This document shows positions 1 to 64,000 of a stretch of 64,000 nucleotides of DNA, piece after piece (within the stretch, counting starts at the first letter, position 1; the number at the start of each line of letters is the position of its first letter). Location of the stretch: contig JAIXOF010000012.1 in NCBI GenBank assembly GCA_027486935.1, forward strand, positions 1 through 64,000. Direction: 5' to 3'. Origin of the DNA: Cyanobium sp. C1_MAG_00004. Its GTDB lineage: Bacteria; Cyanobacteriota; Cyanobacteriia; PCC-6307; Cyanobiaceae. The translations under genes were made by a program, and so were the position numbers. The notes beneath the pieces are model-generated. The model was not told where the DNA came from and made no database searches. It saw nothing but the letters and a program-made list of their open reading frames with translations.

Positions 1-1112
1 ATCTGCATCAGCTCCTCATCCCGCAAGGAGGCGAACAACTCGATCCGACGGAGGGTGGCAAAACTTCTGCTTTTAGCCTCAGATTGCTCAGCGGCGATCT
101 GACCGCGATTCGACCCTGGCGTGCGCAGATCGACAATCGGGAAGGGAATGGAATACCCCTCGCGCTTGACGGCGTACCAGATGCGCGTGCTGACATCCGT
201 CGCGACCTCGTAGCGCAACAGAAAATCAGGAACGAAAAAGTGGAGGCTGTAATCGATGCTCGAGCCCCCAAAGCCCTTCAGAAAGGCCCTGGCACGGTCG
301 GGCTGGGGAATGTGCGGATGATGCAGCACTGCACTGGTTAACAGATGGATCGCCCTCGAAGGGGGCATCTCATAGGGCAGCCCGACCTTCACTTCGAGGC
401 CAAAGTCAGTGGGCGAAGGCCGCGAGTAATTGATGATTTTGACCTTGTCAATGGTGGCGTTCGGCAACACAACGTAACGGTCAAAGACATCGTCATACAG
501 GTAGGTACTATTCCAGGAAATATTGTCAACCCGGCCCTGCTGCCCATCGATTTCGACCCAGTCACCGATGACAAACTGCCGCTCAACCTGGACCGTCAAA
601 GCCGAGGAAATGTTCTGCAGCTGCGTCGCCGAACCAGGCCCGACAATGAACGCCAACACCGACAGCACGGCTGCGGTTCCGATGGTGCTCAGCATGCCGC
701 GTTGATAGAGCTCAGCTGTGATCACCGCGAAGGCGATGGCCACAAACAACAGATCCTTGAAAAAACGTGGAGCTGGCGTGCGGTCCTGGCGGGTCAGGGA
801 CAACAGCTGCCAAACAAAGCCGACGCCGATGTCAACGAAGGCCACATACAGACTGAGCAGCGAAATGAGACCCGTCCAGCTCTGCCACTCGCGCGCCACC
901 CCCAGGGCACTGAGGGCACCGCTGACCAGAGCGGCAGCAATGGCGATGCGGAAAAACCGCATGCTGGGGATCAGATGGCTGAGCTTGCGCCGTTTGCGTT
1001 CCCGTTCGCGTTCAAGCGGGATGGACAGCAGCAGCAGCACCAGCAACAGCAACAACGTTGTCGGCTGGCCGAGCAGCTGCAGACTGCCCACCGGTTGCAG
1101 GGCCAGAACCAT
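1..1112 (-). CDS. MscS-family mechanosensitive channel with the beginning of a C-terminal cyclic-nucleotide-binding domain (partial, 3' end outside window)
   Basis: This gene is open at the left edge, so only its first ~370 codons are present. From ATG 1112 the protein has an N-terminal hydrophobic helix rich in Leu, a charged linker (RERERKRRK), three further membrane segments, and then the MscS beta-domain with FVIGDWVEIDGQQG, WNSTYLYDDVF and VVLPNATI. After SNRGQIAAEQSEAKSRSF it continues LRRIELFASLRDEEL, which looks like the opening helix of a Crp-type cyclic-nucleotide-binding domain. That is the architecture of the bacterial cyclic-nucleotide-gated MscS-like (bCNG) group. Expected role: an inner-membrane tension- and/or ligand-gated ion channel. 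It lies 64 bp downstream of the CHAT exoprotein gene on the same strand. Alternative starts are GTG 1151 and TTG 1136; none has a clear ribosome binding site. The cNMP assignment rests on about 15 residues, so it is likely rather than certain. Confidence 0.85.
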   Translation of the reverse strand, partial: MVLALQPVGSLQLLGQPTTLLLLLVLLLLSIPLERERERKRRKLSHLIPSMRFFRIAIAAALVSGALSALGVAREWQSWTGLISLLSLYVAFVDIGVGFVWQLLSLTRQDRTPAPRFFKDLLFVAIAFAVITAELYQRGMLSTIGTAAVLSVLAFIVGPGSATQLQNISSALTVQVERQFVIGDWVEIDGQQGRVDNISWNSTYLYDDVFDRYVVLPNATIDKVKIINYSRPSPTDFGLEVKVGLPYEMPPSRAIHLLTSAVLHHPHIPQPDRARAFLKGFGGSSIDYSLHFFVPDFLLRYEVATDVSTRIWYAVKREGYSIPFPIVDLRTPGSNRGQIAAEQSEAKSRSFATLRRIELFASLRDEELMQ

Positions 1113-1176
1113 TGGGAACAGAACAGAATTAGTCAACGAAGCACCAGGCACTGGATTGGGCGCAGGATTTGGCTGA

Positions 1177-4100
1177 CTACCAGGCAGCCCCCAGCAGTTC
1201 AATGCCAGCCCAGAAATAGGGGTTTTCCAGGCCAGCGGCAACCCGTCGTTGCTGGGTGCCGGTCAGACCGGTGAGCAGGGTCTGACCATCGGGACCCACG
1301 AGCCGGTCGCCATCGAGGCGCACCAGACCGCGGCCAAAGGCCTGACGGGTCAACTGCAAGGCCTCGGCCTTGGGGATACCAGCCTCGAGGTAGCGGTACA
1401 TCTGCACGAAGTAGGCCGAGGTGGCCACATCGTCGACGTACCACAGGGTGCCGACCGCACTGCGGGCCCCGGCCTGCAGTGCCAGCCCGGCAAAGCCCAG
1501 TTCACTGTCGGCATCCCCCAGGGCCGTGCGGCAGGCGCTGAAGCTGATCAGGTCCAGGGCTGCCCCCTGGCGGGCACGGCGCAGCTTGACGAAGTCACTC
1601 AGGGGAATCGGCACCGTGCCCGAATACAAGCGCGAGGCGGCGGGCCCACCTGGCAGAAACTCGGCGTGGGTGGCCACATGCACCCGGCTGTAGCGGGGGT
1701 CGGCGGCCTGCTCCAGCAGGGTGCTGGGGGTGAAGGCCCGGTTCAGGGCCTTGTCTTTGCGATCAGCCTGACCCACCTGCTCCAGCTCGGCGGGCACCAG
1801 CGGCAGGGGCGCGAGGCCATCAAACACCGCCGAACCCGCGGCCAGCAGCCGACCATTGGTCTTCTGGGGCGGATCCATGCTGGTCAGCGCCAGCGACGGC
1901 GTCAATGAAAAGGCGTAGGCGTCACCGAAATAACGGCGACCGTCGTGCAGGGCCGCGAACGGGACTCCCTGCAGACCCCGGTCCGCCGAGATCAGCAGGG
2001 TCGTGATGCCGCGCTGCTGCAGCGCCGACGTGATCGGGGCCACCAGCAGCGCATGCAACCGACGGCTCGCCGAGGCCGGATCGGTTGTGTTGAGCGGCTC
2101 CTGACGCGACAGCTGGGTGTAGAGCTGCTTGAGCAGGGTGGCGAACTCCTTTTTGGAGACCTCGACCCGGCGGCCCTCGACCTCACCGGCCAGGGGCACC
2201 AGCGTCAGGTCGAGGAAAGCATCGGTGTCGGGCCGCACCGTGCCGCCTTTGGCCTCCGAAAAGCGCACATGCAAAACCGCCGGCGTGTAGGCGGCACGGT
2301 TGAAGGCCGGCGGCAACAGGGCCGGCCCGCCCACATCGGAGCGGGCCAGCAGCCCATCAGAGGCCGCCAGCTGCCAACCCGGCTCAGCGCCCGACGGCAG
2401 CCAGGACTGGGGGCCCAGGGCACCACTGCGAACCAGGTTCGTGGCGCCCGACAGGCTCTGTTGCATCTGGGGAACGCTGGGTGCCGACAGTGCACTGCCG
2501 CTGCGCTCGGGCACCAGGTTGCTGAGCGCCTGACGGCCACTCTGCTGGTCGGCCTGTTGACTGGCGACGGCCGCCTGTTGCGCAGGAACGGTGGTGGTCG
2601 GTGGTGCGCCGGCGTTGTTGCCCGTGGCAGCCGCGGGCGTGTTTGCGGAAGCCTGTTGGGAACCTTTGCCCTCATCGGACTTGGCGGACTCGGACTTGGT
2701 GGCATCGGACTTCGCTGTATCCGACTTGGTGGTCTCGGATTTGGTGGCGTCCGGGTTGGTGGAAGAGGAGGTTGATTCAGACGATGTGCTGGATGTTGTT
2801 GCCGACGTCGACGATGTCGAGGATGTCCCGCCTGTTGCGCTGCCGCCACCGGTGGTCGCATTGCTGGTCAGAGAACTGTCAGTCGTCGTGAAAGAGCTCT
2901 CAAGGGAGCTGATCACCGAGACATTGCTACTGCTGATCAGGGTGGTGCCATCACTTGGGAGGGCAGTTGTCGTCACCTGCACATCAGCTGAAGCAGGAGC
3001 ACTGGAACTGCTGGCAGGTACTGCCGCCGTGGTTGACGATTCTTTGCTGGAGTCAGAGGCTGTCGTCGCAACAGCAGTTGACGTTGAAGATGACGAGGAC
3101 GTAGTTGTTGTTCCAGACGAGGGAGTTGTAGCAGTACCAGTTGTTGTCGACACCGAAAAACCTGGGACAACATTGAGACTGGGCGTCAACAATGGATCAA
3201 CCCGACTGGTTGGCACAGTTGCGCCTGGACAGATGTTCGAGCTCCCTCCATCGCATGTGGCAGTAGTTGGCGGAGTCTGATTAACAGTCAGGGTGCCCCC
3301 TGTAACCGTGGTGGCACCGGTATAGGTGTTAGCCCCATTCAAAACAAGAGTACCTGAGCCGGCTTTGGTAAAGCTTCCCGTCCCTGACATCGATCCAGAA
3401 TAAGTTGTCGACGCCCCATTACCGCCTGCTGTAAGCGTGAAGGACCCAAGGGCGATTCCGCCGCCACCTGCGATGGACCCAATCACATCAGAAGCCCCAA
3501 GTTGGTACAAAGCTCCCGTCGACACTGTCAAAGCAGTAGCGTCCGGCAGACTGCCGCCAACAGAAAGCGTTCCTTGATTAATGAAAGTGGAGCCTGTGTA
3601 GCCGTTGGCCCCATTAAGGATCAAGGTGCCAGCTCCGGATTTTGTAAAATTACCGCTTCCATTAATCGCAGAACCAAACGAAACAGTCAAACCTGGATCA
3701 ACCTGCCAAGTACCACCATCAGCTCCCAAAAAGATCTCGCCACCACCCGTACCAAAGCCATTCGATATCGAAGAGCGAAAGACACCACCGTCAATGATCA
3801 GTGTTCGCGAGAGCTGCGTACCATTACCGAAGAAATCAGCGCTGGCATAAGCCAACGTACCTTCAGATATCAACAATGTAGGGCCGATTGTGTTGGCAGC
3901 ATTCAAGGCAAGAAGGCCAGCTCCGAACTTAGAGAGGTCGCCAACTACAAGCACATTGTTACCGGTGTAAGCAGAAAGGTTAATAGGAGCATTGACAACC
4001 GCTTCTGCAGGTCCATCAAAAGACAAGTCGATGGGCCTTCCGTATACCGTGTAAGCGTAATCAAGGGCAATTGCATTGCCGGACGCAGGAGAAAAGACTA

Positions 4101-5814
4101 GCTTGCCCTGATTAACTGTTACGAAAGCAGTTCTGTCCTGAAGCGGAGGAGCTGCATTATTTCCCAACTGCAAACGACCGGTCAAGGTCAGGACGCCCAA
4201 ACCATCTTTTTCGAGATCCATGACGGCACCGTCCAGCTTAATCACTCCTGCAAATGACGTATTGCCTCCTTGGGTGATTGAAATAGTTCCGTTGTTGACA
4301 GAAATAGTTCCCGCCACGGTCGAATGCTGTGTCAACCCCCCAGCATCAGCCTGCAAAAACAGATCCCCACCACCGGAAATGGAAATGCCATTATCCAAGT
4401 AAATATTATTAGCAGCATGGATGGTCAGCGAATTGGCGCCTTGGCATGAAATTTGCGAACCAATTGTGATATCTCCAAAATTCGTCCCTCCCACGCCTGT
4501 AGAAACAATGACATCGGCAAGGCCAAGATTAAACGTCAATGTTGTGACATCAAGGTATGAGCTGCCCCCACTTACTGAAAGCACGATCGGAGGACTTGAA
4601 GCGCTGCCAGTTGTTGTGATGTTGACTGGGTTGCCTGTCCCGCCAATCGTCAGGTCATAGGGATCCAACAACCACACCCCGGTCTTGCCAAAGGGCGCCG
4701 CTGTGGACACCCGTATCCCATCCACTGCCAGCCAGGCTCCCGATGTCTCAATGCGGCCGCCGTCGCCGCCCTGGGGCCCGCCCGTGGCCAACAGGGTGCC
4801 GGCCACAACCGTGGCGCTGGCGGGGTTGGTGATGTCGCTCCAGGCCACCACGGTGCCACCAGCGCCGTTGAGGGTGGCCGAGGCATCCAGCAAGGCGCCG
4901 GAGCCGATCCAGGTGCGCAGCGCCTGGCGCACCGACGGGTCGCTGTTCTGCCAGCTGCCACCCACCTGAATCAGACCCCCGCCTGTGGGGCCGGTGGCCA
5001 GCAGGCTCGAACTGCCATCAACCCACACCTCGTGGCCGGTGAGGGTGATGCTGCCGCCGGTGCCGGTGCTCGACGCTGCCGAGAGGGTGCTGCCCGCCAC
5101 CGACACCAGGCCCGCCGGGTTGTCGACCAACAGGGAGCGGTCCACCGTCAGGCTGACCCCCTGCAGCACGATCTCGGGGTCGGGCGCCATGCCGGCGATC
5201 GCCCGCAGCGCCGGGTCGAGCACCAGATCGGCCGCACCGGTGCGCGGGGTGCCAAACAGCAGGGCCGCCTGCTGGGGGGTGGTGCCGAACACATCAAACC
5301 GCCCCTCGCCGATGCGCTGGCTGGTGGCGGTGCTGAGGGTCAGCTGGGTGGTGTTTACAAACCCCCCCGAGCCGCTGACCGCAATGCCCCCGGGCGACAG
5401 CCAGAACAGGCTGCCGGGGGTGCTCAGGCTGACCGGTTTGTCGATGAAGGTGCCCTGGGGGGCCGTCACCCCCACCACCACGTTGCTGAAACCGCCGTTG
5501 TTGATCTGCACCCCGGTGATCGCGCCGCGGGTGTCAAAGCTGCTGAAGCGATGCAACAGGTTGGCCCCGGCGGCCGTGCCCCCATCGACATTGCACAGAC
5601 CGCTGCTGCAGCTACCACCCACCACCCCGTTGACGGCTGTGTTCAAGCCACCGGCTCCGGTGGCACTGACCTGGGCCAGGGCTGGCGCGCCGAAGCGGGT
5701 TGTGACACCGGCCAGCACCAGGGGCAGGGTCAGCAACGGACCCAGGCGAACGATGTCAAGCCGGCCGATCACGCTCAACCCCTCGTCCTGATCGCTGCAG
5801 ATCAACCACAACAT
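1177..5814 (-). CDS. Secreted two-partner-secretion exoprotein (TpsA-like) with beta-strand repeats and a C-terminal CHAT caspase-like domain
   Basis: About 1545 residues from ATG 5814. The frame stays open further upstream, but this ATG is the first that clears the divergent gene and precedes a signal-like segment (hydrophobic LGPLLTLPLVLAG, cleavage near APALAQ). Residues ~50-250 resemble a filamentous-haemagglutinin TPS secretion domain (LLHRFSSFDTRG, LFWLSPGGIAV). Residues ~375-840 hold beta-helix passenger with autotransporter-associated strand repeats (SGAGTLILNGANGYTGSTF, GSGTLVLNGANTYTGATTV). Residues ~850-1070 are Ser/Thr-rich, including KSD/KSE repeats near 1015-1050. Residues ~1250-1545 form a CHAT domain: His1383 in VHVATHAEF, Cys1428 in ISFSACRTALGD, then AVGTLWYVDD. 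CHAT domains are caspase-like cysteine peptidases. Its TpsB partner is divergent, 57 bp away. DNA for residues ~375-840 is visibly AT-richer than the rest. I infer export to the cell surface; the substrate is unknown. Confidence 0.88.
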   Translation of the reverse strand: MLWLICSDQDEGLSVIGRLDIVRLGPLLTLPLVLAGVTTRFGAPALAQVSATGAGGLNTAVNGVVGGSCSSGLCNVDGGTAAGANLLHRFSSFDTRGAITGVQINNGGFSNVVVGVTAPQGTFIDKPVSLSTPGSLFWLSPGGIAVSGSGGFVNTTQLTLSTATSQRIGEGRFDVFGTTPQQAALLFGTPRTGAADLVLDPALRAIAGMAPDPEIVLQGVSLTVDRSLLVDNPAGLVSVAGSTLSAASSTGTGGSITLTGHEVWVDGSSSLLATGPTGGGLIQVGGSWQNSDPSVRQALRTWIGSGALLDASATLNGAGGTVVAWSDITNPASATVVAGTLLATGGPQGGDGGRIETSGAWLAVDGIRVSTAAPFGKTGVWLLDPYDLTIGGTGNPVNITTTGSASSPPIVLSVSGGSSYLDVTTLTFNLGLADVIVSTGVGGTNFGDITIGSQISCQGANSLTIHAANNIYLDNGISISGGGDLFLQADAGGLTQHSTVAGTISVNNGTISITQGGNTSFAGVIKLDGAVMDLEKDGLGVLTLTGRLQLGNNAAPPLQDRTAFVTVNQGKLVFSPASGNAIALDYAYTVYGRPIDLSFDGPAEAVVNAPINLSAYTGNNVLVVGDLSKFGAGLLALNAANTIGPTLLISEGTLAYASADFFGNGTQLSRTLIIDGGVFRSSISNGFGTGGGEIFLGADGGTWQVDPGLTVSFGSAINGSGNFTKSGAGTLILNGANGYTGSTFINQGTLSVGGSLPDATALTVSTGALYQLGASDVIGSIAGGGGIALGSFTLTAGGNGASTTYSGSMSGTGSFTKAGSGTLVLNGANTYTGATTVTGGTLTVNQTPPTTATCDGGSSNICPGATVPTSRVDPLLTPSLNVVPGFSVSTTTGTATTPSSGTTTTSSSSSTSTAVATTASDSSKESSTTAAVPASSSSAPASADVQVTTTALPSDGTTLISSSNVSVISSLESSFTTTDSSLTSNATTGGGSATGGTSSTSSTSATTSSTSSESTSSSTNPDATKSETTKSDTAKSDATKSESAKSDEGKGSQQASANTPAAATGNNAGAPPTTTVPAQQAAVASQQADQQSGRQALSNLVPERSGSALSAPSVPQMQQSLSGATNLVRSGALGPQSWLPSGAEPGWQLAASDGLLARSDVGGPALLPPAFNRAAYTPAVLHVRFSEAKGGTVRPDTDAFLDLTLVPLAGEVEGRRVEVSKKEFATLLKQLYTQLSRQEPLNTTDPASASRRLHALLVAPITSALQQRGITTLLISADRGLQGVPFAALHDGRRYFGDAYAFSLTPSLALTSMDPPQKTNGRLLAAGSAVFDGLAPLPLVPAELEQVGQADRKDKALNRAFTPSTLLEQAADPRYSRVHVATHAEFLPGGPAASRLYSGTVPIPLSDFVKLRRARQGAALDLISFSACRTALGDADSELGFAGLALQAGARSAVGTLWYVDDVATSAYFVQMYRYLEAGIPKAEALQLTRQAFGRGLVRLDGDRLVGPDGQTLLTGLTGTQQRRVAAGLENPYFWAGIELLGAAW

Positions 5815-5871
5815 TGGGACAGATTCAGGGAAAACACCACACAATGGGGCGAATTCATGTAAACGCCCGGC

Positions 5872-7554
5872 ATGCTTCTGCTGGCCCAGCTGGTGGCCCC
5901 GCCCCTGCAGCGCGGCCCGGTGAGGCTGCCGGAGCAGACCCCGGTGGAAACCCAGCGGCCCGGCCAACCCCAGCCGGACACGCCGATCTTTGGCTTGCCC
6001 GGTTCCCCCCAGACCCCCGCCGGCCAACCCGAAGCGCCCACGCAGCCCGCAGCGCCAGCCGGCCCGATCCCCGCGGTCCAGGGCCAGACCCCTTACAGCC
6101 CTGAGCAGCTGCAGCAGATCCTGGGGCGCTGCGGCCGGCCCACGGCAGCCGCCACCTTGACGGCCTGCGCCGCCGCCTTGACGGCCCGGCTCACCGCTGA
6201 CGGCTACGTCAATTCACGCGTCTACATCGAAGCCACCCCGGCCCCCGGAACCTTGAAGGTGGTGCAGGGCCGCATCGCCGAACTGCGCATCAGCAGCAGT
6301 GATGCGGGCCTGGCCCGGGACATTCGCGGCCGACTGCGGGGGCTGCAGGGGGAGGTGCTGCATCTGCCCAGCTTGGAGCGGCAACTGTTGGCGCTGCGCA
6401 GCATCCCTGGCGTCGGACAGATCAAGGGCAGCCTGGGACGCCTGGGCAGTGACCCCACCGAAGCGATCCTGAACCTGGCGATCGAACCGGTGCCGACACC
6501 CTGGACCGGCGACGTCAGCCTGCGCAATGACGGCAATGCCGGCAGCGGTGAATGGCGGGCCGTCGGCGTGGTGCTCAAGAACAACCTGGCCACCCGCGGC
6601 GACACCTTCCTGGTGTACGGCGAACTGAACGCTGATCAGGACCCTGAGCTGGGCGCCGTGATCACCTCGCTCAGCTACAGCCTTCCCCTCGCCAGCCGGC
6701 TGAACCTCACCTCGTCGTTCGGCTACAGCCGCCGCAATCTGGTGGAGGCCACAGGCGCCGCCCACAACGTCTCCTTCACCCAGTTCCAGGGTCTGGGCCA
6801 ACTGGAGTGGACGCTCAGACAGGACCTCAACCAACGCTGGATGCTGTTCGGCGGCTTCAGCGGCAACAGCTCTTCCAGCTCACTGGCCGGAGCTTCGTTT
6901 CCGCTGCTGGGGGGCAGCCAGGGACCGGTCTCCCAGATCAGCACCGGTTACCTGCGGGCGGGCCTGGCCTATGGCGGCAACCGCGGCCCAGTGAGCTGGG
7001 GCGGCAACCTCTATGGCCTGCAGGGCATTGCCGGGGTCAGCACCAGCGACCAGTTGGCCTCCCTGGCCAGCGTCGGCATCGACCCCGGCCAGTCACGGGC
7101 CCTGGGGGGGCTGCTCAGCGTGGCCTGGGCGCTGACCGATCGGTTGCAGTTCAACGGCCGCGTCGCCGGACAGATCGCCTTCAACGAACTCACCAACGAC
7201 ATGGGCTTTGCCCTGGGCAGCGATGTGGGCCTCAAGGGGCTGCCCGGCACCTTCATCAGCGGCGACAACGGCTACCTATGGGCCACCGAGCTGGCGTACA
7301 CCGTCTGGCGCAACAGCCAGCAGGCGGTGCAGCTGGTGCCGTTCATCGGCTACGGCGGCATCAGCTACCAACGCAGCGGCATCTGGACCAGCGACACGGT
7401 CGGCTCGGGCGGCGGACTGGTGCGCTGGCTCGCCGGTCGACACTGGACCCTCGAGCTGGGCTGGATCACGCCGTTGGACGAAGGCCAACGGGTCTACTGG
7501 AACAGCTGGCTGCTGGGCAGCGGCGTCTACTCCAAGATTCAGTACAGGTTCTGA
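5872..7554 (+). CDS. TpsB outer-membrane transporter (ShlB/FhaC/HecB family)
   Basis: 560 residues. An in-frame TAA at 5860-5862 leaves ATG 5872 as the only possible start, so the N-terminal export signal is short (MLLLAQLVAP) and weak-looking. A Pro/Gln-rich linker follows, then a POTRA region from about residue 75 (YSPEQLQQILGRC, TADGYVNSRVYIE, LKVVQGRIAEL). From about residue 200 come beta-barrel strands with alternating hydrophobic residues, ending in the outer-membrane signature IQYRF with terminal Phe. FhaC-type proteins translocate one dedicated exoprotein through the outer membrane, recognising its TPS domain with their POTRA domains. The divergently transcribed exoprotein at 1177-5814 is the obvious client. 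The cNMP-binding gene starts 8 bp after the stop, so the two are probably co-transcribed. Confidence 0.92.
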   Translation: MLLLAQLVAPPLQRGPVRLPEQTPVETQRPGQPQPDTPIFGLPGSPQTPAGQPEAPTQPAAPAGPIPAVQGQTPYSPEQLQQILGRCGRPTAAATLTACAAALTARLTADGYVNSRVYIEATPAPGTLKVVQGRIAELRISSSDAGLARDIRGRLRGLQGEVLHLPSLERQLLALRSIPGVGQIKGSLGRLGSDPTEAILNLAIEPVPTPWTGDVSLRNDGNAGSGEWRAVGVVLKNNLATRGDTFLVYGELNADQDPELGAVITSLSYSLPLASRLNLTSSFGYSRRNLVEATGAAHNVSFTQFQGLGQLEWTLRQDLNQRWMLFGGFSGNSSSSSLAGASFPLLGGSQGPVSQISTGYLRAGLAYGGNRGPVSWGGNLYGLQGIAGVSTSDQLASLASVGIDPGQSRALGGLLSVAWALTDRLQFNGRVAGQIAFNELTNDMGFALGSDVGLKGLPGTFISGDNGYLWATELAYTVWRNSQQAVQLVPFIGYGGISYQRSGIWTSDTVGSGGGLVRWLAGRHWTLELGWITPLDEGQRVYWNSWLLGSGVYSKIQYRF

Positions 7555-7562
7555 ATCCGGCT

Positions 7563-8279
7563 ATGGCAGCACCCGCAAGCGTCGACCAGGCCCGCCAGCA
7601 GCTGCAGGAACGGCTGCGGCTGGGGGCCGAATCAACGGGCCGGCCGGTGGGGCTGGCCAGCGGCCAGGTGCTGTTTGAGACCAACGACGCCAGCGACGGT
7701 CTGTACGTGCTCGAGCAGGGCGGCCTGCGGATCACGATCCGCAACCCCTCGGGCGATGTGATCGAACTGGCTCGGCTGAGCCCTGGTGCCGTGATCGGCG
7801 AGATGTCGCTTCTGGGCGAAGCCACCCGCTCGGCCAGCTGCAGTGCCCTGACGGACGACACCCAGCTGCTGTTCATCGACCGCGAGCAGGCGCTGCAGTT
7901 GATTGACGGGGACGAGTTGGCCCGCCAGGCCCTGGTGCTGATCCTCAGCGAGCGGGCCCGCAACATGGTGCGCTTCATCCACGACTTCAGCCACCTGACG
8001 GCCCTGGTGGCCAACGGCGATTACGCCGGCGTGCAGACCCTGATCAGCAGCAGCGGCAGCGGCGACCCGGCGGTCAAGGCCGCCCGCGATGCCTTCCGCT
8101 GCATGCTCGAGCGGGTGCAGCAGCGCGAAGCCGAGCTGCAGTCGACGATCGCCACCCTCAGCCTCGAGATCGACCACCAGCGGGCCGCCCAGGAGGTCGA
8201 ATCGATCCTGGGTGCCAGCAGCTTTCAGGCCCTGCAGCAGAACGCGACCGACCTGCGTCGGCGTCTGCGGGGCGACTGA
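7563..8279 (+). CDS. Cyclic-nucleotide-binding domain protein with C-terminal coiled coil
   Basis: 238 residues from ATG 7563, 8 bp after the TpsB stop. Residues ~30-140 are a Crp-type beta-roll; the phosphate-binding cassette reads GEMSLLGEATRSASC, keeping the Glu and Arg that contact the cyclic nucleotide, so binding looks possible. No DNA-binding helix-turn-helix follows. Instead residues ~150-238 are helical and heptad-like (MLERVQQREAELQSTIATL, then a Gln/Arg-rich tail), so it is a sensor or adaptor rather than a Crp transcription factor. Coupling to the TpsB gene suggests it tunes secretion or surface assembly in response to cAMP made by the cyclase at 10113-12017. That link is inference. 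Confidence 0.85.
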   Translation: MAAPASVDQARQQLQERLRLGAESTGRPVGLASGQVLFETNDASDGLYVLEQGGLRITIRNPSGDVIELARLSPGAVIGEMSLLGEATRSASCSALTDDTQLLFIDREQALQLIDGDELARQALVLILSERARNMVRFIHDFSHLTALVANGDYAGVQTLISSSGSGDPAVKAARDAFRCMLERVQQREAELQSTIATLSLEIDHQRAAQEVESILGASSFQALQQNATDLRRRLRGD

Positions 8280-8300
8280 AAGCAGCCTTTGCGGCAGCGC

Positions 8301-9221
8301 TCAGTGGGCGCCGCCGCGCAAGGTCAGGGCGTTGAGCAAGGCGAACACCACTGCCCCGATCACAAACCACACAAACGAGGTGTCCTCGGGCTTGCGCAGC
8401 TCCACCCGGAAGACGTTGTAGATGATGATGCCGGCCAGCAGCGAGAAGGCGGCCAGCAGCACGACGTTGGGCAGGGCCCCGATCGCCGCCAGCACCGATG
8501 CCACGATCAGCACCGGCACCACCAGACGCGGCGCCAGGCTGGCAAAGCGGCGCTCGTCCTCTTCACAGGTGGCCAGAACATCGAAGCCCAGATGCAGGGC
8601 AAAGGTGATCAGATAAAGGACCGCCGAGACCATCCCGTTCAGGTGACTGAACTGGAACGGCAGGGTCAACAGGACCAGGGCCGCATAGCCGGTGAACACG
8701 CCAAGGCTGATGGCGAAATTCGAACGTTTTTCAGCCGCCTTGACGCCGACGAATTTCCATTCGCCCATCGCCTCGTGGGCGGCCGTGGCCTGCTGCAGGC
8801 AGTAATGCTGAATGCCCTTGTAAATCAACAGGCCCAGCAGCGCCAGCCCAAAGGCCAGCGTCGGCGGGCCGTGCAGCTCGGTGTTGATCACACTGAGCTC
8901 GGGCAACAGCAGCAACAGCACGTAGGCCGCTGCCAGTCCCCCCGAAAACGAGCGCAACGCCGTGGGCCAGCGCAGGGCCTTCGGCTGTTGGCGATTGTCG
9001 CTGTGCTCGAGCAGCTCGAGCAGGGGCCGGGCCCGCAGCACTACCGCCAGCACCGCCAGCAGCAGCAGCGCCAGACCCAGCTCCTGGGGCAGGCTGGGAC
9101 CGTGGGCTGCGGCGGCATAGCCAGCGGCCGGGGCATGGCCAGCAGCATCCTTGGGGAGGTCAGCGGCTGGGGCCGCAGCGGTGGCCGCCGCGGCAAGCAA
9201 GGTCGAGGTGATCGTCAGCAT
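8301..9221 (-). CDS. Multi-pass membrane protein of unknown function
   Basis: 306 residues. It begins with a signal-like hydrophobic stretch and an Ala/His-rich segment, then about eight hydrophobic helices, for example LGLALLLLAVLAVVL, LAAAYVLLLLLP, LAFGLALLGLLIYKG, VLYLITFALHLGF and FVWFVIGAVVFALL. Conserved-looking polar residues sit in the middle (KGIQHYCLQQAT and FDVLATCEEDERRF). The overall layout vaguely recalls ZIP-type metal transporters, but I see no diagnostic metal motif, so no transport function is assigned. It lies 15 bp downstream of the ParA-like ATPase on the same strand and is probably its operon partner. It converges with the cNMP-binding gene, ending 22 bp from it. Confidence 0.72.
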   Translation of the reverse strand: MLTITSTLLAAAATAAAPAADLPKDAAGHAPAAGYAAAAHGPSLPQELGLALLLLAVLAVVLRARPLLELLEHSDNRQQPKALRWPTALRSFSGGLAAAYVLLLLLPELSVINTELHGPPTLAFGLALLGLLIYKGIQHYCLQQATAAHEAMGEWKFVGVKAAEKRSNFAISLGVFTGYAALVLLTLPFQFSHLNGMVSAVLYLITFALHLGFDVLATCEEDERRFASLAPRLVVPVLIVASVLAAIGALPNVVLLAAFSLLAGIIIYNVFRVELRKPEDTSFVWFVIGAVVFALLNALTLRGGAH

Positions 9222-9236
9222 TGGGTTTCGGGGCGA

Positions 9237-9998
9237 TCAGGAGCGCAGGGCGGCGACCGCCTGGGCCACCTCCCGCAGGGTCACCGACAGCGGATGGTCG
9301 GGCTGCTGCAGACAGAACAACCCATTGCCGCCGTACCGCATGATCTCGTCGGACTGGGGCAGGATCGCCAGGCACTGGTCCCCGTAGGTCTGCTCGATCG
9401 TGGTCTTCAGGTTGGCCCAATCAAGGCTGGTGATCGCCTTGTTGACCACGAAGCGCAAGGCCGGCACCCCCAGCTTGCGGGCCACATCGACGGTGACGGC
9501 GGTGCCCTGGTAGTCCTGGCGATCAGGACGCAGCAACATCAGCAGCAGATCGGCGACCGTGATCGACATCAACGTCGTTTCGTTGATGCCCGGATGGGTG
9601 TCGACAAACAGAAAGTCGAGTGCCGCCGCCTTGCCAAAGTCGCGATAGACGTCGACCAGCTGCTCGAGTCCGTAGCCCTCTTTGACGATCTGGGCGATGT
9701 CGCCGGGCTTGGGACTGCCCGCTAGCAGCAAGATGCGTCCGTCACCCCCGAGTCCCTCGGGCGTGACGTCGATCATCGCCCTGTTGACGTCGTAATGGCG
9801 ATAGAGGACACCGTTGACGGTGGTAGCCGGTTGATCCTGTCCAAACAGGATGTGCACACCCGGTGAGGGCAGATCGGTGTCCACCACCCCGACCCGATGG
9901 CCGCAGCGGGCCAGCTCGAGCGCCAGGTTGGCGGTGACGTTCGACTTGCCGGTGCCACCCCGGTAGCTGTGGGTGGCGATGATCATGGGTTGGGCCAT
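9237..9998 (-). CDS. ParA/MinD-like ATPase
   Basis: 253 residues from ATG 9998 (MAQPMIIATHS); an upstream in-frame start at 10034 would add 12 residues. The P-loop is YRGGTGKSNVT. In the deviant Walker A of the ParA/MinD family the signature residue before GG is usually Lys; here it is Arg, which could alter dimer-dependent ATP hydrolysis. Switch-like segments are VVDTDLPSPGVH and FLFVDTHPGINETT. Family members form ATP-dependent dimers on DNA or membrane and position cargo or control membrane machines. No ParB or centromere-like repeat is near. The partners are the membrane protein at 8301-9221 and the divergent CHASE2 cyclase, 114 bp away, so a role in placing or controlling a membrane signalling or secretion complex is more likely than plasmid partition. 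Confidence 0.85.
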   Translation of the reverse strand: MAQPMIIATHSYRGGTGKSNVTANLALELARCGHRVGVVDTDLPSPGVHILFGQDQPATTVNGVLYRHYDVNRAMIDVTPEGLGGDGRILLLAGSPKPGDIAQIVKEGYGLEQLVDVYRDFGKAAALDFLFVDTHPGINETTLMSITVADLLLMLLRPDRQDYQGTAVTVDVARKLGVPALRFVVNKAITSLDWANLKTTIEQTYGDQCLAILPQSDEIMRYGGNGLFCLQQPDHPLSVTLREVAQAVAALRS

Positions 9999-10112
9999 GG
10001 GCTGGATGCTGAAGGTGCCGCCTTGGCTTGTCAATCAACCGGATGGGCCGGCCCGTTGCCGCCGGACCCCGATCCGGCCAGGCTGGAAGACCCGTCACTG
10101 CGGCAACCTGCT

Positions 10113-12017
10113 GTGATCTCGCGCAAACGCTCGGCCGCGGCGGCCAGGGTCCTGGCCTCGTACGGCATCGCCGCCCTGCTGCTGTGGGGGCTCGAGCGCA
10201 GCCAGTTGGCCGAAGCGGTCAACCTGCTCGTCTACGACCTGATCACCAACCTGCGGCCGGCCGACTCAGGCCGACCGCAGCCGATCGCGATCATCGGCAT
10301 CAGCGAAGCCGACATCAGAACCTACGGCTGGCCGATCGACGACAGCCTGCTGTGCCGCGCCATCGATCGCCTCGACGCCGCAGGGGTACGCGCCATCGGC
10401 CTGGACCTGTACCGCGACAAGGGCGTCGGCCCCCAGCAGCAGTGCCTGCGCGATGCCGTGCGCAGCAACCCTCGCCTGGTCTCGATCTTCAATGTGGCCG
10501 AAGCGATCGAGCCGATCCCAGGCACACCGCCCACGCAACGGGCCTACAACGACCTGGTGATCGATCGCGATGGGGTTGTACGGCGCGATCTGATCCATGT
10601 CGGCGGTCAGGACGACACCGTCGTCACCCTGCCGATGCGCCTCCTTGAGGTTGAACGCGGCAACAACAACCTGCGGCGGCGGATCGAGCGGGGCCAACCC
10701 CCGATCCAATGGCTTGGGCCGGATTCAGGGGGGTACTACGGCATCGACACCGCCGGCTACCAGCAGATGCTGCCCTTTCTGCAGCCTGGCAGCTACCGCC
10801 AGTGGACCCTGCAGCAGCTGATCAGTGGCCAGGTGCCGGCGGCTGACCTGCGCGGCAGCACCGCCCTGATCGGCAGCACCGCGCCCTCGTTGCGGGATCT
10901 GTTCGAAGTGCCCCACACCCGCTTTCGCGCCGGGGCCGCGCCGATGCTGATGCCGGGCGTCGAGGTGCACGCCAACCGCCTGGTGGCCCTGCGCAACAGC
11001 GACCGCGAGCCGATCTGGAGCGCCAGCATCGCCTTCACCAACGCCATCGTGCTGGTGGCTGCCCTGCTGGGGGCCCTGGTGGCCGAGCGCAGCTCGCCGA
11101 TGCGCCGCGGCCTGCTGCTGCTGTCGCTGTTGATCGCCGGCTGGATGGGCGCCGCGATCGGCCTGTTGCTGCAGGCGCAGATCTGGCTCGAGCTCAGCGA
11201 ACCGGTGGCGGCGCTGCTGCTGTTCGGCGGCACCGGCCTGCTGCGGCGGGGTGCCCTGGCCCAGCAGCAGCGCCAGCAGATCCAACGGCTGCTGGGCCAG
11301 ACCACCTCGCCAGCGGTGGCCAACCAGCTGTGGAACCAACGCGAGACCCTGCTGAGCGACGGCCGTTTTGAAGGCCGCCAGCTGCCGGTGACGGTGCTGT
11401 TCTCGGACACCCGCAACTTCACCACCGTCTCAGAGGGACTGGCCCCGGCCGACCTGCTCAACTGGCTCAACCGCGGCATGGCCCACTGCGTACCGGCCAT
11501 CAGCCGTCACGGGGGCATGGTCAACAAATTCACCGGCGACGGCTTTCTGGCGGTGTTCGGTGCTCCGGTGGGCGACAGCCCCGCAGCCGATGCCCGCGAA
11601 GCCCTGCGCACCGCGCTTGAGATTCAGCAGGGCATGGAGCAGCTGAACGTCGAGCTGGGTGCCGAAGGGGCCCCCACCATGGCCCTGCGCATCGGCATGC
11701 ATTCGGGCCCGGTGCTGGCCGGTTCGATGGGCAGCAGTGAACGGCTCGAATACGCCGTCATCGGCGACACGGTCAACTGCGCCTCACGGCTCGAGAGCAT
11801 CGAAAAGCACCGGCACAACAACCTCTGCCGGGTGCTGGTCTCGAGCGCGACCCGCGAGCTGCTGCTGCAGGACGCCAGCCCCGACGAACGGGCCTGGTGC
11901 GCGCGGCTGCTGTGGGAGGACTGGGGCAGCCTTCAGGTCAAGGGGCGCAACGAACCGCTGCAGATCTGGGAGCTCAGGGGCATCGCACCGGCAGCTGCTG
12001 GGGCCACTCGGGGGTGA
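10113..12017 (+). CDS. CHASE2 sensor - class III adenylate cyclase
   Basis: 634 residues from GTG 10113 (VISRKRSAAAA); the frame is open upstream, but that part does not look like protein and would overlap the divergent ATPase. An N-terminal helix (VLASYGIAALLLWGL) leads into an extracytoplasmic CHASE2 domain (~30-300, with IAIIGISEADIRTYGWP and LRDLFEVPHTRF). Three membrane helices (~310-400) follow, then the cyclase domain. It has both metal Asp residues (VLFSDTRNFT near 427; FTGDGFLAVFG near 475), the adenine-selecting Lys (VNKFTGDG) and Asp (VIGDTVN), and the transition-state Asn/Arg (VNCASRLE). It should therefore make cAMP on the inner face in response to an external signal. Three nearby proteins carry cNMP-type folds. 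The 3' end overlaps the convergent DUF928-like gene by 44 bp. Confidence 0.93.
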   Translation: MISRKRSAAAARVLASYGIAALLLWGLERSQLAEAVNLLVYDLITNLRPADSGRPQPIAIIGISEADIRTYGWPIDDSLLCRAIDRLDAAGVRAIGLDLYRDKGVGPQQQCLRDAVRSNPRLVSIFNVAEAIEPIPGTPPTQRAYNDLVIDRDGVVRRDLIHVGGQDDTVVTLPMRLLEVERGNNNLRRRIERGQPPIQWLGPDSGGYYGIDTAGYQQMLPFLQPGSYRQWTLQQLISGQVPAADLRGSTALIGSTAPSLRDLFEVPHTRFRAGAAPMLMPGVEVHANRLVALRNSDREPIWSASIAFTNAIVLVAALLGALVAERSSPMRRGLLLLSLLIAGWMGAAIGLLLQAQIWLELSEPVAALLLFGGTGLLRRGALAQQQRQQIQRLLGQTTSPAVANQLWNQRETLLSDGRFEGRQLPVTVLFSDTRNFTTVSEGLAPADLLNWLNRGMAHCVPAISRHGGMVNKFTGDGFLAVFGAPVGDSPAADAREALRTALEIQQGMEQLNVELGAEGAPTMALRIGMHSGPVLAGSMGSSERLEYAVIGDTVNCASRLESIEKHRHNNLCRVLVSSATRELLLQDASPDERAWCARLLWEDWGSLQVKGRNEPLQIWELRGIAPAAAGATRG

Positions 12018-12633
12018 TCGCATCCGCCAGGCCGAAGCTCTGGGCCAGGCTGGCGGTGGCGACGGTCTTGCCGCACTGGCGACGCAACTGCTGCAACGCC
12101 GCTGCCACAGCTTTGTCGTCAGCCTGGGGATCGCTCACCAGCAGGCTGACCGCCGGCGGCGAGGCGCTCTGCACAAAATCGAGGCTGTCGGCGGCCCCCG
12201 CACCACTGCCGCCCCCTTCACAGCGGTAACCCGACTCCCAGATCGTGGCGGTCTTGACCGCCGGAATCGTCAGCAGCACCACTCCGGCCGGCGCCGCCGG
12301 CAGGTCGCGGGCGCTGACCTGGGCCGACGCTGCGGCGCTGGTGCCAGCGTTGTTGAGCGGTCTGAAGCTCAGCTGCAGGGGCCGGGGCTGGGCGGTGGGG
12401 CCTTCGAGCAGGCCGATCGTGACCCCGCTGCCGGGGGCGAACACGCTGTTGGCCGGCACCAGATTGGCCAACAACCGGGCACTGCATTCGCCCCGGGTTC
12501 CTCCACCGATGCGCCTCCCCGGAAAGGTGTTGCGCAGATTCGGCTGGGCGGCGGCTGCCAGGGGCCCGGCCACCAGCAGCAGCGTGGCCAGAGGCCCCAG
12601 CACCCGGCCGGCGACACGGTTGGTGACGAACAT
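11974..12633 (-). CDS. Secreted DUF928-like protein
   Basis: 219 residues from ATG 12633 (GTG 12636 is adjacent). A signal peptide is clear: MFVTNRVAGRVLGPLATLL followed by AGPLAAAAQ. The mature part has the RGECSARLLANLVPAN segment, a beta-rich middle, and cysteines at the positions RGEC, YRCEG, RRQCG and a C-terminal VRCP, suggesting disulphides. The RGxC...L..LVP layout resembles the cyanobacterial DUF928 family, which to my knowledge tends to occur near CHAT, CHASE2 and TPS genes; I could not confirm this with a profile search. It overlaps the cyclase 3' end tail-to-tail and diverges from the cNMP-GGDEF gene with 55 bp between the starts. A periplasmic or surface partner of the CHASE2 or TPS proteins is a reasonable guess. 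Confidence 0.75.
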   Translation of the reverse strand: MFVTNRVAGRVLGPLATLLLVAGPLAAAAQPNLRNTFPGRRIGGGTRGECSARLLANLVPANSVFAPGSGVTIGLLEGPTAQPRPLQLSFRPLNNAGTSAAASAQVSARDLPAAPAGVVLLTIPAVKTATIWESGYRCEGGGSGAGAADSLDFVQSASPPAVSLLVSDPQADDKAVAAALQQLRRQCGKTVATASLAQSFGLADAITPEWPQQLPVRCP

Positions 12634-12688
12634 CACGCTGTTTTCAGGTTCACCCAGGATGGAATGACAGACCTGAAGATGCCAACCG

Positions 12689-13648
12689 ATGCCAGGGGCT
12701 CCTTTCAGCGGCGGCGATGCGGTGCGCCTCGGCTTGCTCAGCAGCGCCGAGGCACCGGCGCTCGAACCGCTGCTGGAGCGCTGCATCCAGCGGCAGGTCG
12801 AAGCCGGCGCGGTGGTGCTGGCTGGCAACACCGCCAACAATGCTGCTGCGATCCTGCTCGAGGGCAGCCTGGCGGTGCTGCTGCAACCCGACGGCGGTGC
12901 CCAGGTGGGCAGCGTGGCGGTAGGGGAGCTGGTCGGAGAGGTCTCGGCCCTGACCGGCAGTCCCACCTCGGCCTGGGTGATCGCCAGCGAACCCTCGCGG
13001 CTGCTCGAACTGGAACGGGAAACCCTGCTGGAGCTGGCCAACCGCTCACACCAGTTCGCCGTGCGCATGCTGGAGACGGTCTGCGGCCGGCTTTACAGCT
13101 CCAACCTGCGGGCTCTCAGCAGCGACGCCGCCTCGCGCGAGTTTCAGCGCAAGGCCTACTTCGACCAGCTGACCGGTCTCAAGAACCGCACCTGGCTCAG
13201 CCAGCACCTGCCGGCCCTGCTCGACACCCAGCAACACTCTGACGAGGGGCTGCACTTCTTCATGGTCGACATCGACCATTTCAAGCGCTTCAACGACACC
13301 TGGGGCCATGCCGCCGGTGACCAGGTGCTGGTGGCGGTGGGAGAGGCCCTGGTCTCGGCGATCCGGCCTGGCGACCATGTGGTGCGGGTCGGCGGCGAAG
13401 AGATCCTGGTGCTGGCCAACCAACTGCCGGACAACGCCCAGGCGACGGCGGTGGGCGAGCGGCTGCGGCAAGCCGTCGAGCAGCGGCAGGTTCAGCTCGA
13501 CGGCAGCGACGAGCTGCTGCAGGTCACGATCTCGGTGGGTGGGGCCCGGCACCAGCCCGGCGAAGCCGGCGAAGCGACCCAGGCAAGGGCTGACGAGGCC
13601 CTCTACGCCGCCAAGAACGGCGGCCGCAACCGGGTCGAGCTGGCCTAA
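12689..13648 (+). CDS. Diguanylate cyclase (GGDEF) with N-terminal cNMP-type domain
   Basis: 319 residues. The N-terminal ~125 residues are a Crp-like beta-roll, but the phosphate-binding cassette reads GEVSALTGSPTSAW: the Glu is kept and the Arg that holds the cyclic phosphate is replaced by Thr, so ordinary cAMP binding is doubtful. After a helical linker the GGDEF domain begins near residue 150 (AYFDQLTGLKNR), with VDIDHFKRFNDTWGHAAGD and the active-site loop VGGEEILVL (canonical GGEEF with Phe to Ile). The product-inhibition I-site RPGD lies exactly five residues before GGEE and is intact. It should synthesise c-di-GMP with feedback inhibition. It is divergent from the DUF928-like gene and converges with the SIMPL gene. 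Confidence 0.92.
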   Translation: MPGAPFSGGDAVRLGLLSSAEAPALEPLLERCIQRQVEAGAVVLAGNTANNAAAILLEGSLAVLLQPDGGAQVGSVAVGELVGEVSALTGSPTSAWVIASEPSRLLELERETLLELANRSHQFAVRMLETVCGRLYSSNLRALSSDAASREFQRKAYFDQLTGLKNRTWLSQHLPALLDTQQHSDEGLHFFMVDIDHFKRFNDTWGHAAGDQVLVAVGEALVSAIRPGDHVVRVGGEEILVLANQLPDNAQATAVGERLRQAVEQRQVQLDGSDELLQVTISVGGARHQPGEAGEATQARADEALYAAKNGGRNRVELA

Positions 13649-13655
13649 GCCACGC

Positions 13656-14354
13656 TCATGGTGTGGCGCAGAAGGTGACCTCAAGGCTGAGCTGATCGGT
13701 GGGTTCGCTCAACTCGCGCGGGTCAAACGGTGCCGGCGCCGGCATCGCCCGGGCCATCGCCGGTAGCGGCGCCGGCCGCACGCCGCCATCGGACTGGACC
13801 TGCAGCGGCCGCAAGGTGTTGAGGCCCAGGGCGGCGGCCAGCATCTGGCCCCGTTGCAGAGCATCGCGGTAGGCCGCCTGCAACAGCTGGCGATTGGCGG
13901 CGGCATCGCCGCTGGGGTCGGCCTGGGCTTCCACCGGCGCCAGACGCACACCGGGCAGGCCACCCACCTGGCTGATCAGACTCTGCAGCTGGGCGGGGAC
14001 GAGCTGGCCGCTCACCTGCGAGCTCGCTTCAAATTGCGCTGGTTGGCCCGCCGCACCGGGGCGCTGCCAGACGCTGGGCGAGGTGACGCGCAGCTCCTGC
14101 ACCTGCAGGGACTGCAGGCTGCGGCGCACCGCATCCAGCCGCTGCTGCAGCTGCAGCAGGGCACCGCTGGCGCTGGTGTCCTGGGCCTCGAGCCGCAGCA
14201 CAACGCGCAGCTTGTCGATGGTGCGCTTGACCGTGGCACTGCCGCGGGCCTCGAGCACCGCACCCGAACAGCTCAGTTGCAGCTGCACCTGGGCAGCACT
14301 GACCGGTTGGATCAGTGCCAGGGCAGAGGCAAACAACAGGCCGAATCGACCCAT
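13656..14354 (-). CDS. Secreted SIMPL (DUF541) domain protein
   Basis: 232 residues from ATG 14354. The start has a signal peptide (LLFASALALIQPVSAAQ). The mature protein opens with LSCSGAVLEARGSATVKRT, close to the usual G.G.v...pD...v opening of SIMPL/DUF541 proteins. It then alternates helices rich in Gln (LQLQQRLDAVRRSLQSL) with beta strands, and ends LSLEVTFCATP with a lone C-terminal Cys. SIMPL proteins are periplasmic or outer-membrane associated and poorly understood. It lies 37 bp downstream of alaS on the same strand and ends 7 bp from the convergent GGDEF gene. It may be expressed from the alaS transcript, or be a surface component of the neighbouring signalling cluster. Confidence 0.8.
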   Translation of the reverse strand: MGRFGLLFASALALIQPVSAAQVQLQLSCSGAVLEARGSATVKRTIDKLRVVLRLEAQDTSASGALLQLQQRLDAVRRSLQSLQVQELRVTSPSVWQRPGAAGQPAQFEASSQVSGQLVPAQLQSLISQVGGLPGVRLAPVEAQADPSGDAAANRQLLQAAYRDALQRGQMLAAALGLNTLRPLQVQSDGGVRPAPLPAMARAMPAPAPFDPRELSEPTDQLSLEVTFCATP

Positions 14355-14391
14355 GGCTGGAACCTGGGAACAGGGCTTCCAGCTTGGCCGC

Positions 14392-17043
14392 TTAGGCCAG
14401 AAGCTCAACCAGCTGGGTGCGGGCCTGCTGCAACGCCCCGTCCAACGCAGCACCGTCGCGCCCGCCGGCCTGGGCCAGGTTGGGACGGCCGCCACCGCCG
14501 CCACCGCAGACCTTGGCAATGCTGCCGATGAAGGCGCCGGCCTTGGGGCCGGCGGCGATCACCGCCTTGCCAAAGGCCGCCACCAGGATCACCTTGCCCA
14601 GATCGGCCGGGTCGGGCAGCCCCCCCAGCACCACCGCAGCCCCGTCACCCAGCTGGTCGGCCAGGCCCTGCGCCGCTCCCTGCAGGCCGGAGCCATCGAC
14701 CCCGTCGAGCCGGGCCACCAGCAGCTGAAAGGCGCCGCGGGCTTCGGCCTGGGCAACGAGGGCCGCGGCCTTGGCCACGGCCAACTCGCCCTGGGCAGCA
14801 GCAAGGGCCTTGGCTGTGACCTTGAGTTCGTCCTGCAGCGCCACCACCCGCTCGACGATCTCGCCGGGCTGGGCCTTGAAGCGTTCACCCAGCTGCCTGA
14901 CCACCGCATCGCGCTCGTTCAGATAGGCGAGCACCGCCGGACCGGCAACGGCCTCGATGCGGCGGACGCCGGCGGCCACGCCGCTCTCACTGACGATCTT
15001 GAACAGGCCGATCTCGGCGGTGTTGGCCACATGGGTGCCCCCGCAGAGCTCCATCGACACCCCGGGCACGTCGACGACCCGCACCACATCGGCGTACTTC
15101 TCACCGAACATGGCGACGGCGCCGGCGGCCTTGGCCTGCTCGATCGCCATCGACCGCACCTGCAGATCGTGGGCTTCGACGATCCAGCCGTTGATCAACG
15201 CCTCGATCTGCTCGAGCTCGGCCGCCGTGACCGCGCGCGGACAGTGAAAGTCAAAGCGCAGCCGGTCGAAGTCGACCAGCGATCCGGCCTGGCCGATGCC
15301 CGGGTCCACCACCTGTTTCAACGCCGCCTGCAGCAGATGGGTCGCCGTGTGGTTCGCCTGGGCACGGCGACGGCAGGTGCGGTCCACCTGGGCATTGAGC
15401 AGATCACCCACCGCCAGGGTGCCCCGCTCGATGCGGCCGCTGTGCACGAACACGCTGCGGTTGCGGGTGACCGAGTCGATGCTGATGATCACCCCGTCGC
15501 CCCCAGCACCCGTGCCGCTGAGCAGGCCGCGGTCGCCCACCTGGCCGCCGCCTTCGCCATAGAAGGGCGTGGTGTCGAGCACCAGCTGCACCCCATCGCC
15601 GGCACCGGCCCGCTCGGCCGGTTCGCCATTGACAACCAGGGCCACCACACAGCAGGGGTGCTCGAGTTGGTCGTAGCCCTTGAAGGCGGTGGCCTCAGCC
15701 GCCGCCGCCACCTGATCGATCGCCCCCTGCAGGGTCAGATCGATGCTGACCGCCGCAGCTTTGGCCCGCTGGCGCTGGGCCTCCATGGCCGCCTCGAACC
15801 CGGCCAGATCGACCGTGAGGCCGTGCTCTTCGGCGATCTCCTCGGTGAGTTCAAGCGGGAAACCATAGGTGTCATAGAGCTCAAAGGCCTGGGCCCCGGA
15901 GATCTGCCTGGGCTGGGCAGCCAGCACTTCGGCCAGCAGCTTCTCGCCGCGCTCGAGGGTTTCGAGAAACCGCGCCTCTTCGCGGGCCAGCTCGGCCAGA
16001 ATCACCTCGCGGCGCTCGTCGAGCTGGGGGTAGGCGTCGTGCATCAGGGCGATCGCCGCCTCACCCATCGCCGTCAGAAACGGCTTGTCGATGCCGAGGA
16101 GTCGTCCATGGCGGACGACACGCCGCAGCAACCGCCTCAGGATGTAGCCGCGGCCCAGGTTGCTGGCCGTGACCCCGTCGCAGATCAGCTGGGTGATGGC
16201 CCGGCTGTGGTCACCGATCACCTTGAGCGACGTCTTGCCCTTGTCGTCGAGTGAGCGGTAGTCGATGCCAGCCAACGACGACGCCGTCTCGATCAACGGG
16301 TAGATCAGGTCGGTCTCGTAATTGTTGGAAACGCCCTGAAGGATCTGGGCCATGCGCTCGAGACCCATGCCGGTGTCGATGTTGCGCGCCGCCAGCGGCG
16401 TGAGGGTGCCGGCCGCGTCGCGGTTGTACTGCATGAACACCAGGTTGTAGAACTCGATGAAACGGCTGTCGTCCTCCAGATCGATGCCGTCATCGCCCAG
16501 CTCGGGCCTGAAGTCGTAGTAGATCTCCGAGCAGGGGCCGCAGGGGCCGGTGGGGCCCGACGCCCAAAAGTTGTCGGCCTCATCCATGCGGATGATGCGC
16601 CTGGGGTTAACCCCGACCACGTCACGCCAGATCGCCTCGGCTTCGTCGTCTTCTCGGAAGACGCTGACCACCAGGTTGTTGGGAGACAGGCCGAACACCC
16701 CGGTGCTCAGCTCCCAGGCCCATTGGATCGCCTGCTCCTTGAAGTAATCACCGAACGAGAAGTTGCCGAGCATCTCGAAGAACGTGTGGTGCCGGGCGGT
16801 GCGACCCACGTTCTCGATGTCGTTGGTGCGGATGCACTTCTGGGAGCTGGTGGCCCGCGGCGCCGGGCGCTGCTGCTGGCCCAGGAACACCGGTTTGAAC
16901 GGCAGCATGCCGGCGATGGTCAGCAACACGGTCGGGTCGTCCGGCACCAGCGAGGCGCTGGCCATGGGCGTGTGGCCGCGCTGCTCGTAAAAGCTGAGGA
17001 ACGCCTGGCGGATCTCGACGCCGGTGCGGGGGGTGGCGGCCAT
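14392..17043 (-). CDS. alaS: Alanyl-tRNA synthetase
   Basis: 883 residues, full length for bacterial AlaRS. It charges tRNA-Ala with alanine in the cytoplasm. The catalytic core begins [19 protein letters not shown] and includes [18 protein letters not shown]. The editing domain zinc/catalytic motifs are present: HxxxH in [10 protein letters not shown] and CxxxH in CGGTHVAN, followed by [11 protein letters not shown]. The C-terminal DHHA1-type region has the Gly-rich [24 protein letters not shown] 17043 gives [15 protein letters not shown], a normal start. It lies 51 bp after the FecR-domain gene on the same strand and may share its transcript. Confidence 0.98.
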
Positions 17044-17094
17044 GACAGAACGACAACATCCTCAGCTGGGCATGATCGCCCAGCGCCCTACCCC

Positions 17095-17817
17095 TCAGAA
17101 CAGGCCGAATCCCGGCAGACCAGGCAAAGCAGGGCTAACGGGCAGGGACGGCACGCCGGGCAGCGACGGCAGCGGCACATCGGGCAGGTGGCTGCGCACA
17201 TAGCTCTCCAGGGCCCCGAACCCCGGCAGTTGCGCTTCAAAACCGGAAAACAGAGGGCCGCCCAGGATGGTGCTGTAGTCGCCAGCCGAGAGCTGCAGCA
17301 ACGACAGAATCACCCCCAACGGTGAAATGCGCAGGGTGTTGCCCGCCTCGACGGTGGTCACCGGCTCGCCGCTGGGCTCACCGTTCTTCAGGGTTTCGAC
17401 CTCGACGGATCCCTCGAGCACCGTCAGCTCGGAGCTGCCGTCCTCCTGGACGCCGATCAGATAGTTGGTGCCCCGCACGCTCAGACGGGCTGAGCGGGTG
17501 CATCCGTTCTGGGGACCCGACACCAGAATCTGGCCCTTCTCGAGCAGAAAGCAGCTGCTGCCCAGCTTCAGCAGCGAAAAGCGGTTCAGGCGTCCGGCGG
17601 CACCGCTGCCAAAGGCCAGCTGGCCGCGGCTGTTGCGGGTGCTCACCAGCTCTGGAGCACTGGCCCGCGCCTTGACCCGCGCCTGTTTCTGGTTGATGAA
17701 CAGCTCGTTGCCGTCAAGAATTTCCTGAACCGTGGCCGTTTCAGCAGCACCGGCAGGCGACGCCGGCAGCGACAGCAGCAGAGCTGCACCAATGGCAACA
17801 GTGCGCACGAACGCCAT
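17095..17817 (-). CDS. Secreted FecR-domain protein
   Basis: 240 residues. A signal peptide (TVAIGAALLLSLPASPAGAAE) is followed by a FecR-like core: QEILDGNELFINQKQARV, SLLKLGSSCFLLEKGQILV, then SVRGTNYLIGVQEDGSSEL and TVLEGSVEVETL. This is the VRGT...VLEG pattern of FecR domains. Here the domain is exported with no anti-sigma N-terminus, so it is not a classical iron-dicitrate regulator. The tail is a Pro/Leu repeat (LPDVPLPSLPGVPSLPV). Stand-alone exported FecR proteins occur in cyanobacteria beside CHASE2, TPS and CHAT genes, so it may be an outlier of the cluster left of alaS. It is divergent from the small membrane protein at 17841, with 23 bp between the starts. Confidence 0.85.
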   Translation of the reverse strand: MAFVRTVAIGAALLLSLPASPAGAAETATVQEILDGNELFINQKQARVKARASAPELVSTRNSRGQLAFGSGAAGRLNRFSLLKLGSSCFLLEKGQILVSGPQNGCTRSARLSVRGTNYLIGVQEDGSSELTVLEGSVEVETLKNGEPSGEPVTTVEAGNTLRISPLGVILSLLQLSAGDYSTILGGPLFSGFEAQLPGFGALESYVRSHLPDVPLPSLPGVPSLPVSPALPGLPGFGLF

Positions 17818-17840
17818 GGTGGCCAGCCGCTCAGGCGATC

Positions 17841-18281
17841 ATGATCGCGCCCATCCGCTGCGTTGTGGTGTCGTTCAGCCCGGATGCCGGGGATTCTCGT
17901 GCCCGACTGCGTCTCCAGTCGCTGAGCTGGGCCCTGGCGGGGGCGCTGGCTGCCGGCGCCAGCGCCCTGCTGCTGGCCCTCGGCACCCACCAGAACGGCT
18001 GGCTCGAGCCGGGTCTGCGCAGCGGTGGCTGCGGTTTTTTCTATGGCCTGCTCGCCTTTCACCTGCAACGGGCCGACCCCGAGGACGGCCATCTGCAGGC
18101 CGGCCTGGTGGGCGCCGTGTGCGGCATCTGCAGCCTGATGAGCCCGCTGCAGGTGACAGGGGGCCCATCAACAGTGATGATGGATGTGCTTCGCGGGTGG
18201 CTGCCGCTCTGGCTCCCCCTGGTTGGCAGTGCCCTGCTGCTCCGCGGAGTGCACCGCCTGCTGCCTGCCCTTCGGCCCTGA
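17841..18281 (+). CDS. Small multi-pass membrane protein, unknown function
   Basis: 146 residues with three or four hydrophobic segments: LSWALAGALAAGASALLLAL, GGCGFFYGLLAFHL, AGLVGAVCGICSLM and LPLWLPLVGSALLL. Cys and Gly cluster in the membrane part. The loop HLQRADPEDGHLQ is acidic. I do not recognise a family. It is divergent from the FecR gene (23 bp) and sits 22 bp upstream of the SNF2 helicase on the same strand, so it may be the first gene of the helicase operon. Support is hydrophobic patterning and tight packing only. Confidence 0.6.
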   Translation: MIAPIRCVVVSFSPDAGDSRARLRLQSLSWALAGALAAGASALLLALGTHQNGWLEPGLRSGGCGFFYGLLAFHLQRADPEDGHLQAGLVGAVCGICSLMSPLQVTGGPSTVMMDVLRGWLPLWLPLVGSALLLRGVHRLLPALRP

Positions 18282-18303
18282 TTGAGGCCGAACCCATCGG
18301 TTC

Positions 18304-21420
<3,117 letters not shown>

Positions 21421-21423
21421 TCC

Positions 21424-21870
21424 ATGGCCGACGCACCGCACACGCCAACGGCCGAGACCAGTGACATCCGCTGGAAACAGCGTTTTGACAACCTGCAGCG
21501 GGCCTACCGGCGGCTCTGTTCAATGCTGGAGCTGCTGCAGCAGGACCCTGAGAGCGAGGTGGTTCGGATGGCGGTGATCAAGGCCTACGAATTCACCTTC
21601 GAACTGAGCTGGAAGACCCTCAAGGACTATCTGGCCTACAACGGCATCGACGCCCGCCTGCCCCGAGAGGTGATCAAGCAGGCCTTTGCCACTGGACTGC
21701 TGGTCGACGGAGAGCTGTGGATCGCCATGCTCGAAGAACGCAACCTGATGGCCCACACCGATGACGATGGGCGGGCCAAGGCAGCCGTGGAAAAGATCGA
21801 ACAGCGCTACATGAGCGGCCTCAGTCAGCTGCAAGAGCTGTTGACCGCAAAGCTGGAGGAGACACCATGA
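21424..21870 (+). CDS. HEPN-family nucleotidyltransferase-substrate-binding protein (HI0074 type), putative toxin
   Basis: 148 residues, start 3 bp after the SNF2 stop. The fold-typical segments IKAYEFTFELSWKTLKDYL and EVIKQAFATGLL are present, and RNLMAHTDDD carries the HEPN Rx4H motif (R-NLMA-H) needed for RNase activity in HEPN toxins. It partners the MNT nucleotidyltransferase that overlaps it by ATGA. In HEPN/MNT toxin-antitoxin systems the MNT partner can inactivate HEPN by adenylylating it. The usual conserved Tyr three residues after the Rx4H His in HepT toxins (RxxxxHxY) is not seen: the sequence is HTDDD, so this member may be controlled differently or be a non-toxic HI0074-type pair. 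Confidence 0.88.
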   Translation: MADAPHTPTAETSDIRWKQRFDNLQRAYRRLCSMLELLQQDPESEVVRMAVIKAYEFTFELSWKTLKDYLAYNGIDARLPREVIKQAFATGLLVDGELWIAMLEERNLMAHTDDDGRAKAAVEKIEQRYMSGLSQLQELLTAKLEETP

Positions 21871-22193
21871 CCATTTCCACGCCGACCCCCAGCCGGCAAG
21901 CTGCCAGCACCCACGGCTTAAACGACCGCACCGTTGACGCCATACGCCTGTGCCTGCAGGGGTTCCCCCAGATCCACTGGGTCAGGCTCTACGGCAGCCG
22001 CGCCATGGGCAGCCACTGGGCCGGCTCCGACATCGACCTGGCCTTCAGCAGTGACAGCGATTGCAGCGCTGCCCTGCACGAAGCCCTCGACCTTCTGCCC
22101 ACCCCCTATCTGTTTGATGTGACCCACTGGGAGTCGTTGCATTACGCCCCCCTGCGCGAACACATCGAACGCGTCGGCGTGCCCTTCCCATGA
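21867..22193 (+). CDS. MNT-type minimal nucleotidyltransferase, putative antitoxin
   Basis: 108 residues. The polymerase-beta-like motif is YGSRAMGSHWAGSDIDLAF: GSRA with the two catalytic Asp residues of DID intact; a third acidic residue may be the Asp in YLFDVTHWE. Start overlaps the HEPN stop by ATGA (21867-21870), and its own stop overlaps the SWIM gene start by ATGA (22190-22193), so translation of all three is probably coupled. The role should be nucleotide transfer to, and inhibition of, the HEPN partner. The pair interrupts a helicase/SWIM gene pair. Confidence 0.9.
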   Translation: MTISTPTPSRQAASTHGLNDRTVDAIRLCLQGFPQIHWVRLYGSRAMGSHWAGSDIDLAFSSDSDCSAALHEALDLLPTPYLFDVTHWESLHYAPLREHIERVGVPFP

Positions 22194-23119
22194 ACACCCC
22201 TTCCACCCTCACCACCCAGCTCGGAGCCCAGGGGATCGCCCAGCAGCCCTGGTGGGTCGAGCAATGGATGGAGCTGATCAACGGCTACCGCTTCAAGAAG
22301 CGACTGGAGCGGGCCTGGGACTATGCCCGCTCGGGCAACGTGCAGTCGATCCGTTTTGAGGGGCGCCGCGTGCATGCCCGGGTCCAGGGCAGTGACGCCG
22401 ACCCTTACAAGGTCAAGCTGTGGCTCGATGTGCTCAGCGACGAGGACTGGGGCTATGTGCTCGAGGCCCTGAGCCAGAAGGCGCGCTGGTCGGCCCAGCT
22501 GCTGGCGGGGGTGATGCCCCAGGACATCGAGCGGGCCTTTGCCGCCAGCGGCAAGCGCCTGTTCCCGTTCAAGTTGCAGGAGGTGCGCAGCGAGTGCAGC
22601 TGCCCCGACAAAGCCAACCCCTGCAAACACGTCAGCGCCGTCTTTTATCTGATGGGCGATCGCTTCAGCGAGGACCCGTTCGTGCTGTTCCAGCTGCGGG
22701 GCCGCACCAGGCCCCAGTTGCTGAGCGATCTGGCCAAACGCCGCCGGCAGCTGCTGGCCAAGGCGGCGGCGGGCAGGGCTGCCGCCAATGGACCCGCGCA
22801 ACCGGACGCCGGTGGCTCCCTGCGGCCCGCCCATCCAGCCATCGCCGACCCGAACCGCTGGTGGCGTTACGACGCGGCCCTCGATTCGAATCTGGTGGTG
22901 ATCACCCCGGCCCTCGAGGGCGACACCGGCCTGGATGCGGCCGGCCCCCTGCCCCTGGCCGAAGAGCCCCGCTTTGCCGGCGCCAACCGCCTGTTCCTCG
23001 AGCAGCTCAGGGACCAGGCCCAGCAGCTGGCCAGCGCCGCCATGGCCACCGCCATGGACAACGGCAAAGCTGATAGCGACAAAGCAGATGCCGGTGTAGG
23101 GGCCGGTGCAGGGGCCTGA
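22190..23119 (+). CDS. SWIM zinc-finger protein, SNF2 helicase partner
   Basis: 309 residues, starting inside an ATGA overlap with the MNT gene. The SWIM finger CxCx(6)CxH is at about residue 135: CSCPDKANPCKH, followed by VSAVFYLMGDRF. The N-terminus (QPWWVEQWMELINGYRFKKR, GNVQSIRFEGRRV) and the middle are typical of the SWIM proteins that accompany SNF2 ATPases in bacteria. The family is thought to help the helicase bind nucleic acid or protein. The C-terminal ~60 residues are low complexity. MEKHLA gene start follows 4 bp after the stop. Confidence 0.92.
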   Translation: MNTPSTLTTQLGAQGIAQQPWWVEQWMELINGYRFKKRLERAWDYARSGNVQSIRFEGRRVHARVQGSDADPYKVKLWLDVLSDEDWGYVLEALSQKARWSAQLLAGVMPQDIERAFAASGKRLFPFKLQEVRSECSCPDKANPCKHVSAVFYLMGDRFSEDPFVLFQLRGRTRPQLLSDLAKRRRQLLAKAAAGRAAANGPAQPDAGGSLRPAHPAIADPNRWWRYDAALDSNLVVITPALEGDTGLDAAGPLPLAEEPRFAGANRLFLEQLRDQAQQLASAAMATAMDNGKADSDKADAGVGAGAGA

Positions 23120-23123
23120 TCCG

Positions 23124-23624
23124 ATGCCCGAACCGCCCTGGCTGAGCGCCGAGGCGATCGCTGTGGCCCATTGCCTCGTCGACAGCCACGCCCGGGCCCT
23201 GGGCAAGCCGCTGATCGCCACCCCGGCCGGCTGCCACCCCGACCGCAACCTGCGCCTGCTGGCCCAGGAGCTGTTTGCCACAGGCACCGTGGTGCTGGCC
23301 CATGACGGGGCGCCGCTGGACCAGGGCGAAGGCCCCCGGCTGATCTATGCCAACCGGGCCGCCCTGCGGCTGTGGCGCCGCGACTGGGCGGCCATGGTGG
23401 GCCTGCCCTCAAGCCGGACCGCCGAGCCTGAACAGCGGCCCAGCCGCCAGCAGGCCCTGGCCAGCGCCCAGCAGCAGCAGGCGATCACGAACTACAGCGG
23501 CATCCGCATCGACAGCGCCGGCCGGCGCTTCGCGATCGACGGCGCCCGCATCTGGACGCTGCGCGACAGCGGCGGCCAACCCTGCGGCCAGGCTGCGGCG
23601 TTCAGCAGCTGGTGGTGGTTGTGA
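23124..23624 (+). CDS. MEKHLA-domain (PAS-like) protein
   Basis: 166 residues from ATG 23124. The sequence fits the MEKHLA family, a PAS-like domain of cyanobacteria and of plant HD-ZIP III proteins: LFATGTVVLAHDGAP, LIYANRAALRLWRRDW, MVGLPSSRTAEPEQRPSRQ, then ITNYSGIRIDSAGRRF and DGARIWTLRD. It probably binds a small ligand or protein; the ligand is unknown. It starts 4 bp after the SWIM gene and ends about 50 bp before flv3, so it may be the last gene of the helicase operon. ATG 23106 would add six residues but overlaps the SWIM stop. Confidence 0.85.
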   Translation: MPEPPWLSAEAIAVAHCLVDSHARALGKPLIATPAGCHPDRNLRLLAQELFATGTVVLAHDGAPLDQGEGPRLIYANRAALRLWRRDWAAMVGLPSSRTAEPEQRPSRQQALASAQQQQAITNYSGIRIDSAGRRFAIDGARIWTLRDSGGQPCGQAAAFSSWWWL

Positions 23625-23676
23625 CCGGGGTCCCAGGTGCCCTGCCTACAGTCAACGCTGCAGCCTGGAGCCGCCG

Positions 23677-25467
23677 ATGGGTGCCGCGTCAACCGCCACT
23701 GCCACTGCAGGTGCTGCCACTGGGCCAGCAACCACACCGCGCCTGAGCCTGCAGTGCGAGGCCATCGGGCCGGACACCACCACGATCCGCTCGCTCGACT
23801 GGGACCGCAGCCGCTTCGACATCGAGTTCGGCCTGCGCAACGGCACCACCTACAACAGCTTTCTGGTGCGGGGCGAGCGCACCGCCCTGATCGATAGCAG
23901 CCATCTCAAGTTTGAGAGCACCTGGCTGCCGCTGCTGCAGGGGCAGATCGACCCCAAGGCGATCGATCATCTGATCGTCAGCCACACCGAGCCGGACCAC
24001 TCGGGACTGATCGGCCACCTGATCGACCTGAACCCTGAGCTGGAGATCGTCGGCTCCAAGGTGGCGATCCAGTTTCTCGAGAACCAGGTGCACCGGCCGT
24101 TCAAGAGCCGCGCCGTCAAGAGCGGCGATGAGCTGGACCTGGGCACCAACCCCAACAGCGGAGTCGCCCACCGGTTCGAGTTTCTGAGCGCTCCCAATCT
24201 GCACTGGCCCGACACGATCTTCTCGTTCGACCACGGCACCGGCATCCTCTACACCTGCGATGCCTTCGGATTGCACTACTGCAGCGAGGACGTTTTCGAC
24301 GTCAACCCCGGCGCCATTGCACCGGACTTTCGCTTCTATTACGAGTGCCTGATGGGCCCCAACGCCCGCAGCGTGCTGCAGGCCCTCAAGCGCATGGATG
24401 GCCTGCCCCCGGTCAGCACCATCGCCGTGGGCCACGGGCCGTTGCTGCGCCACCACCTGTCCACCTGGATCGACGACTACCGCAGCTGGAGCTCTGAGCG
24501 CAGCACGGGCGAGGCCTATGCCGCCGTCTGCTATCTGAGCCAGGTGGGCTTTTGCGACCGGCTCAGCCAGGCGATCGCCCGCGGCATCGGCAAGGCCGGC
24601 GCCGCCGTGCAGCTCGTCGACCTGCGGGCCACCGACCCGCAGGAGCTCAGCGCCCTGGTGGGCGATGCGGCGGCGGTGGTGGTGCCCACCTGGCCCGCCG
24701 GCGCCGACGCCGAGCTGCAGGCTTCGGTGGGCACCCTGCTGGCCGCGCTCAAACCCAAGCAGTGGGTGGGCTGCTACGACGCCTTCAGCGGCGACGACGA
24801 GCCGATCGACACCGTCGCCGGCCAGCTGCGGTCCCTGGGGCAGCCCTCGGGCTTTGAGCCCCTGCGCATCCGCCAGGTGCCGACCGCCGAGGACTATCAG
24901 CGCTGCGAAGAGGCCGGCACCGACCTGGGCCAGCTGCTGACCAAAGCCAAGGCGATCGCAGCGATGAAATCACTCGATGGCGACCTCGACAAGGCCCTGG
25001 GGCGCCTGTCGGGGGGCCTCTATGTGGTGACCGCACGTCAGGCCGACCCGGCGGGGGGCAGCCGCAGCGGCGCCATGGTCGCCAGCTGGGTCAGCCAGGC
25101 CAGCTTCGAGCCGCCCGGGCTGACCGTGGCGGTGGCCAAGGACCGGGCGATCGAAGCCCTGCTGCAGGTGGGCGATCGCTTCGTGCTCAACGTGCTGCGC
25201 GAGGGCCACCATCAAGAGCTGCTGCGCCATTTCCTCAAACGGTTCCCGCCTGGGGCCGACCGCTTCGCCGGGGTCAACGTGCTCGAGGGGGCGGCCAGCG
25301 GCGGCCCGGTGCTGGCCGACGCCCTGGCGTTTTTAAGCTGCCGCGTGGTGCAGCGGCTCGAGGGGCCCGACCACTGGATCATCTATGCCGAGGTGGAGGA
25401 GGGCAACGTCTCCGACACCGAGGCCACCACCGCGGTGCATCACCGCAAGGTTGGCAACCACTACTAA
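23677..25467 (+). CDS. flv3: Flavodiiron protein Flv3
   Basis: 596 residues from ATG 23677, three domains in order. The metallo-beta-lactamase-like diiron domain has canonical ligands: SHTEPDHSG (HxExDH), NLHWPDTIF, TCDAFGLHYC and VGHGPLL. The flavodoxin domain begins EAYAAVCYLSQVGF. The C-terminal flavin-reductase domain has GAMVASWVSQASFEPPGLTV. In cyanobacteria Flv3 works with Flv1 in a Mehler-like reaction, reducing O2 to water with photosynthetic electrons in the cytosol. The intact iron ligands assign this one as Flv3; its partner with substituted ligands is at 26742-28598. Confidence 0.96.
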   Translation: MGAASTATATAGAATGPATTPRLSLQCEAIGPDTTTIRSLDWDRSRFDIEFGLRNGTTYNSFLVRGERTALIDSSHLKFESTWLPLLQGQIDPKAIDHLIVSHTEPDHSGLIGHLIDLNPELEIVGSKVAIQFLENQVHRPFKSRAVKSGDELDLGTNPNSGVAHRFEFLSAPNLHWPDTIFSFDHGTGILYTCDAFGLHYCSEDVFDVNPGAIAPDFRFYYECLMGPNARSVLQALKRMDGLPPVSTIAVGHGPLLRHHLSTWIDDYRSWSSERSTGEAYAAVCYLSQVGFCDRLSQAIARGIGKAGAAVQLVDLRATDPQELSALVGDAAAVVVPTWPAGADAELQASVGTLLAALKPKQWVGCYDAFSGDDEPIDTVAGQLRSLGQPSGFEPLRIRQVPTAEDYQRCEEAGTDLGQLLTKAKAIAAMKSLDGDLDKALGRLSGGLYVVTARQADPAGGSRSGAMVASWVSQASFEPPGLTVAVAKDRAIEALLQVGDRFVLNVLREGHHQELLRHFLKRFPPGADRFAGVNVLEGAASGGPVLADALAFLSCRVVQRLEGPDHWIIYAEVEEGNVSDTEATTAVHHRKVGNHY

Positions 25468-25530
25468 TGGACCTGCTCAGGCTGGTTATCGCCGAACAGG
25501 CCAAGCCGCTTGCCGTCCATCAGCCCTGTC

Positions 25531-25717
25531 CTTTAGAGCCCTGGCCTTTAGAGCACTGGCCATTAGAGCACTGGCTTTTAGACCACAGGCATTCCAAACC
25601 CTGACCTTCCCAGTCCTGAATTTCTAAACCCTAAACTTCTAAACCCTGAACTTCCCAAACCTGACTTCCCAAACCTGACTTCCCAGCTCTGAGTTTCCCA
25701 ACCCTGACTGACCCTGA
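25531..25717. repeat. Degenerate 14-15 bp tandem repeat array (about 12 units)
   Basis: Contiguous units can be read directly: ctttagagccctggc, ctttagagcactggc, cattagagcactggc, ttttagaccacaggc, drifting step by step to cttctaaaccctgaa and then 14-bp cttcccaaacctga (twice) and cttcccagctctga. There are no spacers, so this is a minisatellite, not CRISPR. The first units translate as ALxFR pentapeptides, but stop codons appear in the later units. The array starts 64 bp after flv3. Confidence 0.85.
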
Positions 25718-25744
25718 CTGTCCCTGCCCTGCCCTTGCAAGTGG

Positions 25745-25754
25745 TTACATGTAA
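25745..25754. promoter_or_regulatory. Perfect palindrome TTACATGTAA, possible operator
   Basis: A 10-bp perfect inverted repeat lies between the repeat arrays in the flv3-flv1 gap. It does not match the NtcA consensus (GTA, eight bases, TAC). It could be an operator for an unknown regulator or chance; no adjacent promoter is clear. Confidence 0.25.
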
Positions 25755-25818
25755 TCGCTGCGCAGGCGGCCCGCAGCTTGCCGAGATGGCCTAACAGAGG
25801 CTGCCGATCAGAGACAAG

Positions 25819-25874
25819 CCATCAGAGTTGGCCCATCAGAGTTGGCCCACCAAACATGGCCCACCAGAGGCGAG
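25819..25874. repeat. 14-bp tandem repeat, four units
   Basis: Units ccatcagagttggc (twice, identical), ccaccaaacatggc and ccaccagaggcgag run without spacers. It is a second minisatellite in the flv3-flv1 gap with a unit unrelated to the one at 25531. Confidence 0.8.
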
Positions 25875-25941
25875 CCAACAGGGCGCACTGAACGCGCATC
25901 TCATCAGCGAGAAACGCTGGCCTTGGCACCAGATACTCGAA

Positions 25942-26262
25942 TCAAGACAGACAAATCGATCGCCAATGGCAATGATGAACAGCACGCTCTCTTGCCCGTT
26001 CCCTTACCAGTTCCCTTACCCGTTCCGTTACCAGCTCCCTTGCCCACTTTTTCTTTGAATCCCGGATCAAAGACCTCACAAATACCTCACCGAAGGCAAT
26101 TCGATTTAGCAACCGGGCCGCATCGACAAATATACACAATGCCATGAACCCCTCAGGAAGGAGAAAAAGCACGGGATACTTCGTGAATGCGGCAAACCAA
26201 ACAGCCTTGACCAGAATAACTGGATTGCCCATCGCCACAAGGCGAACTCGAATCACCCGCAA
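25942..26262 (-). pseudogene. Possible remnant of a membrane-associated protein gene
   Basis: A 106-codon frame in AT-richer DNA. Its first ~60 residues look protein-like and hydrophobic (VILVKAVWFAAF, YPVLFLLPEGFMALCIFVD), and the rest is a charged repeat (RELVTERVRELVRERARER) produced by the underlying 12-bp DNA repeat. I recognise no family, there is no ribosome binding site, and nothing flanking supports expression. The most economical reading is a gene fragment brought in with foreign DNA and then eroded. Confidence 0.25.
25996..26043. repeat. 12-bp tandem repeat, four units
   Basis: Units ccgttcccttac, cagttcccttac, ccgttccgttac and cagctcccttgc follow each other directly. This is the third minisatellite in the flv3-flv1 gap. 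Confidence 0.8.
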
Positions 26263-26741
26263 AAACCAGAAAGACTTCTACTATTAATCATCCAACAACG
26301 GTCATGGGCGCAGGCATGACACATCAACGAGAATCCGCGCTACTAACAAGACGCTAAATCCAAGCTTTACCGAATCAGACAGGATGCGTGCCGCAGAAGC
26401 ATGCGGCACGCCCATCTTGAATAGCAACGCATCGAGCCAAGCGCAAAGCCCATTGACTCAGCGCTGGTTGATCAACAGAAATCACCAGACAAAAGATTTT
26501 TCGAACGCCTACCGAGTGACAAGCAGCGACTCGGCGTCAAACATCCACAAGCTTTGAGCCTCAATTCTTTATGCGTCCCTGCTCGTTTAGCGCTTAGGGA
26601 GTGGAGATTGCGGTGCAAACCGACAAGGATCGTGAGCGACACCAAGAAACCCGAAGGCCCCAACCAATTCGCCCAACGCCCCAGCCGATAATGGGAGGGC
26701 ACCCCTTAACTCATACACAAGGAAGTGCAGACCCACCACTG
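26044..26741. other. Low-GC spacer upstream of flv1, no convincing gene
   Basis: About 700 bp visibly richer in A+T than the surrounding genes. Short frames on both strands have no start signals or recognisable domains; a minus-strand stretch near 26430-26290 reads like a short protein fragment but is closed by stops. Apart from the hairpin at 26386-26411 and whatever promoter drives flv1, I see nothing I can name. Confidence 0.5.
26386..26411. terminator. Strong 10-bp stem-loop in the flv3-flv1 gap
   Basis: Perfect 10-bp inverted repeat gcgtgccgca / tgcggcacgc around a 6-base loop. No T-run follows on either strand, so a classical intrinsic terminator is not proven; it could also be a processing site or an eroded mobile-element end. 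Confidence 0.45.
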
Positions 26742-28598
26742 ATGACCAACACCACAGCGGTGAGCAGCGACCGCCGCGTCCTTGTGCTGCCTCTTGAGCC
26801 AGGGCTGCTGTGCCTGCGGGGGCTCAGCCCCAGGCGCCTGCGCTTCGAGATCGAATACGGACTCGAGCGCGGCACCACCGCCAACAGCTTTCTGTTTGCG
26901 GCCGGCACCACCTTGAGCGGGGCATCAGCGGGCACCAGCGTGCCGCCGGTGCTGGTGCACCCTCCCGGCGCTTCGTTCGCCGAGCCCTATCGGGCCGCCC
27001 TGGCCCGGCTGGTGCCGGCTGATGCCCCGCTCAAGGTGGTGGTCAGCCACGTCAACCCCAACCGGGTGGCGTTGCTGCGCCAACTGGCCGCCGAGTGGCC
27101 GCAGCTGATGCTGGTGGCCTCGAACGCCGGCGCCAAGCTGCTCAGCGAACTGTGGAGCCAGCAGAAACCGGCCAAGCCCGGGGCAAGCGGCGAACCGGCA
27201 GAGCCGGCGCCGGTGATCCCGCCGCTGCCACCGATCGATGTGATCCGGCAAGAGGCGAGCCGCACCCTGAGCCACGGCCATGTGCTGCACCTGATCCCGG
27301 TGCCGACACCCCGCTGGCCGGGCGGCCTGGTGGCGTTTGAAGAGCGCAGCGGCCTGCTGATGAGCGGCAAGTTCTTTGCCGCCCACCTGTGCAGCGAGAC
27401 CTACGCCGAGGCCAACCGCTCGGCCAGCGAAGAGGACCGGCGCTACTTCTACGACTGCCTGATGGCGCCCATGGCCCGCCAGGTCGAAACCGTGGTCGAG
27501 CGCTTCGAGCAGCTCGACATCCGCACCATTGCCCCCGGGCATGGTCCGGCGATCAGCGAAAGCTGGCGCAGCCTGCTGGCCGACTACCGCCGCTGGGGCG
27601 AGACCAACAGCCGCAGCTCCCTGTCGGTGGCCCTGCTGTTCGCCAGCGCCTATGGCAACACTGCCGCCATCGCCGACGCCCTGGCCCAGGGGGTGGCCCG
27701 CACCGGCGTGCGGGTCGAGAGCATCAACTGTGAATTCAGCCCCCCCGAGCAACTGCTGGCCGCGATCCGCAGCAGCGACGCCCTGCTGATCGGCTCGCCC
27801 ACCCTGGGGGGGCACGCCCCCACACCGATCGTGTCGGCCCTGGGCACGGTGCTGGCCGAAGGCGACCGCAGCAAACCGGTGGGGGTGTTCGGCAGTTTCG
27901 GCTGGAGCGGCGAGGCCCTCGACCTGCTCGAGAGCAAACTGCGCGACGGCGGCTTCAGCTTTGCCTTTGAGCCGATCAAGGTCAAGTTCAGCCCCGATGC
28001 GGCGACGATCAAGACGATCGAAGAAACCGGCACCGCCCTGGGTCGCCAGCTGCTGAGCGAGCAGCGACGCCAGCAGCGACGCCAGGCGGCCGGCGGCCTG
28101 GCCGAAAGCCGCAGCAACCCCGCCGTTCAGGCCCTGGGACGGGTGGTGGGCTCCCTCTGCGTGCTCACCACCCGCAAAGGCGAAGGTCAGGACAGCCTGA
28201 GCGGTGCCCTGGTGGCCAGCTGGGTCAGCCAGGCCAGCTTCAGCCCACCGGGATTCACCGTGGCGATTGCCAAGGACCGGGCCGCCGCCTCGCTGCTGCA
28301 CACCGGCGACCGCTGCTGCCTCAACGTGCTGGCCGCCGGCAGGGAAACGGCGCTGATGAAACAGTTTCTGCAGCCGTTTGCCCCCGGGGCCGATCGCCTG
28401 GCCGGTCTGAACCTCGACACCAGCCCCGCCGGCCAACCGATCCTGCCCGAAGCCCTGGCCTGGCTCGAGGCCGAGGTCAGCGCCCGCATGGAATGCGGCG
28501 ACCACTGGCTGCTCTATGCCCAGGTGCAGGCTGGTGGCGTTCTCGATGGCGACGGCACCACGGCCGTTCACCAGCGGCGCAGCGGCGCCAATTACTGA
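26742..28598 (+). CDS. flv1: Flavodiiron protein Flv1 (iron-ligand-substituted partner of Flv3)
   Basis: 618 residues from ATG 26742; an open frame upstream to 26601 does not look like protein. Same three domains as Flv3, but the diiron ligands are replaced: the HxExDH motif is HVNPNR, the next His position is Arg (PTPRWPGG), and the bridging Asp position is Lys (MSGKFFAAH). Only PGHGPAI keeps its His. The flavodoxin part (ALLFASAYGNTAAIADAL, IGSPTLGG) and flavin-reductase part (GALVASWVSQASFSPPGFTV) are intact. This is the known Flv1 pattern; Flv1/Flv3 act together in light-dependent O2 reduction. Unlike compact arrangements, 1.27 kb of repeat-rich DNA lies between the two genes, so flv1 probably has its own promoter there. 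Confidence 0.95.
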   Translation: MTNTTAVSSDRRVLVLPLEPGLLCLRGLSPRRLRFEIEYGLERGTTANSFLFAAGTTLSGASAGTSVPPVLVHPPGASFAEPYRAALARLVPADAPLKVVVSHVNPNRVALLRQLAAEWPQLMLVASNAGAKLLSELWSQQKPAKPGASGEPAEPAPVIPPLPPIDVIRQEASRTLSHGHVLHLIPVPTPRWPGGLVAFEERSGLLMSGKFFAAHLCSETYAEANRSASEEDRRYFYDCLMAPMARQVETVVERFEQLDIRTIAPGHGPAISESWRSLLADYRRWGETNSRSSLSVALLFASAYGNTAAIADALAQGVARTGVRVESINCEFSPPEQLLAAIRSSDALLIGSPTLGGHAPTPIVSALGTVLAEGDRSKPVGVFGSFGWSGEALDLLESKLRDGGFSFAFEPIKVKFSPDAATIKTIEETGTALGRQLLSEQRRQQRRQAAGGLAESRSNPAVQALGRVVGSLCVLTTRKGEGQDSLSGALVASWVSQASFSPPGFTVAIAKDRAAASLLHTGDRCCLNVLAAGRETALMKQFLQPFAPGADRLAGLNLDTSPAGQPILPEALAWLEAEVSARMECGDHWLLYAQVQAGGVLDGDGTTAVHQRRSGANY

Positions 28599-28742
28599 TT
28601 CGTTGGTAGTCCGCTATACACAGGCCGGGACCGCGGCGTCCCAGGCTTGCTTGACCAACATCGGCAGATCGGCTGCAGCACAGGGCCCCATTGGCCCCTG
28701 TCAGCTAGATCTTGCAGGCTGTAAAGCCGGGAGGAAGGAATT

Positions 28743-28802
28743 ATGAATTTGACAGCTCCGACGGCCTGGACGGCTCCAATAGGAACCCCTTCGTTGTACT
28801 GA
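28743..28802 (+). CDS. 19-codon leader ORF with strong ribosome binding site
   Basis: The peptide is MNLTAPTAWTAPIGTPSLY. A purine-rich Shine-Dalgarno run (gggaggaagga, 28730-28740) sits at good spacing before the ATG. The stop (28800-28802) is only 4 bp before ATG 28807 of the next gene, which has no ribosome binding site of its own apart from sequence inside this ORF. That layout fits translational coupling or an attenuator-type leader peptide. The peptide resembles nothing I know. Upstream, 28599-28742 has no gene; it includes an imperfect stem at 28681-28700. Confidence 0.5.
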   Translation: MNLTAPTAWTAPIGTPSLY

Positions 28803-28806
28803 ACCC

Positions 28807-29004
28807 ATGGGATCGGCGGCCTCCCAGGTCAAGCTCGGCACCCCGGTGCGCTATCGCGGCTTTGTGCTGATTCCACAGACCGACCTGACCTGGGTGGTCA
28901 GGCCCGAACGCAGCCCGCTCGAATTGCTGCCGTTTCGCGCCCCGGCCAGCTCAATCGAAGACGTCAAGGCGCTGGTGGATTGGAAACTCGATCAGGCCGC
29001 CTGA
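28807..29004 (+). CDS. Small conserved-looking cytosolic protein, unknown function
   Basis: 65 residues from ATG 28807: GTPVRYRGFVLIPQTDLTW, a beta-rich start, RPERSPLELLPFRAP, then a helix SSIEDVKALVDWKLDQAA. Balanced composition and a compact alpha/beta pattern suggest a real folded protein. It has no own Shine-Dalgarno and follows the 19-codon ORF by 4 bp. Function unknown. Confidence 0.65.
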   Translation: MGSAASQVKLGTPVRYRGFVLIPQTDLTWVVRPERSPLELLPFRAPASSIEDVKALVDWKLDQAA

Positions 29005-29183
29005 GGCGGCTGGGGGCCAGAACCACCGCCGGCCACAAAGGGCAGCACCAGGGTGGCCCAGTGGTCGGGACGCTCGGGCCTGACCCGGCGCGCCCGGCGG
29101 ACTCCAAAAGGAACCCGGACCACGTTGGTCCCTTCGACCCGCGAGACCGGGTGATTGGGTCCTGATCCGTTGTTGCTTCCCAT
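28992..29183 (-). CDS. Possible small basic protein
   Basis: 63 residues from ATG 29183 (MGSNNGSGPNHPVSRVEG). The middle is basic and structured-looking (TNVVRVPFGVRRARRVRPER, then PDHWATLVLPFVAGG), followed by a Gly/Pro tail. It overlaps the tail of the 65-residue gene by 13 bp and would end convergently with it. No clear ribosome binding site. It may be an artefact of GC-rich sequence; kept because the composition is unlike the typical Arg/Pro/Ala shadow frames here. Confidence 0.35.
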   Translation of the reverse strand: MGSNNGSGPNHPVSRVEGTNVVRVPFGVRRARRVRPERPDHWATLVLPFVAGGGSGPQPPQAA

Positions 29184-29245
29184 GGTTCCCAGGTGGGATG
29201 CGCCATGATGCAGCACCGGTGCCGTCTTGGCAACCCCTGGGCGCC

Positions 29246-32158
29246 TCAGGACGCTAGCGGTAGTGGCGAGGCCAGCTCCTCGACCGACGGGCAGGTGCAG
29301 ACCAGATTGCGGTCGCCATAGGCGTTATCGATGCGGGCCACGGCGGGCCAGAGCTTGCTGTCCTGCTGGTGCTCGCCCGCCGGAAACGCCGCCTGACGCC
29401 GGCTGTAGGCCCGGTCCCAGACCTCGGCCGTCACCGCAGCCAGGGTGTGGGGCGCCCGTTTGAGCGGGTTGTCAGCCGGGTCGCTGCTGCCCGCCTCGAT
29501 CGCCGCCGCCTCGGCCCGGATCGCCGTCATCGCCGCACAGAAGCGATCCAGTTCGGCCAACGCCTCGCTCTCGGTGGGCTCCACCATCACCGTGCCGGCC
29601 ACCGGCCAGCTGACGGTGGGGGCATGGAAGCCATAGTCCATCAGCCGTTTGGCCAGGTCATCGACCTCGAGGCCGGCGCTGCGCCGCAGCGGGCGCAGAT
29701 CGAGAATGCACTCGTGGGCCACCCAGCCCCCGGGCCCCTTGAACAGGATCGGATAGTGGGGTTCCAACCGCCGGGCGATCAGGTTGGCGGCCAGCAGGGC
29801 CACCTGACTGGCGGCCCGCAGGCCACTGCCGCCCATCATGCGGATGTACATCCAGCTGATCGGCAAAATACCGGCGCTGCCCCAGGGGGCCGCCGACACC
29901 GGGCCGATGCCCTGCTCGCCCCCCGGCAAAAAGGGCGCCAGGTGGGCCGCCACGCCGATCGGCCCCACCCCGGGACCGCCGCCCCCATGGGGAATGCAGA
30001 AGGTCTTGTGCAGGTTCAGGTGGCAGACATCGGCGCCAAAAAGGCCGGGCTTGCACAGCCCCACCTGGGCGTTGAGGTTGGCCCCATCGAGGTACACCTG
30101 ACCGCCGGCGTTGTGCACCAGCTCACAGATCCGGCGGATCGCCGGCTCAAACACCCCATGGGTCGAGGGGTAGGTGACCATCAGGGCCGCCAGTTCGGGG
30201 GCGTGCTGGGTGACCTTGGCCTCCAGATCGGCCAGATCGACGTTGCCGTCGTCATCGCAGGCCACCGGCACCACCGTCAGGCCCGCCATCACCGCACTGG
30301 CGGGATTGGTGCCATGGGCGCTGGTCGGGATCAGACAAATGTGGCGATGGTCCTCGCCGCGGCTGCGGTGCCAGGCGCGGATCACCAGCAGGCCGGCGTA
30401 TTCGCCCTGGGAGCCTGCATTGGGCTGCAGCGACACGGCCGCAAAGCCGGTGATCGCCGCCAACCAGCCCTGCAGCTGCTGGGTGAGCTGGCGGTACCCC
30501 GCCAGCTGCTCGGCCGGGGCGAACGGATGGAGCTGGGCAAAGCCCGGCCAGCTCACCGGCGCCAGCTCGGCCGCCGCATTGAGCTTCATCGTGCAACTGC
30601 CCAGCGGAATCATGCCGTGCACCAGCGACAGGTCCTTGCTGACCAGGCGCTGCAGGTAGCGCAGCAGTTCGGTTTCGCTGCGGTACCGGTGAAACACCTC
30701 CTGCTGCAACCAGGGCCCCCGGCGCAGGGGCAGGCCGGGCAACAGGTCGGCCTCGGGGGCCTGGACATCCCGTTGCAGCTGGGCCCGGCAGGCCCCAACG
30801 GCCGCCTGGGCGCCTGACGCGTCATCGGCCAGGGCGGTCAGCAGGGCCTCGAGCTCGGCCGGGGTGCTGAGCTCATCGAGGCTGATCGCCACCGCGCCAT
30901 CGCCGGGCCGCAGGTTGAAGCCTGCCGCCGCAGCCCGGCCCAGCAGCTCGGGGGCCCTGGGCGTCAGCAGACGCACGGTGTCAAAGCCGGCGCCGGCGTC
31001 GGGGCGATGGCCCAGGGCCTCGAGCCCGGCGGCCAGCGCCGCCCGCAGGCTCAAGATGCGGCGGGCGATGGCCACAAGGCCATCGGGGCCGTGGTGCACC
31101 GCGTACATGGCGGCCATCACCGCCAGCAGCACCTGGGCGGTGCAGATGTTGCTGGTGGCCTTGTCGCGGCGAATGTGCTGCTCGCGGGTCTGCAATGCCA
31201 ATCGCAGGGCCGGCCGGCCCTCGGCATCGAGGGACTGGCCCACCAGGCGCCCCGGAATCTGGCGCTTGTAGGCCTCTTCGGTGGCAAAGAAGGCCGCATG
31301 GGGCCCGCCCGCCATCATCGGCACCCCCAGGCGCTGGGCGCTGCCGACGGCGATCGACGCCCCCAGCTGTCCCACCGGCGCCAGCAGCACCTGGGCCAGC
31401 GGATCGATCGCCACCGTGGCGATCACGCCGGCGGCGCGGGCGGCCTGCAGCAGGGCGGTCGGATCCCACAACACCCCCGAGGTGGCGGGCAGCTGCAGCA
31501 GCAGGCCGAACACGTCGGACTGCTCCAGGGTTGGGCTGGCAGCCGCAGCATCGGCAGCCAGGGCCTGGGCATCGACCAGCTCGAGCGTGATGCCCACCGG
31601 CTCGGCGCGGGTCTGCAGCACCGCCAGGGTCTGGGGCAGCACCTGATGGTCCACCAGGTAGCGATGGGCGCCGGGGCGTTTGCACACCGCCCGGCTCAGG
31701 GCCATGGCCTCGGCCGCAGCGGTGGCCTCGTCCAGCAGCGAGGCATTGGCGATCGGCAGGCCGGTCAGTTCGCTGATCAGGGTCTGGAAGGTCAGCAGCG
31801 CCTCGAGACGCCCCTGGGAGATTTCAGCTTGATAAGGGGTATAGGCGGTGTACCAGGACGGATTTTCCAGCACCTGCCGCTGGATCAGGGCCGGCGTGAC
31901 CGTGCCGTGATATCCCAGGCCGATCAGGCTGCGGCGCACCTGGTTGGCCGCCGCCAGGGACGCCAGTTCTGCGGTGGCGGCAGCCTCATCGCAGGGCTGG
32001 GGCAGCCCCTCGGCGGCGGCAGCCGGCGGCAGCAAAATGTCGGCCGGCACGATCGCTGCGGCCAGCGCTTCGAGGTCGGCCAGCCCCAGCTCGGCCAGCA
32101 TCTGCTGCTGCTCGGCCGGCGACGGGCCCAGGTGCCGTTGCAGAAACCCGGCGCTCAC
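29246..32158 (-). CDS. gcvP: Glycine dehydrogenase (decarboxylating), P-protein of the glycine cleavage system
   Basis: 970 residues from GTG 32158, which overlaps the gcvH stop as GTGA (32158-32155). Single-chain P-protein: N-terminal half with [19 protein letters not shown] and [16 protein letters not shown]-terminal half with the pyridoxal-phosphate Lys in [19 protein letters not shown] and [14 protein letters not shown]. It decarboxylates glycine and passes the aminomethyl group to lipoyl-GcvH; in cyanobacteria this supports photorespiratory 2-phosphoglycolate recycling. The upstream frame extension to 32242 lies inside gcvH and is not coding. gcvT is not in the window. Confidence 0.97.
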
Positions 32159-32541
32159 GCCTGCACCTTGGCGCCGTAGGTGGCGGCATCCATCAGGCCG
32201 TCGATCTGGGCGGGGTCGCTGGGCCGCACCACCAGCAGCCAACCCTCGCCGTAGGGATCGTTCTGCAGCTCTTCGGGATTGGCCAGCACCGCCTCGTTGC
32301 GGGCCTCGACCACACCGCTGATCGGAGCAAGCAGATCTTCGACGGCCTTGACCGACTCGACGCTGCCCAGGCTGTGCCCGGCGGTGAGCGCTGCGCCCAC
32401 CTCGGGCAACTCGACAAAGACGATGTCGCCCAGCTGCTCAACCGCAAAGGCGCTGAGGCCGATGCGCGCCAGTTCACCTTCGCGCCGCACGGTCTCGTGG
32501 CTGTCGGCGTAGCGGCAGTCGTCGGGGAACTGAAGCGCCAT
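32155..32541 (-). CDS. gcvH: Glycine cleavage system H protein
   Basis: 128 residues from ATG 32541 ([16 protein letters not shown]). The lipoyl-attachment Lys is in [18 protein letters not shown], the family signature. It carries the aminomethyl intermediate between P, T and L proteins. Start lies 31 bp after the PLP-lyase stop, and the stop overlaps the gcvP GTG, so the three genes form one operon with coupled gcvH-gcvP translation. Confidence 0.97.
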
Positions 32542-32572
32542 GGCCGCGAGCGGGGCAAACCAGACCAGTTTG

Positions 32573-33844
32573 TCAGCAATCCGCTGGCAATTGCCCCCGG
32601 TTGTGCAGCGCTTCCAGGGCCCGCTGCAGGCCCAGGGCGGCGTGGCTGTGGTGGGTGCCCCCCTGCACGTAGAGCACATAGGGCTCCCGCAACGGCCCAT
32701 CGGCCGAAAATTCGCTGGTGCTGCCGTCGATGAAACTGCCGCCCGCCATCACCAACTCGCTGGCGTAACCGGGCATCGGCGCCGGCACCGGGTCCAGGTA
32801 ACTGCCCACCGGCGATGTGGCCTGAAAGGCCCGGCAGACCGTCTTGATCCGCTCGGGGTCGCCCAGGCGCACCGCCTGGATCACATCGCTGCGGGGGCCG
32901 CCGGGGGCGGGATTGACGGCAAAGCCCAGATCGCTGAACACCTGGGCCACCAGCTCGGCGCCGATCAGGGCTTCGGCCACCATCTGCGGCGCCAGAAACA
33001 GGCCTTGAAACAGCAGGCGGTTCAGGTCAAAGCTGGTGCCCCCCTCGCCGCCGATGCCGGGAGCCGTCAGGCGGCAGCAGGCCCGCTCGACCAGCTCGGC
33101 CCGGCCGGCCACATAGCCGCCGGTGGGGGCGATGGTGCCGCCCAGGTTCTTGATCAGCGAGCCGGCGATCAGGTCGGCCCCCACCGCAGTGGGCTCCAGC
33201 TCTTCGACCAGCTCGCCGTAGCAGTTGTCGACGAACACATCGCAGTCGGGCTGCAGCGCCTTGACCCGTTCGATCAGGCGGCCGATCTGCTCAACCCCCA
33301 CCGACGGGCGCCAGCTGTAGCCGCAGCTGCGCTGGATCAGCACCAGGCGGGTGGGCACCGCCAGGGCCTCGGCGATGCGCCCGTCATCGACCAGACCAGC
33401 GGCGGTCAGCGGCACTTCGTCGTAGGTGATGCCGAACTCGGCCAACGAGCCCTGGCCGCTGCCGCGAATGCCGATCACCTCTTCAAGGGTGTCGTAGGGC
33501 CGCCCGGTCAGGGCCAGCAGCCGATCACCGGGACGCAGCACACCGAACAGGGCCGCCGCAATGGCGTGGGTGCCGCTGACGAACTGCAACCGCACGGCCG
33601 CCGCCTCGGCCTGCAGCACCCGGGCAAACACCCGATCGAGCACCTCGCGGCCCAGGTCACCGTGGCCGTACCCGCTGACCGAGGCAAAGTGCTGCACCCC
33701 GACCCGCTCGGCCGCAAAGGCGTCAAGCACCCGCGCCAACCGCGGCCGCACCGCCGCCGTGTGGCGCGCGGCCAGGGGCGCGATCGCCGCCAGGGCGGCA
33801 TCGATGCGCTCGGCAGCCCCTAGCCAGACGTTGGGCGTGGTCAT
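32573..33844 (-). CDS. PLP-dependent methionine gamma-lyase family protein (formerly 'aluminium resistance protein')
   Basis: 423 residues from ATG 33844; GTG 33862 would add six. A fold-type I PLP enzyme: SGTHAIAAALFGVLRPGD, DNCYGELVEELEP, and the Schiff-base Lys in GSLIKNLGGTIAPTGGY. Members are named methionine gamma-lyase family or aluminium resistance protein; the real substrate is usually unproven. It is the first gene of the gcvH-gcvP operon, a link that might reflect amino-acid or one-carbon metabolism. Confidence 0.9.
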   Translation of the reverse strand: MTTPNVWLGAAERIDAALAAIAPLAARHTAAVRPRLARVLDAFAAERVGVQHFASVSGYGHGDLGREVLDRVFARVLQAEAAAVRLQFVSGTHAIAAALFGVLRPGDRLLALTGRPYDTLEEVIGIRGSGQGSLAEFGITYDEVPLTAAGLVDDGRIAEALAVPTRLVLIQRSCGYSWRPSVGVEQIGRLIERVKALQPDCDVFVDNCYGELVEELEPTAVGADLIAGSLIKNLGGTIAPTGGYVAGRAELVERACCRLTAPGIGGEGGTSFDLNRLLFQGLFLAPQMVAEALIGAELVAQVFSDLGFAVNPAPGGPRSDVIQAVRLGDPERIKTVCRAFQATSPVGSYLDPVPAPMPGYASELVMAGGSFIDGSTSEFSADGPLREPYVLYVQGGTHHSHAALGLQRALEALHNRGQLPADC

Positions 33845-33934
33845 CGGGCGCTCGGCATCCACAGGCCTTCATCCTGCCCAGGAGCACCCAACGTTCAGTC
33901 CGCCTTAGGGTCAAGTCAGACAGGAAACAGAGGG

Positions 33935-34150
33935 ATGACGCGTCATTTCAACGTTGTCGTCGAGCGTGACAGCGAAGGAATTTTTGTGGCCACGGTCCCC
34001 GCATTGCCGGGGTGTCACACCCAGGCCCATTCCCTCGACCAGCTGATGGAACGCGTGCAGGAAGCCATCGAGCTCTATCTCGAGGTGGAAGGCGATTCCC
34101 CTGGGGAACTCGACTTTGTCGGTGTTCAACGCGTCTGCGTTGAAGCGTGA
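33935..34150 (+). CDS. hicB: HicB-family antitoxin
   Basis: 71 residues: RHFNVVVERDSEGIFVATVP, ALPGCHTQAHSLDQLMERVQ, EAIELYLEVEGD. This is the compact partial-RNase-H-like HicB fold; no C-terminal DNA-binding domain is present, so autorepression would need the HicA complex or another factor. It precedes hicA with a 4-bp GTGA overlap. The 90 bp before it, shared with the divergent PLP-lyase gene, should hold the promoters of both. Confidence 0.92.
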   Translation: MTRHFNVVVERDSEGIFVATVPALPGCHTQAHSLDQLMERVQEAIELYLEVEGDSPGELDFVGVQRVCVEA

Positions 34151-34371
34151 GCCGCTTTCAGGCACTGACGGGCAAACAGGTTCTCGGGGCCCTGCAGCGC
34201 ATGGGCTTTGAAACGGTGCGCGTCAAAGGTAGTCATCACTTCCTGAGGCACAGCGATGGGAGAAAAACCGTCGTCCCACTGCATTCCGGAGAATCAATCG
34301 GTCCAGGCCTGCTGAGCAGCATCCTGCGGCAGGTCCAGATCACAAGAGACGAGCTGAATCAGCACCTCTGA
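34147..34371 (+). CDS. hicA: HicA-family mRNA interferase toxin
   Basis: 74 residues from GTG 34147, in the GTGA overlap with hicB. The double-stranded-RNA-binding-like fold is clear: TGKQVLGALQRMGFETVRVK, GSHHFLRHSDGRKTVVPLH. The catalytic His of HicA lies in GSHHFLRH. It would cleave mRNA unless bound by HicB. Its last ~78 bp overlap, in antisense, the end of a PIN-domain fragment, suggesting the cassette landed in or next to an older toxin gene. Confidence 0.93.
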   Translation: MSRFQALTGKQVLGALQRMGFETVRVKGSHHFLRHSDGRKTVVPLHSGESIGPGLLSSILRQVQITRDELNQHL

Positions 34372-34559
34372 GGACGAGACCAGCTGCACGCCTGGCACAT
34401 CGGGCCTGAGAAAGAAGCCCTCCAGCCGAGGCAATGCCGCCTCAGCCCAACGCGCGTCGCCGTCCAGCAGGTCGATCAGCGCGCTGGCATCGAGACAGGC
34501 AATCACCACGCGCACTCGGCCTGCAACTCCGCATCAATCTCTGCCGTGGCATCAGCCAT
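34294..34559 (-). pseudogene. Truncated VapBC-type toxin-antitoxin remnant
   Basis: On the minus strand, an antitoxin tail (ATG 34559, MADATAEIDAELQAECAW, stop 34503) overlaps by GTGA the start of a PIN-like protein (GTG 34506: VIACLDASALIDLLDGDARW). The PIN part keeps its first Asp (LDASALIDLL) and a second acidic residue (SSSEVLIQL), but is only 70 codons, against about 130 for a VapC toxin. It runs antisense into the hicA 3' end, where it loses similarity. The antitoxin lacks its DNA-binding half. Both therefore look inactive. Confidence 0.65.
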
Positions 34560-34751
34560 CACGCCACTCCCAGCCACAGACACAACCGACACCAGCACCG
34601 AAAGCAGTACCAATGCCCAGGCCCCGTTCGCCGCACAACGCCCCACCAGCGCTGCAGTTAGATTCCATTTCCTGATCAACGGCCGATCCGATCTCGGATC
34701 ACTCCCCAGGAGCCCAGGCCCAGCGTTCAGCCCAGACTCACAGGAGTTGTC
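34560..34751. promoter_or_regulatory. desC upstream region with an inverted repeat
   Basis: No gene is seen here. An inverted repeat gatccga-tc-tcggatc (34685-34700, 7-bp arms) lies about 50 bp before the desC start and could be an operator or the 5' UTR hairpin of a temperature-controlled desaturase. The ribosome binding site caggag (34740-34745) supports the unusual TTG start at 34752. Confidence 0.4.
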
Positions 34752-35702
34752 TTGGTCTCTGCTTTACCGCAACCGCCCCTTTCGAACGCGACCACGGTGC
34801 GCCTGGAGCGTCCCCAGTCGACGCGCGACGTGGACCTGCGCGCCGGTCTGCGCTCGCGCCGCACGACCCTGCCGGCCCGCCAGCGCAAGCTCAAGGGCGG
34901 CACCACCAGCTTCATGCTGCTGATGCATGTGCTGGCGGTGGTGGCGCTGCTGCCCCGGTTCTGGAGCGTGCAGGCCGCCGTGGCCCTGGCGGTCCTGTAC
35001 TGGACCACGGTGCTGGGGGTGACCCTGGGACTGCACCGGCTGGTGGCCCACCGCAGCTTTGTCGCCCCGAAATGGTTGGAGCGGGTGCTGGTGCTGATGG
35101 GCACGCTGGCCTGCCAGAGCGGCCCGATCGAATGGGTGGGGCTGCACCGCCACCACCACCGTTATTCAGACCAACCCAACGACCACCACGATGCCGGCCG
35201 GGGTCTGTGGTGGGCCCACAGCGAGTGGATGCTGCACCCGATCCCGGCGCTGGAGCACGTGCAACGGCTGACCGGTGACCTGCAGCGCGATCCCTTCTAT
35301 CGCTGGCTGGACCGCTGGTTCCTGCTGGTGCAGCTGCCACTGGGCGTCGCCCTCTATTGGTACGGCAATGCCGCTGGCGTTCACGGCGGCGGCCTGGGCC
35401 TGGTGCTGTGGGCGATCCCCCTGCGACTGGTGCTCGTGTACCACGTCACCTGGCTGGTGAACTCGGCCACCCATGCCTTTGGCTACCGCAACTTCGACAG
35501 CCCTGACCTGTCGCGCAACTGCTGGTGGGTGGCGATCCTGAGCTTCGGCGAGGGCTGGCACAACAACCACCACGCCCACCAGCATTCGGCCCGCCATGGC
35601 CTGCGTTGGTTCGAGCTCGACATCACCTGGCTGCACATCCAGCTGCTGCGCAAGCTGGGCCTGGCCCGGCGCATCCGCCTGGCGCCCCACCCGGGGCGCT
35701 GA
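34752..35702 (+). CDS. desC: Acyl-lipid delta-9 fatty acid desaturase (copy 1)
   Basis: 316 residues. The start is TTG 34752 (MVSALPQPPLS), chosen because caggag lies seven bases upstream. All three histidine boxes for the diiron centre are present: HRLVAHR, HRHHH and HNNHH, separated by two pairs of membrane helices ([48 protein letters not shown]). It introduces the delta-9 double bond in acyl chains of membrane lipids, using ferredoxin. A second copy is at 36566-37549; the first ~45 residues differ, the core is clearly paralogous. Confidence 0.95.
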   Translation: MVSALPQPPLSNATTVRLERPQSTRDVDLRAGLRSRRTTLPARQRKLKGGTTSFMLLMHVLAVVALLPRFWSVQAAVALAVLYWTTVLGVTLGLHRLVAHRSFVAPKWLERVLVLMGTLACQSGPIEWVGLHRHHHRYSDQPNDHHDAGRGLWWAHSEWMLHPIPALEHVQRLTGDLQRDPFYRWLDRWFLLVQLPLGVALYWYGNAAGVHGGGLGLVLWAIPLRLVLVYHVTWLVNSATHAFGYRNFDSPDLSRNCWWVAILSFGEGWHNNHHAHQHSARHGLRWFELDITWLHIQLLRKLGLARRIRLAPHPGR

Positions 35703-35709
35703 GGCCGGC

Positions 35710-36498
35710 CTAAAGACCCGGCTCCAACTGGGCGCGGATGGCGGCTGCCAGATCACCCCGATCGGAGCCGGCCTGGCCCAGCTGCTGCAGCTGAGTGGCC
35801 TTGGCCCGCAGCAGCTCCAGAAACTGATCGGCCTCCAGCTCCCCCTCGCCAGCGGCCCCCAGGGCCGCCAGGGTGCTGCGCAGGTCGGGCAGCTCGGCGT
35901 TGAGCTCATGGGCGCTGTAATCGCGCTGGCCGGCCATCACCTCGGCAAAGCGGTCGCGCCGCAGGCGCTTGTTGACCGGGTAGGCCGCCAGCAGCTGGTC
36001 GCGGCACAGCCGCCAGGGCCGGCCGGCGGTGAACACCTGGGCCAGGGCCGCACTCAGGGCGGCCGCTTCGGTTTCGGCGATGCGCAGATCAAAGGCCGAA
36101 GGGGGCTGGCGCTGGCCCACGAACACCTCGAGCAGTTCGCCCGGGCCCAGCACCGGGCCGCCACTGCCCTGCACCGGCAGGCTCGAGGCCTCGAGCGCAT
36201 CGATCAGCTCAGGCTGACCCGCCAGGCGCTGGCGCAGGCCGGCCGACAGGCGCCCGCCCGGGGCCTCGGCGGCCAACAGCTGGTTGATGCGGCCCAGGGC
36301 CAGAAACACCTCGGGGCCTGGCGAGGCGAGCTTGCCGTTGCGCAGCATCGACAGCTGGCTGTTGTGCACCCTGCCCAGATCAAGGGTCTCGGCCAGGGCG
36401 GGCAGCACCCGGTGGCTCCAGCCGTTGCGCTCGTGCCAGACGCGGATCAGATGGGCAAACGCCACACGCCCCGCCGCCAGATCCTCGCGATACCCCAT
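35710..36498 (-). CDS. HTH-like protein between the two desaturases, unknown function
   Basis: 262 residues. The N-terminal part contains an XRE-like helix-turn-helix pattern (HNSQLSMLRNGKLASPGPEV, FLALGRINQLLA). The remainder is helical and rich in Ala/Leu (LSAALAQVFTAGRPWRL, ELPDLRSTLAALGAAG). No further domain is recognised. It converges with desC copy 1 (7 bp) and diverges from desC copy 2 (67 bp between the starts), which makes it a candidate regulator of the desaturases. That role is inference from position and the weak HTH match. Confidence 0.65.
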   Translation of the reverse strand: MGYREDLAAGRVAFAHLIRVWHERNGWSHRVLPALAETLDLGRVHNSQLSMLRNGKLASPGPEVFLALGRINQLLAAEAPGGRLSAGLRQRLAGQPELIDALEASSLPVQGSGGPVLGPGELLEVFVGQRQPPSAFDLRIAETEAAALSAALAQVFTAGRPWRLCRDQLLAAYPVNKRLRRDRFAEVMAGQRDYSAHELNAELPDLRSTLAALGAAGEGELEADQFLELLRAKATQLQQLGQAGSDRGDLAAAIRAQLEPGL

Positions 36499-36512
36499 GG
36501 ACCGATTGCCTG

Positions 36513-36526
36513 ATACGGATTCGTAT
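36513..36526. promoter_or_regulatory. Inverted repeat upstream of desC copy 2
   Basis: ATACG-gatt-CGTAT, 5-bp arms, lies in the 67-bp divergent gap between the HTH-like gene and desC copy 2. A TA-rich patch (gctaccatttt) just downstream could serve as a -10 region toward desC. A binding site for the neighbouring HTH protein is possible but untested. Confidence 0.35.
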
Positions 36527-36565
36527 TGCTACCATTTTAGGTGATCAATCCGGAGTCGGTCCTTC

Positions 36566-37549
36566 ATGACCGCCACATCCTTAATCAGACCTGCGGCCGC
36601 CGCCCCAGCCGCCCGCAGCACCCGCCAGCCGGCCTTCATCAACACCGGCAGCGCCGGTGCCCTGCGGGCTGCAAGCCTGCACCGCCCGCGCCGCGGTGAG
36701 CCCCAGGCCGAAATCCCCAAAGGCAAGCGCCTGGGCACGGTCCTGTTCATGGCGTCCATTCATGTGCTGGCCGTGGTCGCCCTGCTGCCCCAGTTCTGGA
36801 GCGTGCCCGCCGTGGCCAGCTTCCTGGTTCTGTACTGGGTGACCGCCTGCCTGGGGGTGACGATCGGCTACCACCGGCTACTGAGCCACCGCAGCTTCAG
36901 GGTTCCCCAGTGGCTGGAGCGCTTCTTTGCCACCTGCGGCGCCCTGAGCTGCCAGCACGGCCCGATCGACTGGGTGGGGCTACACCGCCATCACCACAAA
37001 TTCTCTGATACGGAAGTTGATCACCACACCAGCCTCAAGGGCTTCTGGTGGAGCCACATGGGCTGGATGTTCGAAGAGATCCCGGCGATGGCAGCCGTGC
37101 CCCGGCTCACCGGCGACCTGGCCAAAGACCCTTACTACCGCTGGCTGAACAACTGGTTCCTGGCGCTGCAACTGCCCCTGGCGGGCCTGCTGTTCTGGAT
37201 CGGCACTGTGACCGGCGCCGGCGGCTGGGCCCTGGTGCTGTGGGGCATCCCCCTGCGCCTGGTGATCGTTTACCACTGCACCTGGCTGGTGAATTCGGCC
37301 ACCCACTGGTGGGGCACCGCCGTCCATGACAGCGGCGACCACTCCAAGAACAACGCCTGGGTGGCAGCGCTCACCTTCGGCGAGGGCTGGCACAACAACC
37401 ACCACGCCTTTCCCCACTCGGCACGCCATGGCTTCGGCCGTCAGATCGACCTGACCTGGCAGCACATCCGCCTGATGCGCCGCCTGGGCCTGGCCACCCA
37501 GGTGCGCCTGCCGGCCGCGGCCCGGGACGGAACACGGGGCCGGGGCTGA
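36566..37549 (+). CDS. desC: Acyl-lipid delta-9 fatty acid desaturase (copy 2)
   Basis: 327 residues from ATG 36566. It has the three His boxes HRLLSHR, HRHHH and HNNHH, and two membrane-helix pairs ([53 protein letters not shown]). An Ala/Arg-rich N-terminal ~55 residues differ from copy 1. Two paralogues in one locus suggest different positional specificity (sn-1 and sn-2) or different temperature ranges. The start lies 67 bp from the divergent HTH-like gene. Confidence 0.95.
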
Positions 37550-37630
37550 GCTGTGGCTGGGGGACCGACATGCCCCCCGCCGACCTGTATCGACTTTGTC
37601 GCGACATTGCGCCGACCCCTACCCCAAGGC

Positions 37631-37659
37631 CGGTGCCGCCGGATTCTCCAGCGGCACCG
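37631..37659 (+). terminator. Stem-loop between desC copy 2 and rplI
   Basis: Perfect 9-bp stem cggtgccgc / gcggcaccg around an 11-base loop, followed by tgctttagattt. It may terminate desC transcription. The T/A-rich stretch just after it (tttagatt) could be the -10 region of an rplI-dnaB promoter. Confidence 0.5.
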
Positions 37660-37710
37660 TGCTTTAGATTTGTCGATCGGCTCCAGTCAGACGCTCAAGA
37701 GAATCTCCCC

Positions 37711-38169
37711 ATGGCCAAGCGCGTTCAAGTCGTCCTGTCCGAGGACGTGTACACCCTCGGCAAGGACGGTGACCTGGTGGAGGTCGCCCCCGGTTACGCC
37801 CGCAACTTCCTGGTGCCCACCGGCAAAGCCGTGCCCGTGACCGCCGCCGTGCTGCGCCAGGTCGAGGCCCGTCGTGCCAAGGAGGCCGAGCGTCAGGCAG
37901 CCCTCAAGGCTGAGGCCGTCGCCTTCAGAACCGCGCTCGAGACCATCGGCCGTTTCACCGTCAAGAAGCAGACCGGTGGTGATGACGTGCTGTTCGGCAC
38001 CGTCACCAACGCCGATGTGGCCGAAGCGATCGAAGCTGCCACCAAGAAAGAGGTGGATCGCCGCGACATCACCGTCCCCGAGATTCATCGCACCGGCAGC
38101 TACAAGGTGCAGGTCAAGCTGCACCCCGAGGTCAGCGCCGAGATCAACCTCGAAGTCGCCAGCCACTGA
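37711..38169 (+). CDS. rplI: 50S ribosomal protein L9
   Basis: 152 residues from ATG 37711. The N-terminal RNA-binding domain reads [20 protein letters not shown], then [20 protein letters not shown] with the L9 signature. The long connecting helix is [20 protein letters not shown], and the C-terminal domain includes [17 protein letters not shown]. It belongs to the large ribosomal subunit. It precedes dnaB, a common bacterial arrangement; a hairpin lies between them. Confidence 0.98.
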
Positions 38170-38185
38170 GCGACACACCAGTGGT

Positions 38186-38215
38186 GGGGTGGGATCGGGT
38201 CTGAGACCCCACCCC
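38186..38215 (+). terminator. GC-rich stem-loop between rplI and dnaB
   Basis: 8-bp stem ggggtggg / cccacccc with a smaller nested gtct-g-agac hairpin in the loop, followed by agggtcttcc. There is no run of T, so it may pause or partly terminate transcription rather than stop it. Confidence 0.5.
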
Positions 38216-38303
38216 CAGGGTCTTCCCGGTGGTCAAGGGGCCCTGTCCCAGGCAGACTCAGAGACCGGGCCATCGCCGCCCCAGCGCCTGCAGGCAGACC
38301 ACC

Positions 38304-39713
38304 ATGGTGAGCGTTCCCCTCAACCAGCCCGAACGCGAGGAAACGTCCCAGCGGCGGAACCAGACCTCCCGCGAACGGGACGACCGGTTTGAGGCCCTGC
38401 CCGATGGGGTGCCACCCCAGAACCTGGAGGCCGAGGAAGCGGTCCTCGGCGGCATCCTGCTGGACCCCGACGCCATTGGCCGGGTGGCCGATGTGCTGCA
38501 GCCCGAGGCCTTCTACCTGCGGGGCCACCGCGAGATTTATCGAACCGCCCTGATGCTGCACAGCCAGGGCAAGCCCACCGACCTGACGGCGATGACCGCC
38601 TGGCTGGCGGACACCGGCGCCCTCGAGAAGGTGGGCGGCCAGGGGCGCCTGGTGGAGCTGGTCGAGCGCACCATCTCCACCGCTGCCATCGAGCAGGTGG
38701 CCCGCCTGGTGATGGACAAGTTTCTGCGGCGCCAGCTGATCCGCTCGGGCAACGAGGTGATCGCCCTGGGCTTCGACCAGAGCAAGCCGATGGAGCAGGT
38801 GCTCGATGAGGCCGAGCAAAAGATCTTTGCCATCAGCCAGGAGAAGCCCAGCAAGGGCCTGACCCCCACGGCCGAGATCCTGACCAGCACCTTCAACGAG
38901 ATCGAGAGCCGCTCACTGGGGACCGCGGTGGCGGGCATCCCGGTCAACTTCTACGACCTCGATGCGATCACCCAGGGCCTGCAGCGCAGCGACCTGATCA
39001 TCGTGGCCGGACGCCCGGCGATGGGCAAGACCTCGATCGTGCTCAACATCGCCAAGAACGTGGCCCAGCTCCACAGCCTGCCGGTGTGCGTGTTCTCGCT
39101 CGAGATGAGCAAAGAGCAGCTGACCTACCGCCTGCTGTCGATGGAGGTGGGCATCGAAAGCGGCCGCCTGCGCACCGGCCGCCTGCAGCAGGAAGAGTGG
39201 CCCCTGCTGGGCCAGGGCATCAACAGCCTGGGCCAGCTGCCGCTGTTCATCGACGACAAACCCAACAGTGGCGTGCTCGAGATGCGCTCGCTGTGCCGGC
39301 GCCTGATGGCCGAAACCGGCAAGGAGCTTGGGCTGATCGTGATCGATTACCTGCAGTTGATGGAGGGCAGCACCCCCGACAACCGCGTCCAGGAGCTGAG
39401 CCGCATCACCCGCGGCCTCAAGGGCATGGCCCGCGAGCTCAACGTGCCGGTGATGGCCCTGTCGCAGCTGAGCCGGGGCGTTGAATCGCGCACCAACAAG
39501 CGGCCAATGCTGAGCGACCTGCGGGAATCGGGCTCGATCGAGCAGGACGCCGACCTGGTGTTGATGATCTACCGCGACGAGTACTACAACCCGGAAACCC
39601 CCGACCGCGGCATCACCGAAGTGATCGTCACCAAGCACCGCAACGGCCCGGTGGGCACCGTCAAGCTGCTGTTCGAACCCCAGTTCACCCGCTTCCGCAA
39701 CCTGGCTGCCTAA
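38304..39713 (+). CDS. dnaB: Replicative DNA helicase DnaB
   Basis: 469 residues from ATG 38304. N-terminal DnaG-interacting domain (PPQNLEAEEAVLGGILLDPD). RecA-like ATPase with Walker A AGRPAMGKTS, Walker B GLIVIDYLQLM, and DnaB motifs (VFSLEMSKEQL, SDLRESGSIEQDADLVLMIY). It unwinds DNA at the replication fork as a hexamer. Some cyanobacterial dnaB genes carry an intein; none is inserted here. The stop codon lies in the first unit of a 20-bp tandem repeat. Confidence 0.98.
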   Translation: MVSVPLNQPEREETSQRRNQTSRERDDRFEALPDGVPPQNLEAEEAVLGGILLDPDAIGRVADVLQPEAFYLRGHREIYRTALMLHSQGKPTDLTAMTAWLADTGALEKVGGQGRLVELVERTISTAAIEQVARLVMDKFLRRQLIRSGNEVIALGFDQSKPMEQVLDEAEQKIFAISQEKPSKGLTPTAEILTSTFNEIESRSLGTAVAGIPVNFYDLDAITQGLQRSDLIIVAGRPAMGKTSIVLNIAKNVAQLHSLPVCVFSLEMSKEQLTYRLLSMEVGIESGRLRTGRLQQEEWPLLGQGINSLGQLPLFIDDKPNSGVLEMRSLCRRLMAETGKELGLIVIDYLQLMEGSTPDNRVQELSRITRGLKGMARELNVPVMALSQLSRGVESRTNKRPMLSDLRESGSIEQDADLVLMIYRDEYYNPETPDRGITEVIVTKHRNGPVGTVKLLFEPQFTRFRNLAA

Positions 39714-39770
39714 CGCAACAGCCGGCTGCCTAACGCAACAGCCGGCTGCCTAACGCAACAGCCGGCTGCC
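39706..39770. repeat. 20-bp tandem repeat, three units, spanning the dnaB stop codon
   Basis: The unit ctgcctaacgcaacagccgg occurs three times exactly (39706-39725, 39726-39745, 39746-39765) plus ctgcc. The first copy holds the last bases and TAA of dnaB, so copies two and three look like slippage or unequal duplication of the gene end. The identical copies imply recent origin. Confidence 0.95.
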
Positions 39771-39774
39771 CTGC

Positions 39775-40656
39775 CTAGGAAGCCATGGCGTAGCCGACCA
39801 CCGCCGCCACATAGGCGCGCTGATCGTTCAGCAGCCCCGGCGAGTCATCGATCTGGTGCGACGGGGGATCGATCACAAAATCGGGCGCGCCCCGCCCGAC
39901 CTGCAGGTTGAAGTCGGCGAAGTGGTGAAAGGTCGAGTGATGCAGCACCGCACCCCGGCCGGGCGCCTCATCGAGGATCGCGGTGATCTGCTCGCGGCCG
40001 CTGGTGATCGAGTAGCTCGACAACAGCACCTGCTGGCTGGCGGTGGTCGGCCGGATCACACCCTCATGGGGATGGGCCGGCAGCACCAGATGCCCGGGAA
40101 TCATGGTGTCAAAGGCCAGCAGCGGGTGGCCTGAGCGCTTGCGGCAGATCTGCACGCCGCCGTTCTGACCGGTCACCACGCAGGGGGTGTCGATCGCCGG
40201 GCAACCCGGATTGACGTACTCGCTGTCGCTGGGCAGATCGGGCCAGGTGCGCTTGAAGGTCTGGGTCTTGGTGACCGGCTCGAGGCAGCCGCCCAACGCC
40301 AGCAGCGACGAACCCAGATCGGTGTGGTCGCGGGCGATCACCAGCTGGGTACCGGCGGCCACCGCCGCCTCAAGCGCCGCAAAGAAGTCGGGCTCGGGGC
40401 CGTTGTCCAGGTCGGGGGCCATCAGCCACACCTGGCCGTAATGCCCCTGGCGCAGCTGGGTGTGCAGCTGCGCGCGGGCATCGGCCTCGGCGGGGTAGTC
40501 CTGCACCGTCAGGGCAAAGTCGGGCGCGATCGCCTGGCCCGCCTGGCGGATCTGGTCGGCCAGCAGACTGAAACGGGCGATGCACCAGTCGTTGGGGTCG
40601 CTGGCGATCGTCGACTGCAGCAGGGCGCGCGCCCGCGCTGGGGAGGCCGTCGTCAT
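39775..40656 (-). CDS. Conserved hypothetical protein with ThuA / class I amidotransferase-like fold features
   Basis: 293 residues. Alternating strands and helices: GHYGQVWLMAPDLDNGPEPD, AAVAAGTQLVIARDHTDLGS, a turn-rich centre with Cys (NPGCPAIDTPCVV), PGHLVLPAHPHEGVIRP, and a terminal His cluster (GAVLHHSTFHHFADFN). The layout suggests a Rossmann-like or ThuA-type hydrolase scaffold, but I see no Cys-His-Glu amidotransferase triad, so no activity is assigned. It converges on dnaB across the tandem repeat. Confidence 0.7.
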   Translation of the reverse strand: MTTASPARARALLQSTIASDPNDWCIARFSLLADQIRQAGQAIAPDFALTVQDYPAEADARAQLHTQLRQGHYGQVWLMAPDLDNGPEPDFFAALEAAVAAGTQLVIARDHTDLGSSLLALGGCLEPVTKTQTFKRTWPDLPSDSEYVNPGCPAIDTPCVVTGQNGGVQICRKRSGHPLLAFDTMIPGHLVLPAHPHEGVIRPTTASQQVLLSSYSITSGREQITAILDEAPGRGAVLHHSTFHHFADFNLQVGRGAPDFVIDPPSHQIDDSPGLLNDQRAYVAAVVGYAMAS

Positions 40657-40711
40657 GGAGGCTCAGACCGTTCTGGTATGGCACCAGTCTGACGCCAGGC
40701 GGCCCGGCGGC

Positions 40712-41404
40712 TCAACCCTGAAACAGCTCCTCGAGCGGACCCGGCTCGGCGCGGGCCAGCCGTTGCTGCAAAGCGACAAAGGCCTCACCGATGGCAGCGG
40801 GGTCAAAGGCGGTGCCGGCCGCCACCTGGCCCATGATCGTGACCATGCCGACGCCCACAGCTGGACTGTGGCCTGCCAGCTCTTGGGCCAGGCACTGCAC
40901 CAGGGCCCGCAGCGCGGCCTTGCCGATGCCGATCGAGGCCACCGCCGCCACCGGGTGATGGGCCATGCCGCCCCCGGTGAACAGCAGTGCGCCGCCCCGC
41001 TGTCGCAGCAGCGGCAGCACCGCCTGCACAGCCGCCAGGGCGCCGACCACGTCCACCTGCAGGTCAGCCGCCAGCCGCGCCGGACTCAAGGCCGTCGGCG
41101 GGGCAGCGGTGGGCACGACCGCGTTGTACACCAGCACCACAGGACCAGCCTGGGCCGGCAACGCCGCCAGGCCCGCGCCGATGGCTGCAGCCAGAGCCTC
41201 GGGATCACCAGCGTCAGCGGCCTGCAACCGCGCCGCAGCGCCGCTGGCCTGCAGCGCCCCCTGCAGCTCGGCCAGCAGCGGCCCATGGCGCTCAGGCTGC
41301 CGGCCCAGCAGCAGCAGGCTGGCGCCGGCCTGGGCAAAGGCCCGGGCGATGCCATGGCCAACCCCGGGGCCGTAGCCCACCACGATGCAGACAGCAGGGT
41401 CCAT
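40712..41404 (-). CDS. Short-chain dehydrogenase/reductase lacking the catalytic Tyr
   Basis: 230 residues from ATG 41404. The Rossmann start is [20 protein letters not shown], matching the SDR glycine motif, and LVYNAVVPT replaces the usual NNAG. Where SDR enzymes have YxxxK, this one reads [11 protein letters not shown]: the Lys is kept but the Tyr is Ile. It probably binds a nicotinamide cofactor but may not be an ordinary oxidoreductase. It is divergent from mnmG, 62 bp between the starts. Confidence 0.85.
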
Positions 41405-41466
41405 GGCGGCGGCCGGGCGTTGACCCCATGCTGCAGCAGGTGGCCGCTGCGCAGGAGAATGCACGG

Positions 41467-43467
41467 ATGAACGGCAACAGCTCAGCAGCCAACGCCCCCA
41501 CCCAACCACGCACCGAACCAGTCACAGAACAGTTCGAGGTGATCGTGGTGGGCGGTGGCCATGCGGGCTGCGAGGCGGCCCTGACCTGTGCCCGGCTGGG
41601 GCTGCAGACCGCCCTGTTCACGCTCAACCTGGACCGCATCGCCTGGCAGCCCTGCAACCCGGCCGTGGGCGGCCCGGCCAAAAGCCAGCTGGTGCACGAG
41701 GTCGACGCCCTGGGCGGGGTCATCGGCCGGCTGGCCGATGCCACCGCCCTGCAGAAGCGCATCCTCAACGCCAGCCGCGGCCCGGCGGTGTGGGCCCTGC
41801 GCGCCCAGACCGACAAGCGCCAGTACGCCCGCCAGATGCTGCAACTGCTGCAGCACACCCCCAACCTGGCGTTGCGCGAGGCGATGGTCACTGGCCTGGT
41901 GATCGACGGCGAGGCCGACGGCGGTGGCACCGCCTGGACTCCGGCCCAGGGCCCGGCGGCCCGGGTGTGCGGCGTGCGCACTTACTTCGGCAGCAGCTAC
42001 GGCGCCAAGGCCGTGATCCTGACCGCCGGCACCTTTTTAGGGGGCCGCATCTGGGTGGGCAGCCAGAGCATGGCCGCCGGCCGTGCCGGCGAGCAGGCCG
42101 CCGAAGGGCTGACCGACGCGCTGGCGTCCCTGGGGTTTGCGCTGGACCGGCTCAAGACCGGCACCCCGGCCCGGGTCGACCGGCGCAGCGTCGCCCTCGA
42201 TCAGCTCGAGGAGCAACCCAGCGACGCCCACGACCGGTTTTTCTCGTTTGACCCGGCCGCCTGGGTGAGCAGCGAGCCGATGAGCTGCCACATCACCCGC
42301 ACCACGGCTGACACCCATGCCCTGATCAAAGACAACCTGCACCTGACGCCCATCTACGGCGGTCACATCGACAGCAAGGGGCCCCGTTACTGCCCCTCGA
42401 TCGAAGACAAGATCGTGCGCTTTGCCGACAAGGCGAGCCACCAGATCTTTCTCGAACCCGAGGGGCGCGACACCCCCGAGCTGTACGTGCAGGGCTTCTC
42501 GACCGGGTTGCCCGAGCACCTGCAGCTGCAGCTGCTGCGCACCCTGCCGGGTCTGGAGCAGTGCGTGATGCTGCGGCCCGCCTATGCGGTCGATTACGAC
42601 GTACTGCCCGCGACCCAGCTCAAGCCCTCGCTCGAGACCAAGCGGGTGGCGGGGCTGTACAGCGCCGGTCAGCTCAACGGCACCACCGGCTACGAAGAGG
42701 CCGCCGCCCAGGGGCTGGTGGCCGGGCTCAACGCGGCGCGCCAGGTGCGGGGCCAGGAGCCCGTGCACTTTGAACGGGCCGGCAGCTACATCGGCACCAT
42801 GATCGATGACCTGATCAGCAAGGACCTGCGCGAGCCCTATCGGGTGCTGACCAGCCGCAGCGAATACCGATTGGTGCTGCGGGGCGACAACGCCGACCGG
42901 CGCCTGACACCCCTGGGCCGCGAGCTGGGGCTGATCGACGAGCGCCGCTGGCAGATCTACAGCGACAAGCAGGCGGCGATCGCCGCCGAACAACGCCGAC
43001 TCGAGACCGTGCGGCTCAAGGTGAGTGATCCGGTGGCCCCGGCAGTGGAGGCCGAGACCGGCGCACCGATCAAGGGCTCGATCCTGCTGGCCGACCTGCT
43101 GCGGCGGCCCGGCTTCCACAGTGATGACCTGGTGCGCCACGGGCTCGCCGCCCCCGAGCTGCCCCGCGAGGTGCGCGAAGCCGCCGAGATCGACATCAAG
43201 TACAGCGGCTACCTGGAGCGCCAGCAGCAACAGATCAACCAGCTGCGCCGGCAGGATCAGCGTCCCCTGCCGGCCGCCATCAACTACAGCGCCATCGGCA
43301 CCCTGTCGCGCGAGGCCCGCGAAAAGCTGAGCGCCGTGCAACCCACCACCCTGGGCCAGGCCAGCCGCATCCCCGGGGTCAGCCCCGCCGATGCCAACGC
43401 CCTGCTGCTCTGGCTCGAGCTGCGCAACCGCGATACCTTGAAACCCCCTGCAGAAACCCGGCGGTGA
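41467..43467 (+). CDS. mnmG: tRNA uridine 5-carboxymethylaminomethyl modification enzyme MnmG (GidA)
   Basis: 666 residues from ATG 41467; ATG 41427 would add 13-14 residues. The FAD-binding motif is [15 protein letters not shown], with family signatures [39 protein letters not shown] and [15 protein letters not shown]. With MnmE it modifies the wobble uridine of several tRNAs. The C-terminal helical domain ends [20 protein letters not shown]. The stop overlaps the next gene by GTGA. Confidence 0.97.
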
Positions 43468-44222
43468 GCCCTGCTCGAGGCATCCCCACCTCCAGGGCCT
43501 ATTGGGAGCTCAAGGCCGAGCAGATGCTGAACCGGGTGTTCAGCAGCGAGGCACCGATCGAGCTTGAGATCGTCGAACCGGTCCCGTCCAGCAGCCCAAC
43601 GCCTGCGCCAGCGACGGCGCCGCCAGCATCAACGGCGATCCCGAAACGCGGGCAGCCGCAGGTGCTGCCGGTCGCCGCAGCCGCGGCGGGGCTGAGCAGC
43701 GCCCTGGTGATGGCCGTGGCCTGGGGTCTGTGGAACCAGCAGCAACAGGCGCTGCGCCAGGAACGCAACCTGGTGCTGCTGGAACGGCTGCGCAACCTGG
43801 GACCCGGGACCCAGGCCGCGGATGCAGCAGCGACCGGCAACGCGGCCGACAGCGACCTGCCGCCCCCGCCGCCGGGCGAACCCTGGATGGAAGAGCTGGC
43901 CCAGCTGCCGGCAGATGGGGCGCCAGCCGCTGACGTGTTGAAGGTCCCCTTCAACACCGCGATCGGCAACCGGGCACCTGCGGTCGGCGTCCCGCCGCTG
44001 CCACCGTTGGCGTCCGAAGGACTGCCCCAGCTGGTCGGCGTGGTGCAGAGCCAGGGCCGCGGCAGCTCGGCGATCTTCCAGATCGGCGGCAGCTCCAGCA
44101 GCGCGGCGGTCGGCGAAACGATCGCCGGCAGCGGCTGGCGGCTGCGGTCCGTCGCCGGCGAAGGGGCCGTGATCGAGCGCGGCGGCCAGGTGCGCCGGCT
44201 CAGCATCAGCAGCGGCCTTTGA
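43464..44222 (+). CDS. Membrane-anchored GspC/PilP-like protein
   Basis: 252 residues from GTG 43464, overlapping mnmG by GTGA. One membrane helix ([20 protein letters not shown], ~75-92) follows a cytoplasmic, Pro-rich segment. The periplasmic part has a Pro-rich stretch ([11 protein letters not shown]) and a C-terminal domain: [48 protein letters not shown]. That resembles the homology region of GspC or PilP, which links inner- and outer-membrane parts of type II secretion or type IV pili. No other pilus gene is adjacent, so a role in that machinery is inferred from fold similarity only. Confidence 0.7.
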
Positions 44223-44259
44223 GTTGTCCTCCCTAGGGTGAAGCCAACTGGCCGCTGCC

Positions 44260-44910
44260 ATGGGGGCTCCACCGACCGCATTGCAGACCTCACCCCAGGT
44301 GTTGTGGCAGGCCCCGTTCCAGACCGTGGCCAGCGGCAGCGCCGGCCGGATGCTGAACGGGCCCTGGCGGGTGCTGCTGCTCGGTGATGGCAGCCCCACC
44401 CGCCACCTGGAGCTGCTCAGCGGGGCACCGGTCGAGGTGGACCTGATCGCCATGGCCCCCGATCCCGACCCCGGGGTGGGCGCGCCTGTCGAGATCCACG
44501 CCCTGCACGCCCCGCTGCTGCGGCGTCAGGTCTGGCTGCGCTGCGGGGACCAGACCCTGGCCTGGGCCGAAAGCTGGTGGAACCAACAGCAGGCTGCCAC
44601 CCACCTGCAACATCGTGAACAGCCGATCTGGCGCAGCTTGACCGGGGACCGGGCCGAGCTGTTCCGCGAGGTCGATGGCCTGGCCCAGGTCGAAGCGGAC
44701 TGGCTGGCCACACGCTTCGGTCACAGCGGCCCGTTCTGGAGCCGCCATTACCGGTTCTTTCGCGGCGGTCAACCGCTGACCGTGATCCGCGAGGTGTTCT
44801 CACCGGCGCTGGAGACCTGGCTGGGACCCGCCAGCACAGGCCCGGGCAGCACCCCTGCCCAGGTTTACGGATTACAACAACAGCACCGCTTTGGAGCCGG
44901 AACGGCTTGA
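44260..44910 (+). CDS. Chorismate lyase-like protein (4-hydroxybenzoate synthesis for plastoquinone)
   Basis: 216 residues from ATG 44260. Features of the UbiC/DUF98-type cyanobacterial chorismate pyruvate-lyases: DGSPTRHLELLSGAPVEVDL, RRQVWLRCGDQTLAWAESWW (with the substrate-binding Arg and Trp), PIWRSLTGDRAELFREVDG and PLTVIREVFSPALETWLG. It should convert chorismate to 4-hydroxybenzoate and pyruvate, the first committed step of plastoquinone synthesis in cyanobacteria. It lies 37 bp downstream of the GspC-like gene. Confidence 0.85.
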   Translation: MGAPPTALQTSPQVLWQAPFQTVASGSAGRMLNGPWRVLLLGDGSPTRHLELLSGAPVEVDLIAMAPDPDPGVGAPVEIHALHAPLLRRQVWLRCGDQTLAWAESWWNQQQAATHLQHREQPIWRSLTGDRAELFREVDGLAQVEADWLATRFGHSGPFWSRHYRFFRGGQPLTVIREVFSPALETWLGPASTGPGSTPAQVYGLQQQHRFGAGTA

Positions 44911-44963
44911 CAGATTGACGTCTTCTGTGGCTGAGGCATGCTGGATTCAGTTGCATCACCACC

Positions 44964-45176
44964 ATGTCCCTGCGCCACGGCAGCAACCATCCACCCGGCC
45001 GCCGCAGCGACCGCCAGATCGGACTCTGGGCTGATCTTCTGGCCGATCTCGACCGGGGGGCACCGGCGATCAGCACCACCGCCAGCGAAATGGCAGAAGA
45101 CGTGCCCCGACAACTGCGCGGCGCTGTCAACAACGAGCTGGCCCGACGGGGCTGCCCCTTCAGAATCAGCGCCTGA
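44964..45176 (+). CDS. Small hypothetical protein
   Basis: 70 residues from ATG 44964. Basic N-terminus (MSLRHGSNHPPGRRSDRQ), then an amphipathic helix (IGLWADLLADLDRG) and an acidic/Ala-rich second half ending RRGCPFRISA. No domain recognised. It is 53 bp after the chorismate lyase-like gene and overlaps the convergent low-complexity gene by 11 bp. Confidence 0.5.
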   Translation: MSLRHGSNHPPGRRSDRQIGLWADLLADLDRGAPAISTTASEMAEDVPRQLRGAVNNELARRGCPFRISA

Positions 45177-45756
45177 GGCGAGACCGGGTGGAGCGGGGCA
45201 GGGGGCGCCCGCCGCTGGTGGGCGGCCCTGAATCGAATTCTGAGTCCTGTTGTCGCTCCTGAAGGTCGGGCGCGCGCCCCGGCTGACGCTGCCAGCGACT
45301 GACGCTGAAGGCCGCATCGTCGGGCCAATCGCCGCTCATCGGCGGCCCCTGGGGGGGCTCAGGGACGGGCGCCCGGGGTTCGCTGGCGCGACCGGCAACC
45401 CGGCCACGCCGCGAGATCGCCTCAAGCGGCCGGCGACGGCCACTGGCCTGAGGGCTGGACTGAGAGCTGGCTTGAGGGCTGGGCTGAGGACTGGGCTGGC
45501 GGTCATTGGACGACGGCGACTGCCAGGGCTCGCGCCAGTCGTCATCGCCGTCATCGTCCAGCAGCCAGTCGAGCTTGCCTTCGACCCAGCGACCCAACTC
45601 GCCTGGGTTGAGCCGCGATGCCGGGCGCCGCCCCTGACCACGGGTTGCACCGCGCGAACCGGGCCTGGCTCCGGCCACCCCATCCACCAGCTGGCGACCC
45701 GTCTCAACCCAACGGTCGAAACGCTGCTCGAGCCTCTCGTCATCCCAACGCGCCAT
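45166..45756 (-). CDS. Low-complexity hypothetical protein with an ordered N-terminus
   Basis: 196 residues. The first ~70 look folded and acidic (MARWDDERLEQRFDRWVETG, GELGRWVEGKLDWLLDDDGD). The rest is disordered, with a Ser-Pro-Gln repeat (PSPQPSPQASSQSSPQAS) encoded by a short tandem DNA repeat, and a basic C-terminus (TRSRLRR). No known domain. It is third in a minus-strand run: SprT, a 36-residue membrane protein, then this gene 9 bp later. Confidence 0.65.
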   Translation of the reverse strand: MARWDDERLEQRFDRWVETGRQLVDGVAGARPGSRGATRGQGRRPASRLNPGELGRWVEGKLDWLLDDDGDDDWREPWQSPSSNDRQPSPQPSPQASSQSSPQASGRRRPLEAISRRGRVAGRASEPRAPVPEPPQGPPMSGDWPDDAAFSVSRWQRQPGRAPDLQERQQDSEFDSGPPTSGGRPLPRSTRSRLRR

Positions 45757-45765
45757 CGCTGCAGG

Positions 45766-45876
45766 CTAGCGGCGCCGCACACCGGGCCAGCGCTCGAGAC
45801 CCAGGCCCAGCAGGGCGATCCCGAGCCCCGCAAACTGCAGGGTCCACAGAAAGACGTCGATCGGACCTGGGCTCAT
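45766..45876 (-). CDS. 36-residue single-helix membrane protein
   Basis: The sequence begins MSPGPIDVFLWTLQFAGLGI and continues ALLGLGLERWPGVRRR: one membrane helix with a basic cytoplasmic tail by the positive-inside rule. Its ATG overlaps the SprT stop by ATGA (45876-45873), and the next gene starts 9 bp after its stop, so it is embedded in a tight operon. Codon usage matches neighbours. A real small protein is likely, function unknown. Confidence 0.6.
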   Translation of the reverse strand: MSPGPIDVFLWTLQFAGLGIALLGLGLERWPGVRRR

Positions 45877-46424
45877 GACGCGAGGTTATCGGCCGGCACA
45901 AACGCCAGCAGGCAGCTGGCGTGCCAACGGCCGCCATGCAGGGCCTCGCAGCAGGGGCGGCAGGCCAGCCCCTGAACCCGGCGGCGGTACGGCCGGCTGA
46001 TGCCACAGCGGGGGCAGCGGGCCAACCAGCGGGGTTGGCGGCCCCCCTCGGCAGCACCGGGCAAGGGGTAGCTGTGGCGGATCCGCACTTCAAAGGCCGA
46101 CTGGGAGGCATTGATCGCCGCCATGCAGGCCCTGAACCGGGGGCCATGGCCTTCGCGCACCCGCAGCACCCGATCCACCCAGGCATGGATCATCTCGTGG
46201 CAGAGCGTGCTCAACAGGGCCTGCCGCGGCAGGGGCTCCAGCAGGGGCCGCGAAAGCACGATCTCGCACAGATCAGGGCCAGACCGGTACAGCCCAGCCG
46301 TGCGGGTCATGCGGCCGTCGCTCCAGCGCAGGCTCACCAGGGACTGACCCCCGGGGGCGAGGCTGCCCTGAAAATGCTCCCGGTTCAGGCGATGGAACAG
46401 GGGCAGCAACGGTTCAATCGGCAA
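45873..46424 (-). CDS. SprT-like zinc metallopeptidase
   Basis: 183 residues. The zinc/catalytic motif HExxH appears in LSTLCHEMIHAWVD, with the downstream third-ligand region GHGPRF as in SprT/Spartan proteins. The C-terminus has a zinc ribbon: CPRCG and CRPCC. N-terminal region LNREHFQGSLAPGG is typical. Spartan cleaves DNA-protein crosslinks; bacterial SprT function is less certain. The stop overlaps the 36-residue gene. Confidence 0.9.
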   Translation of the reverse strand: MPIEPLLPLFHRLNREHFQGSLAPGGQSLVSLRWSDGRMTRTAGLYRSGPDLCEIVLSRPLLEPLPRQALLSTLCHEMIHAWVDRVLRVREGHGPRFRACMAAINASQSAFEVRIRHSYPLPGAAEGGRQPRWLARCPRCGISRPYRRRVQGLACRPCCEALHGGRWHASCLLAFVPADNLAS

Positions 46425-46498
46425 GGTCGCAGGGGCGCCGGGCTCATTGTGACGCGCTTTCGGTCAGACTCATGGGCCCTCAAACAAGCTGAGCGTCC

Positions 46499-46918
46499 AT
46501 GGATTGGGCTCTGACCCGCGAGATCGGCACCAAGGCCCTGCTGGCCGGAGCTGGGGCACTGCTGCTGTACTGGACGATCAGCGCCGTCAAGCTGGTGCTG
46601 AGCGCCCGCGGCATCAACCCGCTGATCAAGCAGTTCTTCAACCAGGTGGCCAGCGGCCAGGTCGATGGCGCCTACCTGCTGACCACCAAGAACTACCGCT
46701 CCCACGTCAACCGCAGCCAGTTCATCCGCTTTCTGGCCAGCCTGCAGCTGAACCGTTACCGGAACCTGAAGTCGGGTCGTCCCCGCATCGAGGACGGCCA
46801 GATCGTGCTGACGATCAAGCTCAAAAGCGAAGCCAATGACGAGCTGCCCCTCGATTTCATCTTCGTGAAAGTCGATGAGCAGTGGCGAGTCGACCGCATC
46901 ATCAAACTGGCGGCTGCC

Positions 46919-46921
<3 letters not shown>
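46499..46921 (+). CDS. Membrane-anchored protein with an NTF2/DUF4864-like domain
   Basis: 140 residues from ATG 46499. One N-terminal helix (ALLAGAGALLLYWTISAVKL), then an alpha/beta domain: FFNQVASGQVDGAYLLTTKN, YRSHVNRSQFIRFLASLQL, IVLTIKLKSEANDELPLDF, VKVDEQWRVDRIIKL. This is the pattern of small extracytoplasmic NTF2-like or DUF4864-like proteins. No function can be assigned. It is divergent from sprT (74 bp). Confidence 0.75.
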
Positions 46922-49222
<2,301 letters not shown>

Positions 49223-49236
49223 GGCTCAGCGCCGAC

Positions 49237-49503
49237 TCAGCGGCGACCGGCGCGGTTGACCGGGCCACCCGCATTGGGGCCGGCGCCAGGACCGGCCGCC
49301 GGACGCACACCAGCACCAGGGGCGCCCGCGCCCACACCGGGGGTGGCGGCGCGCACGGCCGGGCGGGCCACGCAGCCGACCGGTACGCCAGGGCCGGTGC
49401 AATAGGGCGCGGCCTGGGCTGCAGGCGACAGGCCCCCAGCCGTCAACAGCAGACCACCAGCACCCGAAAGCAGAGCGGTCAGGGCGGCGGTACGGCGTGC
49501 CAT
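49237..49503 (-). CDS. Small secreted Gly/Pro/Ala-rich protein
   Basis: 88 residues from ATG 49503. A signal peptide (LTALLSGAGGLLLTAGGLSP, cleaved near AAQAA) is followed by a short Cys pair (YCTGPGVPVGCVARP), which may form a disulphide, and a low-complexity Gly/Pro/Ala tail (VGAGAPGAGVRPAAGPGAGP). Function unknown; exported, possibly cell-surface associated. Converges with ligA. Confidence 0.65.
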   Translation of the reverse strand: MARRTAALTALLSGAGGLLLTAGGLSPAAQAAPYCTGPGVPVGCVARPAVRAATPGVGAGAPGAGVRPAAGPGAGPNAGGPVNRAGRR

Positions 49504-49612
49504 GGGGAGGGTCAGACAACTTGAACCGTCATCCTGACAGCGATGGCAAGCGCCTGACACCCGCAGCGCAGCTTCGAATGCACGATGGTGGCGTTGTCCT
49601 GGCAGCCACGTG

Positions 49613-49771
49613 ATGGCCGAACCGACCGCCTTCCGCTGGATCAAGACCGAGTGTGGCCGGGCCAAATACCAGGAGCTGGCGACTCGGCCAGGAGCGGCGG
49701 CACGGGTGCGGCTGGCCTGGTTCGTGCTGATCGCAGCGCTGCGGGACTGGCCCCTGCCATCAAAGAGCTGA
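49613..49771 (+). CDS. 52-residue small protein
   Basis: The sequence starts MAEPTAFRWIKTECGRAKYQ, with a helical part (TRPGAAARVRLAWFVLIAAL) and ends RDWPLPSKS. Amphipathic, basic, and with normal codon use for this genome. It overlaps the convergent TVP38 gene by 12 bp. No ribosome binding site is strong (gcagccacgtg). Plausible as a gene for its residue pattern; unknown function. Confidence 0.4.
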   Translation: MAEPTAFRWIKTECGRAKYQELATRPGAAARVRLAWFVLIAALRDWPLPSKS

Positions 49772-50410
49772 GCTCTGATCGGCGAGCGCTTTCTGGGCGG
49801 CACGTCCCACGATCCAGACCACAGCCACGGTGGCGGCGACACCGATAACGCGCAGCCCCCAGGTGACCGGATCTGCCCGGCCTGACAGCACCGAGCCGAA
49901 TCGGGCGACATCGCCGGCCAAGGCCCCCAGACCGCAGAACAGCACCGTGCCCGGAAGAATGCCAAGCAGGCCGATGCTGTAGTCGCGCAGGCTGACCGCG
50001 CTCAGCCCATAGGCCAGGTTGAGCAGCGAAAACGGAAACGCGGGTGACAGCCGGGTCAGCAGCACCAGGCGCAACCCCCCGCTGCTTACTGCTCGCTCGA
50101 CGGCCTGCAGCTTGGGCACCCCTTCGAGGCGGCGGCGGGCCCAGTCGCGCAACCAGTGCCGTCCCAGCAGAAACGCGGCCTCGGCCCCCAGGCAGGCGCC
50201 GACAAACACCAGCACGCTGCCCCAGACGGTGCCGTACAGCGCGCCCGCCAGCATCGACGCCCACACCCCCGGCAACAACAGGGTCACCCACAGGGCGTAC
50301 AGGGGCACAAAAGCGAGAGCACCCAGGGGTGAGGCCAGGGCCGCAAGGCCGACCTGCCAGGACTCAGCGGTGCTCGACCCCAACCCAGCAAGAGCGAAGG
50401 TGTCAACCAT
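49760..50410 (-). CDS. TVP38/TMEM64 family membrane protein (VTT domain)
   Basis: 216 residues with about six hydrophobic segments, including LGALAFVPLYALWVTLLLPG and LYGTVWGSVLVFVGACLG. The VTT signature is present: GAEAAFLLGRHWLRDW, then LVLLTRLSPAFPFSLLNLAYGL and GLLGILPGTVLF. The family is related to DedA and to lipid scramblases; bacterial roles include envelope stress resistance. The 105 bp upstream, before the ABC permease gene, carries no recognisable feature. Confidence 0.9.
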   Translation of the reverse strand: MVDTFALAGLGSSTAESWQVGLAALASPLGALAFVPLYALWVTLLLPGVWASMLAGALYGTVWGSVLVFVGACLGAEAAFLLGRHWLRDWARRRLEGVPKLQAVERAVSSGGLRLVLLTRLSPAFPFSLLNLAYGLSAVSLRDYSIGLLGILPGTVLFCGLGALAGDVARFGSVLSGRADPVTWGLRVIGVAATVAVVWIVGRAAQKALADQSSAL

Positions 50411-50515
50411 GGACTAGGCACCTCTGGCGCGACCCTACCCAGCTGATAGGGGCACTGCAGGGTCTTCTGCAACCAGGCAGGCACGGCCCCGCCCGTCGTG
50501 GGGAGCGACGTGGTC

Positions 50516-51355
50516 TCAGCTCGACGCCGAGGTGTAGTGCCGCAGGGCAAAGCGCCAGAAGCTGCGGCTCAGGGCAAAACTGATGGCGGCCATGAGCAGG
50601 GACCCGGCAACCCAGCCGCCGCTGGAGCGGCCCAGCAGGGCCTGGGCCGGCACCGTTGTCAGAAAGGCCACCGGCAGCACCAGGGTGAACAGCAGCCGCA
50701 GCCCCGGCGGATAGGCCGTCACCGGAAAGCGGCCAGCCGTCAGCGCCGCCCGCAGCACCTCGGTGGCATTCCAGGTCTTGACGAACCAGATGCTGGTGGC
50801 GGCCAACAGAAACCAGAGCGCGTACAGGATCAATCCCCCAGCGGCCAGCAGCACCAGCGCCAGCGCCACCTGGTGTGGGCCCACCACGGCGCCGGTGCGG
50901 GGCAGGGCCCAGCCGATCAGCCCCAGGCCCAGCACCAGCTCGCTGAGCCCCGCCGGCGACAGGGTGCGCAGCGACAGCCAGAACTGGCTGTCGATCGGCT
51001 TGAGCAGCACAAAATCGAGCGTGCCTTCGCGCACGTGGGTGACGATCGCCCCCAGGTTGGGGCGCAGCCAGGTGGTGGCGACGCCGTCAAGCAGGGTGTA
51101 GATCCCCTGCACCACCAACGCCTGGGGCCAGCTCCAACCCCCCAACGCGGGACTGCTGCCCCCAGCGGCCGAGGGTGCAAAGAACAGCGACAGGATGAAC
51201 AAACTGCCGGCCAGGTTAGCGGCGGCGGCCAGCAGCTCGATCAGCACATTGAGCTGGTACTCGAGCTGACCGGCGATCGCGGTTCCCCAGAAGCGCCGCA
51301 GGGTCAGGGCGTAGAGCCGCAGGGTCAGGCCATAGCGCAGCAGCTGGCCAGCCAT
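50516..51355 (-). CDS. ABC-2 type permease (second of two)
   Basis: 279 residues from ATG 51355, which overlaps the preceding permease stop by one base (TGATG). Six hydrophobic segments; typical sequences are YQLNVLIELLAAAANLAGSL, GGWSWPQALVVQGIYTLLDG, FVLLKPIDSQFWLSLR and LLFTLVLPVAFLTTVPAQAL. It matches the ABC-2 permease group whose members come in pairs with one ATPase (ABC2_membrane_6-like). Export substrate unknown. Confidence 0.88.
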   Translation of the reverse strand: MAGQLLRYGLTLRLYALTLRRFWGTAIAGQLEYQLNVLIELLAAAANLAGSLFILSLFFAPSAAGGSSPALGGWSWPQALVVQGIYTLLDGVATTWLRPNLGAIVTHVREGTLDFVLLKPIDSQFWLSLRTLSPAGLSELVLGLGLIGWALPRTGAVVGPHQVALALVLLAAGGLILYALWFLLAATSIWFVKTWNATEVLRAALTAGRFPVTAYPPGLRLLFTLVLPVAFLTTVPAQALLGRSSGGWVAGSLLMAAISFALSRSFWRFALRHYTSASS

Positions 51356-52134
51356 CAGGCCCCCATGGCGGTGTAACGGCGCACGCCGGCACGCCACAGG
51401 AGCAGCGCCGCCGGCAGCAGCAGCGCGATCCAGGCCAGCTGGGCCCCCAGGCCGGCGGCCGCATCCACCGGCAGCCCCGCCAGCAGCCGCGCCGGAAAGT
51501 TGATCAGCCAGGGGAACGGCGTCCACTGGGCCGCCGCCCGCACCCCCGGGGGGAAAGCTGCCAGGGGCGCCAGCAGACCCGAGAGAAACAGAAACGGCAC
51601 GAACAGCAGCCGCTCGAGGGCGCTGGCCTTCTCGCTCCAGAAGCACAGGGCCGCGATCAGGCTCTGCAGCAGAAAGCCGATCGCAAACGCCAGCAGCGTG
51701 GCCAGCCAGGCCAGCAGCAACCGGCCCGGCGACGGCCACCAGAACGCCCCCGGATTGAAGGCAAAGAACAGCGCCACAATCGCGGCCGCAAACGGCAACC
51801 GGGTCAGCTGTTCGGCCAGATGGGCGGCCACGTAGCGCCACAACGGGTGCAGGGGCTGCAGCAGGTAGGGCGACAGCCGGCCCAGCAGGGCGTCCTCTTC
51901 AAAGGCGAAGACCACCCACACCACCGAGAACTGACGCACCAGAAAGGCGCTCAGAAAGTAGCGATCCAGTCCTTCGGGCCCCAGCCCCAACGCCGCCCCG
52001 GCCGGAGCCTGGCGCCACAGGGCCAGCATGATGAACGGCAGCAGACCCGAAAGGGCCCACAGAGCGATCTCAGCCCGGTACTCGCCCATCAGCGCGACCT
52101 GGCTGACCAGCAGGGCCCGGGCGACGCGCACCAT
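51355..52134 (-). CDS. ABC-2 type permease (first of two)
   Basis: 259 residues, ATG 52134 directly following the DUF427 stop. Six membrane segments (IALWALSGLLPFIMLALWRQ, LLLAWLATLLAFAIGFLLQS, LFVPFLFLSGLLAPLAAFPP). Segment EDALLGRLSPYLLQPLHPLW is typical of the pair family. With the second permease and the ATPase at 52449-53498 it should make a complete exporter. Confidence 0.88.
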   Translation of the reverse strand: MVRVARALLVSQVALMGEYRAEIALWALSGLLPFIMLALWRQAPAGAALGLGPEGLDRYFLSAFLVRQFSVVWVVFAFEEDALLGRLSPYLLQPLHPLWRYVAAHLAEQLTRLPFAAAIVALFFAFNPGAFWWPSPGRLLLAWLATLLAFAIGFLLQSLIAALCFWSEKASALERLLFVPFLFLSGLLAPLAAFPPGVRAAAQWTPFPWLINFPARLLAGLPVDAAAGLGAQLAWIALLLPAALLLWRAGVRRYTAMGA

Positions 52135-52419
52135 TCAGCTGACCTTCACCCCTTTCCAGAAGGCCACACGGCCTTTGATCTGGGCCGCGGCATCCTTGGG
52201 TTCGGGATAGAACCAGGCGGCGTTGGCGTTCACCTGGCCATCGACCACCACGTCGTAGTAATGGGCCTCGCCCTTCCAACCGCAGACGGTGCGGTGATCA
52301 GAGGGACGGAAACAGCCGTCCACCAGGGCCTGGGGCGGAAAGTAGGCATTGCCTTCGACCGTGACGATGTCGTCACTGCTGGCGATCAGGGTGCCGTTCC
52401 AGTGCGCTTCGGTGGCCAT
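52135..52419 (-). CDS. DUF427 domain protein
   Basis: 94 residues from ATG 52419 (MATEAHWNGTLIASSDDIVT). The DUF427 pattern is clear: GNAYFPPQALVDGCFRPSDH, RTVCGWKGEAHYYDVVVDG, then NAAWFYPEPKDAAAQIKGRV and FWKGVKV. The conserved Cys-Gly-Trp-Lys motif is intact. The fold is a small beta barrel of unknown chemistry. Its stop directly abuts the permease start, placing it inside an ABC exporter operon. Confidence 0.92.
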   Translation of the reverse strand: MATEAHWNGTLIASSDDIVTVEGNAYFPPQALVDGCFRPSDHRTVCGWKGEAHYYDVVVDGQVNANAAWFYPEPKDAAAQIKGRVAFWKGVKVS

Positions 52420-52448
52420 CGGCTGCAAGACGTGCGTTCCCAGGCAAC

Positions 52449-53498
52449 CTATCGGCCCCCGGCCAGCCCCGCGGTGGAGCCCTCGCGGAACAGCCCACCG
52501 ATCAACTCCTCGATCGGCGGATCGCTGACCTCGAGGTCCACCACCGCAAAGCGGGCCAACAGGGCCGCCACGGCGGTGGTCAGGCGGTCACGGGGCACCA
52601 GCAGGGTGGCGGCGCGCCCCTCGAGCAGCTCGATTTCGCCATAGGGCAGCAGGGCTTCGGCGGTGGGGGGCTCGGCCAACTCCAGCCGCACCTGGCGGCA
52701 GGGGGCCAGGCGGGCAGCCAGCTGCTCGAGCGGCCCGTCGTGAAACAGGGCCCCCTGGTGAATCAGCAGCACCCGCGGGCACAGGGCGGTGATGTCGGCC
52801 ATGTAATGGCTGGTCAGCAGCACGGTGGCGCCGGTGCGGCGGTTGTAATCGGCCAGAAAGCTGCGCACCCGCGCCTGGGCGTTGACATCCAGGCCCAGGG
52901 TCGGTTCATCGAGAAAGAGCACCTGGGGGCTGTGCAACAACGCCGCCAGCAGCTCGGCCTTCATGCGCTGCCCCAGCGACAGCTTGCGCACCGGGCGGGT
53001 CAGCTCCTCCCCCAGCTCGAGCATGTCGGCCAGCTCGGCGATGCGCCGGGTCGCCGCCGCGTCGCCCAGGCCATAGACGGCGGCGTTGACCCGCAGCGAA
53101 TCCATGGGCGGCAGGTCCCAGATCAGCTGCTGTTTCTGGCCCATCACCAGGGTGATCTGCTGCAGAAAGGCCCGCTGCCGGCGCCGGGGTTCGAACCCCG
53201 CCACCCGCACCAGGCCGCCGCTGGGGTGGATCAGGCCGCACAGCATCTTGAGCGTGGTGGTCTTGCCGGCGCCGTTGGCCCCGAGAAAGCCCACCATTTC
53301 GCCCGGGGCGATCGCGAAGCTGAGCTCACGCACCGCCGCCACCTCGCGGGTGCGGCGCCGCACAAAGTGGCGCAGGGTGCCCGCCAGGCCGGGCTGCTTG
53401 CTGGCCACCCGGTAGGTCTTGCTGAGGCCCTCGACCTGGATCATCGGCTGGGCCTTGATCATCGGCTGGGCCTTGATCATCGGCTGGGCCTTGATCAT
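52449..53498 (-). CDS. ABC transporter ATP-binding protein
   Basis: 349 residues from ATG 53498, but the first ATGs sit in an 18-bp repeat (MIKAQP three times) followed by MIQVEGLSKTYRV, so starts at 53498, 53480, 53462 or 53444 are all possible. Walker A GANGAGKTTTLKML, signature LSLGQRMKAELL (LSxGQ), Walker B VLFLDEPTLGLDVNAQA, switch His in LLTSHYMAD. An inserted arginine-rich segment (LRHFVRRRTREVAAVREL) is typical of the family working with paired ABC-2 permeases. It leads the operon ATPase-DUF427-permease-permease. Confidence 0.93.
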   Translation of the reverse strand: MIKAQPMIKAQPMIKAQPMIQVEGLSKTYRVASKQPGLAGTLRHFVRRRTREVAAVRELSFAIAPGEMVGFLGANGAGKTTTLKMLCGLIHPSGGLVRVAGFEPRRRQRAFLQQITLVMGQKQQLIWDLPPMDSLRVNAAVYGLGDAAATRRIAELADMLELGEELTRPVRKLSLGQRMKAELLAALLHSPQVLFLDEPTLGLDVNAQARVRSFLADYNRRTGATVLLTSHYMADITALCPRVLLIHQGALFHDGPLEQLAARLAPCRQVRLELAEPPTAEALLPYGEIELLEGRAATLLVPRDRLTTAVAALLARFAVVDLEVSDPPIEELIGGLFREGSTAGLAGGR

Positions 53499-53508
53499 GG
53501 GCTGGGCG
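53440..53508. repeat. 18-bp tandem repeat over the start of the ABC ATPase gene
   Basis: Unit atcatcggctgggccttg occurs three times exactly (53440-53457, 53458-53475, 53476-53493) with a diverged partial fourth (atcatgggctgggcg, 53494-53508). On the minus strand each unit is in frame and carries an ATG, giving a ladder of start codons. Confidence 0.95.
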
Positions 53509-53638
53509 TTCTGTTGCTGGCCATGGCCTTCACCATGGTCCCATTGCCAAAGGCCTGCTGAATGCCGTGGCGGCAGACCCCTGGGGCGACCAGCTCGTTG
53601 GGTTCAGCGTGCCTAGCCTGGTCGTCGTGCCTGGCCCC

Positions 53639-54730
53639 ATGACCGCGCGTCAGTCGCCGCCCTATCGCCGCTCCCTGTTGGTTGCCATCGCGGTGCTGGT
53701 TGCAGGCAGCGCAGTCGCCTTCGGGGCGTTCCAACACCATCAGCGCCAGCTCGCGCAGCAGCGCCAGCAGCAGACCCTGCTGCCGCGCCGCATCGCCGCC
53801 ATCGGCCGGGTGGAGCCCCTGGATCGGGTCGTCAAGGTCTCGGTGCCCAGCTCCCTGAGCAATGACGCGGTGCGCCAGATCCTGGTGCAAGAAGGGCAGT
53901 CGGTGGTCAGGGGCCAGCCCCTGGCGCTGCTGGAGAGTTCAACCAGCCTCGACAAAACGGTCCAGGAAGCGGCCGCCGCGGTGGGTGTCGCCCAGCGCAA
54001 ACTCAACGCCCAGACCAGCGTGATCGCCAAATACCGGGCCGAACTGGCCCAGGCCGAGGTCGAACTGCGCCGTTACAGCCAGCTCTTTGCCCAGGGGGCC
54101 AGCAGCGCCGAGCAACGGGACCGTCGCGCCACGATCCTCAGCACCAGCCAAGCCAACCTGGATCAGGCCATGGGCGACCGCGAGACCCTGGCCGCCGAAC
54201 GCGCCGAACGGCGGGCCACGCTGGCGAGGGACCGGGCCGAACTGGCCAAGGCGACCATCCGCGCGCCGTTTGCCGGCACGGTGTTCAAGATCAACGCTTA
54301 CCCCGGCGACAAGGTCGGCGACGACGGCCTGCTCGAGATGGGCGACAGCAGCCGCATGGGCGTGATCGCCGAGGTGTACCAGACCGATCGACCCGAGATC
54401 ATGGTGGGCCAACGGGTGACGATTGGCGCCGACGGCTTCGCCGGTCGCACGATCACGGGCCAGGTCGTCGAAATCGCCCGCCAGGTCAGCCGTCAGACCG
54501 TCTTCAGCGGCCAGGCCGGCGAAAACCTGGACCGGCGCGTGTTCGAGGTCAAGATCGGCCTGGCCCCCGAGGCCGCGGCCATGGCCAGCCTGACCAATTA
54601 CCTGCAGGTCAATGTGCTGTTCGAGCCGCTGACCGCCCAGCAGCGCCAGCTGCAGCAGCAACGGCGCCAGCAACTGATCGAGGCCCAGCGCCGCCAGCAA
54701 CCCGGCCTGACCCAGCCGGCCCGCCCCTGA
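53639..54730 (+). CDS. devB: DevB-type membrane fusion protein (HlyD family)
   Basis: 363 residues from ATG 53639. One N-terminal membrane helix (SLLVAIAVLVAGSAVAFGAF), a lipoyl/barrel-sandwich part (VSVPSSLSNDAVRQILVQEG, VVRGQPLALLE), a long coiled coil (KLNAQTSVIAKYRAELAQAE, ~residues 110-190) and a second half APFAGTVFKINAYPGDKVGD. This is the DevB/MacA layout. It bridges the inner-membrane DevC/DevA exporter and an outer-membrane channel (TolC is not in the window). In heterocystous cyanobacteria DevBCA exports glycolipid; the cargo in a unicellular cell is unknown. Confidence 0.92.
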   Translation: MTARQSPPYRRSLLVAIAVLVAGSAVAFGAFQHHQRQLAQQRQQQTLLPRRIAAIGRVEPLDRVVKVSVPSSLSNDAVRQILVQEGQSVVRGQPLALLESSTSLDKTVQEAAAAVGVAQRKLNAQTSVIAKYRAELAQAEVELRRYSQLFAQGASSAEQRDRRATILSTSQANLDQAMGDRETLAAERAERRATLARDRAELAKATIRAPFAGTVFKINAYPGDKVGDDGLLEMGDSSRMGVIAEVYQTDRPEIMVGQRVTIGADGFAGRTITGQVVEIARQVSRQTVFSGQAGENLDRRVFEVKIGLAPEAAAMASLTNYLQVNVLFEPLTAQQRQLQQQRRQQLIEAQRRQQPGLTQPARP

Positions 54731-54734
54731 AACG

Positions 54735-55904
54735 ATGGCGCTGCACCAACTGCTCAACCGCACCCCCCTGGCCTGGCGCCAGGCGACCCACCGGCCGATG
54801 CGGCTGGCGGCGGCGATCGCTGGCGTGAGCTTCGCCAACGTGCTGGTGTTCTTTCAGCTGGGCCTCTCTGGGGGCCTGTACGACAGCCAGCAGCGGCCGA
54901 TTCAGCAATTGAACGGCGAGCTGGTGATGGTCAGCGGTCGCTACCTGTACCTGGGAGAACAACTCAACTTTCCCAGGGCCCGCCTGACCCAGGCGCTGGG
55001 GGTGCAGGGGGTGCGCAACGTGGCGCCGCTGTACCTGGGCCTGAGCGAATGGCTCAACCCCCAGACCCGGCAGCAGAAGCAGGCCATGGTGTTCGGCGTC
55101 GCACCCGAAAATCCGGCCCTGCGGCTGCCCGCGCTGCTCAACCAGACGTCGCTGTTGCAACGCAGCGACAGCCTGCTGTTTGACACACGCTCCAAGCACA
55201 ATGCCGGCCCTGTGGTCGCCGAGGTGGAGCGCCATGGCTACTACGACACCGAGCTGCGGGGCGTGCGGGGCCGGGTGGTGGGGCTATTCACGATGGGGCT
55301 GACCTTTGCGGCCGACATCAACCTGATCACCTCGGCGACCAACTTCAAGAACTACTTTCCTGATCAGAGCGCCGATGACATCCAGATGGGCGTGATCCAG
55401 CTGGACCCGGGTGTCGATCCACACCGGGTCAAAGCAACCCTGGAGAGCTTTCTCGACCCGTCGGTCAAGGTCTACACCATCCCTGAACTCTCAGCGGTCG
55501 AGGTCAATTACTGGCGCCGCAACTCATCCTTTGGCGTGATCTTCGGTCTTGGTGTTCTGGTCGGGCTGGTGGTGGGCGGCATCATCGTCTACCAGATCCT
55601 CTACTCGGATGTCAGCGATCATCTGAGCGAATACGCCACGCTCAAAGCGATGGGCTACGACGACAATTTCGTCGTCAACATCATTCTGCAGGAATCGCTG
55701 ATCCTGGCGGTGCTGGCGTTTGCCCCCAGCCTGGTGCTGTCCCTGGGTCTGTATGGGTTTCTGGCCCGCGCCACCTCGCTGATGGTGGTGATGACGGCCG
55801 GACGCGCCGTACTGGTGTTCGGCTTCACCCTGGCGATGTGCGGCATCTCGGGCTGGCTGGCCACCGGCAAGCTGCGCCGGCTCGACCCGGCCGAGATCTT
55901 CTGA
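54735..55904 (+). CDS. devC: DevC-type ABC exporter permease
   Basis: 389 residues, 4 bp after devB. The N-terminal helix (LAAAIAGVSFANVLVFFQLG) is followed by a large periplasmic domain, then three C-terminal helices (GVIFGLGVLVGLVVGGIIVY, ILQESLILAVLAFAPSLVLS, AVLVFGFTLAMCGISGWLA). This is the FtsX-like (MacB-type) topology. The segment SDHLSEYATLKAMGYDDNF is a typical DevC signature. Confidence 0.93.
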   Translation: MALHQLLNRTPLAWRQATHRPMRLAAAIAGVSFANVLVFFQLGLSGGLYDSQQRPIQQLNGELVMVSGRYLYLGEQLNFPRARLTQALGVQGVRNVAPLYLGLSEWLNPQTRQQKQAMVFGVAPENPALRLPALLNQTSLLQRSDSLLFDTRSKHNAGPVVAEVERHGYYDTELRGVRGRVVGLFTMGLTFAADINLITSATNFKNYFPDQSADDIQMGVIQLDPGVDPHRVKATLESFLDPSVKVYTIPELSAVEVNYWRRNSSFGVIFGLGVLVGLVVGGIIVYQILYSDVSDHLSEYATLKAMGYDDNFVVNIILQESLILAVLAFAPSLVLSLGLYGFLARATSLMVVMTAGRAVLVFGFTLAMCGISGWLATGKLRRLDPAEIF

Positions 55905-55905
55905 G

Positions 55906-56631
55906 ATGAACGTGAGCGACCTGCCCGGCAGCACTGCGGTTGAGCCGCTGATCGCGGTCGAGCATCTCAACCATTCTTTTGTCGAAGCGGGCATCGCCAA
56001 GCAGGTGCTCAGCGACATCAACCTGACGGTGCATCCCGGCGAGATCGTGATCCTGACCGGGCCCTCGGGTTCGGGCAAGACCACCTTGCTGACCATGCTG
56101 GGCGGCCTGCGGGCTGCCCAGAGCGGCAGCCTGCGGGTGCTGGGCCAGGAGCTGCTGCAGGCCGAACGGCCGGCACTGACCCGCCTGCGGCGCCAGGCCG
56201 GCTTCATCTTCCAGGCCCACAACCTGCTGCCCTACCTGAGCGCCCTGGCCAATGTGCGCCTGGGGCTCGAAGTCCACGACCAGTGGCTGGACCGGGGCCA
56301 GAGCGCCATGGATCAGCGCGCCGCCGATGTCCTGACCCAGCTAGGCATGGCTGATCGGGCGTCCTATTTCCCCGAGAAGCTCTCGGGCGGGCAGAAGCAA
56401 CGGGTCGCGATCGCCCGCGCCCTGGCCGCCTCACCCCGGCTGTTGCTGGCCGACGAACCGACCGCAGCCCTGGACCGGGAGTCCGGCCGCGACGTGGTCG
56501 ACCTGTTTCGCCGCCTCTCCGATCAGGAGCGCTCAGCAATCGTCATGGTCACCCACGACAACAAGGTGCTCGACATTGCCGATCGCATCGTCAACCTCGA
56601 AGCTGGCCGGCTGGTGGCTGCAGACAGCTAA
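55906..56631 (+). CDS. devA: DevA-type ABC exporter ATPase
   Basis: 241 residues, one base after the devC stop. Walker [16 protein letters not shown]-loop [14 protein letters not shown], signature [15 protein letters not shown], Walker [17 protein letters not shown], switch [12 protein letters not shown]. It powers the DevBC exporter. The compact devBCA order is standard. It converges on valS, 7 bp between the ends. Confidence 0.95.
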
Positions 56632-56638
56632 CGGCTGC

Positions 56639-59491
56639 TCAGCCCAGATCCACCAGTCGCTGTCTGGCCAATTGGGCCTGGGCCTCGGCCTCGGCCAGGT
56701 TGGCCTTGCATTCGGCCACCACCTCGGGCGGTGCTTTGTCTGCAAAGTTCGGGTTGGCCAGGCGGCCTGCCAGGCCCTTGATCTCTTTGTCGGCCTTGGC
56801 GATGTCTTTTTCGAGGCGGGCGCGCAGGGCATCGAGGTCCACCAGGCCCTCGATCGGCAACAGAACCTGCAGCTCGCCGCTGACCCCGGCCAGGGCACGC
56901 TGGGCGCCGGCCGCACGCTCGGCATCGGCCTGGGCAGGGGTCTGCACGACAACCCGCTCAGCCCTGGTCAGGGCGCTGATGTCGGCAGTCGCATCGATCA
57001 GAAGGGTCGCCAGCTCAGGGCGCCCCGTGACGAACTGCACCGGAGCGCTCTGGGACGGCTTGAGCCCGGCCACGGCCCGCAGGTTGCGCACCACGCGGAT
57101 CGCCTCGATCAGCTCGGCAAACGACGACTCGAGGGAGTCATCCAGAGCAGCCACGTCAATCTGAGGCCAGCGCTGCAGAGCAAGGAACGTTTCGGCAGGC
57201 TCGCCGCTGAGCCCGTGCCACAGCTCCTCACTGAGGTGAGGCATCAGCGGGTGCAGCATCAGCAGCAGCTCGCTGAGCACTTTGGCCAGCACCTGACGGG
57301 CGGTGCGTTGCTGGGCCAACGCCTCGGGGCTGGGGTTCTCGCCGGGGTTCAGCCGCCGCTTGATCAACTCGACATACCAGTCGCAGACCTCGTTCCAGGC
57401 AAACTCGTACAGCCCCTTGGCGGCCTCACCCAAGCCATAGCTGCTATAGCGCTCGGCGGTTTCGCGGTTGACCCGGGCCAGGCGCGACAGGATCCAGCGG
57501 TCAGCCAGCTGCAACTGCGCCGGATCCGGCTCACCCAACGACGCAGGGGTTTCGCCACCCAGGTTCATCAGCGCGAACCGGGTGACGTTCCAGAGCTTGT
57601 TGGCAAAATTGCGCGAGGCCTCGACCGTGGCCGAGGTGTCGGATTTGCGGTCGTAATCGAGGCGGATGTCCTGACCGGCGCCGGCCACCTCGCGCACCAG
57701 GGCGAACCGCAACGCATCGGCGCCGTAGCGCTCGATCAGCAGCAACGGGTCGATGCCATTGCCCGCTGATTTGCTCATCTTGCGGTTGTTCTCATCGCGC
57801 ACCAGGCCGTGGATGTAGACGTCCCGGAACGGCATCCACGCCGCCGGATCGCCATCACGGCCGCCACCTGCTGCGCCGCTGCCCATCAGGGCGCCGGCCA
57901 TCATCGTCATGCGGGCCACCCAGAAAAAGATGATGTCGAAGCCCGTCACCAGCACACTGGTGGGGTACCAGCGGGCCAGATCGGCGGCATCGGCATCGGG
58001 CCAGCCGAGCGTTGAGAACGGCCACAGCCCACTGGAGAACCAGGTGTCGAGGGCGTCGGGGTCCTGCTCGAGGATCACGTCCGCCCCGAACTGTGCCTCG
58101 GCCTTGGCACGGGCCTCGGCCGCATCGCGCGCCACCACATAGGGGGTGGCATCGGTGATCACGCCCCCGGTTTCGCTGACCACGAACCAGGCCGGGATGC
58201 GGTGGCCCCACCACAGCTGGCGGCTGATGCACCAGTCGCGAATGTCAGTGAGCCAGTCGCGATAGACCTTGGCCCAGCGCTCGGGCACAAAGCGGGGATT
58301 GGCAGCCGCAGCGGCCTCCAGGGCTTCACGGCAGCGGGCCGCCAACGGCTCGGTCTTCACAAACCACTGGGTCGACAGCAGCGGCTCCACCGGCACCTTG
58401 CCCCGGTCCGAAAAGGGCACGCTGTGGCGGTAAGGCTCCACCTTGACCAGGAAGCCCTCGGCCTCCATGGCCGCCACCACCGCCTGGCGGGCTTCAAAGC
58501 GATCGAGCCCGGCGAAGCGGCCAGCGGCTTCGTTCATCGTGCCGTCCTTGGCCATCACCGTGATCAGCGGCAGGTGGTGGCGCTGACCGATCGCAAAGTC
58601 GTTGGGGTCGTGGGCGGGGGTGACCTTGACGCAGCCCGTGCCGAAGTCGGCATCGACGTGGTCATCGGCCACGATCGGGATCTGTCGCCCCACCAGCGGC
58701 AGGGTCAGGGTCTGGCCCACCAAATCGGCATAACGCGAGTCCTTGGGGTTGACCGCCACCGCCGTGTCGCCCAGCAGGGTCTCGGGCCGGGTGGTAGCCA
58801 CCTCCAAGTGGGTGCGGCCATCAGCGGCGGGGCCGCCGCTCAGGGGATAGCGGAAATGCCAGAGGTGGCCGTCCACCTCCTTCATCTCCACCTCCAGATC
58901 GCTCACCGCCGAGCCCGAAGCGGGGCACCAGTTGACCAGGTATTCGCCCCGGTAGATCAGCCCCTGCTCATGCAGACGGTTAAAGGCCTCGACCACCGCA
59001 GCGCTGCAGCCGGCGTCGAGGGTGAAGCGCTCGCGCCGCCAGTCGACCGAATAACCCAGGCGCCGCAACTGGCCCACGATCGTGCCGCCGCTCTGGGCCT
59101 TCCAGGCCCAGGCCCGTTCGAGAAATCCCTCCCGGCCCAGGTCCTCCTTGCGCAGCCCCTCGGCCTTGAGCTGCTTCTCGAGGATCGTCTGCACCGCGAT
59201 CGAGGCGTGGTCGGTACCGGGCAGACACAGCACGTTGCGGCCACTCAGGCGCTGAAAGCGCACAATCGTGTCGATCAGGGCCGTGTTGAAGGCATGGCCC
59301 ATGTGCAGGCTGCCGGTGACATTGGGCGGCGGGATCACCACCGCAAATGGTTCGCCGGGGGCAGCCGGATCGGGGTGAAAGGCACCACTGCCTTCCCAGG
59401 CCTGCTGCCAGCGGGCTTCGGTGCCGGCGGGGTCATAGGTCTTGGGCAGGGCCGCGTCGGCAGCTGCAGGGGCGGTCACGGCCTCGGTCAC
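56639..59491 (-). CDS. valS: Valyl-tRNA synthetase
   Basis: 950 residues from ATG 59491. Class I signatures: HIGH-type [14 protein letters not shown] near residue 57 and [12 protein letters not shown] near 570. The editing (CP1) domain includes [36 protein letters not shown] is present. The C-terminal coiled coil ([18 protein letters not shown]) is typical of bacterial ValRS. It charges tRNA-Val in the cytoplasm. Confidence 0.98.
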
Positions 59492-59527
59492 GGAGCGATC
59501 TGGCGGCAGGGCGATCTGCCCATGCTC

Positions 59528-60121
59528 TCAAAGCTCCCTGACCAGCACGGCACCGCTGACCTGGGCCTGGGCGGTCAACAGCGCCTGCAACGGAGCCTCC
59601 GGGTCGACACGGGGATGCTCGATCGCCGCCAGCTTGCGGCTACAGGCCGCCGTCCAGGGCAGGCTGATGCACAGGTCCAGGCCCTGTTGCACGAAGGCGG
59701 TGATCAGGGGTTCATCCAATGCGGCCAGGGCACGCTCGATCGCCAGGGCATGGACGGCAGCCACAGCGCAGCGTCCCTGCCGCAACCAGTCATCCAGCTG
59801 AAAATCCATGCCACACAGCAACGCGCCCAGGGCGGCTGGATCGAGCAACAACGGCTGCCCCAGGGGAGGCACGCACGCTGGTCCCCCCACCAGCCGCGGC
59901 TCGGCGATCGCGGGCGCCAGCCGTGGCATCACCTGGCGCAACGGGTGCACCAGCGAGGCACGCTGGAACAACCAGACCTGCACCGAGGGCCGCAACGGCC
60001 GCAGAATCACCGCCCCCGACGGTGGATCGCGCTCGATCTCGACTTCGCCGCCCTCAAACCGAAAGGCGGCCGGCAAGCGCACCGCCTGGCTGCCGCCATT
60101 GGCAAAGAGCTTGGCCTTCAT
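59528..60121 (-). CDS. AbrB/VapB-like N-terminal domain fused to a domain of unknown function
   Basis: 197 residues from ATG 60121. Residues 1-45 are a SpoVT/AbrB swapped-hairpin domain of the VapB type: [20 protein letters not shown], then [12 protein letters not shown] and GAVILRPL. VapB antitoxins normally end after about 75 residues. Here about 150 more follow ([40 protein letters not shown]) with no PIN-like acid set, and no vapC is adjacent. The extra part ends on [19 protein letters not shown]. It is either a DNA-binding regulator that gained a C-terminal domain or a fusion scar. It follows a 220-bp gap with short repeats. Confidence 0.65.
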
Positions 60122-60278
60122 GGGCGGAGTGGGGTGAGCGGGGAAGGGGAGGACAGTGTTCCCGCACCGTGTCGCTACAACGTCGATACGGATCACCCAA
60201 CCTCACCACCCCCCCTGCGCCGCAAACCCTTCCAATCCTGTGGCCATGGGCCGCAACCCTCGATTCTCCGTTCTGAGG

Positions 60279-60347
60279 CCGTAGCCAACAGAACAGCCCG
60301 TAGCCAACAGCCCAAAGCCCGTAGCCCACAGCCTTCAGCCCTCAGCC
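60279..60347. repeat. Short direct repeat gtagccaacag / gtagcccacag
   Basis: ccgtagccaacagaacag, then cccgtagccaacagcccaa and cccgtagcccacagccttc, followed by cagccctcagcc. Unit length ~18-20 bp, imperfect, no spacers. The 220 bp between the AbrB-like gene and the oxygenase gene hold nothing else I can name. Confidence 0.75.
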
Positions 60348-60998
60348 GCGGGCCAGGCGCTGCAGGTAGGCGGCGCGGCTGCCGGCATTGATCCAGCCGG
60401 TGGCGATCGTCTTGCTGTGCTGATGGTTCACCCGACCGCGGTGAATGTGGGAGGGGCCGGCCGGAAAGATCACCAACCTGCCGCGTTCGGCCTCTTCGTG
60501 GTGGTCCTGCCAGTGGAACTCGGTGCCGCCGTCGGGCAGGGAATTGCAATAAAGAATCCAGGCCAGCACCCGGGCCTGGGGCTCGGTGGCCTCATCGCTG
60601 AGGGTCCAGTCGCAGTGCCACTGGCGAAACCCCTCCCCCGGGGCATAGCGCTGCAGGTTGAAGATCGGATTGACGAACAGGCTCTGCTCGGGGCAGCAGG
60701 CCCGAAACAGCGGCCGCTCCTGTAGGTAGCGCTCGAGGGCGGCCCCGACACCCCGCACGATCACCTCGGCCAGGGCGAAGGCCTCGGGGTCACTGCGGTC
60801 GATCGCCACCAGGCTGATGTCAGTGGAGACCTTGGCCGGTTCGGCTGAAGCCCCAGCGCAAGCCCCATCCGCCGGATTCCCCTGGGGGCCAAAGGCCACG
60901 CCGGGGCGCTGCAGGTCAGAGCGCTGGTCAAAGAAGGCCATCACCCCGTCGGCGAGGGCCTCAAAACCGGCATTGCCGTAGCGGGCGATCAGTTGCAT
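60342..60998 (-). CDS. 2-oxoglutarate-Fe(II) dioxygenase
   Basis: 218 residues from ATG 60998. The double-stranded beta-helix iron ligands are visible: HxD in FRQWHCDWTLSD, distal His in AGPSHIHRGRV, followed by the 2OG-binding region. Other supporting strands are LVNPIFNLQRYAPGEGF-like (FNLQRYAPGEGF) and LAWILYCNSLPDGGTEFHW. It resembles prolyl-hydroxylase-like bacterial dioxygenases; the substrate is unknown. Upstream in the operon, 11 bp away, is the gene at 61010-61471. Confidence 0.88.
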   Translation of the reverse strand: MQLIARYGNAGFEALADGVMAFFDQRSDLQRPGVAFGPQGNPADGACAGASAEPAKVSTDISLVAIDRSDPEAFALAEVIVRGVGAALERYLQERPLFRACCPEQSLFVNPIFNLQRYAPGEGFRQWHCDWTLSDEATEPQARVLAWILYCNSLPDGGTEFHWQDHHEEAERGRLVIFPAGPSHIHRGRVNHQHSKTIATGWINAGSRAAYLQRLARG

Positions 60999-61009
60999 GG
61001 GGCGCTGCC

Positions 61010-61471
61010 TCAGGGGGTGGTCCGGCTCCAGGGAATGGCCACGGCATCTTCGAGCCGCTGCCAGCAGCCTGGATCGTCCGGCACCAGCCCGCTGAGCTGC
61101 TCCTGCTGCAGCGCCTGGCCGATCCGCGCGGTGCTGAGCACCTCGGCGGCAGGCCCTAGGGGCAGGACCAACACCTGGGGCTCGGCGGGATCGGCCAGCA
61201 GCCTCAGCTCGAGCGGCTCGAGCTCCCGCTCGAAAAACAACCGCCGCAACCGGCCGGTCTGCACGGCGCCCAGGGCTTCGGCAAAGGTCCTGAGGCTGGC
61301 CTCGTCGCCGCTGCAGCCGCAGTTGAGGGCCAGCCAGATCAGCAGCTTGGCCCAGCTTTCGGCGCTCCAGAGCGGTTGAAAGCTCAGGCGGTGGGCCCGC
61401 ACCAGCTCGGCCAGGGCGAAGTCCACCAGGGTGGCCTGCAGAGACAGGGCGTCTGGAGTTGATGCGCGCAT
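61010..61471 (-). CDS. Conserved-looking hypothetical protein
   Basis: 153 residues from ATG 61471. N-terminal helical part (ALSLQATLVDFALAELVRAH, SAESWAKLLIWLALNCGCSG), then mixed sequence (FFERELEPLELRLLADPAEP, VLVLPLGPAAEVLSTARIGQ). No domain recognised. It sits 11 bp upstream of the dioxygenase on the same strand and diverges from the small acidic gene at 61527 with 55 bp between the starts. Probably an operon with the dioxygenase. Confidence 0.65.
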   Translation of the reverse strand: MRASTPDALSLQATLVDFALAELVRAHRLSFQPLWSAESWAKLLIWLALNCGCSGDEASLRTFAEALGAVQTGRLRRLFFERELEPLELRLLADPAEPQVLVLPLGPAAEVLSTARIGQALQQEQLSGLVPDDPGCWQRLEDAVAIPWSRTTP

Positions 61472-61526
61472 GCTCCCATCTTCCCCACCGGCCGGCAGAC
61501 TGCCAGAAGTCGCCCTTGCCGCTGCC

Positions 61527-61781
61527 ATGGCTCTGGACCTCAACGACCCGGATCTCGAATTCGCCGATCTGGTCACCGCTTATCAGAGCTGGGTGATGGC
61601 TGTGATCAACGACGAAAAACTTGGCGGTGAGGCGATGCTCACCGACGACATCGTCGATGATGCCCTCAACGCCATGCGCTTTCTGCCTGACGTGGTGACC
61701 AGTGCGATCGAAACCACCCTGGCGCGGGTCTATGACGTCGATGCCGATGAACTGGCGGCGCTTCTCTATCCGGAAAGCTGA
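61527..61781 (+). CDS. Small acidic protein
   Basis: 84 residues from ATG 61527. Strongly acidic and helical (DLNDPDLEFADLVTAYQSWV, DEKLGGEAMLTDDIVDDALN, YDVDADELAALLYPES). This balanced, helix-rich composition and frame suggest a genuine protein; no family recognised. Its 3' end overlaps the next gene by 35 bp. Confidence 0.7.
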   Translation: MALDLNDPDLEFADLVTAYQSWVMAVINDEKLGGEAMLTDDIVDDALNAMRFLPDVVTSAIETTLARVYDVDADELAALLYPES

Positions 61782-63027
61782 GGTCCTTGCTGCTGCGTTG
61801 CTGCTGCTGCTGAGCGGCTGCCAGGCGCGCCAGGCCGCCCCCCCTCGGGGCGGCAACGGGCAGGAGGGGTTGGAGGCCGTTCTCTATCTCTATGTCGGGG
61901 TGCGTGACAACACCTTCGACCTCGATGGTTACCGCCGCGATTTCAACCAGACCTTCAGGGTGCTCGAGCAGCAGTTTCGCCAGGTCAATCCCCGCACCCA
62001 ATTCGTGGTGCAGCTGTACCCCGAAAGCAGCCTGCTCAAGGAACTGGCCCACCGCAATGCCAGCGGCCTGGGCCCAGATCTCCTGCTGGTGACCAACCGC
62101 ACGGCCCTGCAGCTGGCACGGGCGGGATTGACCCGTTCGCCCCAGCTGACCCCGGAGCTGCGGCGCGAGCTGGACCCAGCCACCCTGAGCCGGGCCAGCC
62201 TGCACAACCCCAGACGTCTGGCCAGCCTGCCGGTCGCCCAGAGGGCGCAGCTGGCCTGCTTCAACAGCTCACGCCTGCAACAGGTGCCCACGACCCTGCA
62301 GGAGCTGCTGGCGATCAGCGCCAATGGCAACACCGTGGGGCTGGCGCTGGATCCGCCGGGCATGTTCTGGAGTGCGGGCGCCCTGGGAGCCAACGAAGCT
62401 CTGCAGCTGGCCATCGCCCGCCGTCCCCTGAACCGTGACCAGCAGCAGGCGGTGGTGCGCTGGACGCGCTGGTTGCAGGATGCCGCCACCCAACAGAAGG
62501 TGACCTTCTACGGCAACCAGGAGCTGCTGCTCGAAGCCCTGTCCAGCGGACAGCTGGACTGGATCAGTTGCCACAGCACCGATCTGCAGCGGCTGCAACG
62601 CCGGCTGGGCTCGAAACTGGGGGTGGCACCTCTGCCCGATGGGCCCGGCGGCCAGGCCAGCCCGATCAACGAACTGACGGTGATAGCCCTGGGGGTCAAC
62701 TCGAGCGCAAGCCAGCGCCAGGCCGCCGAGGCCTTTGCCCATTTCGCCCTCAACCCGCTGGTGCAGCGCAACATCACCGTCAGCCTGCGGGAGGTGCTGC
62801 CGGTGAACCGGTTTGTCACCGTGCCGGCCGAAAGCTCGATGGTGCTCAAGGCGATGCTGCGGGCCCAGCAGCAGTCGCGGCAGACCGAAACCATCGCAGC
62901 GCTGATCCACCTCAATGACCGGCGGGTTCAGCAGACCCAGGGACTGATCACCCAGTTGGTGTTCGGTGAAAGCACCCCCGAGATCACGGCGCAGCGCCTG
63001 GTCCGCTCCCTGCAGAGCCAACCATGA
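61747..63027 (+). CDS. Extracellular solute-binding lipoprotein
   Basis: 426 residues from ATG 61747 (MNWRRFSIRKAEVLAAALLL). ATG 61741 is an alternative. The lipobox LLSGC gives a lipid-anchored mature protein. The body has the bilobed periplasmic-binding-protein pattern: GPDLLLVTNRTALQLARAG, ALDPPGMFWSAGALGANEAL, SGQLDWISCHSTDLQRL, LGVAPLPDGPGGQASPINEL, TVIALGVNSSASQRQAAEAF. This resembles family-1-type sugar binders. The gene overlaps its upstream neighbour by 35 bp, and the downstream MscS by ATGA, with no ABC permease or ATPase following in the window. Confidence 0.85.
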   Translation: MNWRRFSIRKAEVLAAALLLLLSGCQARQAAPPRGGNGQEGLEAVLYLYVGVRDNTFDLDGYRRDFNQTFRVLEQQFRQVNPRTQFVVQLYPESSLLKELAHRNASGLGPDLLLVTNRTALQLARAGLTRSPQLTPELRRELDPATLSRASLHNPRRLASLPVAQRAQLACFNSSRLQQVPTTLQELLAISANGNTVGLALDPPGMFWSAGALGANEALQLAIARRPLNRDQQQAVVRWTRWLQDAATQQKVTFYGNQELLLEALSSGQLDWISCHSTDLQRLQRRLGSKLGVAPLPDGPGGQASPINELTVIALGVNSSASQRQAAEAFAHFALNPLVQRNITVSLREVLPVNRFVTVPAESSMVLKAMLRAQQQSRQTETIAALIHLNDRRVQQTQGLITQLVFGESTPEITAQRLVRSLQSQP

Positions 63028-64000
63028 ACGCCTGGCTGTTCGAACTGATGGGCTGGCTGGGCTACCTGCAGCGTCCTGCAGTGCTAGTGCAGGTGCTGGG
63101 CGTGGTCGCCGTGACGCTGATCAGCCAGCTGCTCCAGCGGCGCTGGCTGACCCGGTGCCCAAAGCGGCTGCAGGCCACGCTCAAGCTGTGGTTGACGCCC
63201 CTGTTGATCGCCTTGTGGGCGGGCCTGCTCAACGCCACAGCCCAGCTGCAGGGGCTGGTGCTGTTCCTGCTGTGGTGGCGTTGCGGTTGGTCGGTGCTGG
63301 TGTTGCTCCATCCGCTGCTAGGACGGGTGCTGGATCCGGATCAGCGCTACGACCTGGAAACCCGGCTGCTGCGCCCGGTGTTTCTGGTGGCGGGTGCCAT
63401 CGCCCTGATCAATCAGCTGGACACGATCAACGATGTGGCCTCCATTTCCGTTGGCCAGGCCTTCAACGTCGAAATCACGCTGGGCAAGGTGTTCGTTGCC
63501 CTGGCCATCTCGTACCTGGTGATCGTGGGCAGCGGGCTGCCGGCGGGCCTGATGGCCCGGGGCCTGCAACGGCTGCTGGGCATCAGCGACAGCAGCCGCA
63601 AGGCCATGGAACTGATCCTGCGGTACGCCGTGGTCTGCCTGGGGGTTCTGGCGGTGGCCGTGCACCTGGGCATCAATCCGACCGCTGTGATCGCCATCGC
63701 CGGCGGCCTGTCAGTCGGCCTGGGCTTCGGGATCAAAGAGATCTTTTCAAACTTCATCAGCGGCCTGTGGCTGCTGTTCGAGGGGTCGGTGCGGCCGGGC
63801 GAGGTGCTGATGATCGACGGGGATCCCTGCGAAGTGCGGCGGCTGGGTCTACGGGCCACGGTGCTGTGGCGCGACCGGGACAATGCCGAGCTGCTGATTC
63901 CTAACCAATCGTTCTTCACCCAGGACGCGACGACCTACACGGGCAGCGACCGGCTGCGCCGCAGCCAGGTGACGATCGCCGCGGCCCTGCAGCACGACCC
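63024..64000 (+). CDS. MscS-family mechanosensitive channel (partial, runs off right edge)
   Basis: About 325 codons visible, open at the window end. ATG 63024 overlaps the solute-binding gene stop by ATGA. Several N-terminal membrane segments (GVVAVTLISQLLQ, LVLFLLWWRCGWSVLVLLHP, VFVALAISYLVIVGSGLPAG) are followed by the MscS pore helix and beta-domain: LSVGLGFGIKEIFSNFISGL, FEGSVRPGEVLMIDGDPCEV, DNAELLIPNQSFF. The long extra N-terminus makes it an MscK/YbdG-like rather than a minimal MscS. Coupling to a solute-binding protein is unusual. C-terminal half not seen. Confidence 0.92.
   Translation, partial: MNAWLFELMGWLGYLQRPAVLVQVLGVVAVTLISQLLQRRWLTRCPKRLQATLKLWLTPLLIALWAGLLNATAQLQGLVLFLLWWRCGWSVLVLLHPLLGRVLDPDQRYDLETRLLRPVFLVAGAIALINQLDTINDVASISVGQAFNVEITLGKVFVALAISYLVIVGSGLPAGLMARGLQRLLGISDSSRKAMELILRYAVVCLGVLAVAVHLGINPTAVIAIAGGLSVGLGFGIKEIFSNFISGLWLLFEGSVRPGEVLMIDGDPCEVRRLGLRATVLWRDRDNAELLIPNQSFFTQDATTYTGSDRLRRSQVTIAAALQHD

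What the first reader, a model, noticed from the sequence alone, without database searches (positions are those of the whole stretch)
61747..64000. Solute-binding lipoprotein translationally fused in operon to an MscS-type channel
The binding protein overlaps the channel by ATGA and no ABC permease or ATPase is seen. A periplasmic ligand sensor paired with a mechanosensitive channel would be an unusual ligand-modulated osmotic valve. The first 35 bp of the binding-protein gene also overlap the previous gene.
Basis: partly seen in the sequence, partly recalled or inferred. Interest (0 to 1): 0.55.

Follow-up and report, generated by a model that had tools for sequence, protein, structure and literature searches.

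The report
Sugar-binding lipoprotein paired with pressure channel
In many cyanobacteria a sugar-binding-type surface protein is encoded directly in front of a pressure-relief channel and not with the import pump it would normally serve, which suggests a release valve that also senses a dissolved molecule, although this has not been shown in the laboratory.

Summary
A MalE-type solute-binding lipoprotein gene (61747-63027) overlaps an MscS-type channel gene by ATGA (63024 to 64328, read past the window edge). The 3.2 kb that follow hold no ABC permease or ATPase.

The pair is not strain-specific. In 200 genomes of the order, 140 of 141 matches to the binding protein have the channel directly downstream. 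In 386 genomes of the phylum, the channel subfamily occurs in 46 and the binding protein in the same 46 plus one marginal hit; 54 of 54 channel matches have the binding protein directly upstream. Of 79 named pairs, 66 have overlapping ends. The two trees correlate (r = 0.92).

The binding protein has an intact maltose-binding fold. The channel resembles E. coli MscK, a tension- and potassium-gated channel, without its large periplasmic domain. Seven genomes keep the pair but show no MalF/MalG-type sugar permease, so feeding a sugar importer cannot be its general role.

Most likely the lipoprotein is a separate ligand-sensing subunit that sets the tension at which the channel opens. The obligate module is shown; contact, ligand and gating are inferred. 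I found no description of it in the papers searched.

The parts
61747..63027 (+). Solute-binding lipoprotein gene, 426 aa, MalE-type (Pfam SBP_bac_8)
   Evidence: predicted fold pLDDT 92.9, best PDB match GacH 3jzj Z 35.9
61747..61821 (+). Signal peptide with lipobox LSGC; the Cys codon 61819-61821 is the likely lipid-anchored first residue of the mature protein
   Evidence: read from the sequence; strict lipobox pattern in 63 of 80 binding-protein ORFs of named relatives
63024..64000 (+). MscS-type channel gene, 434 aa in all; continues to contig position 64328 beyond the window
   Evidence: model of the L106 relative best matches E. coli MscK 7ux1 Z 15.9 and MscS Z about 15
63024..63027 (+). 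ATGA stop/start overlap of the two genes
   Evidence: NTGA in 62 and TGATG in 4 of 79 named pairs; ATGA in every locus listed except L022
63027..63068 (+). Codons for the N-terminal helix (residues 2-15; motif GWLGYLxRP) proposed to lie on the periplasmic membrane face; candidate docking site (inferred)
   Evidence: model on L106; mean conservation of residues 1-17 0.65 against 0.48 and 0.40 in the next two helices; W11 and R17 invariant in A2
63678..63782 (+). Codons for pore helix TM3 (residues 219-253)
   Evidence: model on L106; mean conservation 0.90
61527..61781 (+). 84-aa conserved gene of unknown function; its last 35 bases overlap the start of the binding-protein gene. A neighbour, not counted as part of the module
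   Evidence: found on the same fetched locus as the pair in 65 of 79 named loci, upstream in some and downstream in others; no Pfam match

Best explanation
The two genes make one machine: an MscS/MscK-type mechanosensitive channel in the inner membrane whose ligand-sensing periplasmic part is a separate, membrane-anchored MalE-type binding protein. By analogy with MscK, where a periplasmic ring joined to the membrane part by an amphipathic helix accompanies force-plus-ligand gating, the lipoprotein would sit on the periplasmic face of the heptamer, probably on the conserved N-terminal helix. Its open or closed state, set by a small polar solute (sugar or compatible solute), would raise or lower the tension needed to open. 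Shown here: obligate conserved pairing, translational coupling, intact predicted fold, channel type, dispensability of a MalF/MalG-type sugar importer. Inferred: contact, site of contact, ligand, direction of the effect.
For: Adjacency in 140 of 141 binding-protein matches in 200 genomes; the exception lies at a contig edge and its genome's channel match lies at the edge of another contig. Phylum: the same 46 of 386 genomes hold both, and 54 of 54 channel matches have the partner directly upstream. Overlapping ends in 66 of 79 named pairs. 27, 6 and 2 genomes of the order hold 2, 3 and 4 paired matches, so copies multiply as pairs. Tree distances r = 0.92 for 78 pairs; the highest of 500 permutations is 0.135. 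Two-lobed MalE-type fold at pLDDT 92.9. The channel's nearest solved relatives by sequence are MscM and MscK and by model MscK, but its 434 residues leave no room for their periplasmic domain. Precedent for dual force and ligand gating: MscK, PMC9653487 (abstract and passages). All 7 genomes of genus g57 that hold the pair lack matches to both MalF- and MalG-type permeases.
Against: No experiment, no modelled complex, no ligand. The predicted channel has only modest confidence (pTM 0.55), so the position of the N-terminal helix is tentative. Tree correlation was not corrected for shared species history. In the order, 95 of 96 genomes with the pair also hold the MalF-type permease, and in three cases (G062, G169, L132) that permease gene lies divergently next to the pair, which hints at a shared solute with an importer. 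The binding protein's cleft was not examined residue by residue.
Confidence: 0.52

Rival explanations
1. The lipoprotein is a structural or assembly subunit of the channel that no longer responds to a ligand, for example a cap or a tether on the periplasmic face.
For: The pairing explains an obligate subunit equally well. The invariant positions of the binding protein include Pro, Gly and two Cys, which may be structural. The binding protein diverges widely: 26-75% identity to the window's protein among the other A3 rows.
Against: The whole two-lobed fold is kept at high confidence with no lost lobe, and three of the invariant residues are tryptophans, which are common in carbohydrate sites (recalled). 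Divergence between paralogous pairs also fits different ligands.
Confidence: 0.2
2. Recapture: the lipoprotein catches compatible solute that leaks through its channel and hands it to a sugar (CUT1) ABC importer encoded elsewhere. That cyanobacteria use an importer to recover leaked osmolyte is recalled, not tested here.
For: The genome has a scattered CUT1 importer: MalF-like L203, MalG-like L202 and a core binding protein L199 that matches the solved structure 6wpm at E=7.4e-168. 95 of 96 pair genomes of the order hold MalF. Divergent neighbourhood of MalF and the pair in G062, G169 and L132.
Against: The importer has its own binding protein with the same distribution (119 and 118 of 200 genomes, differing only in G135), and 23 genomes have the importer without the pair. 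Of 21 pair genomes outside the family, 8 lack a MalF match at 1e-20, and 7 of those also lack a MalG match at 1e-10. Recapture explains neither one binding protein per channel nor the strict coupling.
Confidence: 0.14
3. Co-expression only: two independent osmotic-stress proteins kept in one operon for common regulation and dosage, without physical contact.
For: Both would be useful in osmotic change, and papers link picocyanobacterial MscS gene content to salinity (PMC9361551, PMC7522525, PMC9948718; passages).
Against: Co-expression alone would hardly keep two genes adjacent almost without exception over several families and through paralogous duplication, while the neighbours on either side are not kept.
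Confidence: 0.1

Closest known systems
E. coli MscK (KefA) and MscM
   Same: Closest solved relatives of the channel part: MscM 2.7e-29, MscK 6.3e-27 by sequence; MscK best by model, Z 15.9 with rmsd 17.1 over 375 residues, so a match of parts rather than of one rigid pose. MscK needs external potassium as well as tension (PMC9653487, abstract and passages).
   Different: MscK and MscM carry a large periplasmic domain on the same chain; here that domain is absent and a binding protein is encoded as a separate gene. NCBIfam scores are far below their cut-offs (143.7 of 991 bits).
MalE-type (CUT1, structural cluster D) solute-binding proteins such as MalE, GacH, ChiE (CK_1342)
   Same: Fold (Z 33-36), sequence profile, lipoprotein export signal.
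   Different: No permease or ATPase in the locus; followed by an MscS channel in nearly every case. The genome's ordinary CUT1 binding protein is a different gene, L199.
Prokaryotic ionotropic glutamate receptors (GluR0 of Synechocystis)
   Same: A periplasmic-binding-protein module joined to an ion channel (PMC3483616, passages).
   Different: There the two are one chain and the pore is potassium-channel-like; here they are two genes and the pore is MscS-like.
Binding proteins that report to other membrane receptors (MalE with Tar, ChvE with VirA, LuxP with LuxQ; all recalled)
   Same: A soluble or anchored binding protein signals through a non-ABC membrane partner.
   Different: No channel partner of the MscS type is known to me in that group.

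Membership tests
MscS channel family | Pore helix plus beta domain plus C-terminal domain of MscS | tested here: met
   Pfam PF21088, PF00924 and PF21082 all above cut-off; model Z about 15 to MscS
MscS channel family | Opens under membrane tension | not testable with these tools
   needs patch clamp or osmotic downshock assay
MscK/MscM subfamily | Sequence and membrane part like MscK/MscM | tested here: met
   best solved relatives MscM and MscK; MscK best by model
MscK/MscM subfamily | Large N-terminal periplasmic domain on the same chain | tested here: not met
   the protein has 434 aa; the match starts at residue 135-140 of the query and at residue 814-830 of the full-length MscM and MscK chains
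MscK/MscM subfamily | Score over the NCBIfam equivalog cut-off | tested here: not met
   143.7 of 991 and 124.9 of 809 bits
MalE-type ABC-importer binding protein | MalE fold and family profile | tested here: met
MalE-type ABC-importer binding protein | Encoded with its permease and ATPase | tested here: not met
   none in the locus; a MalF-type gene was seen divergently beside the pair only in G062, G169 and L132
MalE-type ABC-importer binding protein | Feeds an importer encoded elsewhere | tested here: inconclusive
   a CUT1 importer exists in this genome, but 7 genomes keep the pair without MalF or MalG matches
Ligand-binding receptor | The lipoprotein binds a small solute | not testable with these tools
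   needs purified protein
Prokaryotic ionotropic glutamate receptor | Binding domain and potassium-type pore on one chain | tested here: not met
   two genes in different frames, MscS-type pore; in the order, binding-protein and channel matches share a frame in 9 of 140 pairs, and the open frames listed for those matches are mostly 400-660 aa, too short for both

The most novel reading that the evidence does not exclude
A two-gene, ligand-tuned mechanosensitive channel: a MalE-type lipoprotein is the detachable sensory subunit of an MscS-type heptamer, so that the release valve of cyanobacteria answers both to membrane tension and to a specific solute outside the inner membrane. Paralogous pairs in one cell would answer to different solutes.
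Probability: 0.5. Interest if true: 0.82.

Novelty: new variant of a known kind. Interest (0 to 1): 0.64.

Why it matters
Solute-binding proteins are usually read as parts of importers, and MscS channels as simple tension valves. An obligate module of both, widespread in freshwater and marine picocyanobacteria, would be a new way to combine chemical and mechanical sensing. It would supply a small, testable system for how a periplasmic subunit changes mechanosensitive gating (the question raised by MscK), and it would correct annotations that count such binding proteins as nutrient-uptake genes and such channels as stand-alone salinity markers.

Tried and rejected
ABC importer at the locus: rejected after reading to the contig end. 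The ABC genes at about 51-57 kb of the window are exporter-like by my reading of their translations (ABC-2 type and DevBCA-like, names recalled) and are separated from the pair by valS and other genes.

Strain-specific curiosity or annotation accident: rejected.

Fusion of the two genes elsewhere: none noted. Nine of 140 adjacent pairs share a reading frame, but the open frames listed for those matches are mostly too short for both genes; this was judged from the tables, not by reading each locus.

A conserved third partner: gene clustering around 79 named loci gave no constant downstream gene. The clustering was disturbed by overlapping frames in GC-rich DNA, so a small partner could have been missed. 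The 84-aa upstream gene is near the pair in 65 of 79 loci, but on either side.

Plasmid copies: no match in the plasmid collection.

Published description: library searches gave none. Passages only were read in PMC9948718, PMC9361551, PMC7771541, PMC7522525, PMC2874817 (no 'mechanosensitive' or 'MscS' in its main text) and PMC3483616; abstract and passages in PMC9653487; abstract, passages and sections 4 and 6 of PMC8786288, a review of picocyanobacterial binding proteins whose main text has no occurrence of 'mechanosensitive'. Supplements were not available to me, and subscription journals are mostly not held.

G212 gave a marginal binding-protein match (5.7e-19, 750-aa frame) without the channel; it is told as a miss. 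Further unpaired pieces are a short fragment in G038 and pieces of a broken gene in G035.

Full report
Observation. The window is the first 64,000 bases of a 67,550-base contig of a 2.98-Mb genome. Relatives found by sequence are Cyanobium, Synechococcus and Vulcanococcus; the closest channel, 85% identical, is in a MAG named Cyanobacteria bacterium REEB417. The two genes are as described: a 426-aa binding protein with a lipoprotein signal (61747-63027) and an MscS-type channel starting in its stop codon (ATGA, 63024), complete only beyond the window at 64328. The 35-base overlap with the preceding 84-aa gene is also correct for the start at 61747. Pfam gives SBP_bac_8 and all three MS_channel domains. 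The downstream genes are a DUF1400-type protein, an FAD oxidase-like protein and a Nif11 leader peptide; nothing ABC-like follows.

Conservation. In 200 genomes of the order, the binding protein is found in 96. Of its 141 matches (two genes are split into two pieces each), 140 have the channel directly downstream on the same strand; the exception, in G100, starts 38 bases from a contig edge, and G100's channel match starts 10 bases from the edge of another contig. 60, 27, 6 and 2 genomes hold one, two, three and four binding-protein matches with a channel next to them. In 386 genomes drawn across the phylum, the binding-protein profile matches 47 genomes and the channel profile, at 1e-50, 46; all 46 are shared, the remaining one (G212) is a marginal match without the channel, and 54 of 54 channel matches have a binding-protein match directly upstream. 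21 of the 46 genomes lie outside the family, in five other families; the pair's junction was read in their loci. There the genes are close but mostly not overlapping. Among 79 named loci, only L143, whose contig begins inside the channel, shows no binding protein. Of 79 pairs, 62 have a 4-base NTGA overlap and 4 a TGATG overlap. The strict lipobox pattern is present in 63 of 80 binding-protein ORFs; of the other 17, several carry a near-match Cys and some are cut by contig ends.

The two proteins. The binding protein was folded on 56 aligned sequences to pLDDT 92.9, pTM 0.89. It is a complete two-lobed MalE-type protein: GacH Z 35.9, other MalE-type proteins Z 33-35. A profile of the family finds maltodextrin-binding proteins in the PDB. 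Invariant residues include Trp184, Trp218, Trp248, Cys147 and Cys251 of the mature protein. The channel, modelled on the 86%-identical L106 protein with 56 rows, has pLDDT 84.7 and pTM 0.55: an N-terminal helix, four further helices, then the MscS TM1-TM3 core, beta domain and C-terminal domain. Its closest solved relatives by sequence are MscM and MscK, by model MscK. It has no room for their periplasmic domain. The N-terminal helix is better conserved (0.65) than the two helices after it (0.48, 0.40); the pore helix and beta domain are at 0.90. That the helix lies on the periplasmic membrane face is my inference from the model and the MscS topology.

Linked divergence. Patristic distances of binding protein and channel over 78 pairs correlate at r = 0.92; the highest of 500 permutations gives 0.135. 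Shared species history contributes to this and was not removed.

Is it an importer part? This genome has 17 BPD_transp_1 matches. Those classified are nitrate (two), taurine/sulfonate-like, peptide/nickel-type (two), amino-acid-type (L190 and L195), phosphate (two), sulfate (two), a permease with two matches next to an iron- or phosphonate-type binding protein (L198, L200), one PhnE-type (L204), and one CUT1 pair split over two contigs, MalF-like L203 and MalG-like L202. A CUT1 importer therefore exists. A separate core binding protein, L199, is its likely partner: it matches the solved structures 6wpm/6wpn, which PMC8786288 assigns to cluster CK_1342, annotated ChiE (section 6). L199 occurs in 119 and L203 in 118 of 200 genomes, differing only in G135, while the pair occurs in 96; all 96 have L199 and 95 have L203. 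Outside the family the dependence breaks: of 21 genomes with the pair, 8 show no MalF match at 1e-20. When those 8 were searched with MalG, together with G135, G446 and G337, the 7 of genus g57 again showed nothing at 1e-10 and G304 showed one weak match (28% identity). So the pair persists without a recognisable CUT1 importer. Against my reading: in G062, G169 and the named L132 (Cyanobium sp. Morenito 9A2) the MalF gene lies divergently beside the pair, which suggests a shared solute at least there.

Mechanism. MscK needs tension and external potassium; its periplasmic ring is joined to the membrane part by an amphipathic helix and dilates on opening (PMC9653487, abstract and passages). The present channel has a conserved N-terminal helix but lacks that domain, and is made together with an anchored binding protein. 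The simplest reading is a split design: the binding protein takes the place of the periplasmic sensor. Its closed or open state would favour or hinder the flattening that opens the channel. Steps shown: module, coupling, predicted folds, channel type, independence from a CUT1 importer in genus g57. Steps inferred: contact, stoichiometry, ligand, sign of the effect. I put 0.52 on this, 0.20 on a structural subunit without ligand, 0.14 on recapture, 0.10 on co-expression only.

Known or new. The parts are known kinds; the obligate pair was not found in the papers searched. Picocyanobacterial papers count MscS genes as salinity traits, one of them 24 different MscS clusters (PMC9361551, passages), and a review surveys picocyanobacterial binding proteins as importer parts (PMC8786288, abstract, passages, sections 4 and 6). 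Neither mentions the partner in the text I saw. I file the find as a new variant of a known kind.

Limits.

Noticed in passing
window 61527-61781: 84-aa protein without Pfam match, 76-98% identical in the long matches among picocyanobacteria, on the same locus as the pair in 65 of 79 named loci. In L137 it precedes what looks like a methyltransferase frame instead.
   Followed up: partly
L132:5796-6820; G062:C24:88325-90530; G169:C3:136760-138950: A MalF-type sugar permease gene lies divergently next to the pair in these genomes.
   Followed up: partly
L185:2186-16867 (G123): Three pairs within about 15 kb; one pair is followed after about 30 bases by a second, shorter MscS-type channel (L185:5004-6101). 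L186 (G082) has a similar layout.
   Followed up: partly
L199, L202, L203 (G000 contigs C20, C222, C127): A CUT1 sugar importer scattered over three contigs: ChiE-type binding protein, MalG-like and MalF-like permease; binding protein and MalF occur in the same genomes except G135.
   Followed up: partly
G035:C1:2211656-2212835: The binding protein appears broken into three pieces in front of a channel with an open frame: possible decay or sequencing error.
   Followed up: no
window 3-1241 (-) and 1177-6027 (-): A second MscS-type channel at the contig start next to a long surface-type protein whose C-terminus looks like a CHAT domain (recalled, not tested). PMC7522525 describes a genomic-island module with CHAT proteins and a cAMP-regulated MscS (passage).
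   Followed up: no
L005:5492-5752 (contig 66492-66752): Nif11-type leader peptide of a RiPP precursor, about 2.2 kb downstream of the channel.
   Followed up: no
L131, L148: Contigs filed under Bifidobacterium breve and Rhodopirellula MAGs carry the cyanobacterial pair: probable misbinning.
   Followed up: no
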